Assembly (NCBI GenBank): GCA_902592375.1
Contig: CACJEG010000004.1
Span: 62,001-126,000 of the forward strand
DNA length: 64,000 bases
From: an uncultured Pelagibacteraceae bacterium
GTDB taxonomy: Bacteria > Pseudomonadota > Alphaproteobacteria > Pelagibacterales > Pelagibacteraceae
Direction of reading: 5' to 3'
Made by a program: the position numbers and the translations under genes. The notes beneath the pieces are model-generated. The model was not told the DNA's origin, did no database searches, and saw only the letters and a list, made by a program, of their open reading frames with translations. Of the stretch, positions 1 through 64,000 are shown piece after piece (the first letter of the stretch is position 1; the number at the start of each line of letters is the position of its first letter).

Positions 1-135
1 TTTTAAATTATGCTCTTTATATTCTTCTGCAAAAGAAATTCCTGATTTTGAATTTAATAAAGATTGATGAACTTCTTCTTGATTATTTCCTAAACAAGAA
101 ACAACTCCTAAACCGGTGATGACTACTCTTCTCAT
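1..135 (-). CDS. fabB: 3-oxoacyl-ACP synthase I (N-terminal part, runs off window)
   Basis: Reverse-strand translation [45 protein letters not shown] is a ketosynthase N-terminus; its ATG overlaps the fabA stop (TAATG). Confidence 0.85.
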   Translation of the reverse strand, partial: MRRVVITGLGVVSCLGNNQEEVHQSLLNSKSGISFAEEYKEHNLK

Positions 136-635
136 TATTTAAATAACCCTACTTTTAAACTTTCTGCTGAATATATTTTTTTATTATCTGCAAGAACAAT
201 TCCGTTTGCAAGACCTACAGTTGTCCCTCCAGGAGACATAATTTTCTTCATATCTATTTCATATCTTACATTTTTTACACTCTGTAAAACTTCACCTGTA
301 AATTTTACAGTACCCACACCTAAAGCTCTTCCTTTTCCAGGATTTCCTAACCAACCTAGAAAAAAACCTACCAGTTGCCACATTGCATCTAAACCTAAGC
401 ACCCTGGCATAACTGGATCTTTTTTAAAATGACAATCAAAAAACCAAAGATCATCTTTAATATCTAATTCAGCTTTTAAAGAGCCCTTATTAAATTTACC
501 ATTATTTTCATAGATTTCAGTTATTCTGTCAAACATAAGCATTGGCGGAAGAGGTAATTTTGCATTGCCAGGTCCAAAAAGATCACCATTTCCACAAGTA
601 ATTAGGTCATTATAGGAGTATGAGTTTTTTTTCAT
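135..635 (-). CDS. fabA: 3-hydroxydecanoyl-ACP dehydratase FabA
   Basis: ORF 135..704; internal start [11 protein letters not shown] at 635 preferred (GGGGGC-type SD upstream); motifs [37 protein letters not shown] typical of FabA. Confidence 0.93.
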
Positions 636-706
636 AATTTTGAGCCCCCTTATTACTTGATTTAATCCTAATATAATATAATAAAACATTATATTTTTAT
701 TCATAC

Positions 707-723
707 TTTAGAATAATTATAAA
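707..723. promoter_or_regulatory. Putative Irr/ICE-like operator TTTAGAA-TAA-TTATAAA
   Basis: 13/14 match to TTTAGAA-N3-TTCTAAA in the fabA/irr divergent intergenic region, directly upstream of the Fur-family gene. Confidence 0.5.
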
Positions 724-728
724 AAACA

Positions 729-1157
729 ATGCCAAAAAACTGCAATTTTATTGAAAAATTAAGAGAAGTTGGACTTAGACCTACTAAGCAAAGAGTAAAA
801 ATGTGTGAAGTTTTGTATAATAGAGAAAAAACTTTTCATTTCACAATTAACGATTTGGTTAAATTATTATCTGAGAAAATGAATCAAAAGATATCTCTAG
901 CTACAGTTTATAACACAGTTCATGCATTTGAAAAAAAAGGATACCTAAAAGAAATTTCAATCGATAGTCATAAAAGTTATTTTGATACAAACACGTCAGC
1001 ACATCATCATTTTTTTGATGAAGATACGCATGAGCTAATTGATTGTGATGAGAGCGATATAGACAAAATAAATATTAGAAAAAATATAACTGGAAAAAAA
1101 ATAAATTCTGTTGAAGTTTTGGTTCGAGTTGCGAGTGATAATCAAACTCAAAAATAA
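729..1157 (+). CDS. irr: Fur-family regulator, Irr-like
   Basis: GLRPTKQRVKMCEVLY winged-helix, ISLATVYNTVHAFEKKGYLKEI recognition region, histidine cluster SAHHHFFDEDTHELIDC. Confidence 0.78.
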   Translation: MPKNCNFIEKLREVGLRPTKQRVKMCEVLYNREKTFHFTINDLVKLLSEKMNQKISLATVYNTVHAFEKKGYLKEISIDSHKSYFDTNTSAHHHFFDEDTHELIDCDESDIDKINIRKNITGKKINSVEVLVRVASDNQTQK

Positions 1158-1186
1158 ATCTATCAAATCAAATACTTAAAATCTAC

Positions 1187-1203
1187 ATTATAATAATTCT
1201 AAA
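1187..1203. promoter_or_regulatory. Putative Irr/ICE-like operator ATTATAA-TAA-TTCTAAA
   Basis: 12/14 match to the same consensus, 3 nt upstream of a TTGACA -35 box for rubrerythrin. Confidence 0.5.
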
Positions 1204-1206
1204 CTA

Positions 1207-1234
1207 TTGACATAGTCTTATTAACCATTATATG
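1207..1234 (+). promoter_or_regulatory. Putative sigma70 promoter of rubrerythrin
   Basis: TTGACA (1207-1212), 16-nt spacer, TATATG (1229-1234); AGGAG SD before ATG 1263. Confidence 0.55.
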
Positions 1235-1262
1235 GTGATTAACATTTAAAAGGAGAAAAATA

Positions 1263-1679
1263 ATGTCTTTAAAAGGAAGTAAAACAGAAGAAAACTTAAA
1301 AGCAGCATTCGCTGGAGAAAGTCAGGCAAATAGAAGATATCTTTATTTTGCACAAAAAGCAGACATCGAAGGTTACAATGATGTAGCTACAGTTTTTAGA
1401 TCAACAGCAGAAGGTGAAACTGGTCACGCTCATGGTCATTTAGAATATTTAGAACAAGTTGGTGACCCAGCAACAGGCAAACCAATTGGTGAAACTAAAG
1501 CTAACTTAGCTTCAGCTATTGAAGGTGAAACTCATGAGTACACAGATATGTATCCTGGTATGGCCAAGACTGCTAGAGAAGAAGGTTTTGAAGAAATTGC
1601 AGACTGGTTTGAAACTTTAGCTAAAGCTGAAAAATCGCACGCTGGTAAATTTCAAAAAACTTTAGAGTCTATTAGCTAA
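1263..1679 (+). CDS. Rubrerythrin family protein
   Basis: Ferritin-like diiron motifs [40 protein letters not shown]. Confidence 0.9.
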
Positions 1680-1688
1680 TCAAATTAC

Positions 1689-1713
1689 TTAGTGGGCGTT
1701 AGTCGCCCACTAA
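1689..1713 (+). other. Strong intercistronic hairpin without U-tract
   Basis: TTAGTGGGCG-ttagt-CGCCCACTAA: 10-bp perfect stem, 5-nt loop, followed by AAAAC rather than a T run. Confidence 0.75.
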
Positions 1714-1744
1714 AAACAATTCGAATTTTAAATAACCAAATTAT

Positions 1745-3076
1745 ATGAGTAAAGAAGGAAGTTTAGGTGCACCTATAAGACACCCTATAGATTTTGAGCA
1801 TCCGGATTTTTTAAATCCTGAAAAGTTAGATGCTGAAATGAGAAGAGTTTTTGATATTTGTCATGGATGCAGGAGATGTTTTAATCTTTGCGACTCTTTC
1901 CCAAAGCTATTTGACATGATTGATGAATCAAAAAACGAAGATGTTGAAAGCTTATCTAGCGATCAATTTGCCTCTGTAGTTGATGCATGTACATTATGTG
2001 ATATGTGTTTTATGACTAAATGCCCATATGTTCCACCTCATGATTTTGATTTAGATTTTCCACATCTAATGCTGCGATATAGAACAGCTCAAAAAAAATT
2101 AGGTAAATTACCAAGTGTACCAACACAATTAGCTCAAATAGACCGAAACGCTAAAATTGGTGTCATGTTCTCTAAAATAGTTAACTGGGCATCAAATATT
2201 AAAAATAAATTAATTAGAAAAATCTTAGAATTGATTACTGGAATAGATAAAAGAGTTAATTTACCAAAATATAACTCAGAAACTTTTTCTAATTTTTTCA
2301 AAAAAAATAGAGATAAGATAAATTATCAAACACCTTCTAAAGATAGAAAAGTTGTTATCTATACAACTTGTTTTGTTAATTTTAATAAAAAAAATACAGG
2401 TGTTGCTGCTTTAAAAGTTTTAAAAAAAAATGGTGTAGAAGTTCAGGAGGCTTACCCTGGGTGTTGTGGGATGCCATTTTTAGAGCAAGCAGATTTGCCA
2501 AAAGTTGTTGAACAAGCGAAAAAAGTTTCTAAGGATTTAATCGAATGGATTGATAAAGGATATAAAGTAGTAACCTTAACAGCTAGTTGTGGATTGATGT
2601 TAAAATTTGAATGGCCTTTGTTATTACCAAACGATGAAAAAATAAAAAAATTATCTGCAAATATTATGGATATTGATGAGTATGTCGTTGACATTGCAAA
2701 CAATGAGGGATTAGCAGAAGGATTAAATGAGATTGATGGAGGTGTAACCGTGCATCACGCTTGTCATGCTAGGGCACAGAACATGGGTATCAAAGCAAGA
2801 GATATGTTAAAATTAATACCAAACGTTAAAATTGATGTAGTTGAAAGATGTGCAGGTCATGGAGGAACTTTTGGAGTAATGAAAGAAACTCATGATTTAG
2901 CAAATAAAGTTGGAAGACCTACAGCTAGACAAATAAAAACTAAAAATAATAAGTATATGGCTTCTGATTGTCCTTTAGCTGGTAAACATTTAAAACAGTT
3001 AGAAGTTGATACAAACATATCTAATGATGAGGCACTACATCCTATCGAATTGATGGCAAAAAGTTATAACTTATAA
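1745..3076 (+). CDS. Fe-S oxidoreductase (heterodisulfide reductase/CCG domain)
   Basis: CxxCxxC...C clusters (CHGCRRCFNLC, CTLCDMCFMTKCP) and CCG motifs (YPGCCGMPFLEQAD, CAGHGGTFG). Confidence 0.85.
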   Translation: MSKEGSLGAPIRHPIDFEHPDFLNPEKLDAEMRRVFDICHGCRRCFNLCDSFPKLFDMIDESKNEDVESLSSDQFASVVDACTLCDMCFMTKCPYVPPHDFDLDFPHLMLRYRTAQKKLGKLPSVPTQLAQIDRNAKIGVMFSKIVNWASNIKNKLIRKILELITGIDKRVNLPKYNSETFSNFFKKNRDKINYQTPSKDRKVVIYTTCFVNFNKKNTGVAALKVLKKNGVEVQEAYPGCCGMPFLEQADLPKVVEQAKKVSKDLIEWIDKGYKVVTLTASCGLMLKFEWPLLLPNDEKIKKLSANIMDIDEYVVDIANNEGLAEGLNEIDGGVTVHHACHARAQNMGIKARDMLKLIPNVKIDVVERCAGHGGTFGVMKETHDLANKVGRPTARQIKTKNNKYMASDCPLAGKHLKQLEVDTNISNDEALHPIELMAKSYNL

Positions 3077-3078
3077 TC

Positions 3079-3672
3079 ATGCCAAGAGAAAAAAGAGAAA
3101 TTCAGAAAGAAGACATCATACCTTTAGATGTTTATATAGAAAAGAGACGCGAATTAAGAAAAAATATTGTTGATTATAAAAAAAATAGAAGAGTTGCTTT
3201 AGGTCCTTACGCCACTTTTTATTTTGAAAGTTATGAAACAATGTTGGCTCAAGTACAAGAAATGCTATATATTGAAAAGGGTGGCGATGAGCAACTTCAT
3301 GATGAGCTATCTGCCTACAATCCTTTAATACCTAATGGTAAAGAACTAACGGCAACTTTAATGTTTGAAATAGATAACCCCATTTCAAGAGCTGCGTTTC
3401 TTGGAAAAGTCGGTGGAATAGAAGAAACAGTATTTATGAAAATAAATGGTGATAAAATTAAAGCGGTCCCCGAAGAAGATGTTGATAGAACTTCTGCTGA
3501 AGGAAAAGCTTCTTCAGTACAGTTTATTCACTTTAATTTTACTGATGATCAAATAGAAAAATTTCAATCTAATAGCTCAGAAATTGAGCTTGGTATTGAT
3601 CATAAAGAATATTCTCATAGCACAAAACTATCTAAGGAAAATATAGCCTCATTATCTGCTGATTTTAATTAA
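3079..3672 (+). CDS. DUF3501 family protein
   Basis: Third gene of the rubrerythrin/Fe-S oxidoreductase/DUF3501 cluster; KRRELRKNIVDYKKNRRVALGPYATFYFESYETML. Confidence 0.8.
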   Translation: MPREKREIQKEDIIPLDVYIEKRRELRKNIVDYKKNRRVALGPYATFYFESYETMLAQVQEMLYIEKGGDEQLHDELSAYNPLIPNGKELTATLMFEIDNPISRAAFLGKVGGIEETVFMKINGDKIKAVPEEDVDRTSAEGKASSVQFIHFNFTDDQIEKFQSNSSEIELGIDHKEYSHSTKLSKENIASLSADFN

Positions 3673-4124
3673 TTTAGTCCCCAAATATTATCTGTTTTAA
3701 TCCAACCTTCAAATTCTTCTGATGTAACTTTGCACCAATTTTGATCACACTTTTCTATAATTAGTAACCTCCCTTCTTTTATTTGAGCAACTGGTTTAGC
3801 AAAAGATGTAGGTTTCCTAAATAAAACTTTATCTTTTGTGGCTATTACTGAATTACCTTTTTTTAATTGTGAAATATGAATCCATCCGCTGTTATTTTTA
3901 AAATCAATAATTCGTCTAAAATTTTCTTTTTTATCGATTTGTTTTAAAGGTAAGTTTGTTTTTTTGTAAACATACTTGATGTCAGATTCAAAACTTGGCC
4001 CGTAGCGAACATTTACTTTATTTTTTTTAAGAGAGACAAAAATCTCATCAGCAAACGAAATGTGGGTAAAAAATAATAAAAAAAATAGTATATAAATTTT
4101 TTTTACTATTAATTGCATAGACAT
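3669..4124 (-). CDS. Exported bacterial SH3-domain protein
   Basis: Signal-like N-terminus, then SH3 pattern (KKNKVNVRYGPSFESDIKYVYKKTNLPLKQI; WCKVTSEEFEGWI). Confidence 0.8.
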   Translation of the reverse strand: MSMQLIVKKIYILFFLLFFTHISFADEIFVSLKKNKVNVRYGPSFESDIKYVYKKTNLPLKQIDKKENFRRIIDFKNNSGWIHISQLKKGNSVIATKDKVLFRKPTSFAKPVAQIKEGRLLIIEKCDQNWCKVTSEEFEGWIKTDNIWGLN

Positions 4125-4864
4125 TTTTTTCTTTTATTAATTTTTGCTTTTCTGAAATTTAAATTTAATAGATCTAGAATTAGAATGTATCCATTTAAAT
4201 TTTGTCCAATATTTAATATTTTTTTCAAAACTTCATTTGCCTGCAATGTACCTATTGTGCCTGCAACAGTTCCTAAAATTCCCTCATATTCACAATTTAA
4301 AATTTCATCAGATATTGTGTCTTCTTGATAAAAACATCTCAAGCAAGGATCTTTTTTGTTGGTAAAATTAAAAGTAAAAATGTGTCCATCAAACTTACTT
4401 ATAGCACCAGTGACAAGAAATTTTTTATATTTTAGACTTAAATCATTTATTAAAAATTTACTTTCAAAGTTATCAGTCCCATCAACAATATAGTCATAAT
4501 TTTTAATAATTTTTTCAAATGTATTTTTATTTAATTTTAAATTAAAAATATTTATTTTTGTCTTTGGATTGATTTTATTTAATTTTTTTTTTACAATCTT
4601 TACTTTTGATTGATTTATATCTTTTTCATTATACAGACCTTGTCTGTGGATATTAGAGAGACTTACAATATCATGATCTGCAATCCCAAGTGTACCAATA
4701 CCCGATCTAGTTAAAAATTCTGCTACTGGGCAACCTAGACCACCCATACCAACTATCAAGACTTTTGAAGATAAAATTTTTTTTTGACCTACCGCCCCAA
4801 TATTTTTAAGAATTATTTGCCTTGAAAATTTCTCTATTTCTTTTTTGTTTAAATTTTTGCTCAT
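4109..4864 (-). CDS. moeB: ThiF/MoeB/HesA family E1-like adenylyltransferase
   Basis: SSKVLIVGMGGLGCPVAEFLTRSGIGTLGIADHDIVSLSNIHRQGLY; DGTDNFESKFLIND. Confidence 0.85.
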   Translation of the reverse strand: MSKNLNKKEIEKFSRQIILKNIGAVGQKKILSSKVLIVGMGGLGCPVAEFLTRSGIGTLGIADHDIVSLSNIHRQGLYNEKDINQSKVKIVKKKLNKINPKTKINIFNLKLNKNTFEKIIKNYDYIVDGTDNFESKFLINDLSLKYKKFLVTGAISKFDGHIFTFNFTNKKDPCLRCFYQEDTISDEILNCEYEGILGTVAGTIGTLQANEVLKKILNIGQNLNGYILILDLLNLNFRKAKINKRKKCLCN

Positions 4865-5298
4865 TTTCCTGTTGAGCCAAACCCACCCTCTCCTCTAATT
4901 GTTTCTGGTAGATCATTAGTTTCCTCGAGATCCATTTTAATTACAGGAGTTAAAATCATTTGTGCTATTCTATCCTTACTATTTATCAAGAAATCATTTT
5001 TCCCGTGATTAAATAGAATTACTTTTATTTCTCCCCTGTAATCACTATCAATAGTTCCAGGTGTATTTAAAACACTTATACTGTTTTTTGCAGCTAAACC
5101 AGATCTTGGCCTTATTTGGATTTCAAAATCACTTGAAAATGCAACAGCAAGCCCTGTTGGAACTAAACATGATGAGTTTGGTTTAAGATTGATGGGTTCT
5201 TTTACTAATGCCATCAAATCCATGCCAGATGCACCTTCTGTTTTGTAAGCAGGTAATTCAACCGCAGGGTCTAACTTTTTGATAAGAACTTTCGCCAT
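4861..5298 (-). CDS. dut: dUTP diphosphatase
   Basis: EGASGMDLMA, RPRSGLAAK, GTIDSDYRGEI, RIAQMI, RGEGGFGSTG motifs. Confidence 0.95.
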   Translation of the reverse strand: MAKVLIKKLDPAVELPAYKTEGASGMDLMALVKEPINLKPNSSCLVPTGLAVAFSSDFEIQIRPRSGLAAKNSISVLNTPGTIDSDYRGEIKVILFNHGKNDFLINSKDRIAQMILTPVIKMDLEETNDLPETIRGEGGFGSTGK

Positions 5299-6503
5299 TA
5301 ATTTAATTGATCAAGTATTCTATCAACTATTTCATCAGAAATTCCAGATTTTTTTTTGTATGAAAGTTTTTCTTTTTTAACGTCTCTGTTTTTATAATGA
5401 ATTGTTACCTCATTATAATCAGAATTAAATCCTATATTTTTATTTGATATATCATTAGAAATTATCCAGTCGCAATTTTTCTTGTTTAATTTTTCCTCTG
5501 CATTTTTATCAATCTCATTAGTTTCTGCTGCAAATCCAATGACAAGGTCAGGTCTCATGGAGTTATGGTTAGACACATAATGAAGTATGTCTACATTCTT
5601 TTCTAAATTTAAGTTTAAGTTCTCTTGTTTTTTAATTTTATTTTCATATTTTTTATGAATTTTAAAATCAGCTACCGCAGCAGAAAAAATTGCTACATCA
5701 ACAGGTAAATTTTCTTGAGTGGCAACTAGCATTTCATCTGCTGTTTCAACTTTTATAAGATTAATATCTTTAGTTATTTCAAGATTAGTTGGACCTGATA
5801 TTAATGTTGTATCAAAACCTTTTTTGGATAATGATTTTGCTAATTCATATCCTTGTTTGCCACTTGATTTATTCGTAATAAAACGAACTGGATCTATGTA
5901 CTCATTAGTTGGACCTGCTGTAACTAATGCTTTAAATTTTTTGTTATTTTTTTGAATTAAGAAATATTTATCAATTTCTTCAGCAATTATTGATGGGTCT
6001 GACATTTTACCCTCTCCATATTCACCACATGCCATATCACCAACCTCTGGACCAATTAGTTTATATCCAAACTCTTTTAATTTTATTATATTTGTTTTAG
6101 TAGTTGGATGCTCCCACATCCTTACATTCATAGCTGGTGCTAAAATAATGTCTTTATCTGAAGCCAAAACAACAGTGGATGCTAAATCATCAGTTGTTCC
6201 TTGAGCCAGTTTTGAAATTGTATTTGCAGTTGCAGGCGCAATTACAATTATATCTGCCCATCTTGAAAGTGAAATATGATCCATTTCTGCCTCATTTTCT
6301 ACACTAAATAAATCACTGTAAACTTTACCTTGAGAAAGTGATGTTACCGAAAGTGGAGTTACAAACTCTTTTGCACTTGATGTAAGAATTGTCTTTATTT
6401 CTGCACCATTCTTTTTAAAGAGCCTAATTGTTTCAAGACTTTTATAAGCAGATATTCCTCCACAGATAATAAATAGTATTTTTTTATTTAACAAATTTTT
6501 CAT
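5298..6503 (-). CDS. coaBC: Bifunctional phosphopantothenoylcysteine decarboxylase/synthetase
   Basis: PAMNVRMWEHP, GPTNEYIDPVRFITNKSSGKQGYELA, AAVADFK. Confidence 0.95.
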   Translation of the reverse strand: MKNLLNKKILFIICGGISAYKSLETIRLFKKNGAEIKTILTSSAKEFVTPLSVTSLSQGKVYSDLFSVENEAEMDHISLSRWADIIVIAPATANTISKLAQGTTDDLASTVVLASDKDIILAPAMNVRMWEHPTTKTNIIKLKEFGYKLIGPEVGDMACGEYGEGKMSDPSIIAEEIDKYFLIQKNNKKFKALVTAGPTNEYIDPVRFITNKSSGKQGYELAKSLSKKGFDTTLISGPTNLEITKDINLIKVETADEMLVATQENLPVDVAIFSAAVADFKIHKKYENKIKKQENLNLNLEKNVDILHYVSNHNSMRPDLVIGFAAETNEIDKNAEEKLNKKNCDWIISNDISNKNIGFNSDYNEVTIHYKNRDVKKEKLSYKKKSGISDEIVDRILDQLN

Positions 6504-6511
6504 TTGCAGAA

Positions 6512-8092
6512 TTAAAATACTATAAGGCCAAAAATTACAAGAAGTAATAAACCAATAATAGATTGATTTCTAAATGTTATCATTTCTGATTTCTTATCAT
6601 TCAGAGCGGTATAGGAATTTGAATTTTGTGGAATTTGACCACTAGCTAAAAACGTTAATGCTTGATTTGCTTTATCCATAATCTCAGGAAATTCTGGTAA
6701 ACGTTTAATAACTTCAGATGTATTTTTTAAAGTTTCATTCATATTATTAATTGGATCTTTTGTCTCTTTAAGCCAATTCTCTAGTACAGGCTTTGAAGTT
6801 GTCCAAATATTTGTGTTTGGATTTAATTTTCTTGCTACACCCTCAACAACAACCATAGTTTTTTGCAACATTAATAATTGAGGTTGAGTTTGCATATTAA
6901 ATTTTTCTGTTACATCAAACAATTGTTTGAGTAATTTACCTCCTGAAATATCTTTTACTTCTTGACCAAATATAGGCTCACCAATTGATCTCAAAGCTTG
7001 AGCTAGATCATCAATTGGTACTTCTTTTGGAACTAATCCGGCCACTAAGTGGACTTCAGCTACTTTACGATAATCTCTTTGAATAAATCCAAATAAAATT
7101 TCTGCTAAAAACCTTTTACTAAGTTTGTCTAACCTTCCCATAATCCCAAAATCTATAGGTACAATTTGGCCACTATTATCAACAAAAATATTTCCTTGAT
7201 GCATATCTGCATGAAAAAAACCATCTCTTACAGCATGTCTTAAAAAATGTTGAATAATATCTTCAGCTATTTTATTTGTATCTAAATTTCTTTTCTTTAG
7301 CTCCTCAGCTTCTCTTATCGAAATTCCATCTATCCAATCCAAAGTCATTACATTTTCACTAGTAAAATTCCAATAAATTTCAGGAACTTTAAATCCAGCA
7401 TCATTTTTAGTGTTTTCAGCATATTCATTTGCTGCAGCAGCTTCGAATCTTAAATCCATTTCAAGATTAGTTATTTCTTTGAGTAAAAAAACAACTTCAA
7501 CAAGTTTTAATCTTTTTGTTTTTTTTACAAATGATTCAATAATAAATGCAAATAACATCATTGCATCTATTTCTTCATTGAATATTTTTTTTATATTTGG
7601 TCTTAAGATTTTTATTGCTACATCTTTAATTGTTCCATTGTCATTTATTTTTGCCTTATGAACTTGTGCAATTGATGCAGCAGCAACTGGTTCACTTAAA
7701 TCAATTATTGAATTAAATACATCAACTCCAAGATCTTCTTTAATAATTTCTTTTGCTTCATGAATTGAAAAAGGGGGTAATCGATCTTGAAGTTTTTCTA
7801 GCTTTAAAGATAATTCTTCTCCAATTATATCAGGTCTTGTAGCAAGAAATTGCCCAAGTTTGATGAAAGTTGTACCCATAGATTCTAATGACCTAGATAA
7901 TCTTTCTCCATCATCTTCAATTAAATTATTTTGTTCTCTTTTTTCAAATGAAATAGATAAAATTTGGAATAATATCGTTACAGCTAAAGGAGGTTTTTTA
8001 AATTTTGATGCAATTTTTAAAATATCTGATTTTGCAATTTTTCTTCCTAATTTAAATAAAGTAATAAGTTTTTTAATCATTAAATTTTCCAA
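6512..8092 (-). CDS. ubiB: ABC1/UbiB-family kinase-like protein (ubiquinone biosynthesis)
   Basis: GTTFIKLGQFLATRPD, AAASIAQVHKA, FHADMHQGNIFV, DFGIMGRL; C-terminal hydrophobic helix. Confidence 0.93.
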   Translation of the reverse strand: MENLMIKKLITLFKLGRKIAKSDILKIASKFKKPPLAVTILFQILSISFEKREQNNLIEDDGERLSRSLESMGTTFIKLGQFLATRPDIIGEELSLKLEKLQDRLPPFSIHEAKEIIKEDLGVDVFNSIIDLSEPVAAASIAQVHKAKINDNGTIKDVAIKILRPNIKKIFNEEIDAMMLFAFIIESFVKKTKRLKLVEVVFLLKEITNLEMDLRFEAAAANEYAENTKNDAGFKVPEIYWNFTSENVMTLDWIDGISIREAEELKKRNLDTNKIAEDIIQHFLRHAVRDGFFHADMHQGNIFVDNSGQIVPIDFGIMGRLDKLSKRFLAEILFGFIQRDYRKVAEVHLVAGLVPKEVPIDDLAQALRSIGEPIFGQEVKDISGGKLLKQLFDVTEKFNMQTQPQLLMLQKTMVVVEGVARKLNPNTNIWTTSKPVLENWLKETKDPINNMNETLKNTSEVIKRLPEFPEIMDKANQALTFLASGQIPQNSNSYTALNDKKSEMITFRNQSIIGLLLLVIFGLIVF

Positions 8093-8784
8093 CCACTATG
8101 AATTGAAACAATACCACCGGAAAGATTTCTATAAGAACATTTATGAAAATTATTTTTTTCCATTAACTCTATTAATTCGTCTTGATTAATAAATTGTTCA
8201 ATACTTTTGATTAAATATTCATAAGGCTCTTTTTCTCCAACTACAAACTTGCCAATAATCGGGATGAGCTTTGAATAATTTTTATATACAAAATCAAGAT
8301 TTGAATTTTGGATCTTAGAAAATTCCAGACACAGATAACGTCCACCAGGCTTTAAAACTCTATAGGCTTCTGAAAGTGCTTTATTTAAATTTTTTGTATT
8401 TCTTAGACCAAAGCTAATAGTGTAATAATCAAATGAATTGTCTGTTATTGGTAATTTTTCTGCTGGAGAAATAATCCATTTTACATTTTTATAAGTAGAT
8501 AATTTTCGCTTTCCTTGACTAACCATTCCTTTATTGGGGTCTACACAAGTAATTTCAGCCTCTTTATTTGTACTATCTAAAAATAACTTTCCAACATCTC
8601 CCGTCCCACAAGCAACATCTATTAATTTTCTACTAACTCTCGGACTCATCATATTAATTAAACTTTTTTTCCAATATCTATGTACACCTATAGACATAAA
8701 GTCATTCATCAAGTCATACTTGTTGTAGACCTGATTAAATACATTTTCTACAAGCCCTTTTTTATTTTGAAGATTTTGTTGCAT
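8080..8784 (-). CDS. ubiE: Demethylmenaquinone/ubiquinone C-methyltransferase
   Basis: YDLMNDFMSIGVHRYWK, LIDVACGTGDVG, SFGLRNTKNLNKALSEAYRVLKPGG. Confidence 0.95.
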   Translation of the reverse strand: MQQNLQNKKGLVENVFNQVYNKYDLMNDFMSIGVHRYWKKSLINMMSPRVSRKLIDVACGTGDVGKLFLDSTNKEAEITCVDPNKGMVSQGKRKLSTYKNVKWIISPAEKLPITDNSFDYYTISFGLRNTKNLNKALSEAYRVLKPGGRYLCLEFSKIQNSNLDFVYKNYSKLIPIIGKFVVGEKEPYEYLIKSIEQFINQDELIELMEKNNFHKCSYRNLSGGIVSIHSGWKI

Positions 8785-8813
8785 AAAAAAATATATATTG
8801 AATATAGTATCAA

Positions 8814-9677
8814 ATGCCAGAATTACCAGAAGTAGAAATTGTTAGACAATCACTTCATAAAAAGATCAAAAAAAAAAGCATAAAAAAAGTAATAATTAGA
8901 AATAGGAATTTAAGGTTTAAAATACCACGTGATTTTGAAAGTTTTCTAAAAGATAAAAAGATAATTAAAGTTAGTAGATTTTCTAAATATTTAATAATTC
9001 ATTTTCAAAATGAGGACTATTTTTTAATTCATTTAGGAATGTCAGGAACAATTCATATTCTTGATGAGAAAAAGCCTCTAAAATTTACAAACACTAGTTT
9101 TTATCATTCACTTTTTTTACCTAAAAAACACAATCATGCAGAGTTTGTATTTGATAGCTTGAAAGTAATTTATAATGATCCAAGACGTTTTGGATTTTTT
9201 GAAATAATCAAAAATCACCAAGATTTAGAGAAAAGATTTAAATCAATGGGACCCGAACCATTTAGTGATAAATTTAACTTAAATTATGTATTAAATTATT
9301 TTAAAAAAAAAAATAAGGATATAAAAAGTTTCCTACTTGATCAGAGATTTGTTTCTGGAATAGGTAATATTTATGCAAGTGAAATTCTTTTCGCTAGTAA
9401 AATAAATCCATTTAAAAAAGCAAAAAGACTTAATAAAAATGAATGTTTAAATATTATCTTAAATTCTAAGAAAATACTTCAACAGGCAATTAATAAGGGA
9501 GGTTCAAGTATAAGAGATTTTAAAGATATCTCAGGTAACAAAGGTACCTTTCAAAACGAGTTTAAAGTCTATCAGCAAGACGGAGCTGACTGTAAGCGCA
9601 CGAAGTGCAAAGGCATTATAAAAAAAAAGATAACATCAAATAGGTCGACTTTTTTTTGTGTTTCCTGTCAAAAATAG
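8814..9677 (+). CDS. mutM: Formamidopyrimidine-DNA glycosylase
   Basis: MPELPEVEIV N-terminus, LIHLGMSG, DPRRFGFF, SGIGNIYASEILF, C-terminal zinc finger. Confidence 0.96.
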   Translation: MPELPEVEIVRQSLHKKIKKKSIKKVIIRNRNLRFKIPRDFESFLKDKKIIKVSRFSKYLIIHFQNEDYFLIHLGMSGTIHILDEKKPLKFTNTSFYHSLFLPKKHNHAEFVFDSLKVIYNDPRRFGFFEIIKNHQDLEKRFKSMGPEPFSDKFNLNYVLNYFKKKNKDIKSFLLDQRFVSGIGNIYASEILFASKINPFKKAKRLNKNECLNIILNSKKILQQAINKGGSSIRDFKDISGNKGTFQNEFKVYQQDGADCKRTKCKGIIKKKITSNRSTFFCVSCQK

Positions 9678-9727
9678 TTAAATATTTAGTTGACCACTAT
9701 AAATTCTCAAGTTATACCCCTGCGCAG

Positions 9728-9988
9728 ATGGCAAACACAAAATCAGCAATTAAGAGAATTAGAAGAATTTCTAAACAAACAGCGGTAAATAAAGCTAGAA
9801 AGAGTAGGTTTAGAAACGCTCTCAAAAAAATGAACCTTCTAATTGATAGTAAAAAGAAAGATGAAGCTCTAAAATTCTTACCAAAGTTAAACTCTGAGTT
9901 GATGAAAATTGCTAAAACAGGAATAATAAAAAAACAAAATGCTTCTAGAAATGTTTCTAGAATTACAAAAAAAATTGCTGCAATCTAA
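9728..9988 (+). CDS. rpsT: 30S ribosomal protein S20
   Basis: Internal start MANTKSAIKRIRRISKQTAVNKARKSRFRNALKKM at 9728 within ORF 9656..9988. Confidence 0.95.
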   Translation: MANTKSAIKRIRRISKQTAVNKARKSRFRNALKKMNLLIDSKKKDEALKFLPKLNSELMKIAKTGIIKKQNASRNVSRITKKIAAI

Positions 9989-10129
9989 ACGTTAATTTAA
10001 ATTTTTAATTAAAAATCTTTACATAATTAGTTTAAACAACTTTTAATAAGTACATCATATATTTAAAATAAAATTTAAGTTACTACATTTAGATTTAGTA
10101 AATATTTGAATTTAACTTATTCAATTTCT

Positions 10130-10157
10130 ATTTGATTCAATCTACATTTGATTCAAT
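10130..10157 (+). repeat. Direct repeat ATTTGATTCAAT x2 in dnaA leader
   Basis: ATTTGATTCAAT at 10130-10141 and 10146-10157 (16-nt period); each contains a GATTC (GANTC) site. Confidence 0.7.
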
Positions 10158-10301
10158 TCAAAATTTTAATTTTTAGATTTAAATTAAAATTAATCTGCAG
10201 CATTATAAATCACAATCATAGATTTTAATTTTTTTTTATTTTTCTTATTAACTTGTTGCAAATTTTTTTAAATCGTTCTAACTGAGAGTTCCCCTTAAGT
10301 T

Positions 10302-11720
10302 ATGAATAAATTAATAAATACAAAAAATATTAATAATCTTTCTTCTGAAGGCTTTGAATGGAAGCAAGTGCAGAGTGAAATGAAAAATAAACTAGGCTTA
10401 GAAGTTTATGAGAGCTGGTTAAAAAAGATTTCTTTTGTAGAGGAATTCAATAATTACTTATTATTATCAGTTCCAACAAGATTTATCAGAGACTGGATTA
10501 CATCAAGGTATTTAGACCAAATATTAAAAATAATTAAAGTTTATAAAAAAAACATTATTAGAATTGAGTTCAAAATAGTTGAAAAAGCTCAAGATATCAC
10601 TTTAAAAGAAAATAGTATTAAAGAAAATAATACTAATGAAAATGTTTCATTTATAAAAGACTCTTATCTTCAATATAATCGAATTGATCCAAATAAAAGA
10701 TTTGATAATTTTATTACAGGTTCAAGTAATAAATTAGCTTACGAAGCTTCTTTAAAAGTTTCAGAAAATATATCTCACTATAATCCACTTTATATTTATG
10801 GTGGTGTTGGAATGGGAAAAACTCACTTATTAAATTCAATAGGTTTAGAGCTTAAAAAAAATAATAAATTAATGTTTATTTCCGCAGAACGTTTCATGTA
10901 TCAGTTTGTTAAATCAATTAAATCAAACGACATGGTTAAGTTTAAAGAATATTTTAGAAATACAGATATTTTATTAATCGATGATATCCAATTTATAAGT
11001 GGAAAAGAGGCTATGCAGGAGGAGTTCTTTCATACATTCAATGCATTACTTGATAAGGGATCTCAAATTATTGTATCGGCTGATCGATCACCAAACAAAC
11101 TATCAAGAATTCAAGAAAGAATTAAATCAAGATTTTCTGGTGGATTAGTTGTCGATATTCAAAAGCCAGACCTTGAGCTAAGAAAAAAAATAGTTGAAAA
11201 AAAAACTGAAGAATTGAATGCTTTGTATTCTGAACAATTACAAGTTTCTAGAGAAATTCAAGATTTTATAAGTAATGAAATAACTGGAAGTGTAAGAGAA
11301 TTAGTTGGAGCAATAAACAGAGTTGTTTCATTTTCAAGAATTTACAACAAAGTTCCAAATCTTGCTGAAACTAAAGTTGTTTTAAAAGATTTATTAAATT
11401 TAGCAGAAAATAAGGTTACAATAGATCTAATTCAGACAATTGTTTGTAAGTTTTTCAAAATCAGCAAAAATGAAATGCTATCATCTAGAAGATCAAGATA
11501 TTTAGTAAGACCTAGACAAACAGCAATTTATTTAACTAAAATTTTGACTTCTAAATCATTGCCCGAAATTGGGAGAGAATTTTCTAACCGAGACCATACA
11601 ACAATAATTCATTCAGTAAAAACTATTGAAAAGATAAAAGAAAAAGATCCTGAGATGGTTGATAATATAAATAAATTAAAAAACCAGATTTTATATAATA
11701 ATAAAGAAAATGAAATTTAA
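10302..11720 (+). CDS. dnaA: Chromosomal replication initiator DnaA
   Basis: YGGVGMGKTHLLNSIG, DILLIDDIQFISGKEAMQEEFFHTFN, SNRDHTTIIHSVKTIE. Confidence 0.98.
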   Translation: MNKLINTKNINNLSSEGFEWKQVQSEMKNKLGLEVYESWLKKISFVEEFNNYLLLSVPTRFIRDWITSRYLDQILKIIKVYKKNIIRIEFKIVEKAQDITLKENSIKENNTNENVSFIKDSYLQYNRIDPNKRFDNFITGSSNKLAYEASLKVSENISHYNPLYIYGGVGMGKTHLLNSIGLELKKNNKLMFISAERFMYQFVKSIKSNDMVKFKEYFRNTDILLIDDIQFISGKEAMQEEFFHTFNALLDKGSQIIVSADRSPNKLSRIQERIKSRFSGGLVVDIQKPDLELRKKIVEKKTEELNALYSEQLQVSREIQDFISNEITGSVRELVGAINRVVSFSRIYNKVPNLAETKVVLKDLLNLAENKVTIDLIQTIVCKFFKISKNEMLSSRRSRYLVRPRQTAIYLTKILTSKSLPEIGREFSNRDHTTIIHSVKTIEKIKEKDPEMVDNINKLKNQILYNNKENEI

Positions 11721-12822
11721 CGTTAATCAACAGGATCTTCAGCAAGCATTAAATTATTGCCAAGGAGTTATTGAAAAAAGAAGTACATTGCCAATACTTT
11801 CTAATATTTTGTTAGATGCAAGTCATTCAAAACTTACTATCACAGCGACTGATCTAGATTTAATATTTATACATCAATTAAATAATGTAGAGATTCTAGA
11901 GGAGGGCAAAACCACTACAACTTCATCAATTATGTATGATATTATAAGAAAGTTTAATTCAGGAAAAAAAATAAATCTTTCTTTAACAGATATAAGCAAA
12001 TTACAAGTAGAGTCTGAAAAATCTATTTTTAATTTGAATTGCATAAGTGCAACAGAGTTTCCACTGACAGACGAAAATTTTAATCAAAATGAATTTGTAA
12101 TTAAATCAAAACAACTTTTGAAATTATTAAATAAGTGTAAATTTTCAGTTTCTAATGACGAAACAAGACATTACCTAAGCGGTATATATTTTCATCAAAC
12201 AGAAGTTGAGGATAAAAATTATTTAACTGCAGTTGCAACTGATAGTCATAGAATGTCTATTTCAAAAGTTAGATTAGAAGAAAAAATTGATTTTGATCCA
12301 ATAATTTTACCTAAAAAAACAATTTTTCAACTTTGTTCTTTATTAGATAGCTATGACGGAGATGTAAAAGTTTCAAATTTAAAATCAAAAATAAAATTTG
12401 AATTAAATAATAGTATTTTAATATCAAAACTTATTGATGGAAAATTTCCTAATTACGTTCAAGTTATACCTAAAAATAATCAAAAAAAATTAGAAATAGA
12501 CTTAAAATTATTTTTGAATTCTGTTGATAGAGTAGCCTCAGTTTCATTAGATAAAAAAGATGGTGTGAAATTTAATTTATCTAAAGATACTTTAGATCTT
12601 TCAGTAAATAATACTAACAGTGGTGATGGTAAAGAAACTCTAGGTGTTAAGTTTGATCATGAATTAGAGATAAGTTTTAACTCTAGATATTTAATAGATG
12701 TTGCTTCACAACTAGATGGAGACAGAGTTGAAATTTTCTTTAATGATACTGGTTCACCGGCGTTAATAAAAGATCCAGGTGATTTTGATAGTATTTTTGT
12801 TGTTATGCCTATGAAGGGCTAA
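11710..12822 (+). CDS. dnaN: DNA polymerase III beta sliding clamp
   Basis: MKFNVNQQDLQQALNYCQGVIEKRSTLPILSNILL; ATDSHRMS; FDSIFVVMPM C-terminus. Confidence 0.97.
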   Translation: MKFNVNQQDLQQALNYCQGVIEKRSTLPILSNILLDASHSKLTITATDLDLIFIHQLNNVEILEEGKTTTTSSIMYDIIRKFNSGKKINLSLTDISKLQVESEKSIFNLNCISATEFPLTDENFNQNEFVIKSKQLLKLLNKCKFSVSNDETRHYLSGIYFHQTEVEDKNYLTAVATDSHRMSISKVRLEEKIDFDPIILPKKTIFQLCSLLDSYDGDVKVSNLKSKIKFELNNSILISKLIDGKFPNYVQVIPKNNQKKLEIDLKLFLNSVDRVASVSLDKKDGVKFNLSKDTLDLSVNNTNSGDGKETLGVKFDHELEISFNSRYLIDVASQLDGDRVEIFFNDTGSPALIKDPGDFDSIFVVMPMKG

Positions 12823-13529
12823 TTAATTAAATTTAATTCTGAGTAAATATTTTTTTCAAGAATTTGAATAAAATTTTCTTTTGTTAAACCATAAGGAATT
12901 GGTTTTAGAATAGAGATTGTAATAGTTCTATTAGATCTTTTTTCACCTTTTTTAGGCCATACATATCCTGAGTTAATTGCAACTGGCTGACAAGCAATAT
13001 TTAGCTCTTCATAAATTCTCGAAGCACCTTTTTTAAAAGGTGGTCTTTCATCTGGAAGAACTCTAGTTCCTTGAGGAAAAATAATTAAAGGTCTATTAGA
13101 AGTAGCCATCATTTTTGAAATATCATTAAAAAAACCCAAGTTATCTTTTGTAACCTTGTTTCTTTTTATTGAAATTGATCCTATTTTTTTTAAGTACCAA
13201 CCAAATATTGGAATTAACAATAATTCTTTTTTTAGAATAAACACAGGTGAGTTAAAGATTGTTTGTAAATAAAAAGTTTCAAACATTGATTGATGAGATG
13301 CTGCTATAAAAAATTTTTCATTATTAATAATATTTTCTCTTCCTTTGATTAAAATTTTTACTGAAAGAACAAACCTTAAACAAAAACTGGCCCAATGGCC
13401 CATTAATTTACCTCCTAACAAAACAACCTGTTTAGGCAAAAAGAATGATGGTAAAAAAATTATCGAAATGAAGATGATTCCAGTGAAAAATAATATTGAA
13501 AATAAAAAGTTTCTTATCATTTTTGTCAA
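12819..13529 (-). CDS. plsC: 1-acyl-sn-glycerol-3-phosphate acyltransferase
   Basis: ASHQSMFETF (HX4D-like motif with E), FPQGTRVLPDERPPFKKGA. Confidence 0.87.
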   Translation of the reverse strand: MTKMIRNFLFSILFFTGIIFISIIFLPSFFLPKQVVLLGGKLMGHWASFCLRFVLSVKILIKGRENIINNEKFFIAASHQSMFETFYLQTIFNSPVFILKKELLLIPIFGWYLKKIGSISIKRNKVTKDNLGFFNDISKMMATSNRPLIIFPQGTRVLPDERPPFKKGASRIYEELNIACQPVAINSGYVWPKKGEKRSNRTITISILKPIPYGLTKENFIQILEKNIYSELNLIN

Positions 13530-13532
13530 AAG

Positions 13533-14747
13533 CTAAATTATATCTTTATGCTTTTGTCTTTTTCTTATTACTTTAATTTTTGATCCCTTTATTAATAATT
13601 CTACTGGTTTAGGTCTTAAATTATAGTTTGAGCTTAGTGACATTCCATAAGCACCCACATCACATATCGCAATTAAATCTTTTTCATTCAACACTTGAAA
13701 TTTTTTTAATGTAACAAATTTATCTGTACTTTCACAAATAGGTCCTACAAATTCATATGGTTTTTTAGACGTTTTGTTAGATTTTGTAACGGGTAAGGTT
13801 TTATGAAACGCACCATACAAAGCAGGTCTCATTAAATCGTTCATTGCTGCATCTAAAATTATAAATTTTTTACTTCCGCTATCTTTTATATAGATTATTT
13901 TTGACACTAATGTCCCGGTATTGCCAATAATTGATCTACCTGGCTCAAATATAATTTTAACTTTATGTTTTCTTAAAAATTTAAGAATAGCTGTATTGTA
14001 TTTTTTATAATTGAGTTTTTTATTTTTATCAGTGTAAGAAATGCCCATACCTCCACCTAAATCTATAAATTCAAATTTATGATTTGTTTTATTGAGAATT
14101 TGACTGACCGTTTTAAGCATTTTTTCATAAGGTCTATGATCTAAAATTTGACTGCCTATATGAACGCTTAGACATTTTAAATCAATATTTTTTGAATTCT
14201 TGCAATAATTTATAATTTCATAAAATGTATTTTTATTTACACCAAATTTATTTTCTTTTTTCCCAGTGGATATTTGGCTTAATGTTTTTGCATCTGTATT
14301 AGGATTTAGTCTTACACCAATTTTTATTCTTTTATTTTTTGATTTTGCTATTCGATTTATTTCTTTTATTTCACCTAAAGACTCTGCGTTAATAAGCAAT
14401 ATTTTTTTATCAATAGCAAAGTTGATTTCACTTGTTGTTTTACCAACACCAGAAAATACTATTTTGCTGCGGTTAATCCCTGCTTTTAGTGCCATCATCA
14501 GTTCTCCTACTGAAACAACATCAGCACCTAATCCAAATTTTTTGATTTCTCTTATTAAATTAACATTTGTGTTCGATTTAACTGCAAAGCAGATCAAAGG
14601 AGAAAAAGAACTAAAGTTTTTTTTAAATTTAATAATATTTTGTTTTAATTTTGAATATGAGTAGCAATAACAAGGCGTCCCATATTTTTTTGCAATATTA
14701 GGAATATTAATTTTTTCGATATAAAGTTTTTTTTTAATATAATTCAT
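13533..14747 (-). CDS. lysA: Diaminopimelate decarboxylase
   Basis: CFAVKSNTNVNLIRE, VSVHIGSQ, FIDLGGGMGISY, EPGRSIIGNTG, PICESTDKF, CDVGAYGMSLSSNYN. Confidence 0.95.
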   Translation of the reverse strand: MNYIKKKLYIEKINIPNIAKKYGTPCYCYSYSKLKQNIIKFKKNFSSFSPLICFAVKSNTNVNLIREIKKFGLGADVVSVGELMMALKAGINRSKIVFSGVGKTTSEINFAIDKKILLINAESLGEIKEINRIAKSKNKRIKIGVRLNPNTDAKTLSQISTGKKENKFGVNKNTFYEIINYCKNSKNIDLKCLSVHIGSQILDHRPYEKMLKTVSQILNKTNHKFEFIDLGGGMGISYTDKNKKLNYKKYNTAILKFLRKHKVKIIFEPGRSIIGNTGTLVSKIIYIKDSGSKKFIILDAAMNDLMRPALYGAFHKTLPVTKSNKTSKKPYEFVGPICESTDKFVTLKKFQVLNEKDLIAICDVGAYGMSLSSNYNLRPKPVELLIKGSKIKVIRKRQKHKDII

Positions 14748-14866
14748 TAAGATTGCTTAAATAATTCAATACATTTGTCTGTTTCACTATTTTTGGGACA
14801 ACCTTTCTTTCCACAAGAAATTAGCATTAAAGATATAAATAAAATAAGTATTAATTTTCTAATCAT
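14747..14866 (-). CDS. Small LptM-like lipoprotein (39 aa), absent from ORF track
   Basis: MIRKLILILFISLMLISCGKKGCPKNSETDKCIELFKQS: signal peptide, lipobox LISC followed by GKKG; between argH and lysA; stop overlaps lysA ATG (TAATG). Confidence 0.75.
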   Translation of the reverse strand: MIRKLILILFISLMLISCGKKGCPKNSETDKCIELFKQS

Positions 14867-16254
14867 TTTTCCTTTTTATATTTCATTATCATTTTTTTAA
14901 TATTATCAAAAGAAGTTCCACCATATGATTTTTTTGAATTTATAGAATTAGTTAAATCAAATACCCCTAAAACATTCTCTTTAAGTTTGGGCTCAATTTT
15001 TCTTAATTCGTCTAAAGCCAATTCATTTAATTTTTTTTTTCTTTTTTCTGCATAATTAACTATAGCTGCGGTTTTTTGATATGCTTTTCTAAATGACATT
15101 GAGTGATTTTTTACAAGATAGTCAGCTAAATCAGTTGCAGTAGTATATCCTGAATTAGCAAGTTCTAACATTTTACTCTTATTTGGATTACAATTTTTTA
15201 GTATTTCATCAAAAATTTTTAAACAATTATTTAAATTGTCGTTAGATTTGAAAACAATCTCTTTATCGTCTTGTAAATCTTTAAAATAAGACAATGGTAA
15301 GCCTTTTAAAATTGTAAGCATCGAAAATAAATTTCCATAAGCGCTTCCTGATTTTCCACGCAAATATTCTAAAAGATCAGGATTCTTCTTTTGTGGCATT
15401 ATCGATGATCCAGTAACAACTTTGTCAGATAAATTGATCAAGTTAAAACCATCAGAATTCCAAATAATCAACTCTTCAGCTATTCTAGAAATATGCATAG
15501 CACACACAGATGAAGCGTATAAAAAATCTAAAACAAAATCTCTATCTGAAACTGTGTCAATAGAATTATTTGTAGGGATTTTAAAACCAAGTTTTTTGGT
15601 TGTATAATTTCTATCTATATTAAATGATGTTCCTGCTAAAGCCGCAACACCTAAGGGATTTTCATTTAAACTGTCTAAATTATTAGAAAATCTCTTTTTG
15701 TCTCTATTAAACATTTCTACATAAGACATTAAATAATGTGCAAAAGAGATAGCTTGAGCATTTTTAAGATGTGTAAATCCAGGCATAATAGTCTCAACAT
15801 TTTTTTCAGCTAACTTAATTGTACTCTTAATAACTTTATTAATGTTATTAATTGTTTCGTTAGTTGAATTTTTCATCCAAATTTTAAAATCAGTGATTAC
15901 TTGATCATTTCTTGATCTTGCAGTGTGAACATAGCCAGCTTCTTCACCTATAATTTGAAAAAGTCTTTTTTCGATATTCATATGAATGTCTTCATATTTT
16001 TTATTAAACTCAAATTTATTTTTTGTGATTTCTTTATCAATTTTTGTTAGTCCATAAATAATTTTATTTTTTATTTTAAATGAAATTATTTTTTGTTTAA
16101 AAAGCATTTCAACATGAGCAATTGATCCCTGGATGTCTTCTTTGTAGAGTCTTTTATCAATATCTATTGAATTACCGACTTTTTGAAACAAACTTGATGC
16201 ATTTTTTTTTATCCGTGAGTTCCAGATTGCTTGGTTGTTTTTATTTTTTGCCAT
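14863..16254 (-). CDS. argH: Argininosuccinate lyase
   Basis: HTARSRNDQVITDFKIW, GFTHLKNAQAISFAHYL, GSSIMPQKKNPDLLEYLRGKSG. Confidence 0.96.
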   Translation of the reverse strand: MAKNKNNQAIWNSRIKKNASSLFQKVGNSIDIDKRLYKEDIQGSIAHVEMLFKQKIISFKIKNKIIYGLTKIDKEITKNKFEFNKKYEDIHMNIEKRLFQIIGEEAGYVHTARSRNDQVITDFKIWMKNSTNETINNINKVIKSTIKLAEKNVETIMPGFTHLKNAQAISFAHYLMSYVEMFNRDKKRFSNNLDSLNENPLGVAALAGTSFNIDRNYTTKKLGFKIPTNNSIDTVSDRDFVLDFLYASSVCAMHISRIAEELIIWNSDGFNLINLSDKVVTGSSIMPQKKNPDLLEYLRGKSGSAYGNLFSMLTILKGLPLSYFKDLQDDKEIVFKSNDNLNNCLKIFDEILKNCNPNKSKMLELANSGYTTATDLADYLVKNHSMSFRKAYQKTAAIVNYAEKRKKKLNELALDELRKIEPKLKENVLGVFDLTNSINSKKSYGGTSFDNIKKMIMKYKKEK

Positions 16255-16278
16255 GATATTTAATTATACCTATTTAAC

Positions 16279-16788
16279 ATGAGATTTTTAATAATATTTA
16301 TTTTTTTGATAACAAATGTTGTAGCTGAAGAACTACCTGGTATTAAAAATATTGTAATCCACAAAATACCAAAAACATATGATAATGTTATTTTTTTAGA
16401 CAAAAATGATCAAAAAATTAATATCAATGAATATACTGGCAACTTATTGATATTGAATTTTTGGGCGACCTGGTGTGAACCTTGTAAAGATGAAATGCCA
16501 TCTTTAGATAAACTCCAAGCTAACCCAGAATTGGATAAAATAAAAATTTTTCCAATTAATATTGGGAAAGAAACCTTAGAAAAAGTTAATAAATTTTTTA
16601 TAGATCTTAACATTAAAAATTTTGAACCTTATTTTGATCCACCTACTACATTAGCAAAAATGTTTACTTTAAGAGGCGTCCCTACAACAATTCTAATTAA
16701 TAAAGAGGGTCAAGAATTTGCTAGAATAATAGGTTCAATTGATTTTGAAGATACAAATTTCGTTAATTGGATAAAAAAATATAACTAA
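16279..16788 (+). CDS. tlpA: TlpA-like thiol:disulfide thioredoxin
   Basis: Signal peptide, LLILNFWATWCEPCKDEMPSL, RGVPTTILINKEG. Confidence 0.85.
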   Translation: MRFLIIFIFLITNVVAEELPGIKNIVIHKIPKTYDNVIFLDKNDQKININEYTGNLLILNFWATWCEPCKDEMPSLDKLQANPELDKIKIFPINIGKETLEKVNKFFIDLNIKNFEPYFDPPTTLAKMFTLRGVPTTILINKEGQEFARIIGSIDFEDTNFVNWIKKYN

Positions 16789-16988
16789 TTTTTAAAAAAG
16801 TAAGCAAAGCCAACCAAAGCAAGAATAGCAATAAATTGTAGAAGAACTCTTAATTGCATTAATTTGTTTGAATATTTTTTACTAGTTTCTCCACCTTTAA
16901 AAAGAGTGCCTATGCCTAAAATTAAAACTATTCCCACAGCAATCAAAAGAGCTATTGATAAAATTTTTACAAATATTCCTGAAATCAT
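16785..16988 (-). CDS. HIG1-domain twin-transmembrane protein
   Basis: 67 aa with two TM helices; GGETSKKYSNKLMQLRVLLQFIAI matches the HIG_1_N pattern. Confidence 0.75.
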   Translation of the reverse strand: MISGIFVKILSIALLIAVGIVLILGIGTLFKGGETSKKYSNKLMQLRVLLQFIAILALVGFAYFFKN

Positions 16989-17037
16989 ATTTTTATTTTA
17001 GATTGTTTTTTGAAATAAAAAACATAATTTATCAACT

Positions 17038-17688
17038 ATGACATTTTGCCTAGATTCAATAATTATTAAACCAGAGGACGGTGTTGAAATTAAAAATGCT
17101 ATTATTTTGCTTCATGGTTATGGAGGTGATGGAAAAGATATAAGCATGATATCTTTAAACTGGAAAAGACATATGCCTAATACAGTCTTTATTTGTCCGA
17201 ATGGTCATGAGGTATGTGCTATAAATCCATCTGGTTATCAGTGGTTTGATTTAACAAAAGAGGATTCTGATTACATATTAGAGCAATCAATTAAGGCTGA
17301 AGAAGTTTTAAAAAAATTTATTAATGAAATAAAACAAGAGTTTAAATTATCAAATAATCAAATCTGTCTATCAGGATTCAGCCAGGGATGTATGATGTCT
17401 TTAAATGTTGGTCTTACAGTTGAAGAAAAATTTTCATGCATAGTTGGTTTTTCTGGAAAGATAATAAATCAAAAAGATTTAAAAAACAGAATCAAAAATA
17501 ATACTGAAACATTACTTATACATGGAGAAGCTGATCAAATTGTCCCATCAACACATTTACTAGAAGCAAAAGATTTTTTAATCAGGAACAATGTTAAAGT
17601 CGATACATTATTAATAAAAAATTGTGATCATCATATTCCTATTGAAGCATCAAGTACAGCTTTAAATTTTATTTTAAAAAAAATTTAA
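17038..17688 (+). CDS. Alpha/beta-hydrolase, phospholipase/carboxylesterase family
   Basis: ILLHGYGGDGKD, LSGFSQGCMMSL, LIHGEADQIVP, catalytic His. Confidence 0.85.
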   Translation: MTFCLDSIIIKPEDGVEIKNAIILLHGYGGDGKDISMISLNWKRHMPNTVFICPNGHEVCAINPSGYQWFDLTKEDSDYILEQSIKAEEVLKKFINEIKQEFKLSNNQICLSGFSQGCMMSLNVGLTVEEKFSCIVGFSGKIINQKDLKNRIKNNTETLLIHGEADQIVPSTHLLEAKDFLIRNNVKVDTLLIKNCDHHIPIEASSTALNFILKKI

Positions 17689-17735
17689 CATCTCTTATTA
17701 TTGATAAAATTGTTTAACTAAGTTAAAATTAGTTA

Positions 17736-18305
17736 ATGAACAATTTTATTGAACAAGATGTTTCATTAGAAAAGTGTCCTGCGCTAGTGCTCAATGCAGA
17801 CTATAGACCTTTGAGTTACTACCCTTTGTCTTTATGGTCATGGCAGGATACTGTTAAATCAGTTTTCCTTGATCGAGTTATCATTGTTAGTAGTTACGAT
17901 AGAACTATAAGAAGTCCATCATTTAATATGAAATTACCAAGTGTCATCGCATTAAAGGATTACATTGTTCCTCAAAGCAAGCCGAGTTTTACTAGATTTA
18001 ATGTGTTTTTAAGAGATAAATTTTCCTGTCAATATTGTGGAAGCAATGAAGAGTTAACTTTTGATCATTTATTACCTAGATCAAAAGGAGGCGAAACTAA
18101 TTGGGATAATGTTGTAACAGCTTGTTCTGCATGCAATGTGAAAAAGGGTGGAAAACTGTTAAAACATTCAGGTATGAAGTTGCATCAGTACCCTTATCGA
18201 CCATCAACTGAAGATTTACATAAGAATGGCAAAAATTTTCCACCAAATTTTTTACATAAAAGCTGGATGGATTACTTATATTGGGATGTAGAGTTAGAGT
18301 CTTAA
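17736..18305 (+). CDS. HNH endonuclease domain protein
   Basis: CQYCGSNEELTFDHLLPRSKGGETNWDNVVTACSACNVKKGGK. Confidence 0.9.
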   Translation: MNNFIEQDVSLEKCPALVLNADYRPLSYYPLSLWSWQDTVKSVFLDRVIIVSSYDRTIRSPSFNMKLPSVIALKDYIVPQSKPSFTRFNVFLRDKFSCQYCGSNEELTFDHLLPRSKGGETNWDNVVTACSACNVKKGGKLLKHSGMKLHQYPYRPSTEDLHKNGKNFPPNFLHKSWMDYLYWDVELES

Positions 18306-18835
18306 ATTTTCTCAGAAATATTTATTGCAATTTTTGACCCAGTTTTAATAATTTTATCTAATATAGAGTATGGACCTTCTTTTGTAGCACCCTTTTCATA
18401 GGCAATATCTTTATGGCTTAATTCATCTTCTCTAAATTTAATTATTTTTTTTTTAAGTTTTGGTTCGCTATTATCAAGTTGTTTTATTTGGTTTAAATAA
18501 TGCTCATCTATCACTTCTTCGACGGAAGCAGTGCAAAGCATAGCCGCTTTCTTACCAAGTAAAGTTGAACCAAAACCTAATCCTACACCTAATAAATCCC
18601 ACAAGGGTAAAAATTTTGTAGGTTTTATATTTCTTTTTTTAATTTCTTCTTCAAAAAAATCAGAATGTTCTTTTTCATGAACTTTCATTTCTTCAATTGT
18701 TTTTTTTAAAGCTTCATCTTTAACTAATGTGTTTAGAGCAAGTAACTGTCCTTCATAAATTTTAACAGCACCACGTTCCCCAGCATGATCAACTCTAATA
18801 AATTCCTCTATTTTCTTTTTATTTATTGTTGTCAT
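18302..18835 (-). CDS. coq7: Demethoxyubiquinone hydroxylase Coq7
   Basis: RVDHAGERGAVKIYEGQL, EMKVHEKEHSDFF, FREDELSHKDIAYEKGA. Confidence 0.93.
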   Translation of the reverse strand: MTTINKKKIEEFIRVDHAGERGAVKIYEGQLLALNTLVKDEALKKTIEEMKVHEKEHSDFFEEEIKKRNIKPTKFLPLWDLLGVGLGFGSTLLGKKAAMLCTASVEEVIDEHYLNQIKQLDNSEPKLKKKIIKFREDELSHKDIAYEKGATKEGPYSILDKIIKTGSKIAINISEKI

Positions 18836-19304
18836 AACTTAAATAAGTTCTTGTGGTTAAATATATTATTAATATTGATATTATAATATTGTAGCTTGTA
18901 AGCGATAATCCTAAAATTTTAAATGTAACATCTTTGCAGCTTACATTCTTTTCTTGCAACTGTCTTAATATGTCTTCTTTTGATAGTAAATTGGAGCCAT
19001 TTTTTAAATCGCAAACCAATGATTCTTCAATAAAACCTTGCTCAATACCTAAATGATATAAAGATAAAATAGTAGCAGCTAAAAAAATTAAAATTAGAGA
19101 AAGAATGAAATATTTTTGAAGATAAACAAATTTATAATTTAGGACAATAATTATTAATGCTAAGAGGTATGGAATTCTTTCTAATATACACAAGTTACAG
19201 GGTTGATGACCTAAAACATATTCAATAAAAAAAGCTGAAGATAAAGCAATAATACTAATTAAAAAAATTAATTTTAATATAATTGTTTTGTTAATCTCAA
19301 CCAT
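18819..19304 (-). CDS. dsbB: Disulfide bond formation protein DsbB family
   Basis: Four-TM protein, GHQPCNLCILERIPYL, further paired cysteines (VCDLK...VSCKDV). Confidence 0.85.
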   Translation of the reverse strand: MVEINKTIILKLIFLISIIALSSAFFIEYVLGHQPCNLCILERIPYLLALIIIVLNYKFVYLQKYFILSLILIFLAATILSLYHLGIEQGFIEESLVCDLKNGSNLLSKEDILRQLQEKNVSCKDVTFKILGLSLTSYNIIISILIIYLTTRTYLSYDNNK

Positions 19305-19902
19305 TAAATTTAAAAAATAAATAAATAATAATAAATATTATAACTATAATAATTCCAATTATGGTGAACCATTTTGATCCATGTTTTTCCATATAGTCTG
19401 TAAATAATTCTCCAAATCTATAAGATAAATAGGCAACTATAAAAAATCTCAGGCTTCTTGAAATTAAACTAACAATTATAAAAATAGGAAGATTAAAAGC
19501 AATTAAACCACTTGAAATCGTAAAGGCTTTATAGGGCAATGGAGTAAAGCCCGCTAAAAAAAGAATACTCAGCCATGCGAGGAATCCGCTCCCTTGAGAC
19601 ATGCTTAATTTTATATTTTCAACTTTATCTTGATAACCATAAAATTCGATTACATACATTGCTAAATCAAAAAATAAATAACCTATCAAATATCCAAAGA
19701 TTCCTCCAAGAACTGAAAATATTGATGCTATTAAAAATATTTTCAGATATTCCTTTTTTTTAGCAATAACCATTGGGATTATCATTGCATCTGGAGGTAT
19801 AGGAAAAAAAGAACTTTCTATAAAAGATACAAGTCCTAAATAGAAATTTGAACTTTTATGTGCGGCTAATTCTAAACATTTTTTGTAAAGTGTTTGAAAC
19901 AT
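19297..19902 (-). CDS. DedA/YqaA-like (SNARE-associated) membrane protein
   Basis: FIESSFFPIPPDAMIIPMVIAKKKEY; GFTPLPYKAFTISSGL; multiple TM segments. Confidence 0.85.
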   Translation of the reverse strand: MFQTLYKKCLELAAHKSSNFYLGLVSFIESSFFPIPPDAMIIPMVIAKKKEYLKIFLIASIFSVLGGIFGYLIGYLFFDLAMYVIEFYGYQDKVENIKLSMSQGSGFLAWLSILFLAGFTPLPYKAFTISSGLIAFNLPIFIIVSLISRSLRFFIVAYLSYRFGELFTDYMEKHGSKWFTIIGIIIVIIFIIIYLFFKFNG

Positions 19903-19964
19903 TTTTTGGTTTTAATATAAATTTAGTTCTTATACTATTTAAATATAATTTTATTGAACATCTA

Positions 19965-20049
19965 GGGCGAATGGCGGAACTGGTAGACGCGCACGACTCA
20001 AAATCGTGTTTCGAAAGAAGTGAGAGTTCGATTCTCTCTTCGCCCACCA
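19965..20049 (+). tRNA. tRNA-Leu(CAA)
   Basis: Cloverleaf: GGGCGAA/TTCGCCC acceptor, CACGA-CTCAAAA-TCGTG anticodon arm, long variable arm, GTTCGATTC T-loop, encoded CCA. Confidence 0.95.
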
Positions 20050-20056
20050 AGTAACT

Positions 20057-21787
20057 ATGAATTTAAATAATTTAAATAATTTGATCGAATTATTTGTCAA
20101 TCAAGCAAATAAACAAAATAAAAAAGATATTTTTTTAGAATGGCTAAACCCAAGCAACAAAAAAACATATACATGGGAACAAACTGAAAAGAATATTTTA
20201 AAATTATCAAAAGTTATTAAAGAAAATATAAATGAAGGTGATAGATGCCTTTTAGTTTCGGAGAATAGACCAGAGTGGTTTGTTTCTGATTTAGCAATTA
20301 TGGTAGCTGGTGGAATTACAGTTCCAGCATACACAACTTATACAGAAGATGATTATAAGTACTTGATAGAAGATTGTGAGCCTAGCTTAGTTGTTGTTTC
20401 TAATAATGAAATGTTAAAAAAACTAAATAATTCAATTAACGAAAAAGACTTTATCAAAAAAGTTATTACCTTGGATGAAAAAACCAAGGTAACAAATAAT
20501 TTGAATATAATTAACAAAGAAAAATATTTAGATTTTAATTTAATTATAAATAATAATTTATTTGCAGAAGATAAAATTGAAAATAATAAATTAAAAAGAA
20601 ATTCTCCAGCATGTATCATTTATACTTCCGGAACTGGAGGTAATCCAAAAGGAGTAATTTTAAGTCATGGTGGAATTTTAAATAATCTCGTAGGAGCATG
20701 TGAAATTATGAAACCGTTGTTTAACTCAAGACCAGTATTTTTAACTTGGCTTCCTCTTTCACACTCTTATGAGCATTGTGTCCAATTTGCACAGATAGCT
20801 GTAGGAGCAAAAGTATTCTATGCAGAAAAAATAGAAAAACTTTTAGAAAATATTTCTGAGGCAAAACCCACTATTATGACAGCAGTTCCAAGGTTCTACC
20901 AAAATCTTTATAACAAAATAAACATGAATTTAAAAAAGCAGACAGGTTTTAAAGCAAAATTGATTGAAGCAACTCTTCGTTTGGGAAGAAAAAAATTATT
21001 AAATCTAAAAATGACATTTTCTGAAAAATTAATCAATTTTATAGTTGATAAATTAGTTAGAAAAAAAATAAAAAAACAGTTTGGTGGAAATTTGAAAGCT
21101 TTCGTTTCAGGGGGTGGGGCTCTAGACAAAGAAATAGGAGAATTTTTGAATTCTGTGGGACTGCCTACTCTTCAGGGTTATGGTTTAACAGAAACATCAC
21201 CAGTAGTAAGTTGCAATCCAATACATAAAATTAAAGTGGAAACTGTAGGACCTCCATTTAAAGGAAATGAAGTTAAAATTGCTGAAGATGGAGAAATTTT
21301 AGTTAAAGGCGAAAATGTAATGCTAGGATATTGGAACAAAAAAGAAGAAACTGAAAAAGTAATTATAAATGGATGGTTACATACAGGTGATATTGGAGAA
21401 ATAGATCCAAATGATGGTTATTTAAAAATTACTGATAGAAAAAAAGATATCATAGTAAGTGCTGGCGGAGATAACATTTCACCTGCTAAAATTGAAAATA
21501 TGATTACGAATGAACCAGAGATAAATCAATGTATGGTTTATGGTGATAAAAAAAATTACTTAGTTGCTTTAATTGTTCCTAATAAAGATTTTTTAAATGA
21601 AAAAGAAAAAATAAATAAAGTAATTGAAAAAATAAATAAAAAATTAACTTTATTAGAAAAGATAAAAAAAATTCAATTAATAGATGAAAATTTTTCTATT
21701 GAAAATGGTTTAATGACACCAACAATGAAAGTAAAAAGAAAAAAAGTTACAGAAAAATATAAAAATCAGCTAGAAAACCTTTATTAA
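20057..21787 (+). CDS. AMP-binding long-chain acyl-CoA synthetase
   Basis: IIYTSGTGGNPKGVILSHGG, GYGLTETSPVVS, GWLHTGDIGEID, DRKKDIIVSAGGDNISP. Confidence 0.92.
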   Translation: MNLNNLNNLIELFVNQANKQNKKDIFLEWLNPSNKKTYTWEQTEKNILKLSKVIKENINEGDRCLLVSENRPEWFVSDLAIMVAGGITVPAYTTYTEDDYKYLIEDCEPSLVVVSNNEMLKKLNNSINEKDFIKKVITLDEKTKVTNNLNIINKEKYLDFNLIINNNLFAEDKIENNKLKRNSPACIIYTSGTGGNPKGVILSHGGILNNLVGACEIMKPLFNSRPVFLTWLPLSHSYEHCVQFAQIAVGAKVFYAEKIEKLLENISEAKPTIMTAVPRFYQNLYNKINMNLKKQTGFKAKLIEATLRLGRKKLLNLKMTFSEKLINFIVDKLVRKKIKKQFGGNLKAFVSGGGALDKEIGEFLNSVGLPTLQGYGLTETSPVVSCNPIHKIKVETVGPPFKGNEVKIAEDGEILVKGENVMLGYWNKKEETEKVIINGWLHTGDIGEIDPNDGYLKITDRKKDIIVSAGGDNISPAKIENMITNEPEINQCMVYGDKKNYLVALIVPNKDFLNEKEKINKVIEKINKKLTLLEKIKKIQLIDENFSIENGLMTPTMKVKRKKVTEKYKNQLENLY

Positions 21788-21945
21788 AATATTTAATTTA
21801 AGTTGTTTATTAACCGCATAAACATTAACTAAATTAATAAAAAAAAGTTTTATAAAAATAAAAAGTAAAAAAAATTTTTATAAAATTTAACTTTTAATTA
21901 AAGAATTGACATAACTTATAGAAAAAAATAAAAATATGTTAACAG

Positions 21946-21962
21946 CGAATCAATTTGATTCG
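21946..21962. promoter_or_regulatory. 17-bp palindrome CGAATCAA-T-TTGATTCG
   Basis: Perfect inverted repeat around one central base, upstream of the lysine-rich small ORF; contains two GANTC sites. Confidence 0.6.
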
Positions 21963-21986
21963 TTTAACTAAAAAAGGGAGCTAAAG

Positions 21987-22079
21987 ATGCCTAAGAAAAG
22001 AAAAAAAGCGGCAAAGAAAACTAAGAAAAAAGCTAAGAAAAAAGCTAAGAAAAAAGCTAAGAAAAGAAGAAGAAAATAG
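21987..22079 (+). CDS. 30-aa lysine-rich basic protein, absent from ORF track
   Basis: MPKKRKKAAKKTKKKAKKKAKKKAKKKAKKRRRK*; AGGGAG SD upstream, TTGACA further upstream, intrinsic terminator downstream. Confidence 0.75.
   Translation: MPKKRKKAAKKTKKKAKKKAKKKAKKRRRK
22021..22065 (+). repeat. 12-bp tandem repeat CTAAGAAAAAAG
   Basis: Three perfect units plus a partial unit, in frame (encodes AKKK). Confidence 0.9.
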
Positions 22080-22096
22080 TAGCTTAGTATTCTTTA

Positions 22097-22144
22097 CAAA
22101 AAACGCTTCTCATTACAGTAGTGTGTGAGAGGCGTTTTTTTTTA
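22097..22144 (+). terminator. Intrinsic terminator, possibly bidirectional
   Basis: AAAAAACGCTTCTCA...TGAGAGGCGTTTTTTTTT stem with A-tract 5' and T-tract 3', between convergent genes. Confidence 0.85.
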
Positions 22145-23038
22145 CTCGTCAATTGGTTCGTCGTTATCAGAAATTGGCTCGTCTACAGGTAGTTCACTAG
22201 TTGGCGTTTTTGTAGGTGCCGCTGGTTGAGGCTGCCCACCTAAGTTTCTTTTTAGTGCTTTATCCAATTTTTTTTGAGTATCTTCTAATGATACATTCAA
22301 AACAATCTGAAATTCAGACAAAATTCTTTCATAAGCTTTTTCAAATAATTGTCTTTCACTATAAGACTGGTCAACCATAAGGTCATCACCCTTGTTTAAA
22401 TCTCTGACTACCTCAGCTAATTCATATATTTTTCCAGAAGATATTTTTGCTTCATATTCTTGCGCTCTTCTACTCCACATTGATCTTTTAATTTTAGGTT
22501 TACTTTTTAAAATTGAAATACACTTGTTAACTTGATTAATAGTTGCTAACGGCCTTAAGTGAGACTGCTTGTTTACAGGGACCATTCCGTTAGCTTTGTC
22601 TTTTTCAAATTTAATAACATATGTTTCAACATCAATTCCACCAATATTGATCTTTTTAAATTCAGTAATTTGCCCTACCCCATGCTTTGGATAAACAACA
22701 TAATCTTTAATTTTGTATTGTCTTTTTTCGGTTTCTTGTTTTTTAACTTTTTTTATTTCAGGTTTAACTTCATTTGTTTTTGAAATCCTTAAATTATCTA
22801 CTTTTGGTTCAGCTGTCGTTTCTGTAATTTTAACAGCTTTTTTGGTTTTAGTTAATTTAGGTGTAACTTTTTTAACAACTTTTTTGATTTTTTTTGAAAT
22901 TATTTTTTTAGCTTTTTTAGCTTTTTTAGCTTTTTTAGTTTTTACAACTTTCTTTTTAGAAACTTTTTTTTTCACTTTTTTGTCTGTTTTACCTTTAAAG
23001 ATTTTCTTTAAAATATTTTTCGTACTTATTTTGCTCAT
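22142..23038 (-). CDS. carD: CarD-family transcriptional regulator with long lysine-rich N-terminus
   Basis: CarD core [50 protein letters not shown] after roughly 100 aa of K-rich sequence. Start at MSKISTKN (23038) or MKKKIHQR (23080). Confidence 0.85.
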
Positions 23039-23321
23039 TTTTAAATTTCTCATGATCCGCTGGTGGATCTTTTTTTTCACTTATGTTAGGCCAGATTTCA
23101 GAATATTTTTTATTGATCTCTAACCATTTTTCACTTCCAGGTTCAGTGTCTGCTTTTATGGCATCGACAGGACATTCTGGCTCGCAAACGCCACAATCTA
23201 TACACTCATCGGGTTTAATTACAAGCATATTTTTACCTTCGTAAAAGCAATCAACTGGGCAGACATCAACACAGTCTGTTAGCTTGCACTTAATACAATT
23301 GTCGTTAACGATATATGTCAT
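22995..23321 (-). CDS. fdxA: 7Fe-type ferredoxin
   Basis: [29 protein letters not shown]...[16 protein letters not shown]. Confidence 0.95.
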
Positions 23322-23728
23322 TCTAAATTTTGTTTAATTTTTTCTTTAATATCGCCCATTGTTTTATTGTCAATGTAAAGTAAACCCGCAAGTCGTCTCA
23401 TTAAATTAGTTTCATATATATCAGCATCTTTATTTGAATAGATTATGGACCACAAAGCTTCAATAATTTTAATTTTATCTTGCTTGGGTAATCCCTTTAC
23501 TTCTCGAGTAAAATCTAAAATTTGATTTGAGCTTTCTTCAATTATTTTTGCTTCTTCAATTGTTTTAGAAACATTTTCATTTTCTATACCTAGCTCATTA
23601 AGTGTTCTTTTAATAATTTCTTCCTCTTTATCTGTATAGTTCTCATCTATTTTTGCAGCATGAATTAATAAAGCACAAACTTTTGTGAGAAAATTATTAT
23701 TTTTTGGTTCTTCTTTTTTAAAAAACAT
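23318..23728 (-). CDS. TerB-like domain protein
   Basis: [62 protein letters not shown]. Confidence 0.75.
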
Positions 23729-23729
23729 T

Positions 23730-26210
23730 TTAATTTAAATTTAAATCCTTTAATATTTTAAATGGATTTTCGTTTGAGATCTTTTTTGTTGTAATTTTTT
23801 TAAATTTCTTATTAGGACTATATTTAAAAAATGTTTCATTTTCTTTTTCAAATATTTTATAATTCATTTTTTGAAGTAATTTTTTGAAATTATCTTTACT
23901 ACATCCTAAAAGATTTAACATTTCTGGAACTAATTTTATTTCAGAATTTTCCTTTGAACTAGAATTTATTATTAATACAAATAATCTTTCCAAAATATCA
24001 ATTCTTACAAAAAAATTATCAAATCTTTCAAATCCACACAAAAGCATGAAGTTTTTATTTTTTATTTCTTTATCGTCTAAAAAATTCAAACCAAAGGTAG
24101 GTGGTTTTAAATTATGAAATTTTTGATAAAAATTTTTCCACAATAATGTTCGCAAAGATACAGCTTCTGGTTTAATTAATTGATAAAGGAAAACATGATA
24201 TCTGCCAAACTTTACTCCTAAGTCTCTAAGAATTTTTCTTTCATTTTGTTCTAAGTTTTTTAGGTATTCAGAAACTTGATCTCGCTTTAATACTCCATTA
24301 TTTTCATATAGTTGGTATGCCAGTGCTTTAATTGATGAATTATTTTCTTTTATATTTTTTAAATCAATTAAACTTTTAAGAACGTTATTTATTTTTGAAT
24401 GTATCCACTTATTAACATAGTCATTTAATTTCTGTTTAGTGTTTTGTTCAATGATATCATCAACGATTAAATCAAAATTAGGATTTAAATAATCATTACC
24501 CGTTGTTAATTTGGCAATTGGGAAATCATTCCAGTAAATTTTAAAATCTTCATTTAAATTAATTAATCCTGTATCAATTATTGATTGAACGCGTTTTTCT
24601 AATTCCGGACCAATAGTTTGTCTTGCAGCTTTTTTTAAAGATTTAATATCAGTTTCCAAAGCACCTTTTTTTAAATCTAGTTCTAATTTTAGCCCTTTTA
24701 TCTTTCCGATGAATTGATCGTCAATTACAACATCATTGTTTTGTAAAATTTCAGTTTTAAATTCCATATCTTGTTTTAAACCTCTAGCGAGCACACTTGC
24801 TCTTTTGTCAATAAAAGTTTTAGTAAGTTCTTCATGTAATCTGTCTGAAAGTCTATCTTCTAAGTGTTTCGTTTTTTCAATCCAATAACTTTGATTTTCT
24901 ACCCAATTATTTTTATTCGAAACATATGACCAAGTTCTGACATTTGCAATTCTATTTGATAAAGAATCTACATTTCCATCTAATTTATCTAGTTTCATGA
25001 GCTGTAATCTCATATAATCTTCAGAAATTAGTCCTTTTTTGCTAGTTAAAAATTTAAATACATTTCCTATAACCTCAAAATGATTTCCATAAGTTTTTTT
25101 TACAAAATCAGGTATTTGGCAACATTCCCACAAGAGCATTAAAGTTTTCTTATCAAATTCTTTATTTAAAATTTTTTGATCTTTTAAAAAATATTTAAGT
25201 GCTTTTTCATCCTCACATTCATGAATTTTTCTTAGCCATTCCACCTGAGGTTTTTCCTCTAAACTTTTAATTAAACTTATTGGGTTATTGAAATTAAGAT
25301 TTGAATTTCTCCAAAACAAAGTTCTTATTTCTTCAAATTTATGATTTTCTAATAATTCTACCTCCTCTGGAGATATTTCTTTACAATCACCAGTAATACC
25401 AAAACTTCCATCGTTAAGGTACCTGCCAGCTCTACCGGCTATTTGACCTATTTCAGATAAATTTAATCTTCTTAATTTTTTTCCATCAAATTTCTTAACA
25501 TTTGAAAAATAAACGAAATCTAAATCCATGTTTATTCCCATCCCAATTGCATCTGTTGCAACTAGGAAATCAACATCCCCAGATTGATATAATTCAACTT
25601 GAGCATTTCTTGTTTTTGGACTCAGTGATCCCATTACAATAGCGGCACCACCCTTTTGTCTTCTTATTAATTCAGCAATGGCATAAACTTCCTCTGCTGA
25701 AAACGCAATGATTGCTGTTTTTCTATCAATTCTTGATACTTTTTTATGACCAGCGTATGTAAGTTTAGATAATCTTTCTCTATTTATAAATTCAATATCT
25801 CCATCTAATTTTGAAATAATATTTTTAATGGTACTTGAGCCCATTAGCATTGTAAGTTTTTCCCCCCTCATATTTAAAAGTCTATCAGTAAAAATATGAC
25901 CTCTTTCATGATCAGAGCACATTTGAATCTCGTCTACGCCAACAAACTCAAGATGTTTGTCAATTGGCATAGACTCCACTGTGCATAAAAAATATTTTGC
26001 ATTAGATGGGATTATTTTTTCTTCTCCGGTTATAAGTGCAACTTTATCTAAACTTATTTTCTTGATTACTTTGTCATATACTTCTCTTGCAAGTAATCTA
26101 AGTGGAAATCCAATCATGCCACTCTCAAAAGAAAGCATGGTTTCGATAGCAAGATAGGTTTTGCCTGTATTTGTAGGACCGAGAACAGCTGTAATTTTAT
26201 TTTTAGTCAT
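23730..26210 (-). CDS. Suv3-like superfamily 2 RNA helicase
   Basis: VLGPTNTGKTYLAIETML (motif I), DEIQM, GSSTIK, DAIGMGINMDLDFVYF, GQIAGRAGRY. Confidence 0.9.
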   Translation of the reverse strand: MTKNKITAVLGPTNTGKTYLAIETMLSFESGMIGFPLRLLAREVYDKVIKKISLDKVALITGEEKIIPSNAKYFLCTVESMPIDKHLEFVGVDEIQMCSDHERGHIFTDRLLNMRGEKLTMLMGSSTIKNIISKLDGDIEFINRERLSKLTYAGHKKVSRIDRKTAIIAFSAEEVYAIAELIRRQKGGAAIVMGSLSPKTRNAQVELYQSGDVDFLVATDAIGMGINMDLDFVYFSNVKKFDGKKLRRLNLSEIGQIAGRAGRYLNDGSFGITGDCKEISPEEVELLENHKFEEIRTLFWRNSNLNFNNPISLIKSLEEKPQVEWLRKIHECEDEKALKYFLKDQKILNKEFDKKTLMLLWECCQIPDFVKKTYGNHFEVIGNVFKFLTSKKGLISEDYMRLQLMKLDKLDGNVDSLSNRIANVRTWSYVSNKNNWVENQSYWIEKTKHLEDRLSDRLHEELTKTFIDKRASVLARGLKQDMEFKTEILQNNDVVIDDQFIGKIKGLKLELDLKKGALETDIKSLKKAARQTIGPELEKRVQSIIDTGLINLNEDFKIYWNDFPIAKLTTGNDYLNPNFDLIVDDIIEQNTKQKLNDYVNKWIHSKINNVLKSLIDLKNIKENNSSIKALAYQLYENNGVLKRDQVSEYLKNLEQNERKILRDLGVKFGRYHVFLYQLIKPEAVSLRTLLWKNFYQKFHNLKPPTFGLNFLDDKEIKNKNFMLLCGFERFDNFFVRIDILERLFVLIINSSSKENSEIKLVPEMLNLLGCSKDNFKKLLQKMNYKIFEKENETFFKYSPNKKFKKITTKKISNENPFKILKDLNLN

Positions 26211-26383
26211 TTCTATCTTTTGTGCTTCTTTTTTTTTACCTACCAGATATTGTTACTGCTAAAGAACAAAAATAGACTAAAACATGACCGAATCGGAGGG
26301 TAAAAAGTTCTCATTTTCTTTTAAATGTTAGTGAGATTATCATAAATAAGATTAATTCTATAACAGTAATTTAATTTAATAAA

Positions 26384-28345
26384 ATGAGTAAAAAACTTTG
26401 GCAACCTTCTCTAATTGTAAAAAAAAATTCAAATTTATTTGCTTTTGAAAATTACATTTCAAAAAAATTAAAAATAAAATTTAATAGAAATTATAAAAAA
26501 TTATTAAATTGGAGTATTAAAAATTCACCTGAGTTTTGGAGTAGATTTTGGGATTTTAGTAAAATAAAGGGATTTAAAAGTAATAAAAATTTCAGAAAAT
26601 CAAAGACTTTTTATAAAAATTTATTTTTACCAGGTAGCAGACTAAATTTTGGTGAAAATTTATTATCTAAAAACAACAATGAAAAAGCAGTAACCTTTAT
26701 TAGTGAAAATGGATTTAGAGAAGAAAGATCATGGAGACAATTAAATTTAAATACGAGTAAAATTTCAAAGTTTCTAAAAAAAATAAATATTAAAAAAGGA
26801 GATAGAGTAGCAGCCTATATGCCAAATACTATTGAAACTGTTGAAGCATTCATTGCTACAACTTCCCTGGGGTGTATTTGGTCTTCTTGTAGTCCTGATT
26901 TTGGATCTAAAGGTGTTATAGAAAGATTTTCTCAAATTAATCCAAAAGTTTTATTTATCACTGATCAGTATTTTTATAATGGAAAAAAAATAGATGTTTT
27001 AAAAAGACTTCCAGAGATTTTAAAATTAATCCCATCAATTAAAAGTGTTATAATTAGTAACTATCCTGGAAAAAAGTTTATTAAAAATAAATATAAATTT
27101 AATAAAATTAATTTATTTAAATGGAATGAATTAATGCAAACTAATGCTGAAAAAATTGATTTCAAAAGATTTGATTTTGAGACAGAATTAGCAATACTAT
27201 ATTCAAGTGGTACTACTGGAAAACCTAAATGCATTTGTCATCGATCTGGTGGTGTTTTAATCCAGCATATGAAGGAACATCAATTACATTGTAATATTAA
27301 AGAAAATGATAATGTTTTTTATTTTACCACATGTGGATGGATGATGTGGAATTGGTTAGTTAGTTCATTAGCTTCGAAGGCATCTATTGTTCTTTTTGAT
27401 GGATCCCCAATGTTTAAATCATCCGATTTGCTTTTGAAAATAGCACAAAGAGAAAAAATAACTTTATTTGGAATAAGTGCGAAGTATGTAGATGCTTTAA
27501 GAAAATTTAAACCAAAATTAAAATATAAATTCAAACTAAATAAACTAAGAACAATTTGTTCAACGGGCTCACCTCTTTCAGAAGAAAGTTTTAAATATGT
27601 TTATAAGCATATTAAAAAAAATGTGCACTTGTCATCTATTTCTGGTGGTACCGATATTGTTTCGTGCTTCGTATTAGGAAATTTATATCAGCCAGTGAAC
27701 ATAGGAGAAATACAAAACAATGGTTTGGCCTTAGATGTAGATGTTTTAAGTGATAAAGGGCAGTCTTTAAAAAATAGTAAAGGAGAACTTGTCTGTAAAA
27801 ATCCTTTTCCATCAATGCCTTTAAAGTTTTGGAATGATAAAAATGATATTAAATTTAAGGGTGCTTATTTCAATAGATTTAAAAATATATGGCACCATGG
27901 AGATTACGCTGAGATAAAAAATAGTGGCGGTTATATAATTCATGGAAGATCAGATACCACTTTAAATCCAGGAGGTGTAAGACTTGGAACAGCGGAGATA
28001 TATTCAGAAGTTGAAAAGTTTAAAGAAATAAAAGAATCTATTGTTGTAGGACAATCATGGGATAATGATGTTAGAATAGTTTTATTTATTGTAATGAGCA
28101 AAAATTATTCATTAACAGAAGAATTAATTAACAAAATTAAATTACAAATAAAAAAAAATGCATCTCCTAGACATGTTCCAAGAAAAATTATTGTTGTAAA
28201 AGATATACCTCGAACAAAAAGTGGCAAAATAGTTGAACTTGCAGTTAAAAGTAAGATAGAAGGAAGTAAAATTAAAAACATCGAAGCCTTAGCAAATCCT
28301 GAAGCTCTTGAACAATATAGTAATTTAAAAGAATTAAGTTTCTAA
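26384..28345 (+). CDS. Acetoacetyl-CoA synthetase
   Basis: AMP-binding enzyme with acetoacetate-CoA ligase N-terminus (FWSRFWDFSKIKGF, PGSRLNFGENLL), ILYSSGTTGKPKCICH, SGGTDIVSCF, PRTKSGKIVE. Confidence 0.88.
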   Translation: MSKKLWQPSLIVKKNSNLFAFENYISKKLKIKFNRNYKKLLNWSIKNSPEFWSRFWDFSKIKGFKSNKNFRKSKTFYKNLFLPGSRLNFGENLLSKNNNEKAVTFISENGFREERSWRQLNLNTSKISKFLKKINIKKGDRVAAYMPNTIETVEAFIATTSLGCIWSSCSPDFGSKGVIERFSQINPKVLFITDQYFYNGKKIDVLKRLPEILKLIPSIKSVIISNYPGKKFIKNKYKFNKINLFKWNELMQTNAEKIDFKRFDFETELAILYSSGTTGKPKCICHRSGGVLIQHMKEHQLHCNIKENDNVFYFTTCGWMMWNWLVSSLASKASIVLFDGSPMFKSSDLLLKIAQREKITLFGISAKYVDALRKFKPKLKYKFKLNKLRTICSTGSPLSEESFKYVYKHIKKNVHLSSISGGTDIVSCFVLGNLYQPVNIGEIQNNGLALDVDVLSDKGQSLKNSKGELVCKNPFPSMPLKFWNDKNDIKFKGAYFNRFKNIWHHGDYAEIKNSGGYIIHGRSDTTLNPGGVRLGTAEIYSEVEKFKEIKESIVVGQSWDNDVRIVLFIVMSKNYSLTEELINKIKLQIKKNASPRHVPRKIIVVKDIPRTKSGKIVELAVKSKIEGSKIKNIEALANPEALEQYSNLKELSF

Positions 28346-28425
28346 ATATAAACTATTAGAATTCGATATTCTTAGATGATATGCTTGAACAATTATTAAT
28401 AAAAATATGAAATAGAAGGAGATTT

Positions 28426-29433
28426 ATGTTTAAAAAATTATTTAGAACATTTGCAGTATTTTTGTTTCTTTCAGGCTCATTTGTAGGGAAAGCAATTTCT
28501 AATGAATTGACTTTCTTTACAATTGGTACTGGAGGAACTGCTTATACCTATTATCCAGTAGGAGGAATGATAGCCAATGCTATTTCAAAACCTCCAGGAT
28601 CAAGGGAATGTGGAAAAGGTGGAAGTTGTGGAGTTGATGGTTTGATTGCATCTGCTGTTTCTTCCAGAGGTTCAGTTGATAATGTAAACGCTATTATTTC
28701 GGGATTAAGAAATTCTGGATTTGCACAATCTGATGTTGCTTATTGGGCTTACACTGGAACAGGAACAATGGAAGGTAAAGAACCTGCAAAAGATTTGAGA
28801 ACTATTGCGGCTTTATTCCAGGAACATATTCATTTAGTAGCTTTAAAAAAAAGTAATATTAATTCAGTTAAAGACTTAAAAGGAAAAAGAGTATCTTTGG
28901 ATGAGCCAGGTTCTGGTACATATGTAGATGCTAAATTAATCTTAGAATCAAATGGATTAAGCACTAGTGATGTTAAAGCAGAAGCTTTAAAAGGAAAAGC
29001 TGCAACTGATGCTTTAAGAAATGGTAAAGTTGATGCTATTTTTGTTGTAGCTGGCTATCCAACAGGTGCAATTGTTGAGCTTGCATCTGCAGTTGATATT
29101 AAATTAGTGCCAATTGATGGTTCTGGAGCAAAAGCTCTAACTTCAAAATATGGGTTCTTCTCTGAAAGTCCGATACCATCAGGAACTTATGAAGGCGTAG
29201 ATGCAGTTAATACTGTAGCTGTTGGTGCTCAGTGGTTTACATCTGCAAAAGAAGATACTGATTTGATATATAAAATAACAAAAGCTTTATGGAATAAGGA
29301 GTCTAGAAAGCTAATGGATGTAGGACATGCAAAAGGAAAAACAATTACACCCGATACAGCCCTTTCGGGAGTAGGAGTACCATTACACCCTGGTGCAGAA
29401 AAGTTTTATAAAGAAGCAGGACTAATAAAATAA
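28426..29433 (+). CDS. TAXI-family TRAP transporter solute receptor
   Basis: Signal peptide, FFTIGTGGTAYTYYPVGGMIANAI, GSCGVDGLIASAVSSRGSVDN, VDAIFVVAGYPTGAI. Confidence 0.93.
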   Translation: MFKKLFRTFAVFLFLSGSFVGKAISNELTFFTIGTGGTAYTYYPVGGMIANAISKPPGSRECGKGGSCGVDGLIASAVSSRGSVDNVNAIISGLRNSGFAQSDVAYWAYTGTGTMEGKEPAKDLRTIAALFQEHIHLVALKKSNINSVKDLKGKRVSLDEPGSGTYVDAKLILESNGLSTSDVKAEALKGKAATDALRNGKVDAIFVVAGYPTGAIVELASAVDIKLVPIDGSGAKALTSKYGFFSESPIPSGTYEGVDAVNTVAVGAQWFTSAKEDTDLIYKITKALWNKESRKLMDVGHAKGKTITPDTALSGVGVPLHPGAEKFYKEAGLIK

Positions 29434-29448
29434 TTAATAAAAATATAC

Positions 29449-29482
29449 TGCCCTAGATCTATTTTGATCTAGGGCATTTTTT
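29449..29482 (+). terminator. Terminator-like hairpin between TRAP receptor and permease
   Basis: TGCCCTAGATC-TATTTT-GATCTAGGGCA (11-bp perfect stem, 6-nt loop) then TTTTTT; next ATG at 29484. Confidence 0.85.
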
Positions 29483-29483
29483 C

Positions 29484-31469
29484 ATGTCTCAGTTTAATAT
29501 TTCACAAAAAAAAGTTTCTGATTTACAAAAAAGATATGAGGTTAAAACTAATGAGAGGGAATTAAAAAATTTTTTAAAATCTTTTGCTTTTTTAGTTTTA
29601 GCATTAATGTCTATTTATCATTTTTATGCTTCTGGTTTTGGTACAATCAGAGAAATTTTGCATAGAGGAATACATATCTCTTTCATTGTAGGTTTAGTTT
29701 TTATTTTTTATAGTTGGAAAAAAATTGATCATAGTAAAAAAAATTTTAACACACCTCTTATTGATATAATTCTTTCAATTTTAGTAGTTATTTCAGCTTT
29801 ATATTTACCCTTACTACCTCCAGAGGTTTTAGCTCCAAGGGTTGGTAATCCTGAAAATATAGACATTATAATGGGATCTTTATTAATAGTATTAACTTTA
29901 GAGGCTGCAAGAAGATCAATTGGTTTTACTCTACCTTTTATTTGTGTACTCTTTATTTTGTTTGCTATTTTTGGACCTTATTTTCCTGGTGCTTTAAAAC
30001 ATGGAGGCGCTAGTTGGGTTGGTTTTGTAAATCATATTTACCTTACTAATCAAGGAATCTATGGAATTGCTGTCGGGGTTATGGCTCAATATGTTTTTTT
30101 ATTTATATTATTTGGTGTACTTGCAACAAGAATTGGATTGGGCCAGCTTTTTATTGATTTAGCAATGGTTATAGCGGGAAAATATTCTGGAGGTCCAGCA
30201 AAAGTTGCGATTTTTTCATCAGCCTTTTTAGGAACTATTTCTGGTTCATCTATCGCTAATACTGTTACTACCGGGTCTTTAACAATTCCAGCAATGAAAA
30301 AAGTTGGCTATCCACCACATTTTTCTGGAGCTGTAGAAGCAACAGCTTCTACAGGTGGCCAAATTACACCCCCAATACTTGGAGCTGCAGCATTTATAAT
30401 GGTAGAATATTTAGAGGTTCCACTTAGAGATATTTTAGCAGCAGCACTAATTCCTGCTTTACTTCATTATTTTGGCATATTTATAATGGTTCACCTGGAA
30501 GCTAAAAAGCTAGGCCTTAGAGGGTTAACAGATGAAGAAGTACCAAAATTTTTATCAGTAGTTAAAGATAACTGGTTGTCCTTAGCACCATTAATACTTT
30601 TAGTTTATTTGATTTTGATTGGTCGTACACCTGACTATGCAGCAGTAATTTCAATTATAGCATGCGTATTAATTGGTTTTGTAAAAAAAACAAATAGACT
30701 TACAATTAAAGATCTCGTTCGGTGTTTATCGCAAGGAGCAAAAAATACTTTAGCTGTTGGAGCTGCAGCTGCAGCAATTGGAATTATAGTTGGTGTTGTG
30801 ACACTAACTGGTGTTGGATTTCGATTAGGATATGTTGTAATTCAAACAGCAGGTGACATAGGAAGTTTTTTTCTAAATTTTATTCCATTTGGTTTGCTAA
30901 CTATTGAAGATTTGACACTTTTTTTCTCATTATTATTAATCGCTTTTTCTTGTATTTTTATGGGAACTGGGGTTCCAACAACTGCAACTTATATAATTTT
31001 AGTGGCTGTTGCAGCACCAGCATTAACACAACTAAACATTGAACCAATTGTTTCTCATTTCTTTGTTTTTTATTATGGTGTTCTAGCAGATATAACTCCT
31101 CCAGTAGCTCTTGCTGCTTACGCTGCTGCAGGAATAGCAGGTTCTAATCCATTTAAAACAGGAAACACAGCATTTAGGTTAGGTATTGCGAAGGCATTAG
31201 TTCCATTTGTTTTTGTTTATTCACCATCCTTATTATTGGTAGCTCAAGGTTTTGATGTGTACATTTTTTTTCAAACATTAATTTCTGCAATGATAGGAAT
31301 AGGATTAATAGGAATAAGTTTTTCTGGCTATTGGTTAAAAAGTGTACCAATTTATCAACGTTGGTATTTAGGAGTGAATTCTTTATTTTTTATTGCTCCA
31401 GGAATTCAGAGTTCTATTTTAGGATTATTTTTGATTTCTCCAGTAATTTTTTTACAACTTAAAAAATAA
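29484..31469 (+). CDS. TRAP transporter fused 4TM/12TM permease
   Basis: Many TM segments; GTISGSSIANTVTTGSLTIPAMKKVGYPPHFSGAVEATASTGGQITPPILGAAAFIM; GTGVPTTATYIILV. Confidence 0.93.
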   Translation: MSQFNISQKKVSDLQKRYEVKTNERELKNFLKSFAFLVLALMSIYHFYASGFGTIREILHRGIHISFIVGLVFIFYSWKKIDHSKKNFNTPLIDIILSILVVISALYLPLLPPEVLAPRVGNPENIDIIMGSLLIVLTLEAARRSIGFTLPFICVLFILFAIFGPYFPGALKHGGASWVGFVNHIYLTNQGIYGIAVGVMAQYVFLFILFGVLATRIGLGQLFIDLAMVIAGKYSGGPAKVAIFSSAFLGTISGSSIANTVTTGSLTIPAMKKVGYPPHFSGAVEATASTGGQITPPILGAAAFIMVEYLEVPLRDILAAALIPALLHYFGIFIMVHLEAKKLGLRGLTDEEVPKFLSVVKDNWLSLAPLILLVYLILIGRTPDYAAVISIIACVLIGFVKKTNRLTIKDLVRCLSQGAKNTLAVGAAAAAIGIIVGVVTLTGVGFRLGYVVIQTAGDIGSFFLNFIPFGLLTIEDLTLFFSLLLIAFSCIFMGTGVPTTATYIILVAVAAPALTQLNIEPIVSHFFVFYYGVLADITPPVALAAYAAAGIAGSNPFKTGNTAFRLGIAKALVPFVFVYSPSLLLVAQGFDVYIFFQTLISAMIGIGLIGISFSGYWLKSVPIYQRWYLGVNSLFFIAPGIQSSILGLFLISPVIFLQLKK

Positions 31470-31474
31470 ATTTT

Positions 31475-31900
31475 TTATCCTCCAGGTCCTAAATTAGAAG
31501 GCTTTATTTTAATAATTTTCCATACTCCAGATGCAGAGGTAATTATTTTATCATTACACTTAAGTTCACAAAATAAAAACACAAGAGTATTTGTTTTTTT
31601 TAAAATTTTTGTATGTCCAATAATTTCATCTCCAACTTTTGAAGCACCTATAAATTTTATATCTAAAGAAATAGTTACACAGGGTGCATTATCTGCGGCT
31701 CGATGTGCTGCTGTTCCCGCTCCAGCATCTATTAAAGCAGACAAATAACCTCCATGAGTTATTCCTGCAGCATTTAAATGATTTTCATTAATTATAGATT
31801 TAAATTCGTATTCATTCTCTGAAATAGATCTAAATAAAACACCTCCATTGTGTTTCATGAATCCAGGTTTAATACTTATTTGCTCAAATTCATTGCTCAT
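31475..31900 (-). CDS. PaaI-family hotdog thioesterase
   Basis: AAGITHGGYLSALIDAGAGTAAH; VTISLDIKFIGASKVGDEIIG. Confidence 0.82.
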   Translation of the reverse strand: MSNEFEQISIKPGFMKHNGGVLFRSISENEYEFKSIINENHLNAAGITHGGYLSALIDAGAGTAAHRAADNAPCVTISLDIKFIGASKVGDEIIGHTKILKKTNTLVFLFCELKCNDKIITSASGVWKIIKIKPSNLGPGG

Positions 31901-31906
31901 GATTTT

Positions 31907-32005
31907 TTATAATACAAAAGTTAAAATTAATAAAATAATTAAAATAATTATAAAAAAATAAATTACTGATTTCTGTAAAGATGCTTTTAAAATCCAATTA
32001 AACAT
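31907..32005 (-). CDS. Putative 32-aa single-TM small protein, absent from ORF track
   Basis: MFNWILKASLQKSVIYFFIIILIILLILTFVL*; AAGGAA SD 6 nt upstream; lies between tRNA-Arg and the thioesterase, same strand. Confidence 0.5.
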   Translation of the reverse strand: MFNWILKASLQKSVIYFFIIILIILLILTFVL

Positions 32006-32018
32006 TTTTATTTCCTTT

Positions 32019-32095
32019 TGGTGGACCGCCCAGAACTCGAATCTGGAATCTCCCGGTTCGTAGCCGAGCGCCTTATCCAATTTGGCCAGCGGTCC
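32019..32095 (-). tRNA. tRNA-Arg(ACG)
   Basis: GGACCGC...GCGGTCC acceptor, anticodon loop CTACGAA, GTTCGAGTTC-type T arm, encoded CCA. Confidence 0.95.
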
Positions 32096-32168
32096 TTTTT
32101 AATAATATATCCCATATATCAAAGTTTTTGATGTAATTTAACTTATAAAATATTATGTTAATTACTTT

Positions 32169-33356
32169 ATGAGCAAAAATTCTAGCGATGTTGTTATTAC
32201 TTCAGCACTAAGAACTCCAATTGGAAGATATAAAGGTTCGTTAAAAAATCTAAGTGCATCAAAATTAGGATCAATAGCAATTAAAGAGGTAATTTATAAA
32301 TCAAAACTAGATTTAGAGGAGATTGATGAAGTAATTATGGGGCACGTTTTAACTTCTGGACTTGGTCAAAACCCTGCTAGACAAGCTTCAATCGGTGCAG
32401 GATTACCGGTTTCTAAACCTGCTCATATTGTTAATCAAGTTTGTGGATCAGGATTAAGATCTGTTGTTTCAGGATATCAATCAATAAGTTTAGGAGAAAA
32501 TAAAATAGTCATTGCAGGTGGTCAAGAAAATATGTCTCGAGCAACTCATGTAATTTATTATAGAGAAGATAAAAAATTTTCTGAAAACAAATTAGTAGAT
32601 ACAATGATAAAAGATGGTCTGCTCGATTCATTTAATGATTATCATATGGGTGTTACAGCTGAGAATGTTGCCGAAAAATATAAAATTTCTAGAGACGAAC
32701 AAGATAATTTTTCTTTATATTCTCAGAAAAAAACAGAAAAAGCTTATAGCGTAAATAAATTTAAAGATGAGCTGATTAAATTACAAATTGAAGATGGTGA
32801 TAAAAAATTTATTTTTGAAAAAGATGAACATCCTAGAGAAAATTTAAGTATAGATGATCTAAAAAAATTAAAAACAGTATTTAAAGAGAATGGGACTGTA
32901 ACACCTGGAAATTCCTCAGGTATAAATGATGGTGCTGCGGCCTTAGTTTTAATGTCTAGAGAGCAAGCAGAAAAAAAATCATTAGAGTCATTGGTTAAAA
33001 TTGTATCTTGGGCTACTTGTGGGGTTGAGCCTTCATTAATGGGACTAGGACCCATACCTTCTATTCAAGAAGCTTTATCTAAAGCTAATTGGAAAATGGA
33101 TGAAGTAGACTTATTTGAAATTAATGAAGCCTTTGCAGCACAAAGTATTGCTGTAATTAAAGAATTAAAAATTCCTGAACAAAAAGTTAATGTTAATGGA
33201 GGAGCAATTGCCTTAGGTCATCCGATTGGAGCTTCTGGGGCAAGAATTTTGGTTACTCTTATCCATGAAATGATTAAACAAGATAAAAAAAAAGGTTGTG
33301 CGGCACTCTGTATTGGTGGTGGTATGGGAATAGCCATGTGTATTGAGAGAAGCTAA
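32169..33356 (+). CDS. Acetyl-CoA acetyltransferase (thiolase)
   Basis: ALRTPIGRYKGSL, VNQVCGSGLRSV, NVNGGAIALGHPIGASGARILVTL, CIGGGMGIAMCIE. Confidence 0.95.
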   Translation: MSKNSSDVVITSALRTPIGRYKGSLKNLSASKLGSIAIKEVIYKSKLDLEEIDEVIMGHVLTSGLGQNPARQASIGAGLPVSKPAHIVNQVCGSGLRSVVSGYQSISLGENKIVIAGGQENMSRATHVIYYREDKKFSENKLVDTMIKDGLLDSFNDYHMGVTAENVAEKYKISRDEQDNFSLYSQKKTEKAYSVNKFKDELIKLQIEDGDKKFIFEKDEHPRENLSIDDLKKLKTVFKENGTVTPGNSSGINDGAAALVLMSREQAEKKSLESLVKIVSWATCGVEPSLMGLGPIPSIQEALSKANWKMDEVDLFEINEAFAAQSIAVIKELKIPEQKVNVNGGAIALGHPIGASGARILVTLIHEMIKQDKKKGCAALCIGGGMGIAMCIERS

Positions 33357-33409
33357 AAAGCTTAAAATTCATTTATTTTTTTATTTTTTGTACAATAAAA
33401 ATACAAGAT

Positions 33410-33425
33410 TAACGAAAAAACGTTA
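33410..33425. promoter_or_regulatory. Inverted repeat TAACG-AAAAAA-CGTTA upstream of aceE
   Basis: 5-bp perfect arms, 6-nt spacer, 59 nt before the ATG. Confidence 0.35.
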
Positions 33426-33484
33426 TTAATGTGTTAAAATAAAATCCAATAATGTTTTTTTGGGTATATAAAACATTTTAAAAA

Positions 33485-36400
33485 ATGAGCGAAAAATTAC
33501 TTGTTCCTGACATTGGTGACTTCGAAAATGTTGAGGTTATAGAGATACTTGTAAAACCTGGTGATCAAATCAAAGAAAATGATCCAATAGTTACAATTGA
33601 AAGTGACAAATCAAGTGTTGAAATCCCTTCTACAATTGCTGGAAAGGTAGATAGTTTAGCAGTTAAAGTCGGTGATAAAGTTTCTAAAGGTGATTTATTG
33701 CTTAATCTTACATCATCATCAAAAACATCATCAAAAAGCACTCTTCCAAAAGATACAGAAAATATAATTAAACAAGCTGAAGAAGCAATGGCTGAAAAAA
33801 AAGAGGAAAAAAATATTATATCTGAACCTATAATTGAGAAAAAAAAATCTACAATTCAAGTAGTTAATGGTACTGATATTGATCCACTTGAAACTCAAGA
33901 TTGGTTAGAGTCTTTAACTGCAGTTATTTCGAAAGATGGAAATCAAAGAGCTCATTTTTTAATTAAAGAACTCATCAACAAAGCTTATCGCGAAGGCGCA
34001 AACATTCCTTATACTCAAAATACACCATACATTAATACAATACCTCCTGAAGCCGAAGTGAAGTCTAGTGGTGACCAAAATATTGAAAGAAGAATTAGAT
34101 CTTTAATTAGATGGAATGCAGCAGCAATGGTAGTTCGAGCAAATAAAAAATATCCTGAGCTTGGTGGACACATCGGTACATTTGCATCTGCTGCAACATT
34201 ATACGATGTTGGTATGAACCATTTTTGGAGAGCAAAAAATAATAAATTTGGTGGAGATTTAATATATTTCCAAGGACATAGTGCTCCAGGAATGTATGCA
34301 AGGGCATTCTTAGAGGGCAGATTAAATGAGAAACAATTAGATAGCTTTAGACAAGAGGTAAAGCCAGGAGGTTTATCATCATATCCACACCCTTGGTTAA
34401 TGCCAAAATTTTGGCAGTTCCCCACAGTATCTATGGGGTTAGGACCAATGCTTGCTATATATCAAGCTAGATACATGAAATATTTAATCAATAGAGGTTT
34501 GATTAAAGATGAAGGAAGAAAAGTATGGGCTTTTTTAGGTGATGGAGAAATGGATGAGCCAGAGTCAATGGGAGCAATTGGTCTGGCTGCAAGAGAAAAT
34601 TTAGATAATTTAATTTTTGTTGTTAACTGCAACCTTCAAAGATTGGACGGTCCAGTTAGAGGTAATGGAAAAATTATTCAAGAACTTGAGGGAAGTTTTA
34701 GAGGAGCTGGGTGGAATGTAATAAAAGTGATTTGGGGATCATATTGGGACTCATTGCTTGCTAATGATAAAACTGGTCACTTAATAAAAATTATGAACGA
34801 GACCGTAGATGGTGAGTATCAAGCAATGAAAGCAAGAGACGGTGCTTATGTGAGAGAAAAGTTTTTTGGAAAATCTCCTGAAGCATTAGAATTAGTTTCA
34901 AGCATGTCAGATAAAGATATTTGGAGATTAAACAGGGGTGGACACGATCCCCACAAAGTTTTTGCAGCATATGATAAAGCAACCAAAAATCAAGGAAGTC
35001 CAACAGTAATTATCGCTAAAACTATTAAAGGTTATGGAATGGGAAAATCAGGTGAAAGTGTGAATACTACCCACCAAACTAAAAAATTAGATGTTGATGA
35101 TTTGATGTATTACAGAGATCGATTTGATGTTCCTTTAACAGATGAACAGGTGAGAAATATTGAATACTTTAAGCCCGATGAAAAATCACCTGAAATAAAA
35201 TACATTAAAGAAAGAAGAATTAAATTAGGTGGATTTTTACCTGAACGATCTACTTTTGCAAAACCAATAAAAGCACCAACCAAAGATATTTTTGATTTTA
35301 TGAAAGTATCGACTGGTGAAAAAAAAATGTCTACTACAATGGCACTTGTGAGAATGCTAACTAATTTATTAAGAGATAAAAATATATCTCCAAGATTAGT
35401 TCCAATTATTCCTGATGAAGCTAGAACTTTTGGTATGGAAGGTTTTTTCCAAAAAATTGGAATTTATGCGCATGAGGGACAAAAATATGAACCTGAGGAT
35501 GCAGCTCAATTAAGTTCTTATAGAGAAGATAAAAGTGGCCAAGTTTTAGAGGAAGGTATCAATGAAGCAGGTGCTATGTCTTCATGGATTGCTGCTGCCA
35601 CTGCATATACTAATCATGATATCGAAATGATCCCAATTTATATTTTTTATTCAATGTTTGGTTTCCAAAGGATAGGAGATTTAGCTTGGGCTGCTGGGGA
35701 TAGTCAGGCTAGAGGATTTTTAGTTGGCGCAACAGCTGGAAGAACAACATTAGCTGGAGAAGGCTTACAACACCAGGATGGGCATAGTCATTTAATTGCA
35801 TCAACTATTCCAAATTGCGTAACTTATGATCCTACATTTCACTATGAATTAGCTGTAATTTTTCGAGAAGGTCTAAGAAGAATGCATGAGAAAAATGAGA
35901 ATGTTTTTTACTATATTACAACAATGAATGAAAATTATTCACACCCAGAAATGCCAAAAGATAAAAATTGTGAGGAAGGTATTTTAAAGGGCATGTATAA
36001 AATAAAAGAATTTAACAAATACAAAAAAACTAAAATCCAACTTTTAGGATCAGGAACAATCTTAAGAGAAATGATGTCTGCCGCAGAGATTTTACAAAAT
36101 GATTATCAAATTGATAGCGAGATATGGAGTGTAACTAGTTTTAATGAATTAAGAAAAGATGGAATGGAAGTAGAAAGATATAATCTTTTGAACCCAGATA
36201 AAGAACCTAAAAAATCTTATGTTGAGCAATGTCTGGGTCAAACAGAAGGCCCAATTATGGCTGCATCTGATTATATGAGAATGAATTCAGATCAAATCAG
36301 ACCTTATACTAATAAAAGCTTTTATTCATTAGGAGCAGATGGTTTTGGAAGAAGCGATACAAGAAAAAATTTAAGAAAATTTTTTGAGGTAGATAAAGAA

Positions 36401-36523
36401 CATTTGGTTGCTTACGGTTTAAGTATTTTGGCAAAAGAACAGCTTATAACTTCTAAATATGCAAAAGATGCAATGAAGAAGTATAATATTGACAGTAATA
36501 AACCAATGCCAACAAAGTTATAA
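33485..36523 (+). CDS. aceE: Pyruvate dehydrogenase E1 (homodimeric) with N-terminal lipoyl domain
   Basis: Residues 1-75 are a biotinyl-lipoyl domain (TIESDKSSVEIPS), then AceE (LIRWNAAAMVVRANKKYPELGGHIGTFASAATLYDVGMNHFWRA; FLGDGEMDEPESMGAI). Confidence 0.96.
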   Translation: MSEKLLVPDIGDFENVEVIEILVKPGDQIKENDPIVTIESDKSSVEIPSTIAGKVDSLAVKVGDKVSKGDLLLNLTSSSKTSSKSTLPKDTENIIKQAEEAMAEKKEEKNIISEPIIEKKKSTIQVVNGTDIDPLETQDWLESLTAVISKDGNQRAHFLIKELINKAYREGANIPYTQNTPYINTIPPEAEVKSSGDQNIERRIRSLIRWNAAAMVVRANKKYPELGGHIGTFASAATLYDVGMNHFWRAKNNKFGGDLIYFQGHSAPGMYARAFLEGRLNEKQLDSFRQEVKPGGLSSYPHPWLMPKFWQFPTVSMGLGPMLAIYQARYMKYLINRGLIKDEGRKVWAFLGDGEMDEPESMGAIGLAARENLDNLIFVVNCNLQRLDGPVRGNGKIIQELEGSFRGAGWNVIKVIWGSYWDSLLANDKTGHLIKIMNETVDGEYQAMKARDGAYVREKFFGKSPEALELVSSMSDKDIWRLNRGGHDPHKVFAAYDKATKNQGSPTVIIAKTIKGYGMGKSGESVNTTHQTKKLDVDDLMYYRDRFDVPLTDEQVRNIEYFKPDEKSPEIKYIKERRIKLGGFLPERSTFAKPIKAPTKDIFDFMKVSTGEKKMSTTMALVRMLTNLLRDKNISPRLVPIIPDEARTFGMEGFFQKIGIYAHEGQKYEPEDAAQLSSYREDKSGQVLEEGINEAGAMSSWIAAATAYTNHDIEMIPIYIFYSMFGFQRIGDLAWAAGDSQARGFLVGATAGRTTLAGEGLQHQDGHSHLIASTIPNCVTYDPTFHYELAVIFREGLRRMHEKNENVFYYITTMNENYSHPEMPKDKNCEEGILKGMYKIKEFNKYKKTKIQLLGSGTILREMMSAAEILQNDYQIDSEIWSVTSFNELRKDGMEVERYNLLNPDKEPKKSYVEQCLGQTEGPIMAASDYMRMNSDQIRPYTNKSFYSLGADGFGRSDTRKNLRKFFEVDKEHLVAYGLSILAKEQLITSKYAKDAMKKYNIDSNKPMPTKL

Positions 36524-37786
36524 ATGTCAGAAACTGAGATTAAAGTACCTAATATTGGAGATTTTAAAGATGTTGAGGTCATTGAGGTATTAGTTTCTGA
36601 AGGTCAATCAATTAAAAAAAATGATGCTCTAATAACAATTGAAAGTGATAAATCTAGCGTAGAAATACCATCAAATTTAGAAGGTAAAATTAAAAATTTA
36701 AAAATAAAAGTAGGAGACAAAGTTTCTGAGGGCGACTTAATTTTAACTATAGAGAGTTCCTTTGAAGTGAAAAAGGAAGAGGTTAAAGAAAAACCAGAAA
36801 TTGAAAAAAAATCAAAAAATATTGAGGTAATAAAACCTGAAATCCAAGAAAAAACTTTTTCTAAAAATAATATTTCAAATATTTCATCTGCAAGTCCAAA
36901 AGCTAGAAAATTTGCTAGAGAACTTGGTGTGGATATTAATCAAGTTGCGGGAAGTCAGAAAGATGGCAGGGTTGTTGAAGATGATATTAAAAAATTTGTT
37001 TCATCTAACTCAAAAACCACAGTTATAGCAAAAGATACAAAACCAGATAAAATTAAAAACGAATTTGAACATTCTGATTTTGGTGAAATAGAAATTAAAG
37101 ACATACCAAGAGTAAAAAAATTATCATCAAAATATCTTACAAATGCATGGACAACAATTCCTCATGTTACAAATCACGATGAAGCCGACATAACAGAGAT
37201 GGAAAGTTTTAGAAGTTCATTAATAGATATGTATACTGGAGAAAAAATTAAAATTACACCTCTAGCTTTTATAATAAAGGCTTTAGTTGCATCTCTTAAG
37301 AAATTTCCTAGTTTTAATTCTTCTATCGACGAAATTGAGACTGGAAAAATGACTTTAAAAAAATATTACCATATTGGGATAGCAGTTGACACACCAAATG
37401 GATTAATGGTTCCAAAAATAAGAAATGCAAATAACAAAAAAATTTCTCTCATAAGTAAAGAATTAAAAGAGGTAAGTGAACTTTGTAGAAATTTAAAAAT
37501 TGATAAAAAAGAATTGTTTGGTGGCTCGATGACAATTACGAGTTTAGGTGGTATCGGAGGTTCATTTTTTACCCCCATAATTAATTATCCTGAAGTTGCT
37601 ATATTAGGAGTAGGAAGATCAGAAAAAAAACAAATTTTTATGAATGGTAAGTTTCAAACCAGGACTATGCTCCCAATTTCTTTATCTTATGATCACAGAA
37701 TTATTGATGGTGCAGAAGCAGCTAGGTTTAATAATGATCTAAAAGAAAACTTAGGCAAAAATTTTGCTTATAAACTAGCTGTCTAA
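36524..37786 (+). CDS. aceF: Dihydrolipoamide acetyltransferase (PDH E2)
   Basis: One lipoyl domain, E3/E1-binding segment (ASPKARKFARELGVDINQVAGSQKDGRVVEDDI), catalytic SLSYDHRIIDGAEAARF. Confidence 0.95.
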   Translation: MSETEIKVPNIGDFKDVEVIEVLVSEGQSIKKNDALITIESDKSSVEIPSNLEGKIKNLKIKVGDKVSEGDLILTIESSFEVKKEEVKEKPEIEKKSKNIEVIKPEIQEKTFSKNNISNISSASPKARKFARELGVDINQVAGSQKDGRVVEDDIKKFVSSNSKTTVIAKDTKPDKIKNEFEHSDFGEIEIKDIPRVKKLSSKYLTNAWTTIPHVTNHDEADITEMESFRSSLIDMYTGEKIKITPLAFIIKALVASLKKFPSFNSSIDEIETGKMTLKKYYHIGIAVDTPNGLMVPKIRNANNKKISLISKELKEVSELCRNLKIDKKELFGGSMTITSLGGIGGSFFTPIINYPEVAILGVGRSEKKQIFMNGKFQTRTMLPISLSYDHRIIDGAEAARFNNDLKENLGKNFAYKLAV

Positions 37787-37792
37787 TTAAAA

Positions 37793-38686
37793 ATGAGTAA
37801 ATCCATATCATTATTTAGTGCCTTATTGTGCACTTTCATTTGGGGAACAACTTTCATTGCCCAAGACACGGGCATGGATAATATTGGCCCTTTTACATTT
37901 AATGCTGTGAGGTTTTTTGTTGGTTTTCTAGCCATAATTCCACTTATGGTTTTATTTGAATTAAAAAATTTTAAATCAGAATTTAAATTAGATAAAAAAA
38001 CTTTCATAATTTATTCATTATTAATTGGAATTTCTTTATTCTTAGGCTCAGCACTACAACAAGTTGCTTTGCTTTATACAGATGTTGCAAATGCTGCTTT
38101 TTTTACAATTTTTTATGTTCCAATGGTACCGATTATCATTTTTTTGTTTGGTAAAAAATCAATACATTGGAGTGTATGGCCTTCTGTAGTTCTATGTTTA
38201 ATTGGAGGATATTTATTAACAAATTTTCATGATGCAACAGTAAGATTAGGAGATACTTTAGTTGTTCTCGGAGCTCTATTTTGGAGTACTCATATCATAT
38301 TTACTGGGATCATTATAACAAAATACAATCTACCACTTACTTTAGGAGCTGCGCAGACTTTAATTGTGGCTATTCTTTCATTTATAATTGGAATTATTTA
38401 TGAAGAATTTATTTTAAGTAATATTTTAATGGAAATTTATTCAATTTTATATGCAGGTATATTATCTGGTGGATTTGCATTTGTATTACAAATTTATGCC
38501 CAGCGTAATATTACTCCAGCACCTGCAGCTATAATTTTTTCTCTTGAAGGTGTATTTGCGACTATAGCTGCTTGGTTTATTTTAAATCAAATTCTAGATG
38601 TTAATAATTTACTTGGATGCTTTTTTATTCTATGTGGAGTTCTCTTGTCTCAATTACTACCTTTAATTAAAAAAAAAAATACTTAA
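37793..38686 (+). CDS. DMT-superfamily (EamA) transporter
   Basis: Ten predicted TM segments; SALLCTFIWGTTFIAQDTG; repeated EamA halves. Confidence 0.88.
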   Translation: MSKSISLFSALLCTFIWGTTFIAQDTGMDNIGPFTFNAVRFFVGFLAIIPLMVLFELKNFKSEFKLDKKTFIIYSLLIGISLFLGSALQQVALLYTDVANAAFFTIFYVPMVPIIIFLFGKKSIHWSVWPSVVLCLIGGYLLTNFHDATVRLGDTLVVLGALFWSTHIIFTGIIITKYNLPLTLGAAQTLIVAILSFIIGIIYEEFILSNILMEIYSILYAGILSGGFAFVLQIYAQRNITPAPAAIIFSLEGVFATIAAWFILNQILDVNNLLGCFFILCGVLLSQLLPLIKKKNT

Positions 38687-39447
38687 TAAATTAAACTAAA
38701 TAAAATTAAAGCAATTATTATTCTATAAATTACAAACGCATTCATTGAAAATTTATTTATATAAATTAAAAAGAATTTAACTGTTAGAAAAGAAAAAATA
38801 AAAGAAGATATAATTGCGATAACAACTAAGTAATTAAACTGAATTGACTGTTCAAAAACATCTTTTAAGCTTAAGACACTTGCTCCAGCTAATGCTGGGA
38901 TTGAAAGTAAAAAAGATATCTTACTTGAGTCTACTCTATTAAATTTTAAAATTCTCGCAGCTGTTATAGTAATTCCTGCTCTACTCACTCCAGGTACAAG
39001 AGAGAAAATTTGGAAAATACCTATAAATATTATTGACTGAATATTTAAATTTGAAGAAATTTTTTTATCAAATCTATTTTTGTCAGAGATGTATAAAATA
39101 ATTGCGAATATTAAAGTAGTCCAAGCAATGACTTCTAAATTTCTTAACTGATAAATTAAATTTGTACTATAAAGTATATATCCAACAATTATTAATGGAA
39201 TAGATCCTAATACAATTAAATTTAAAATTCTTTTATTTTTTCTGATATCAAACAATTCATCTTTAAAAAAATAAATTATAGCTATTAGTGAACCTAGATG
39301 GAGGCTAATATCAATAAGCAAAGAACTAGATTTAAATTCATATAAAGTAGAAACCAAAATTAAATGAGCAGAAGAACTAATAGGAAGAAATTCAGATATC
39401 CCTTGAATTGCAGAGAGAATTAAAACTTCTATAATATTTTGAAACAT
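38683..39447 (-). CDS. uppP: Undecaprenyl-diphosphatase
   Basis: ILSAIQGISEFLPISSSAHLILV; LVPGVSRAGITITAARILKFNR. Confidence 0.94.
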   Translation of the reverse strand: MFQNIIEVLILSAIQGISEFLPISSSAHLILVSTLYEFKSSSLLIDISLHLGSLIAIIYFFKDELFDIRKNKRILNLIVLGSIPLIIVGYILYSTNLIYQLRNLEVIAWTTLIFAIILYISDKNRFDKKISSNLNIQSIIFIGIFQIFSLVPGVSRAGITITAARILKFNRVDSSKISFLLSIPALAGASVLSLKDVFEQSIQFNYLVVIAIISSFIFSFLTVKFFLIYINKFSMNAFVIYRIIIALILFSLIY

Positions 39448-39554
39448 TGTTTCTTCGTAACTTATAAAGTATTTATTTAAAACAATTCGATTTAAGCATA
39501 ATAGCTATGCAATAATTAAAAACGCGTTAATTGGCGGTAATAATTTAAAAATTA

Positions 39555-39573
39555 AGGTCAATATATATGACCT
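39555..39573. promoter_or_regulatory. Inverted repeat AGGTCA-N7-TGACCT upstream of gltD
   Basis: 6-bp perfect arms; core TCAATATATATGA fits T-N11-A. Confidence 0.45.
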
Positions 39574-39630
39574 ATTTTATGCTTTATATACATAAATCAG
39601 GGTATATTTTGCCAAAACTTAAATAATATT

Positions 39631-41070
39631 ATGCCGGATAAAATGCTCAAATTTGTTAAAATAGGTCAACAAACTCCACCTAAAAGAGAAGTTGATACGA
39701 GAAAGAAAGATTTTAACGAAATTTATGAAGAGTATATCAATGAAAAAGCCAAAGAACAGTCTAGTAGGTGTTCGCAATGTGGAGTACCTTTTTGCCAAGT
39801 TCATTGTCCTTTAAGTAATAACATTCCAGATTGGCTTAAACTGACAGCAGAGGGAAGATTAAAAGAGGCGTATGAATTATCCCAAAGCACAAACAATATG
39901 CCTGAAGTATGTGGCCGAATTTGCCCCCAAGATAGATTATGCGAGGGAAATTGTGTAATTGAACAGTCTGGTCATGGAACAGTAACTATTGGATCAGTAG
40001 AAAAATATATTACAGATAATGCTTGGGCTCAGGGCTGGGTAAAACCAATTAAGGTAACGAATGAAAAAAATCAAAGCGTAGGAATTATAGGAGCAGGTCC
40101 TGCTGGTTTAGCTGCTGCAGAACAATTAAGAAAAAATGGGTATAAAATAACTGTCTACGATAGATATGATAGAGCAGGAGGATTATTAATTTATGGAATT
40201 CCAAATTTTAAATTAGAAAAAGAAGTTGTAGAGCGAAGAACAAAACTCTTAAAGGATGGAGGAATTGAATTTGTTCAAAATTTTGAAGTTGGTAAGGATG
40301 CAAGTCTAGACCAATTGAGAAAAAAACACGATGCAATTTTAATTGCTACAGGAGTTTATAAATCAAGAGAAGTAAACTTACCTGGAAATGATCTTGATAA
40401 TATTTTTCCTGCAATGGATTTTTTAACAGCATCTAATAAAAAAGGTCTAGGAGATGATGTTGAGTTGTTTGATAAAGGAATTTTAAACGCAGAAGGTAAA
40501 GATGTTGTTGTAATAGGTGGAGGTGACACAGCAATGGATTGTGTAAGAACTTCTATAAGACAGAAGGCAAAATCTGTTAAATGTTTGTATAGAAGAGATA
40601 AAGAAAATATGCCAGGATCTGCAAGAGAAGTTGCAAATGCAGAAGAAGAAGGTGTTGAATTTGTTTGGTTATCAAGTCCTAAAGAATTTAAAGGTACAAA
40701 TAAAGTAGAAAAAATAATTGTAGATCAAATTAAACTAGGTGATCCAGACGAGACAGGAAGAAGAAAGCCACAAGTACAAGAAGGCTCTAGTTACGAAACC
40801 AAAGCAGATATGGTTATCAAAGCACTAGGTTTTGATCCTGAGGATTTACCGAATTTATTTGATAGTAGTGAATTACAAGTAACAAAGTGGGGAACTATTA
40901 AAACAGATTTTGATACTATGGAAACAAATATAAAAGGAGTGTTTGCAGCTGGTGATATAGTTAGAGGAGCTTCATTAGTTGTTTGGGCGATAAAAGATGG
41001 AAGAGATGCAGCAGCTTCAATTAAAGCTTATTTAGAGAGTAAATCTAAAGTGGAAAAAAGAGTGGCTTAA
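39631..41070 (+). CDS. gltD: Glutamate synthase small subunit
   Basis: RCSQCGVPFCQVHCPLSNNIPDWL, GAGPAGLAAAEQL, VIGGGDTAMDCVRT. Confidence 0.96.
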   Translation: MPDKMLKFVKIGQQTPPKREVDTRKKDFNEIYEEYINEKAKEQSSRCSQCGVPFCQVHCPLSNNIPDWLKLTAEGRLKEAYELSQSTNNMPEVCGRICPQDRLCEGNCVIEQSGHGTVTIGSVEKYITDNAWAQGWVKPIKVTNEKNQSVGIIGAGPAGLAAAEQLRKNGYKITVYDRYDRAGGLLIYGIPNFKLEKEVVERRTKLLKDGGIEFVQNFEVGKDASLDQLRKKHDAILIATGVYKSREVNLPGNDLDNIFPAMDFLTASNKKGLGDDVELFDKGILNAEGKDVVVIGGGDTAMDCVRTSIRQKAKSVKCLYRRDKENMPGSAREVANAEEEGVEFVWLSSPKEFKGTNKVEKIIVDQIKLGDPDETGRRKPQVQEGSSYETKADMVIKALGFDPEDLPNLFDSSELQVTKWGTIKTDFDTMETNIKGVFAAGDIVRGASLVVWAIKDGRDAAASIKAYLESKSKVEKRVA

Positions 41071-44000
41071 TGAAAAATTATAAAAAGAACCTTCACCTTT
41101 TAAAAGAAAATAATGTTTATTCAGAAGATATGGAGCATGATGCTTGTGGTGTTGGTATAATTGCATCAACTGAAGGTAAAAAATCTCGTAAAGTTGTAGA
41201 GTATGGTATTGAAGCGTTAAAAGCAGTTTGGCATAGAGGCGCTGTAGATGCCGACGGGAAAACTGGTGATGGAGCTGGAATTCATGTTGAAATACCAAAA
41301 GATTTCTTCATTGAAAAGATAGAAGTGACAGGACACACACATGACAATTCTGAAATATGTGTGGGTATGATATTTCTGCCTCGGAATGATTATGCAGCGC
41401 AAGAAAGTTGCAAAACTATTGTAGAAAGTGAATTAACAAAAAATGATTTTAGTATTTACGGTTGGAGACAAGTTCCAGTTAATCCAAAAGTTTTAGGAGA
41501 AAAGGCATTCCAAACAATGCCTGAAATTATCCAAGTATTGTTTAAACCTTATAATCCAGAATTAACAAATAAAGATTTAGAAAGAAAAATTTATGAAACT
41601 AGAAGAAAGATAGAAAATGAAGCTTTTAAAAAATCTTTAAACAATTTTTATATTTGTTCATTGAGTTCTAAATCTATCATTTATAAGGGGATGTTTTTAG
41701 CTGAAGCTATCTCAGATTTCTACCTTGATTTAAAAGATGAGAGATTTGTTTCAAGGTTTGCTATTTTTCATCAAAGATTTTCAACAAATACAGCGCCTAG
41801 CTGGAATTTAGCTCAACCCTTTAGAGCTATAGCGCATAATGGAGAAATTAATACTTATAGAGGAAATAAAAATTGGATGAAAGTTCATGAACAAGAGATG
41901 AACAGTCCCCTTTTTGACGATGTTGAGAACTTAAAACCTGTTATACAACAGGGAGCATCAGACTCTGCTGCATTAGACAATGTTTTTGAATTATTAAATA
42001 TATCTGGTCAGCCTGCGCCTTTGGCTAAGCTCATGTTAGTTCCAGACGCATGGTCTAAAAAAAATAAAACTCTACCAAAAGATCACCAACAATTATTTAA
42101 TTTTTTGAACAGTACAATGGAGCCATGGGATGGACCAGCTGCTATTGCTGGAACTGATAATGAGTGGGTTATAGCTGCAAATGATAGAAATGGATTAAGA
42201 CCTTTAAGATACGCAATTACAAAAGACAAATTATTATTTGCAGGTTCTGAAACAGGAATGATTGAATTAAATGAAAAAAGAATTTTGTCAAAGGGAAGAT
42301 TGGGTCCCGGAGAAATAATTGGAGTTAGAATAGAAAAAGGTAAAGTATTTACAAACAAGCAAATAAAAGATTATTTAGCCAAAGAGTATAAACACTTTAA
42401 TTCACAAATTATCGACCTAGATGATAAGTTAACTATTTCAGATGAAAAAAATTCTTTTTCTGGAGATGATTTAAGAAGAAGGCAATATACTTTTGGAATA
42501 AGTCTAGAAGATCTTGAGCTCATACTGCATCCTATGGCAGAAGATGCTAAAGAAGCAACTGGATCTATGGGGGACGATACACCATTGGCTGTTTTGTCAG
42601 ATAGGTATAGACCATTGTATCATTTTTTTAGACAAAATTTTAGTCAAGTCACAAACCCACCAATAGACTCTTTAAGAGAAAACAAGGTTATGAGTTTGAA
42701 AACAAGATTTGGAAATCTTGGAAATATTTTAAATTTTGATAATTTAACAAAGCAAAATATTTATGTTTTAAATAGTCCAATATTATCAAATTCTCAGTTT
42801 GAAAAATTTATAAATTTTTTTGGTAACAATTCATCTATAATTGAATGTACTTTTTCTGAGGAAGAAACTTTATTTGATTCAATTAAAAAAATTCAAAAAG
42901 AAGCTGAAATTGCAGTAAGACAGGGAGTTACTCAATTGATTTTAAGTGACAAAGAGCTTTCTAGCTTTAAACTTCCAATACCAATGCTTTTAGCAGTTGG
43001 ATCAATTAATTCATTCCTTATTGAAAAAAAACTAAGAGGATATGTATCAATAAATGTTCAATCTGGAGAGGCTTTAGATACTCACTCTTTTGCAACCTTA
43101 ATAGGAGTTGGAGCAACTACTGTAAATCCATACTTAGCATTTGACAGTTTATTTCAGCGTCATGAAAAGAAATTATTTGGTCAATTTAGCTTTGATGAAT
43201 GTGTAGAGAGATACATAAAATCAGTAAACGCAGGTTTATTAAAGATCATGTCTAAGATGGGTATTTCAGTTCTAAGTTCTTATAGAGGTGGATGTAACTT
43301 TGAAACTGTAGGTTTAAGTAGAACAATTGTTGCAGATTATTTTCCAGGAGTGGTCTCTAAAATTTCAGGTATTGGACTTACGGGTATAGAGAAAAAAATT
43401 AGAGAAATTCATAAAGAGGCATTTGAAAGTTCTGAAACCATATTGCCGATAGGCGGTATATATAGATATCGTAAAAATGGTGAAACACATCAATATCAAG
43501 GAAAATTAATTCATTTACTTCAAAGTGCAGTAGGATCTAATTCTTATGATGCCTATAAAAGATATGCGGATGGAATATATAGTTTACCACCTATTAATCT
43601 TAGAGACTTAATTGATTTCAGAGAAAAAAAATTAAGTGGGCCAATAGATATTTCTGAGGTTGAGCCAATAGAAAATATTTTAAAAAGATTTGGAAGTGGG
43701 AGTATGTCTCATGGAGCTTTATCGAAAGAGGCACATGAAACTTTGGCAACTGGTATGAATAGGATCAAAGGTGCCTCATGTAGCGGAGAGGGCGGTGAAG
43801 ATGCAAGTAGATTTAAAGTTTTAGATAATGGTGATAGTGCAAACTCAAGAGTTAAACAGATAGCTTCTGCAAGATTTGGAGTTACAGTTAATTATCTTAA
43901 TAATTGTAATGAGATAGAAATTAAAATTGCACAAGGTGCTAAGCCTGGTGAAGGGGGTCAGTTACCAGGATTTAAGGTTACTGAAGAAATTGCTAAACTT

Positions 44001-45575
44001 AGACATTCAACTCCTGGAGTAACTTTAATATCACCACCACCACATCATGATATTTATTCAATAGAAGACCTTGCACAACTAATTTATGATTTGAAACAAA
44101 TAAATCCTAAAGCAAGAATTGGAGTTAAGCTTGTTGCTTCCTCAGGAGTAGGAACAATTGCAGCTGGTGTAGCTAAAGCAAAAGCAGATATAATATTAAT
44201 TTCTGGACATAATGGTGGAACAGGAGCAACACCACAGACTAGTGTTAAGTATGTTGGAATACCATGGGAAATGGGTTTAACAGAAGCAAACCAAGTATTA
44301 ACTTTAAATAATCTTAGACATAAAGTTACATTGAGAACAGACGGTGGAATTAAAACTGGAAGAGATGTAGTGATAGCTGCAATGATGGGTGCTGAGGAAT
44401 ATGGTGTTGCTACTACAGCATTAGTTGCAATGGGATGTATAATGGTAAGGCAGTGTCATTCAAATACATGTCCTGTAGGCGTTTGTACTCAAGATGAAAA
44501 GCTCAGAGAAAAATTTACTGGAACTCCAGAAAAAGTAGTTAATTTGTTCACATTTATAGCCCGTGAAGTAAGAGAAATATTAGCAAATTTAGGTTTTAAA
44601 TCATTAAATGAAGTGATTGGTAGGACAGACTTGTTAAAACAGGTTAGTAAGGGTTCTCCAAATTTAGATGATTTAGATTTAAATCCTTTATTTGTTCAAG
44701 CTGATACTGGAAATAATCCAAGGTATTGTGAGGATCAAGAAATAAATAGTGTACCAGATACTCTTGACCAACAAATTTGGCCAGAAATTGAACAAGCTTT
44801 AGATAATTCTGAAAAAATTGAGAAAGAATATCAAATAAAAAATACGCACAGAGCAGTAGGCACAAGAATTTCTCATCATTTGTATAAAAAATATGGTTAT
44901 GAAAAACTTGATGAAGACTTTTTAGTTTTAAATTTTAAAGGTTCAGCGGGTCAATCATTTGGAGCATTTTCTTCTAAAGGTTTAAAGCTTGTATTAAAGG
45001 GAGATGCAAATGATTATGTTGGTAAAGGTTTGTCAGGAGCTACTATTTCAATAAAATTACCTGAAGAGAGCAATTTAGTCTCAAATGAGAACACAATTTT
45101 AGGAAATACTGTTCTTTACGGAGCTACTTCAGGAAAACTTTTTGCTGCTGGCCAAGCTGGTGAAAGATTTTCAGTTAGAAATTCTGGTGCAGTTACAGTT
45201 ATTGAAGGATGCGATTCTAATGGATGTGAATATATGACTGGTGGAACTGTAGTAATTTTAGGAGATGTTGGTGATAATTTTGCAGCTGGTATGACAGGTG
45301 GAATGGCTTTTATATATGACAAATCTCAACAATTTGAAAAGAAAGTAAATACAGAATCAGTAGTTTGGCAAAATGTAGAGACAGATTATTGGAAAGAATA
45401 TTTAAAAAATTTAGTTAGTGAGCACTTTAAAGAAACAGAATCTCAATTATCAAAAAAAATAATTGAAAACTTTGAAGATGAAGTAAATAATTTTGTTCAG
45501 GTGTGTCCTAAAGAAATGTTGGATAAATTAAAAAATCCAATTACTTTAAAAAAAGATATTAAAAAAGTTAGCTAA
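41070..45575 (+). CDS. gltB: Glutamate synthase large subunit
   Basis: 1501 aa; DACGVGIIAS, RFSTNTAPSWNLAQPFRAIAHNGEINT, CNLGVCTQ-type CHSNTCPVGVCTQD, GAATSGKLF/GxxGE C-terminal repeats. Confidence 0.97.
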   Translation: MKNYKKNLHLLKENNVYSEDMEHDACGVGIIASTEGKKSRKVVEYGIEALKAVWHRGAVDADGKTGDGAGIHVEIPKDFFIEKIEVTGHTHDNSEICVGMIFLPRNDYAAQESCKTIVESELTKNDFSIYGWRQVPVNPKVLGEKAFQTMPEIIQVLFKPYNPELTNKDLERKIYETRRKIENEAFKKSLNNFYICSLSSKSIIYKGMFLAEAISDFYLDLKDERFVSRFAIFHQRFSTNTAPSWNLAQPFRAIAHNGEINTYRGNKNWMKVHEQEMNSPLFDDVENLKPVIQQGASDSAALDNVFELLNISGQPAPLAKLMLVPDAWSKKNKTLPKDHQQLFNFLNSTMEPWDGPAAIAGTDNEWVIAANDRNGLRPLRYAITKDKLLFAGSETGMIELNEKRILSKGRLGPGEIIGVRIEKGKVFTNKQIKDYLAKEYKHFNSQIIDLDDKLTISDEKNSFSGDDLRRRQYTFGISLEDLELILHPMAEDAKEATGSMGDDTPLAVLSDRYRPLYHFFRQNFSQVTNPPIDSLRENKVMSLKTRFGNLGNILNFDNLTKQNIYVLNSPILSNSQFEKFINFFGNNSSIIECTFSEEETLFDSIKKIQKEAEIAVRQGVTQLILSDKELSSFKLPIPMLLAVGSINSFLIEKKLRGYVSINVQSGEALDTHSFATLIGVGATTVNPYLAFDSLFQRHEKKLFGQFSFDECVERYIKSVNAGLLKIMSKMGISVLSSYRGGCNFETVGLSRTIVADYFPGVVSKISGIGLTGIEKKIREIHKEAFESSETILPIGGIYRYRKNGETHQYQGKLIHLLQSAVGSNSYDAYKRYADGIYSLPPINLRDLIDFREKKLSGPIDISEVEPIENILKRFGSGSMSHGALSKEAHETLATGMNRIKGASCSGEGGEDASRFKVLDNGDSANSRVKQIASARFGVTVNYLNNCNEIEIKIAQGAKPGEGGQLPGFKVTEEIAKLRHSTPGVTLISPPPHHDIYSIEDLAQLIYDLKQINPKARIGVKLVASSGVGTIAAGVAKAKADIILISGHNGGTGATPQTSVKYVGIPWEMGLTEANQVLTLNNLRHKVTLRTDGGIKTGRDVVIAAMMGAEEYGVATTALVAMGCIMVRQCHSNTCPVGVCTQDEKLREKFTGTPEKVVNLFTFIAREVREILANLGFKSLNEVIGRTDLLKQVSKGSPNLDDLDLNPLFVQADTGNNPRYCEDQEINSVPDTLDQQIWPEIEQALDNSEKIEKEYQIKNTHRAVGTRISHHLYKKYGYEKLDEDFLVLNFKGSAGQSFGAFSSKGLKLVLKGDANDYVGKGLSGATISIKLPEESNLVSNENTILGNTVLYGATSGKLFAAGQAGERFSVRNSGAVTVIEGCDSNGCEYMTGGTVVILGDVGDNFAAGMTGGMAFIYDKSQQFEKKVNTESVVWQNVETDYWKEYLKNLVSEHFKETESQLSKKIIENFEDEVNNFVQVCPKEMLDKLKNPITLKKDIKKVS

Positions 45576-46315
45576 ATTAATAATTTAAGCTCTTTTAAAA
45601 TTATATTTAACCATTTTTTATTTGATAAACTGTGATCACCTTTTTTTATAATATTTAATTTTTTCTTAGCATTTGGAAATAATCTTAAAACTTTTCTTGA
45701 ATATGAGACAGGAACTGCCTCATCTTTTTCACCATGTACCATTGTTACTTTAATATTTGAATTTATTTTCTTATTTAAGACTTTGTTTTTTCTTCCATCT
45801 TTTATTAATTGTAGAGTAATTGGATATTCATAATTGCCATGTTTTAATTGATAAATACCCTTACGTATTGTTTCCTCTTTCATTTTTTTGGTAAATTTTT
45901 TCCACATTAAATTTTCTAAAAATTCAGGAGCAGCTCCTATTCCTAAAAATCCTTTAATCTGTTTTTTGAAAATTTTGAATTGGTTGAGCGAAATCCATGC
46001 GCCCATACTTGAACCAATTAGCACAAATTCTTTTTTTTTAACGTATTTTCTAATTAAAATTGATGTCTCTTTACTCCATTTTGAAATATTTCCATTTACA
46101 AATTTTCCAGAAGATTTTCCATGACCAGAGTATTCTAGTGCTAAAAAACTTACTTTATTTTTTTTGGCAAATTTCAAAAATGCATTTGGTTTTTTTCCTT
46201 CAAGATCTGACATAAAGCCATGCAAAAAAACTATAAAAGAACTATTTTTAAAAATTTTAGAAATATGTCTAATTTTCTTTGTATTTGATATTTGATGAAA
46301 TCTGAAATTTGCCAT
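45572..46315 (-). CDS. Alpha/beta hydrolase
   Basis: FLHGFMSDLEGKK, ALEYSGHGKSSG, LIGSSMGAWISL, VHGEKDEAVP. Confidence 0.82.
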   Translation of the reverse strand: MANFRFHQISNTKKIRHISKIFKNSSFIVFLHGFMSDLEGKKPNAFLKFAKKNKVSFLALEYSGHGKSSGKFVNGNISKWSKETSILIRKYVKKKEFVLIGSSMGAWISLNQFKIFKKQIKGFLGIGAAPEFLENLMWKKFTKKMKEETIRKGIYQLKHGNYEYPITLQLIKDGRKNKVLNKKINSNIKVTMVHGEKDEAVPVSYSRKVLRLFPNAKKKLNIIKKGDHSLSNKKWLNIILKELKLLI

Positions 46316-46357
46316 AATCGTTTATAAGTATTGTCTATTAATATATAATCATACCAA

Positions 46358-47512
46358 ATGTCATCTGATTTAAAAGTTTTACAAGTAATACCAAAATTAG
46401 GTTATGGAGGAGCTGAAACAGGGTGTTATGATATAGCACATTACTTACCAGAAAATAATTGTAAATCATTTCTTGTAACTAGTGGTGGTGAATTACTTAA
46501 ATTTGTAGATAGAAAAAAAGTTAAGGTATTTAGACTTCCTGTACAGAGTAAAAATCCTTTACTAATTTTAATTAATGCTTTTATCTTAATTGGAATAATT
46601 TTAATTTATAATATTTCTTTAGTTCATGCGAGAAGTAGAGCACCTGCTTGGTCATGTTTGTTAGCAACAAAAATCACAGGACGAAAATTTGTAACTACAT
46701 TTCACGGAACATACAATTTTAAGGGTAATATAAAAAAAATTTATAATTCAGTAATGACTAGAGCAGATTTAATTATTGCAGGATCTAATTTTATTTTTTC
46801 TCATATAAAAAAAAATTATTCAAAATATTTAAATGAGAAAAAAAAATTAATGGTTATTTTTAGAGGAATAAATGTCGATTACTTTGATCCAACAACCAAA
46901 ATTGAAATTGATGAGAAAAAATTATTAAAAAAATGGGATATTGAAAAAGATAAAAAAATTATACTTTTACCTGGTAGGTTAACTTCTTGGAAAGGACAGG
47001 AAGTATTTATTGAGGCAGTTAACTTAGTGAATATAGAACTGGGTTATGAAGCATTTTATGCCGTTATTCTAGGTAGTGATCAAGGTAGAGATTTATATAA
47101 GAAAAAATTAATAAGACTTTCAGAGCAATATAGATTGTCTAAACAAATAAGATTTATCGATCATTGTAAGGATATGGCCTTAGCTTATAAAGTTTCTGAT
47201 ATTATTGTTTCAGCCTCAACTGAACCAGAGGCTTTCGGCAGAGTTGCTGTCGAAGCACAATCAATGGAAAAACCAATTATAGCAAGTAACATTGGAGGTT
47301 CTAACGAAACGATAATTGATGAAAAAACTGGTTTTTTATACGAAGCAGGAAATGCTAAATCATTAAGTAATAAAATTTTAAAAACTCTTAACATGGATGA
47401 AACTCTATTAAAATCAATTGGTTATGAGGGAAGAAAAAACATAGTTCAAAAATTTAATGTTGAAAAAATGTGCTTTTCTACTTATTCAGAGTATAAGAGA
47501 TTATTAAATTAA
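46358..47512 (+). CDS. Group 1-type glycosyltransferase
   Basis: GYGGAETGCYDIA, LLPGRLTSWKGQEVFIEAV, ASTEPEAFGRVAVEAQSMEKPIIASNIGG. Confidence 0.92.
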   Translation: MSSDLKVLQVIPKLGYGGAETGCYDIAHYLPENNCKSFLVTSGGELLKFVDRKKVKVFRLPVQSKNPLLILINAFILIGIILIYNISLVHARSRAPAWSCLLATKITGRKFVTTFHGTYNFKGNIKKIYNSVMTRADLIIAGSNFIFSHIKKNYSKYLNEKKKLMVIFRGINVDYFDPTTKIEIDEKKLLKKWDIEKDKKIILLPGRLTSWKGQEVFIEAVNLVNIELGYEAFYAVILGSDQGRDLYKKKLIRLSEQYRLSKQIRFIDHCKDMALAYKVSDIIVSASTEPEAFGRVAVEAQSMEKPIIASNIGGSNETIIDEKTGFLYEAGNAKSLSNKILKTLNMDETLLKSIGYEGRKNIVQKFNVEKMCFSTYSEYKRLLN

Positions 47513-49429
47513 ATGCCGATAATAACATTACCTGACGGAAACAATATTGACTTTCCTAATAAAGTTACTGGACTTGAAGTAGCTGAAAAAATTAGCAAAT
47601 CATTAGCTAAACAAGCCATGGTTATAAGCGTCGATGGTGAACTTAAAGATCTTGATTTTTTAATTGAAAATGATTGTTCTGTAAAAATTTTTACCTCAAA
47701 AAATCCTGAGGGCTTAGAAACTATAAGGCATGACACAGCTCATATTTTAGCTATGGCTGTTCAAGAATTATTTCCTGGAACACAAGTTACAATTGGACCC
47801 GTGATTGATAATGGATTTTATTATGACTTTGCTAGAAAAGAACCATTTACAGAGGACGATCTTGTTAAAATTGAAAATAAAATGAAAGAGATTGTCGATA
47901 GGAATGAAACAACAAAAAGAGAAGTTTGGGATAGAAACAAAGCAATTAGCCATTTTAAAAAAAAAGGAGAAATTTATAAAGCCGAGTTAATTGAAGCGAT
48001 ACCTGAAAATGAAGATGTATCAATTTATTTTCACGGAGAATGGCATGATTTATGTAGAGGCCCACATTTATCCTCTACAGGTAAAATAGGGAAATATTTT
48101 AAACTTACAAAAGTATCAGGAGCATATTGGAGAGGAGACTCTAATAATGAAATGTTGCAACGAATATATGGTACGAGTTGGGCAACTCAAAAAGATCTAG
48201 ATGAATATTTGAAAAGAATAGAAGAAGCCGAAAAAAGAGATCACAGAAAATTAGGTAGAGAAATGGATTTATTTCATTTTAGAGAAGAAAGCCCTGGCTC
48301 AGTATTTTGGCATGAAAGAGGATGGGGTTTGTTTCAAAAGCTCATTAACTACATGAGAAGCAGACAAGATGCTGCTGGTTATAAAGAGGTAAATACTCCA
48401 GAGGTACTAGATAGACAACTATGGGAAAAATCTGGGCATTGGGAAAAATATGGAGAAAACATGTATACTTCTGAAACACCAGATGAGAAAGTTTTTGCAA
48501 TTAAACCAATGAATTGCCCTGGTCATATCCAGGTATTTAATCAAGGCTTAAAAAGTTACAGAGATCTTCCGTTACGTTTTGCTGAATTTGGGAAAGTTCA
48601 TCGTTATGAGCCATCAGGTGCTTTACATGGATTATTAAGAGTAAGAGCCTTTACTCAAGATGATGCCCATATTTTTTGCACTGAAGATCAAATTACTAGC
48701 GAATGTTTAATTGTTACAAATTTAATACTAGATATTTATAAGGACCTTGGTTTTGAAAATGTAATTCTAAAATACGCAGACAGACCAGAAGTAAGAGTTG
48801 GTGATGATTCAGTTTGGGATAAAGCAGAAGCCTCTTTGCTTGAAGCCGTTAAAGCTTCTAAATTAGAATATACTATTAATAAAGGCGAGGGAGCATTTTA
48901 TGGTCCTAAAATTGAATTTGTTTTACGAGATGCTATTGGCAGAGATTGGCAATGTGGAACCTTACAAGTAGATTTAAATTTACCTGGAAGATTAGATGCT
49001 TCTTATGTTGATAAAGATGGTACTAAAAAAGTTCCTGTTATGTTGCACCGAGCATTATTTGGTTCTCTAGAGAGATTTATTGGAATTTTAATTGAAAACT
49101 ATGCAGGCAAGTTTCCATTTTGGATATCTCCATTGCAGACTATGGTAATACCTATTTCAGAAGAATTTAATGACTATGCGGTTGAGGTATCAAATAAAAT
49201 TAAAAATTCAGGCATAAGTTCTGCAGTAGATTTAAAAAATCATAATTTAAATTATAAAATTAGAGATCATTCTTTAGCAAAAATACCGCTTTTATTAATT
49301 TGTGGTAAAAAAGAAGTTGACTCCAATTCAGTAACGATTAGAAGATTAGACTCTAATAAACAAGAAAATATGGGTATAGATCAATTCTTAAAAACATTCT
49401 CTGCTTTAAATAAAGCATCATCAAACTAA
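47513..49429 (+). CDS. thrS: Threonyl-tRNA synthetase
   Basis: TGS domain, RHDTAHILAMAVQELFP, KPMNCPGHIQVF, HRYEPSGALHGLLRVRAFTQDDAHIFC. Confidence 0.97.
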   Translation: MPIITLPDGNNIDFPNKVTGLEVAEKISKSLAKQAMVISVDGELKDLDFLIENDCSVKIFTSKNPEGLETIRHDTAHILAMAVQELFPGTQVTIGPVIDNGFYYDFARKEPFTEDDLVKIENKMKEIVDRNETTKREVWDRNKAISHFKKKGEIYKAELIEAIPENEDVSIYFHGEWHDLCRGPHLSSTGKIGKYFKLTKVSGAYWRGDSNNEMLQRIYGTSWATQKDLDEYLKRIEEAEKRDHRKLGREMDLFHFREESPGSVFWHERGWGLFQKLINYMRSRQDAAGYKEVNTPEVLDRQLWEKSGHWEKYGENMYTSETPDEKVFAIKPMNCPGHIQVFNQGLKSYRDLPLRFAEFGKVHRYEPSGALHGLLRVRAFTQDDAHIFCTEDQITSECLIVTNLILDIYKDLGFENVILKYADRPEVRVGDDSVWDKAEASLLEAVKASKLEYTINKGEGAFYGPKIEFVLRDAIGRDWQCGTLQVDLNLPGRLDASYVDKDGTKKVPVMLHRALFGSLERFIGILIENYAGKFPFWISPLQTMVIPISEEFNDYAVEVSNKIKNSGISSAVDLKNHNLNYKIRDHSLAKIPLLLICGKKEVDSNSVTIRRLDSNKQENMGIDQFLKTFSALNKASSN

Positions 49430-49975
49430 GTGGCAGACTTCAAACAAAATTATTTTCAAAGAAGAACTAAGGACAGAGGCCCAAGATCTAATAATAGAAT
49501 TTCTTCTCCTGATGTTCAGGTAATAGCAAGTGATGGAGAAAATCTTGGAGTGATGAATACCAATGAAGCTATTTCCATGGCAAAAAATCAAGGCTTAGAT
49601 TTAATTGAAATAGCACCTAACGCAAATCCCCCTGTATGTAAAATAATGGATATGGGTAAATATAAGTATGATGCTCAGAAAAAAGCTAATCTTGCAAAGA
49701 AAAAACAAAAAATTGTTTCTTTAAAAGAAATTAAAATGAGACCTGTTACTGAAACTCATGATTATGAGTTTAAAGTTAAAAATGCTAAAAAATTTATAGC
49801 TAAAGGAGATAAGGTCAAATTTACTATAAGATTTAAAGGTAGAGAGCTTCAGCATTCCCATCTAGGAAATGAACTAATGGGTAAAATTAAAGAAGATATG
49901 AAGGATATTGGCAAGGTAGAATTGCATCCCAAGTTTGATGGGAAGCAAATGATCATGGTAATTCAGCCTTTATAA
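49430..49975 (+). CDS. infC: Translation initiation factor IF-3 (GTG start)
   Basis: Begins GTG immediately after the thrS TAA; LDLIEIAPNANPPVCKIMDMGKYKYD; KFTIRFKGRELQHSHLG. Confidence 0.95.
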   Translation: MADFKQNYFQRRTKDRGPRSNNRISSPDVQVIASDGENLGVMNTNEAISMAKNQGLDLIEIAPNANPPVCKIMDMGKYKYDAQKKANLAKKKQKIVSLKEIKMRPVTETHDYEFKVKNAKKFIAKGDKVKFTIRFKGRELQHSHLGNELMGKIKEDMKDIGKVELHPKFDGKQMIMVIQPL

Positions 49976-50028
49976 GCTTTAATAGAGGTTGTAAAATTAT
50001 ATCTTTCTTTGTATAAGTCCGCAGAATT

Positions 50029-50235
50029 ATGCCAAAACTAAAAACAAAAAGCTCAGCAAAAAAAAGATTTAAAATATCCGCTAAGGGTAAAGTTATTTCT
50101 GCTCAAGCAGGCAAAAGACATGGCATGATCAAAAGAACGAATTCACAAATAAGAAAACTTAGAGGCACTACAACATTGTCTAAACAAGATGGAAAAATTG
50201 TTAAGTCATACATGCCTTACAGTTTAAGAGGTTAA
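50029..50235 (+). CDS. rpmI: 50S ribosomal protein L35
   Basis: [22 protein letters not shown]. Confidence 0.96.
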
Positions 50236-50237
50236 TA

Positions 50238-50594
50238 ATGGCAAGAGTTAAAAGAGGTGTAACTAGTAAAGCTAAACATAAAAAAGTTTTAAAAGCTGTA
50301 AAGGGTCAATGGGGCAGAAGAAAAAATACCATTAGAGTAGCTAAGCAAGCTATGGAAAAATCCATGCAATACGCTTACAGAGACAGAAGAAATAAAAAAA
50401 GAGATTTTAAATCATTGTGGATACAGAGAATCAATGCTGGAGTAAGAGCTGAAGGCTTAACTTATTCAAAATTTATCAATGGATTAAATAAATGTGGTAT
50501 TGCAATAGATAGAAAAATTCTTGCTGAAATTGCTTACGATAGCCCAGAAGCATTCAAAACAATTGTACAAAAAGCTCAATCAGCTTTAAATTAA
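50238..50594 (+). CDS. rplT: 50S ribosomal protein L20
   Basis: [67 protein letters not shown]. Confidence 0.97.
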
Positions 50595-50637
50595 TCTTCG
50601 CTATTGTTTTTATTTCTTAAGGAAATAATCTACTAAT

Positions 50638-51705
50638 ATGTCAGAGATAAAAAATATTAGAGATCAGTTTATATCAAAACTAGAAAATGATTTAAGCATT
50701 GATCAAATAAACGAAATCAAGACCGATCTCTTTGGTAAAAATGGTTTAATTTCATCAAAATTTAAAACAATAGGGTCAATTCCAGAGACTGATAGAAAAA
50801 AATTTGCATCGAATTTAAATCAAGTTAAAGATGAGCTTCAGAATTTGATAACTTCTAAAATTAACGAGATAGAAGGAAAAAAGATAAACGAAAAATTAGA
50901 AAAGGAAAAAGTTGATATAACTTTACCTGAAAGACCATTTGTTAGAGGAAAAGTTCATCCGGTATCACAAACTATTGATGAAATTTCATCTATTTTCTCT
51001 GAAATAGGATTTAGTGTTGAGGAGGGCCCTGATGTTGAAAATGAATATAACAACTTTACCGCTTTAAACACACCGGACAATCATCCAGCAAGAGATATGC
51101 ATGATACATTTTACTTAGATGAAAACAAAGAAGTTTTGTTACGAACTCATACTTCACCAGTTCAAATTAGAACTATGCTAAAAGATAAACCTCCATTTAA
51201 GATCATTGCTCCTGGGAGAACTTATAGATCTGATAGTGATCAAACACACGCACCAATGTTTCATCAAGTAGAAGGTTTGCATATTGATACAAATATTAAT
51301 ATGGGGCATTTAAAAGGATGCTTGAATTATTTTATTAAAGAATTTTTTGAAGTCGAAAAAATTAAAATGAGATTTAGACCTAGTCATTTTCCATTTACAG
51401 AGCCATCTGCAGAAGTTGATATTGGTTATGAAATAAAAGATGGCAAAATAATTATCGGAGAAGGAGATAAGTGGCTTGAAATTTTAGGCTGTGGCATGGT
51501 GCATCCTAATGTTTTAAGAAATGTAAAAGTAGATCCTTCTAAATATCAAGGATATGCCTTTGGAATAGGTATAGACCGATTAGCAATGCTTAAATACGGC
51601 ATTAATGATTTAAGAGCGTTTTTCGATTGTGATTACAGATGGTTAAATCATTTTGGTTTTGATCCGCTTGATGTCCCTTCAAATTACAGAGGTTTAAGCA
51701 GATGA
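50638..51705 (+). CDS. pheS: Phenylalanyl-tRNA synthetase alpha
   Basis: [56 protein letters not shown]. Confidence 0.97.
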
Positions 51706-54110
51706 AGATTACATATGATTGGTTAAAAGATCATTTAAAAATAAGTGCTAAAGAAGATAAACTTCTTGAGAAACTAACAGACATAGGTCTTGAGGTTGAG
51801 AGTATAGAAAATTTATCTGAAGGATTAGACTTATTTAGAGTAGCAAAAATCATTAAAACAGAAAAACACCCAAACGCAGACAGGCTTAAAGTTTGCGATG
51901 TTGATGTTGGTAATAATGAAATCAAAAAAGTTGTTTGTGGGGCTGTAAATGCAAGAGAAGGTCTTCTTACTGTGTATGCTCCACCAGGTGCAATAATCCC
52001 AAAAAACAAAACTAAACTTGTTGTTGCTAAAATACGAGATGTTACATCTTATGGAATGCTTTGTTCTGAATCTGAATTGAATTTATCAGATGAAAGTGAC
52101 GGAATTACTGAATTATCATCTTCGAAATATGCAAAAAATATTGGAAAAAGTTATTTTTCTAAACCAAGTTCTAATCTTATCGATTTATCAATTACACCAA
52201 ATAGACCAGACTGTCTTGGTGTTCGGGGGATAGCGAGAGATCTATCAGCCGCAGGTTTTGGAAACTTAAAACCAGAAAAAGATAAAAAAATTAAATCTAA
52301 TAAAAAACAGACCTTAAAAGTAAAAATAACAAAAGAAAAAAATCAAGGCTGTTTGTCTTTTGGCAGCTGCTTGATAACAAACGTTAAAAATACAGAAAGT
52401 CCTAAATGGCTGAAAGATAAATTAATTTCTATAGGCCAAAAGCCAATATCTGCAATTGTAGATATTACAAATTATGTCATGATTGATATTAATCGTCCTT
52501 TACACGCATATGATGCTGATAAAATTGATAAGGGAATAATTGTTAGAAACTCAAAATCAGGAGAAGAATTTACTGCTCTAGATAATAAAAATTATAAACT
52601 AGATGATGGAATGTGTGTAATAAGTGATAACAAAGGTGTTTTAGGCCTGGGAGGAATTATTGGAGGAACAAGATCTGGTACAGAGTTAGATACAAAAAAT
52701 GTTCTATTAGAATCTGCTTATTTTGACCCAAGATCAATTAGAAAAACTGCTAAAAAATTGAATATCGATACAGATGCTAAATTTAGATTTGAAAGAGGTA
52801 TTGATCAGTTATCTATTGAGGTTGGATTAAATAAAGCAGCTTTTTTAATTAAGGAAATTTGCGGTGGTGAAATTAGCAAAATAGATATTCAAAAAACGGA
52901 ATCTTATAAAAACAAAGTCATAAAATTTGAACCTAAAACGTTTGAAAAAATTACTGGTTTTAAAATTTCAACTAAGGAAATGATTAACATTTTAGAAAAA
53001 CTTGGTTTTAAATTAAAAAAAGAAAAAAAATGCTTTAAATTATCAGTTCCATCTTGGAGACCAGATATTGTTCAAGAAATTGATATAGTTGAGGAACTTG
53101 TAAGAATTAGTGGATATGAAAAAATAAAAATAGAAAATCCAATTAAAGAAAGATCTAAAAATACTTTAAATCCAACTCAAAAGTTATTTCATTTTCTTCA
53201 AAGGGCAGTCGCATCCAAAGGGTATTTGGAGGCAATTACTTGGTCTTTTACAGATTCAAAATATAACGATCACTTTAAAGAGGACAATAAAGAAATAAAA
53301 ATTGTAAATCCAATTAGCTCTGAGTTGGGAGTATTAAGAAATTCTATTTTTTCAAATTTATTGATGTACATGAGCAAAAACTTAGATAGAGGAATTAAAG
53401 ATTTATCAATATTTGAAATAGGACCAATATTTTATGGTCCACAACCTGGAGAACAGAATATAGTTGTTTGCGGACTGTCAGCTGGAAAAAAATCTAGACT
53501 TTCATGGGTTGAAAAAGAGAGAAATGTAGATGTTTTTGATATTAAAAGAGATGTTATACAAACTTTAGTAGAAGCTGGCTATAACGCTGAAAAATTCTAC
53601 ATAGATGATGAAAGTCCCAATTATTATCATCCAGGAAAATCAGGCAGAATATTCTTAAATAAGGGAAAAGATAAGGTGGCTACTTATTTTGGTGAAATTC
53701 ATCCAAACATCATTAAAACGTTAGATATTAAAACAGAGTCTTTAGTAGGATTTGAAATATTTCTAGATAATTTAAAACTGCCAAAAAAATCTTTAAAAGA
53801 TCAAAAAACAAAATATTCAGTATCCGATTTTCAAAAATCTGAAAGAGATTTTGCGTTTATTGTTGATAAAAAAATAAGTGCGCAAGATATAGTAAGCGTC
53901 ATATCAAATATTGATAAAAATTTAATTTCAAACATTAAAGTATTTGACGTTTACGAAGGAGACAATATTCCTGAAAATCAAAAATCAGTTGCTATAAGCG
54001 TAACTATTCAATCATTGGAAAAAACATTAACGGATAATGATTTAGAAAAAACTAATAATTTAATAATAGAAACAGTTGAAAATAAAACTGGTGCTAAAAT
54101 TCGTTCCTAA
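51702..54110 (+). CDS. pheT: Phenylalanyl-tRNA synthetase beta
   Basis: [59 protein letters not shown] domain. Confidence 0.97.
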
Positions 54111-54118
54111 AATAATTA

Positions 54119-55927
54119 ATGAGTTCAATTGATAATATAAGAAATTTTGCAATAATTGCGCATATTGATCATGGAAAATCTACTATAGCCGATAGAATTA
54201 TTCATAGTTGTGGTGGATTAACTGAAAGAGAAATGAAAGCTCAAGTTTTAGACTCTATGGATATTGAGCGTGAAAGAGGAATTACAATTAAAGCGCAAAC
54301 TGTAAAATTAAATTATAAAGCTAAAAATGGAAAAAATTATATTTTAAATATTATTGATACCCCAGGACATGTAGATTTCAGCTATGAAGTAAGTAGATCT
54401 TTATACGCCTGTGAAGGTTCAATTTTGATTGTAGATAGCACACAAGGGGTAGAAGCTCAAACCTTAGCAAATGTTTACCAAGCTTTAGATACAAACCATG
54501 AGATAGTACCAGTTTTAAATAAGGTTGATTTACCTGCATCAGATTTAGATAGAACAAAAAAACAAATTGAGGAAGTTATAGGAATTGATACTGAAAATGC
54601 AATTCCATGTTCAGGTAAAACTGGAGAAGGAATAGAAGATATTTTAGAGCAAATTATTTCAACATTACCAGCTCCAAAAGGAGAAAGTTCTGCAGATCTA
54701 AAATGTTTATTGGTTGATAGTTGGTATGATACATATTTAGGTGTAGTGATTTTAGTGAGAGTGATAGATGGTAAACTTTCAAAACATATGAAAATAAAAA
54801 TGATGTCTACTAATCAAGAGTATATTGTTGAAAAGGTTGGGGTTTTTACACCAAAACCAATAGACATAAATGAACTAAAAACGGGTGAAATTGGATTTAT
54901 TACAACAGGAATTAAAGTTTTGTCTGAAACAAAAGTTGGAGATACTATTTGTGATGCTTCAAAACCTTTAAAAGATGCTTTGCCAGGATTTAAACCAAGT
55001 AAGCCGGTAGTTTTCTGTGGTTTGTTTCCGGTAGATAGTTCAGAGTTTCAAAAACTTAAAGATGGTTTAGCTAAATTACAATTGAATGATGCAAGTTTTT
55101 CATTTGAGCCAGAATCTTCATCTGCTTTAGGATTAGGTTTTAGATGTGGGTTTTTAGGTTTACTTCATCTAGAAATTGTAACAGAAAGATTAGAAAGAGA
55201 GTTTGATGTTAATTTATTAACCACTACACCTGGAGTTGTTTATAAAGTTCACCTTAATAATGGAAACATAATTGATCTCCAAAATCCATCAAGTTTACCT
55301 GATCCAACTTTAATAAAATATATAGAAGAGCCATGGATAAAAGCAACAATCATTACTCCAGACCAATATTTAGGCTCAATTATAAAAATGTGTCAGGATA
55401 AAAGGGGAATTCAGACTAATTTGAGTTATTCAGGTAATAGAGCTGTAGTGAATTATGAGTTACCATTGAATGAAGTAGTTTTTGATTTTAATGATAGATT
55501 AAAATCTATGACTAGTGGTTATGCTAGTTTTGACTATGAGATCGTTGAGCATAGAGAAGGAGATTTGGTAAAACTTGGTATTCTAGTAAATGGAGAACCA
55601 GTTGATGCTTTAGCGATGATGATACATAAAGACTTTGCGCAAAAAACTGGGAGAGAGGTTTGTGAAAAATTAAAAGATTTAATACCTCGACATAATTTTA
55701 TGATTCCAGTTCAAGCTGCAATAGGGGGCAAAATTATTGCTAGAGAAACAATTAAAGGGTTTAAAAAAGATGTTTTAACTAAAATTCACGGTGGTGGAGC
55801 AACTGATAGAAAAAGAAAACTTTTAGAAAAACAGAAAAAAGGAAAAGCTAGATCAAAACAATTTGGAAGAGTAGAAATTCCACAAGAGGCATTTATTGGT
55901 GTACTTAAGATTTCAAAAGAAAAATAG
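54119..55927 (+). CDS. lepA: Elongation factor 4
   Basis: [63 protein letters not shown]. Confidence 0.97.
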
Positions 55928-55929
55928 CT

Positions 55930-56019
55930 GGAGAGGTGGCCGAGCGGTTGAAGGCGCACGCTTGGAAAGCGTGTAAAGGAGCAATTCTTTCATGGGTTCG
56001 AATCCCATTCTCTCCGCCA
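55930..56019 (+). tRNA. tRNA-Ser(GGA)
   Basis: GGAGAGG/TCTCTCC acceptor, CACGC-TTGGAAA-GCGTG anticodon arm, long variable arm, GGTTCGAATCC T arm, CCA encoded. Confidence 0.95.
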
Positions 56020-56130
56020 TTAAATAAGCTTTATTTTTCAAGGGTAATTTAAGTATTTTACAGTTTTTTTATTAAGATAAATCAGCAATTTTTGTAAAAA
56101 ATGTTATAATTTTCTTTTTCCAAAAATTAA

Positions 56131-58197
<2,067 letters not shown>

Positions 58198-58199
58198 AA

Positions 58200-59480
58200 A
58201 TGAAGTTCTTTGAAACTTCAAAATATCATTCTTTTAAAAAATCAACTTATATCACTCTTAGATGGATCGGAATTATTGGACAATTACTTGCAGTAAATTT
58301 TGTATATTTATTTTTAAATTCTAGTTTTGATTTTATTACTTCAAATTTAGTTATATTTTTAGGAATATTAAGTAATTTATATTTAATTTTTATTTATAAA
58401 AAAACACAATTATCAGATAGATCTGCTTTTATCTTCTTGTTTATAGATATTTTACAATTAGGTGTTCTTCTTTATTTGTCAGGGGGAATAACTAATCCAT
58501 TTGTAATTTTTATATTAATACCAAGTGTTTTTTCTTCATCAAATTTAAGTTTAAGAACTAATACTTTGTTAGTAATCTTAACCATAATTATAATTATATT
58601 TTTAACTTTTAATTATCAAGATTTGCCAATTAATTTAAATAGTGATTTTCATAACAATCATTATTTTTATTACTCTATCCCAGTTTCTTTGATTATCGCT
58701 TTAGTATTTTTAAATTATTTTGCAATGACGTTTGGTACACAATCTAGATTAAGAAAAGAGGCATTAGGAAAAATGGAAGAGGTAATGGCTAAAGAACATG
58801 AGCTTTTATCTTTAGGTGGACAAGCTGCTGCAGCTGCACATTCTTTAGGTACACCACTTTCCACAATAACAATAATTGCACATGATTTAATGAAACAATT
58901 TAAAGGTCAAAGAGATTTGGAGAAAGATATAGAGTTATTAAATAGTCAAGTCGAGCGATGTAATGAAATTTTAAAGAGATTAACTTTAAATCCTGTGGAG
59001 GAAGATGAATTTATTGATAAAGATATTAATATTCGAGATTATTTACATGAAATTGTCTCTTCATTTAAGGAAATAAGTAAAAAGGAATTCGTTTTCAATT
59101 TTGATCAAGATTCAAACCCAAAAAAAATAACCAAATCTATTGAAATAGTTTATGGATTAAGAAACTTCATAGGAAACGCCAATAAATTCGCGAAAAATTC
59201 TATTTTCATTAATTTAAAAAGTGACAGTGAATTTACAGAGCTCACAGTAGAAGATGATGGTAATGGTTATCCACGAGATATTATATCGAAAATTGGAGAA
59301 CCATATTTAAAATCAAATTATTCAAAAGATAAGTCTAAAGAGGGTTTAGGACTAGGGTTGTTTATTGGAAAAACTTTATTAGAAAAAAATTTTGCATCAG
59401 TCAATTGTAGAAATTCGAAAACACGAAGTGGCGCTGAAGTTATTATTAGATGGAAGAATAAAGAATTATTTAATATTTAA
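58200..59480 (+). CDS. regB: RegB/PrrB/ActS-type sensor histidine kinase
   Basis: Six-TM N-terminus with [13 protein letters not shown], then [21 protein letters not shown]-box, and [14 protein letters not shown] ATPase. Confidence 0.9.
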
Positions 59481-61276
59481 TGGTATTTGTTCTTTGTTTC
59501 AAACAATGAGCTTAATTGAGAAATCATAACATCTCCTAATTCATTAACATCAGTAATTTTGATAGCTTTATTATAATATCTTGAAACATCGTGACCAATT
59601 CCTATAGCCAAAACTTCAATATCTGATTTATTTTCAATAAATTTCACAATCTTTTTTAAATGTTTTTCCAAAAAGTCACCTGAATTTACAGAAAGAGTTG
59701 AGTCATCTACAGGAGCTCCATCAGAAATAACCATTAATATTTTTCTTTCTTCTTTTCTCTTTTTAATTCTATTATAGGCCCATGATATAGCTTCTCCATC
59801 AATGTTCTCTTTGAGCAATCCTTCTTTTAGCATTAGTCCTAAATTATTTTTTGCTTGTCTCCAATGGGTATCTGCTCCTTTGTAAATTATATGTCTCAGG
59901 TCGTTCAATCTTCCTGGTGTTTTCGGTTTAGAATTTTTAGTCCATAATTCTCTACTCTGTCCACCCTTCCAATTTTTGGTTGTGAAGCCTAAAATTTCGA
60001 CTTTAACAGAGCACCTTTCTAACGTTCTGGATAAGATATCTGCACAAATAGCCGCAATAGTTATTGGTCTTCCCCTCATAGATCCAGAGTTGTCTATGAG
60101 TAGAGTTACTACTGTATCTTTAAAATCTAAATCTTTTTCTTTTTTGAATGATAAAGAATTATATGGATCCATGATAATTCTTGGAAGTTTTGAACTGTCT
60201 AATAATCCCTCCTCTAAATCAAATTCCCATGCTCTATTTTGTTTTGCAAGCAATTGTCTTTGAAGTTTATTTGCAAGTTTCGTTATAATATCTTGAAAGC
60301 CGATTAATTGTTGATCTAAATTTTTTCTTAGTTTTGTCGCTTCATCTGCATTTTCTAGATTTTCAGCTTTTACAACTTCATCAAACTGAGTTGTAAAAAT
60401 TTTATAATCTAAATTGATATTATCTATTTTTTTTTGAGCTACTTGCTCAGAGCTTTGTTCATCTGACTCTGTGTCCGACAGCTGTTCGTCAAAGTTAAAT
60501 TCATCAACACTATAATCAGCATCTAGTGAAGCTTCTGATACATTTTCATCTTTTTCATCTTTATTATCTTCTTTGTCATTATTTTCATCTTTATTTGATG
60601 GATTATCTTGTCCTTGATCTTGATTTTCTTCTTTTCGTTCATCCTCATCTTCACTTTGAAAAATGTCCATTTCTTCCAATATTTCTGAAAACTTTGAACT
60701 ATAAATGTTTTGATCTTCAAGATTTTTAAGTAAAAATTCTTTATGTTTTTCTATAGCTTCCTCAAAGTCTTTTTCCCAAAAATTAAGCATTTTTGTTGTT
60801 AAAGGATTTAGCTTAATTTTATGAAAATTCTTAAGCATATATAGTTCGAATGCTTCTGATACAGATACATCCTCTTTAGTTTTTAATTGATCTTTGCGTT
60901 TACGGTTTATAATTTGGTGATAATTTTCTTGAAAATTTTTCTCAATTCCTTTTAACATTTTTCCTCCCAGAGTCTCATAACGTATTTTTTCAGCTATATT
61001 ATAAAGAGATCTAGAAGATGTATTTGAGGGAAGGTTTTTTTTGTAAATTGTTTCATTACAAAATTTTTTTTTCAAAGCAGAGGAATCTGTTTCTGCACGT
61101 AATCTTATAAAATCAGCTGGACTAGTTAAATTATCAATTTCTAGAAAATTAAATTCTTTTATTTTTTTTTCTTCAGAATTTGTTTTTTTTACATCAAAAT
61201 CATCAGCAATTACTTTTGCTGTAGAAGTTAAAGCAATTTTGAATTTTTCTTTTAAATTATTTTCTTTAGTGCTCAT
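59477..61276 (-). CDS. cobT: CobT-like VWA protein
   Basis: Acidic linker [35 protein letters not shown] and [42 protein letters not shown]. Confidence 0.9.
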
Positions 61277-62250
61277 TAGATTTGAATATTAATCAAAGAT
61301 TCTGGTAACTCTTCACCAAAACATCTTTGATAATATTCTGCGATAGTATTTTTTTCAATATCATCACATTTATTAAGAAAAGTTACTCTAAAGGCGTAAC
61401 CAGTGTCTTTAAATATCTCTGCATTTTCTGCCCAATGTAACACCGTTCTTGGGCTCATCACTGTTGAAATGTCTCCTGCGATAAATCCTTTACGCGTTAA
61501 AGATGCTACTTTTATCATGTTAGCAACCTTTTCTTTTCCCTTTGCGTTATTTAAGTTTTTATTTTTAGACAAAACAATGTCCATTTCTCTATCTAGGCTA
61601 AGATAGTTTAAAGTTGTAACAATATTCCATCTATCCATCTGACCTTGGTTAATTTGCTGCGTACCATGATAAAGACCTGTCGTATCACCAAGTCCAACAG
61701 TATTTGAAGTAGCAAATAATCTAAAAAATTTATTTTGTTTAATTACTTTGTTTTTATCTAGTAATGTAAAATTTCCCTCAGCTTCTAAAACTCTTTGAAT
61801 TACAAACATTACATCAGGTCTACCAGCATCATATTCATCAAAAACAAGTGCAACTGGATTTTGTATAGACCATGGTAAAATTCCCTCGTTAAATTGAGTT
61901 ACTTGTTTGCCATCTTTAAGAACAATCGCATCTTTTCCAATCAAATCAATTCTACTTACATGACTATCTAAATTTACACGGATGCAAGGCCAATTCAATC
62001 TTGCAGCAATTTGCTCAATGTGAGTAGATTTACCAGTACCATGATATCCTTGAACTAAAACTCTTTTATTATAAGCAAATCCTGAAATAATGGCTAAAGT
62101 AGTATCTCTATCGAATTTGTAGTTTTTATCAATTTCAGGAACATATTCATTCTTTTTTGAAAATGCGTCTACTTCCATTTCTGAATCAATTCCAAAAGTC
62201 TGTTTTAATGAAACTTTAATATCCGGTTCTGTGTTAAGATTTGGTGTCAA
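61276..62250 (-). CDS. cobS: CobS-like MoxR-type AAA+ ATPase
   Basis: [68 protein letters not shown]. Confidence 0.92.
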
Positions 62251-62767
62251 TTTTTTCCCTGTAGGTATTTTTTAATTGAGTGTAAGCTAATGTTATAAGT
62301 TTAAGTTTTTCCTCGTATTTTTTATTTCCAGAATTCATATCAGGGTGAAATTTTTTCACAAGTAATTTGAATTTATCTTGTATTTTCTTCCACTTTAAAC
62401 CCACAGAAACCCCCAATATTCCAAAAGCTTTTATATCTTTATGATCAAATTTAAATTGACGCATATGATTATAATCTCCATTTATTTTTTCTTTATCTAA
62501 CTCATCTCTCAAAGTTGTATTCCATAACACTTTGAAAAAATTATCTGAAGAGCTAAAACTTTGCGTAGGTTTATGCCAAGTCATGTCAGATTTTAAAAAA
62601 TCCATTACTTGGTCATCATTCATTCCTGAAAAATAGTTCCAATTTTTATTAAATTCTTTTACATGCTCAAGGCAAAGCATTCTAAATTTTCTGCTATTAT
62701 CTTTTTCAACTGGTGCCTTATATTCACCTATTTCATTACAATTATTCCAGTCACAAATATTTTTCAT
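62234..62767 (-). CDS. DnaJ-domain protein
   Basis: C-terminal J-domain [41 protein letters not shown]-terminal Cys/His segment [15 protein letters not shown]...CLEH. Confidence 0.85.
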
Positions 62768-62784
62768 GATATATAATAATATAT

Positions 62785-63045
62785 ATGGATATAAATGAGT
62801 TAATTACAATTGTAAAAAATAAATTATTAAATCAAATAAATATTGAAAGTATAAATATTGAAGATAAATCTTTTCTTCATAAAAATCATAAAGGAAATCA
62901 AGAAGGAAAATATCATTTAAAATTAATTATCGTTTCTCAGGAACTCAAAAAAATGAATAAAATTGAAAGCAATAAAAAAATTTATAAGATTTTAGATCAA
63001 GAACTAAAAGAATCTATTCACTCAATCCAAATTTTAATTAATTAA
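62785..63045 (+). CDS. BolA-family protein
   Basis: 86 aa; ESINIEDKSFLHKNHKGNQEGKYHLKLIIVSQELKKMNKIESNKKIYKIL fits the BolA fold. Confidence 0.8.
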   Translation: MDINELITIVKNKLLNQINIESINIEDKSFLHKNHKGNQEGKYHLKLIIVSQELKKMNKIESNKKIYKILDQELKESIHSIQILIN

Positions 63046-64000
63046 AAATTTTTTCAAAAATAAATTTAACTTTTTTTTAGAGTATTGTTTGTTGTAAATT
63101 GGCTTGCCAATTTTTTTTAACAAAACTAAGTTAATTTTTTCAGAATTATTTTTTTTATCTTTGGTCATAAAAGATAAAATCTTATTTAAATCTCTGATAG
63201 AAAAATATTTTTTTATAGAAGAAGGTAGATCAGAATTATCAATATGATTTATAATTAAATTATATTCACTTTTACTAAGTATGTTTTCCTTAAAACTAAA
63301 ACTCAGTGCCGTTTTCATTCCAAGTATCACGGCTTCACCATGATTTAGTTTATAGCTGTACCCTAACCCTGCCTCATAAGCATGGGCAAATGTATGGCCA
63401 AAATTTAATACTTTTCTTAATGCTATTTCTTTTTCATCTTTTTCAACTACTTTTTTTTTAATTTTACAACTTTCATAAATTGCTTTTTCAATAAATGGAG
63501 AAGAAAGACTTAAAATCTTTTTAAGATTTTTATTTAAGAAACTAAAAAATTTTTTATTATCAATTAATGAATGCTTCAATATTTCTCCATATCCACAAAT
63601 TATTTCTCTTTTTGATAAAGATTTAAGAAATTGAATATCTGAGAGAACCAGTGATGGTTGATAAAAGCTTCCTATTAAATTTTTACCATATTTAGAATTA
63701 ACTCCAGTTTTCCCCCCGATTGATGAATCAACTTGAGCCAAAAGAGTTGTTGGAATATTTGCAAACTTTAAGCCTCTTTTGAAAAGACTAGCCGCAAAAC
63801 CACTTACATCGCCTGTAATTCCTCCTCCTAAAGAAATTAAAATATCATTTCTTGAAAAGTTTTTATTTAATAAAACTTCTAGAATTTTATTAACGTTATT
63901 AATATTTTTATTTTTTTCACTAGCATTAAAAAATAACACAAAAATACTTTTATTTTTAAAAGACCTTTTAATATTTGAAACAAATTTTTTTGGAACATTT
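63034..64000 (-). CDS. aroB: 3-dehydroquinate synthase (N-terminus runs off window)
   Basis: ISLGGGITGDVSGFAASLFKRGLKFANIPTTLLAQVDSSIGGKTGVN; reading frame stays open upstream of the tracked start (…VPKKFVSNIKRSFKNKSIF). Confidence 0.94.
   Translation of the reverse strand, partial: NVPKKFVSNIKRSFKNKSIFVLFFNASEKNKNINNVNKILEVLLNKNFSRNDILISLGGGITGDVSGFAASLFKRGLKFANIPTTLLAQVDSSIGGKTGVNSKYGKNLIGSFYQPSLVLSDIQFLKSLSKREIICGYGEILKHSLIDNKKFFSFLNKNLKKILSLSSPFIEKAIYESCKIKKKVVEKDEKEIALRKVLNFGHTFAHAYEAGLGYSYKLNHGEAVILGMKTALSFSFKENILSKSEYNLIINHIDNSDLPSSIKKYFSIRDLNKILSFMTKDKKNNSEKINLVLLKKIGKPIYNKQYSKKKLNLFLKKFLIN

Follow-up and report, generated by a model that had tools for sequence, protein, structure and literature searches.

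The window, the 64,000-nucleotide stretch of DNA analysed here, is part of G000, a Pelagibacter (SAR11) genome that comprises 23 contigs and 1.25 Mb. It carries the gene for a receptor, or solute-binding protein (SBP), of the TAXI family followed by the gene for its cognate TRAP translocator, and a stem-loop sits in the spacer between the two, with a U-rich T6 run directly after the stem (Table 1). The receptor gene stops at a TAA codon (29431-29433); the permease ATG at 29484 is preceded by a C (29483) and spaced 9 nt from an AGGG in the 3' arm of the stem. The stem is perfect over 11 bp and ends 7 nt upstream of this ATG. The perfect stem, the U-tract, the AGGG and the coordinates were all found, on checking the sequence, to be as a first-pass annotation had described them, and a reading of the same sequence turned up nothing resembling a Shine-Dalgarno (SD) element for the permease outside the stem.

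Table 1. Features of the receptor-permease junction (positions are those of the window)
Feature	Position	Strand	Basis or remark
Strong SD of the receptor, AAGGAG	28416-28421	+	Read from sequence
TAXI-family TRAP receptor (solute-binding protein) gene	28426..29433	+	ORF, 335 aa; Pfam NMT1_3 PF16868, E 3.5e-75
Stem, 5' arm TGCCCTAGATC	29449..29459	+	Sequence, folding, covariation
Loop TATTTT	29460..29465	+	Relatives differ in loop length and sequence
Stem, 3' arm GATCTAGGGCA	29466..29476	+	Sequence, folding, covariation
AGGG, weak SD-like, within 3' arm	29471..29474	+	Invariant in 31 distinct SAR11 versions; putative SD
T6 tract, terminator-like	29477..29482	+	TTATT or similar instead in the 81-87% identity group
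TRAP permease gene	29484..31469	+	ORF, 661 aa; Pfam DctM PF06808, E 1.2e-99

The hairpin has a minimum free energy of -20.5 kcal/mol (z -4.65), and equal stability was reached in 0 of 200 shuffles. It was by far the strongest site in a scan of 24-36 kb for terminator-like structures. The scan as a whole returned 6 sites against 5.6 in shuffles, no excess overall, and because the counts are not above shuffles this total is uninformative and was not used as evidence. A search of the hairpin against Rfam found no curated family reaching its gathering score; a match to Spot_42 was rejected as chance (E 0.071; 23.6 against 80 bits).

To follow the element across SAR11, permease relatives were gathered from Pelagibacter genomes and GTDB contigs. 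The permease N-terminus is conserved from 29484, which speaks against a distinct start further downstream. The stem is kept with compensatory changes at 62 of 62 SAR11 orthologous loci (46 distinct sequences; some genomes may be counted twice), and at all 62 it ends 3-7 nt from the start, a value that varies with the weak basal pairs counted. Relatives of at least 94% identity have the TGCCCTAGATC/GATCTAGGGCA stem and T6, then ATG or CATG. The group at 81-87% identity, which makes up the majority of the sample, has the same stem with compensatory changes and a tail of TTATT or similar, and the group at 70-74% has AACCCTGGAT or AACCCTAAGT stems with U-rich tails. The U-tract had been described as abutting the permease start; this holds for the T6 of the window, but an unbroken tract is restricted to the groups at 94% or more and at 70-74%, and most SAR11 orthologues have an eroded one (17 of 62 loci have 6 T or more in the 8 nt after the stem).

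Covariation was scored in the 31 distinct SAR11 hairpins. Standard pairs fill 99.7% of the pair cells, two-sided changes occur at 6 pairs (28 cells), and the covariation score is 0.329 against 0.179 in the shuffled control, although relatedness among the sequences means that the counts do not represent independent events and makes the shuffled control overly lenient. With the arms slid out of register the score is at most 0.076 and standard pairing drops to 45% or less. The two-sided changes and the slid control therefore leave little doubt about the stem, and conservation with compensatory changes places the hairpin beyond chance. A lack of stem conservation, which would have counted against the first-pass annotation, is thus not seen in SAR11.

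We also considered 46 homologous loci outside SAR11, mostly from Alphaproteobacteria. A strong hairpin is present at 39 of them, usually with a U-tract, so a receptor-permease hairpin is old and common in the TAXI-TRAP operon. These hairpins lie 18-69 nt upstream of the start and abut it at none of the 46 loci. Judged from the sequences compared, fusion of the hairpin to the start is a SAR11 trait within the TAXI-TRAP family.

A genome-wide survey covered 1.03 Mb of G000 and 1.2 Mb of a second SAR11 genome (G217), in which ORFs were identified and gene starts taken from a home-made caller. Strong hairpins at most 12 nt from the start at co-directional junctions all fell between a binding-protein gene and the first permease gene (7 of 7 in G000, 4 of 4 in G217), the SBP class resting on a signal-peptide and length heuristic that lets in a few non-SBPs (cox, AcrA-like). 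The abutting set of G000 comprises TAXI-TRAP, DctP-DctQ, PotD-PotB, MalE-MalF, ProX-ProW, family 1 SBP plus permease, and HisJ-HisQ types. The ProW hairpin also covaries, with two-sided changes at 8 pairs. Pfam checks covered ten proteins of the abutting pairs and the window's own two; all ten submitted from the pairs matched receptor or permease families. Among gaps of 18-250 nt, a strong hairpin was found at 15 of 17 SBP-to-permease junctions in G000 and 10 of 13 in G217, against 9 of 175 and 10 of 223 other gaps (~5%; Fisher p for the enrichment 2e-14 and 4e-10, respectively). At the two G000 junctions that have no intergenic hairpin, one lies over the start or just within the ORF instead. 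Operon ends carry strong hairpins in 6 of 250 cases in G000 and 5 of 332 in G217, with ~2% at convergent ends. The hairpin stands directly against the start of the next gene in about half of SAR11 receptor-permease operons, the window's TAXI-TRAP operon included.

Most strong hairpins in the two genomes come after binding-protein genes. Many of the remaining ones follow GroEL, HU, porin, cold-shock and pilin genes (identified by eye and presumably highly expressed), so a better statement of the rule may be that abundant mRNAs have their 3' ends marked by hairpins, those of SBPs foremost among them. Several individual loci are also of note. At locus L132 (G000 C1:111152-111622, minus strand) a TctB-like permease gene has its presumed GTG start within the 5' arm of a hairpin (AGAGCAGTGA...TCACTGCTCT, followed by TTTTTT), whose 3' arm and U-tract fall in the coding region. 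In a DctQ-like ORF at locus L172 (G000 C7:8779-9285, minus strand), the first 18 codons include a terminator-like hairpin (GGGCAAACAAAAGTTTGCCC followed by T9) that is translated as RANKSLPFFF; the start codon of this ORF is possibly misassigned. Pelagibacter also has a second, distant TAXI-TRAP permease family (L016-L030; ~36% identity), in which a strong terminator-like hairpin (AAAGGCCTGGTA...TACCGGGCCTTTTTTTT) follows the receptor and the start lies about 20-25 nt beyond it.

The tails of these hairpins bear on how they might act. At ten SBP-to-permease junctions in G000 the hairpin comes with a stretch of 8 nt containing 6 T or more. PotB hairpins have U-rich tails throughout, and the HisQ-type hairpin is kept in 30 of 30 orthologues without a proper U-tract (tails like ATCTAT). 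What the junctions have in common is a stable hairpin at the 3' end; some of them, including that of TAXI-TRAP, could plausibly terminate transcription intrinsically, and others are unlikely to. Precedents exist for both modes of action. Internal intrinsic terminators follow SBP genes in the ABC importer operons of cellulolytic Clostridia, where the stem-loops lead to premature termination and SBP excess, with termination efficiencies of 20.7-96.1% in R. cellulolyticum, and at least 15 E. coli importers are reported to have the same kind of terminator (Wu et al. 2022, PMC9045158). Stem-loops at this position in E. coli mark or protect stabilised SBP mRNA, the SBP being the stabilised gene in five ABC systems (PMC5927463).

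To assess translation, the cost of opening the region from -15 to +10 around the start was computed for every gene, unselected (n = 1051). The TAXI-TRAP permease start has a predicted cost of 21.2 kcal/mol, which ranks 1 of 1051, against a median of 5.4. The six highest costs all belong to permeases that follow SBPs, as do the top three in G217, a ranking that is not independent of the hairpin scan because the same hairpins are measured.

Taking these results together, we propose, with a probability of about 0.65, that the stem-loop sets the receptor-over-permease ratio through the 3' end of the receptor mRNA and through damped permease initiation on read-through RNA. It would form the 3' end of most receptor mRNA, an end made either by partial intrinsic termination (with U6 at TAXI-TRAP) or by a block to 3'-to-5' decay of processed RNA. 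On read-through RNA the hairpin would fold up the permease initiation region, because it ends so close before the ATG, and permease translation would fall. Of this account, computation has shown the stem-loop, its conservation by compensatory change, its confinement to binding-protein/permease junctions across the genome and the predicted occlusion; termination, protection from decay, the damping of translation and the ratio are inferences. Against the explanation stand the erosion of the U-tract in most SAR11 orthologues, described above, and the strength of the hairpin, which at -20 kcal/mol over the start would leave the permease nearly silenced at equilibrium.

The first-pass annotation had proposed dual control of transcription and translation, with the permease SD hidden in the 3' arm. 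An SD-sequestering switch of this kind, with AGGG as the SD, draws on the pairing of the motif within the stem and on its invariance in the 31 versions, 6-9 nt from the ATG, while other stem positions change. We rejected the invariance as proof of an SD because G-U wobble fully accounts for which side of these pairs changes. AGGG is also weak as an SD (three Watson-Crick pairs and one wobble, not an SD core of 4 nt or more), such cores are absent from most SAR11 genes (present in ~20%, against 8% in shuffled leaders), and none of the six further abutting hairpins in G000 carries an SD in its arm. We consider such a switch unlikely, and in our modelling occlusion of the whole initiation region appears better supported than SD masking. 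What is supported of the dual control is an element that sets receptor above permease, in line with the junction-wide hairpins and the precedents. The hidden SD is its weak part, the motif being marginal and SDs little used, and the ending of most transcripts at the hairpin is a conjecture, given how widely the U-tract is eroded. Alternatively, the hairpin could be only a partial terminator or 3'-end stabiliser that has come to lie near the start as a side effect of genome streamlining, with no meaningful control of translation. Spacers in SAR11 are indeed short (median gap between co-directional ORFs 1-2 nt), the homologues outside SAR11 keep their hairpin away from the start, and G000 has other SBP hairpins 15-65 nt away; in the ProW family the gap ranges over 3-16 nt. 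The gap is, however, tightly held in the TAXI family and in 30 of 30 orthologues each of MalF (0-3 nt), PotB (5-9 nt) and HisQ (5-8 nt), and from established knowledge so strong a hairpin within the ribosome footprint must influence initiation. This account is credible but, in our judgement, somewhat improbable.

Two further explanations were weighed. If the hairpin ended a monocistronic receptor transcript, the permease promoter would lie within the 3' end of the receptor gene, and a promoter-like match at 9 of 12 positions does end at 29434. Such matches are no commoner than in shuffles (44 against 60), though, and the hairpin would still stand in the leader of that transcript, which makes a separate promoter quite doubtful. 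A DNA operator palindrome or riboswitch-like regulated element might be suspected from a perfect palindrome adjoining a transporter gene, and SAR11 does employ riboswitches (PMC2704228). One palindrome near another start does resemble an operator: the eighth near-start hairpin of G000 (C1:112751-113449, plus strand), a 15-bp palindrome before an IclR-type regulator gene with a divergent TctC-like receptor gene, is probably a DNA operator and not an RNA hairpin. At the TAXI-TRAP junction, by contrast, the single hairpin has a loop that varies and lacks any conserved part resembling an aptamer, its compensatory changes match RNA pairing, the corresponding site in other operons holds unrelated stems, and Rfam returned no family at gathering score; regulation of this kind we regard as very unlikely.

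The proposal that the stem-loop sets the receptor-permease ratio can be extended, tentatively and at somewhat less than even odds, to a cell-wide SAR11 design rule. Strong 3'-end hairpins, otherwise rare, would be placed chiefly behind binding-protein genes; roughly half of the importer operons would have theirs fused to the permease start, and one element would thus set stoichiometry at two levels, the RNA 3' end and translation, with no reliance on Shine-Dalgarno pairing.

Compared with known systems, the SAR11 hairpins resemble the internal terminators of Clostridia in being a single stem-loop in the SBP-translocator spacer, several with poor U-tracts, and in the SBP excess expected from them. 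In SAR11 the element also extends to TRAP operons, accompanies almost all importers of the genome and is fused to the start of the permease gene. The Clostridia paper is silent on translation and start codons (PMC9045158); termination was measured there, whereas for SAR11 it is predicted. Decay of E. coli malEFG-type mRNA is alike in that a stable hairpin, often lacking a U-tract, closes off the SBP segment of the mRNA on its 3' side (PMC5927463), but the E. coli structures are mostly inside the downstream coding sequence, ~107 nt in. The SAR11 hairpins are mostly in the spacer, often with a U-tract, and their role in decay is one that we infer. The SAM-V riboswitch is an example of an expression platform that occludes the ribosome-binding site. 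Such platforms are similar in covering the initiation region of the downstream gene with structure; the SAR11 hairpin differs in having no aptamer, no evident alternative fold and an SD that is marginal or absent. SAM-V itself occurs in marine bacteria including SAR11 (PMC6061858). The open-access literature searched yielded no account of hairpins between SBP and permease genes in SAR11, nor of a terminator fused to a start codon in transporter operons. Against that literature the general kind of element is already known; its near-universality in SAR11, its occurrence in TRAP operons and its fusion to the start are new.

SAR11 bacteria count among the most numerous cells on Earth and make their living by binding-protein-dependent uptake. 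Their PotD frequently ranks with the most abundant of the proteins detected (PMC8437039). The hairpin probably leads to far more receptor than permease, and is probably used in nearly every SAR11 operon of this type in an unusually compact form. It would represent a streamlined genome's way of holding binding proteins above permeases, one that is directly testable, as these conserved hairpins are short, occur at almost all such junctions and are rare outside them. In marine metagenomes they may also serve as a signature by which receptor-permease operons can be recognised from sequence.
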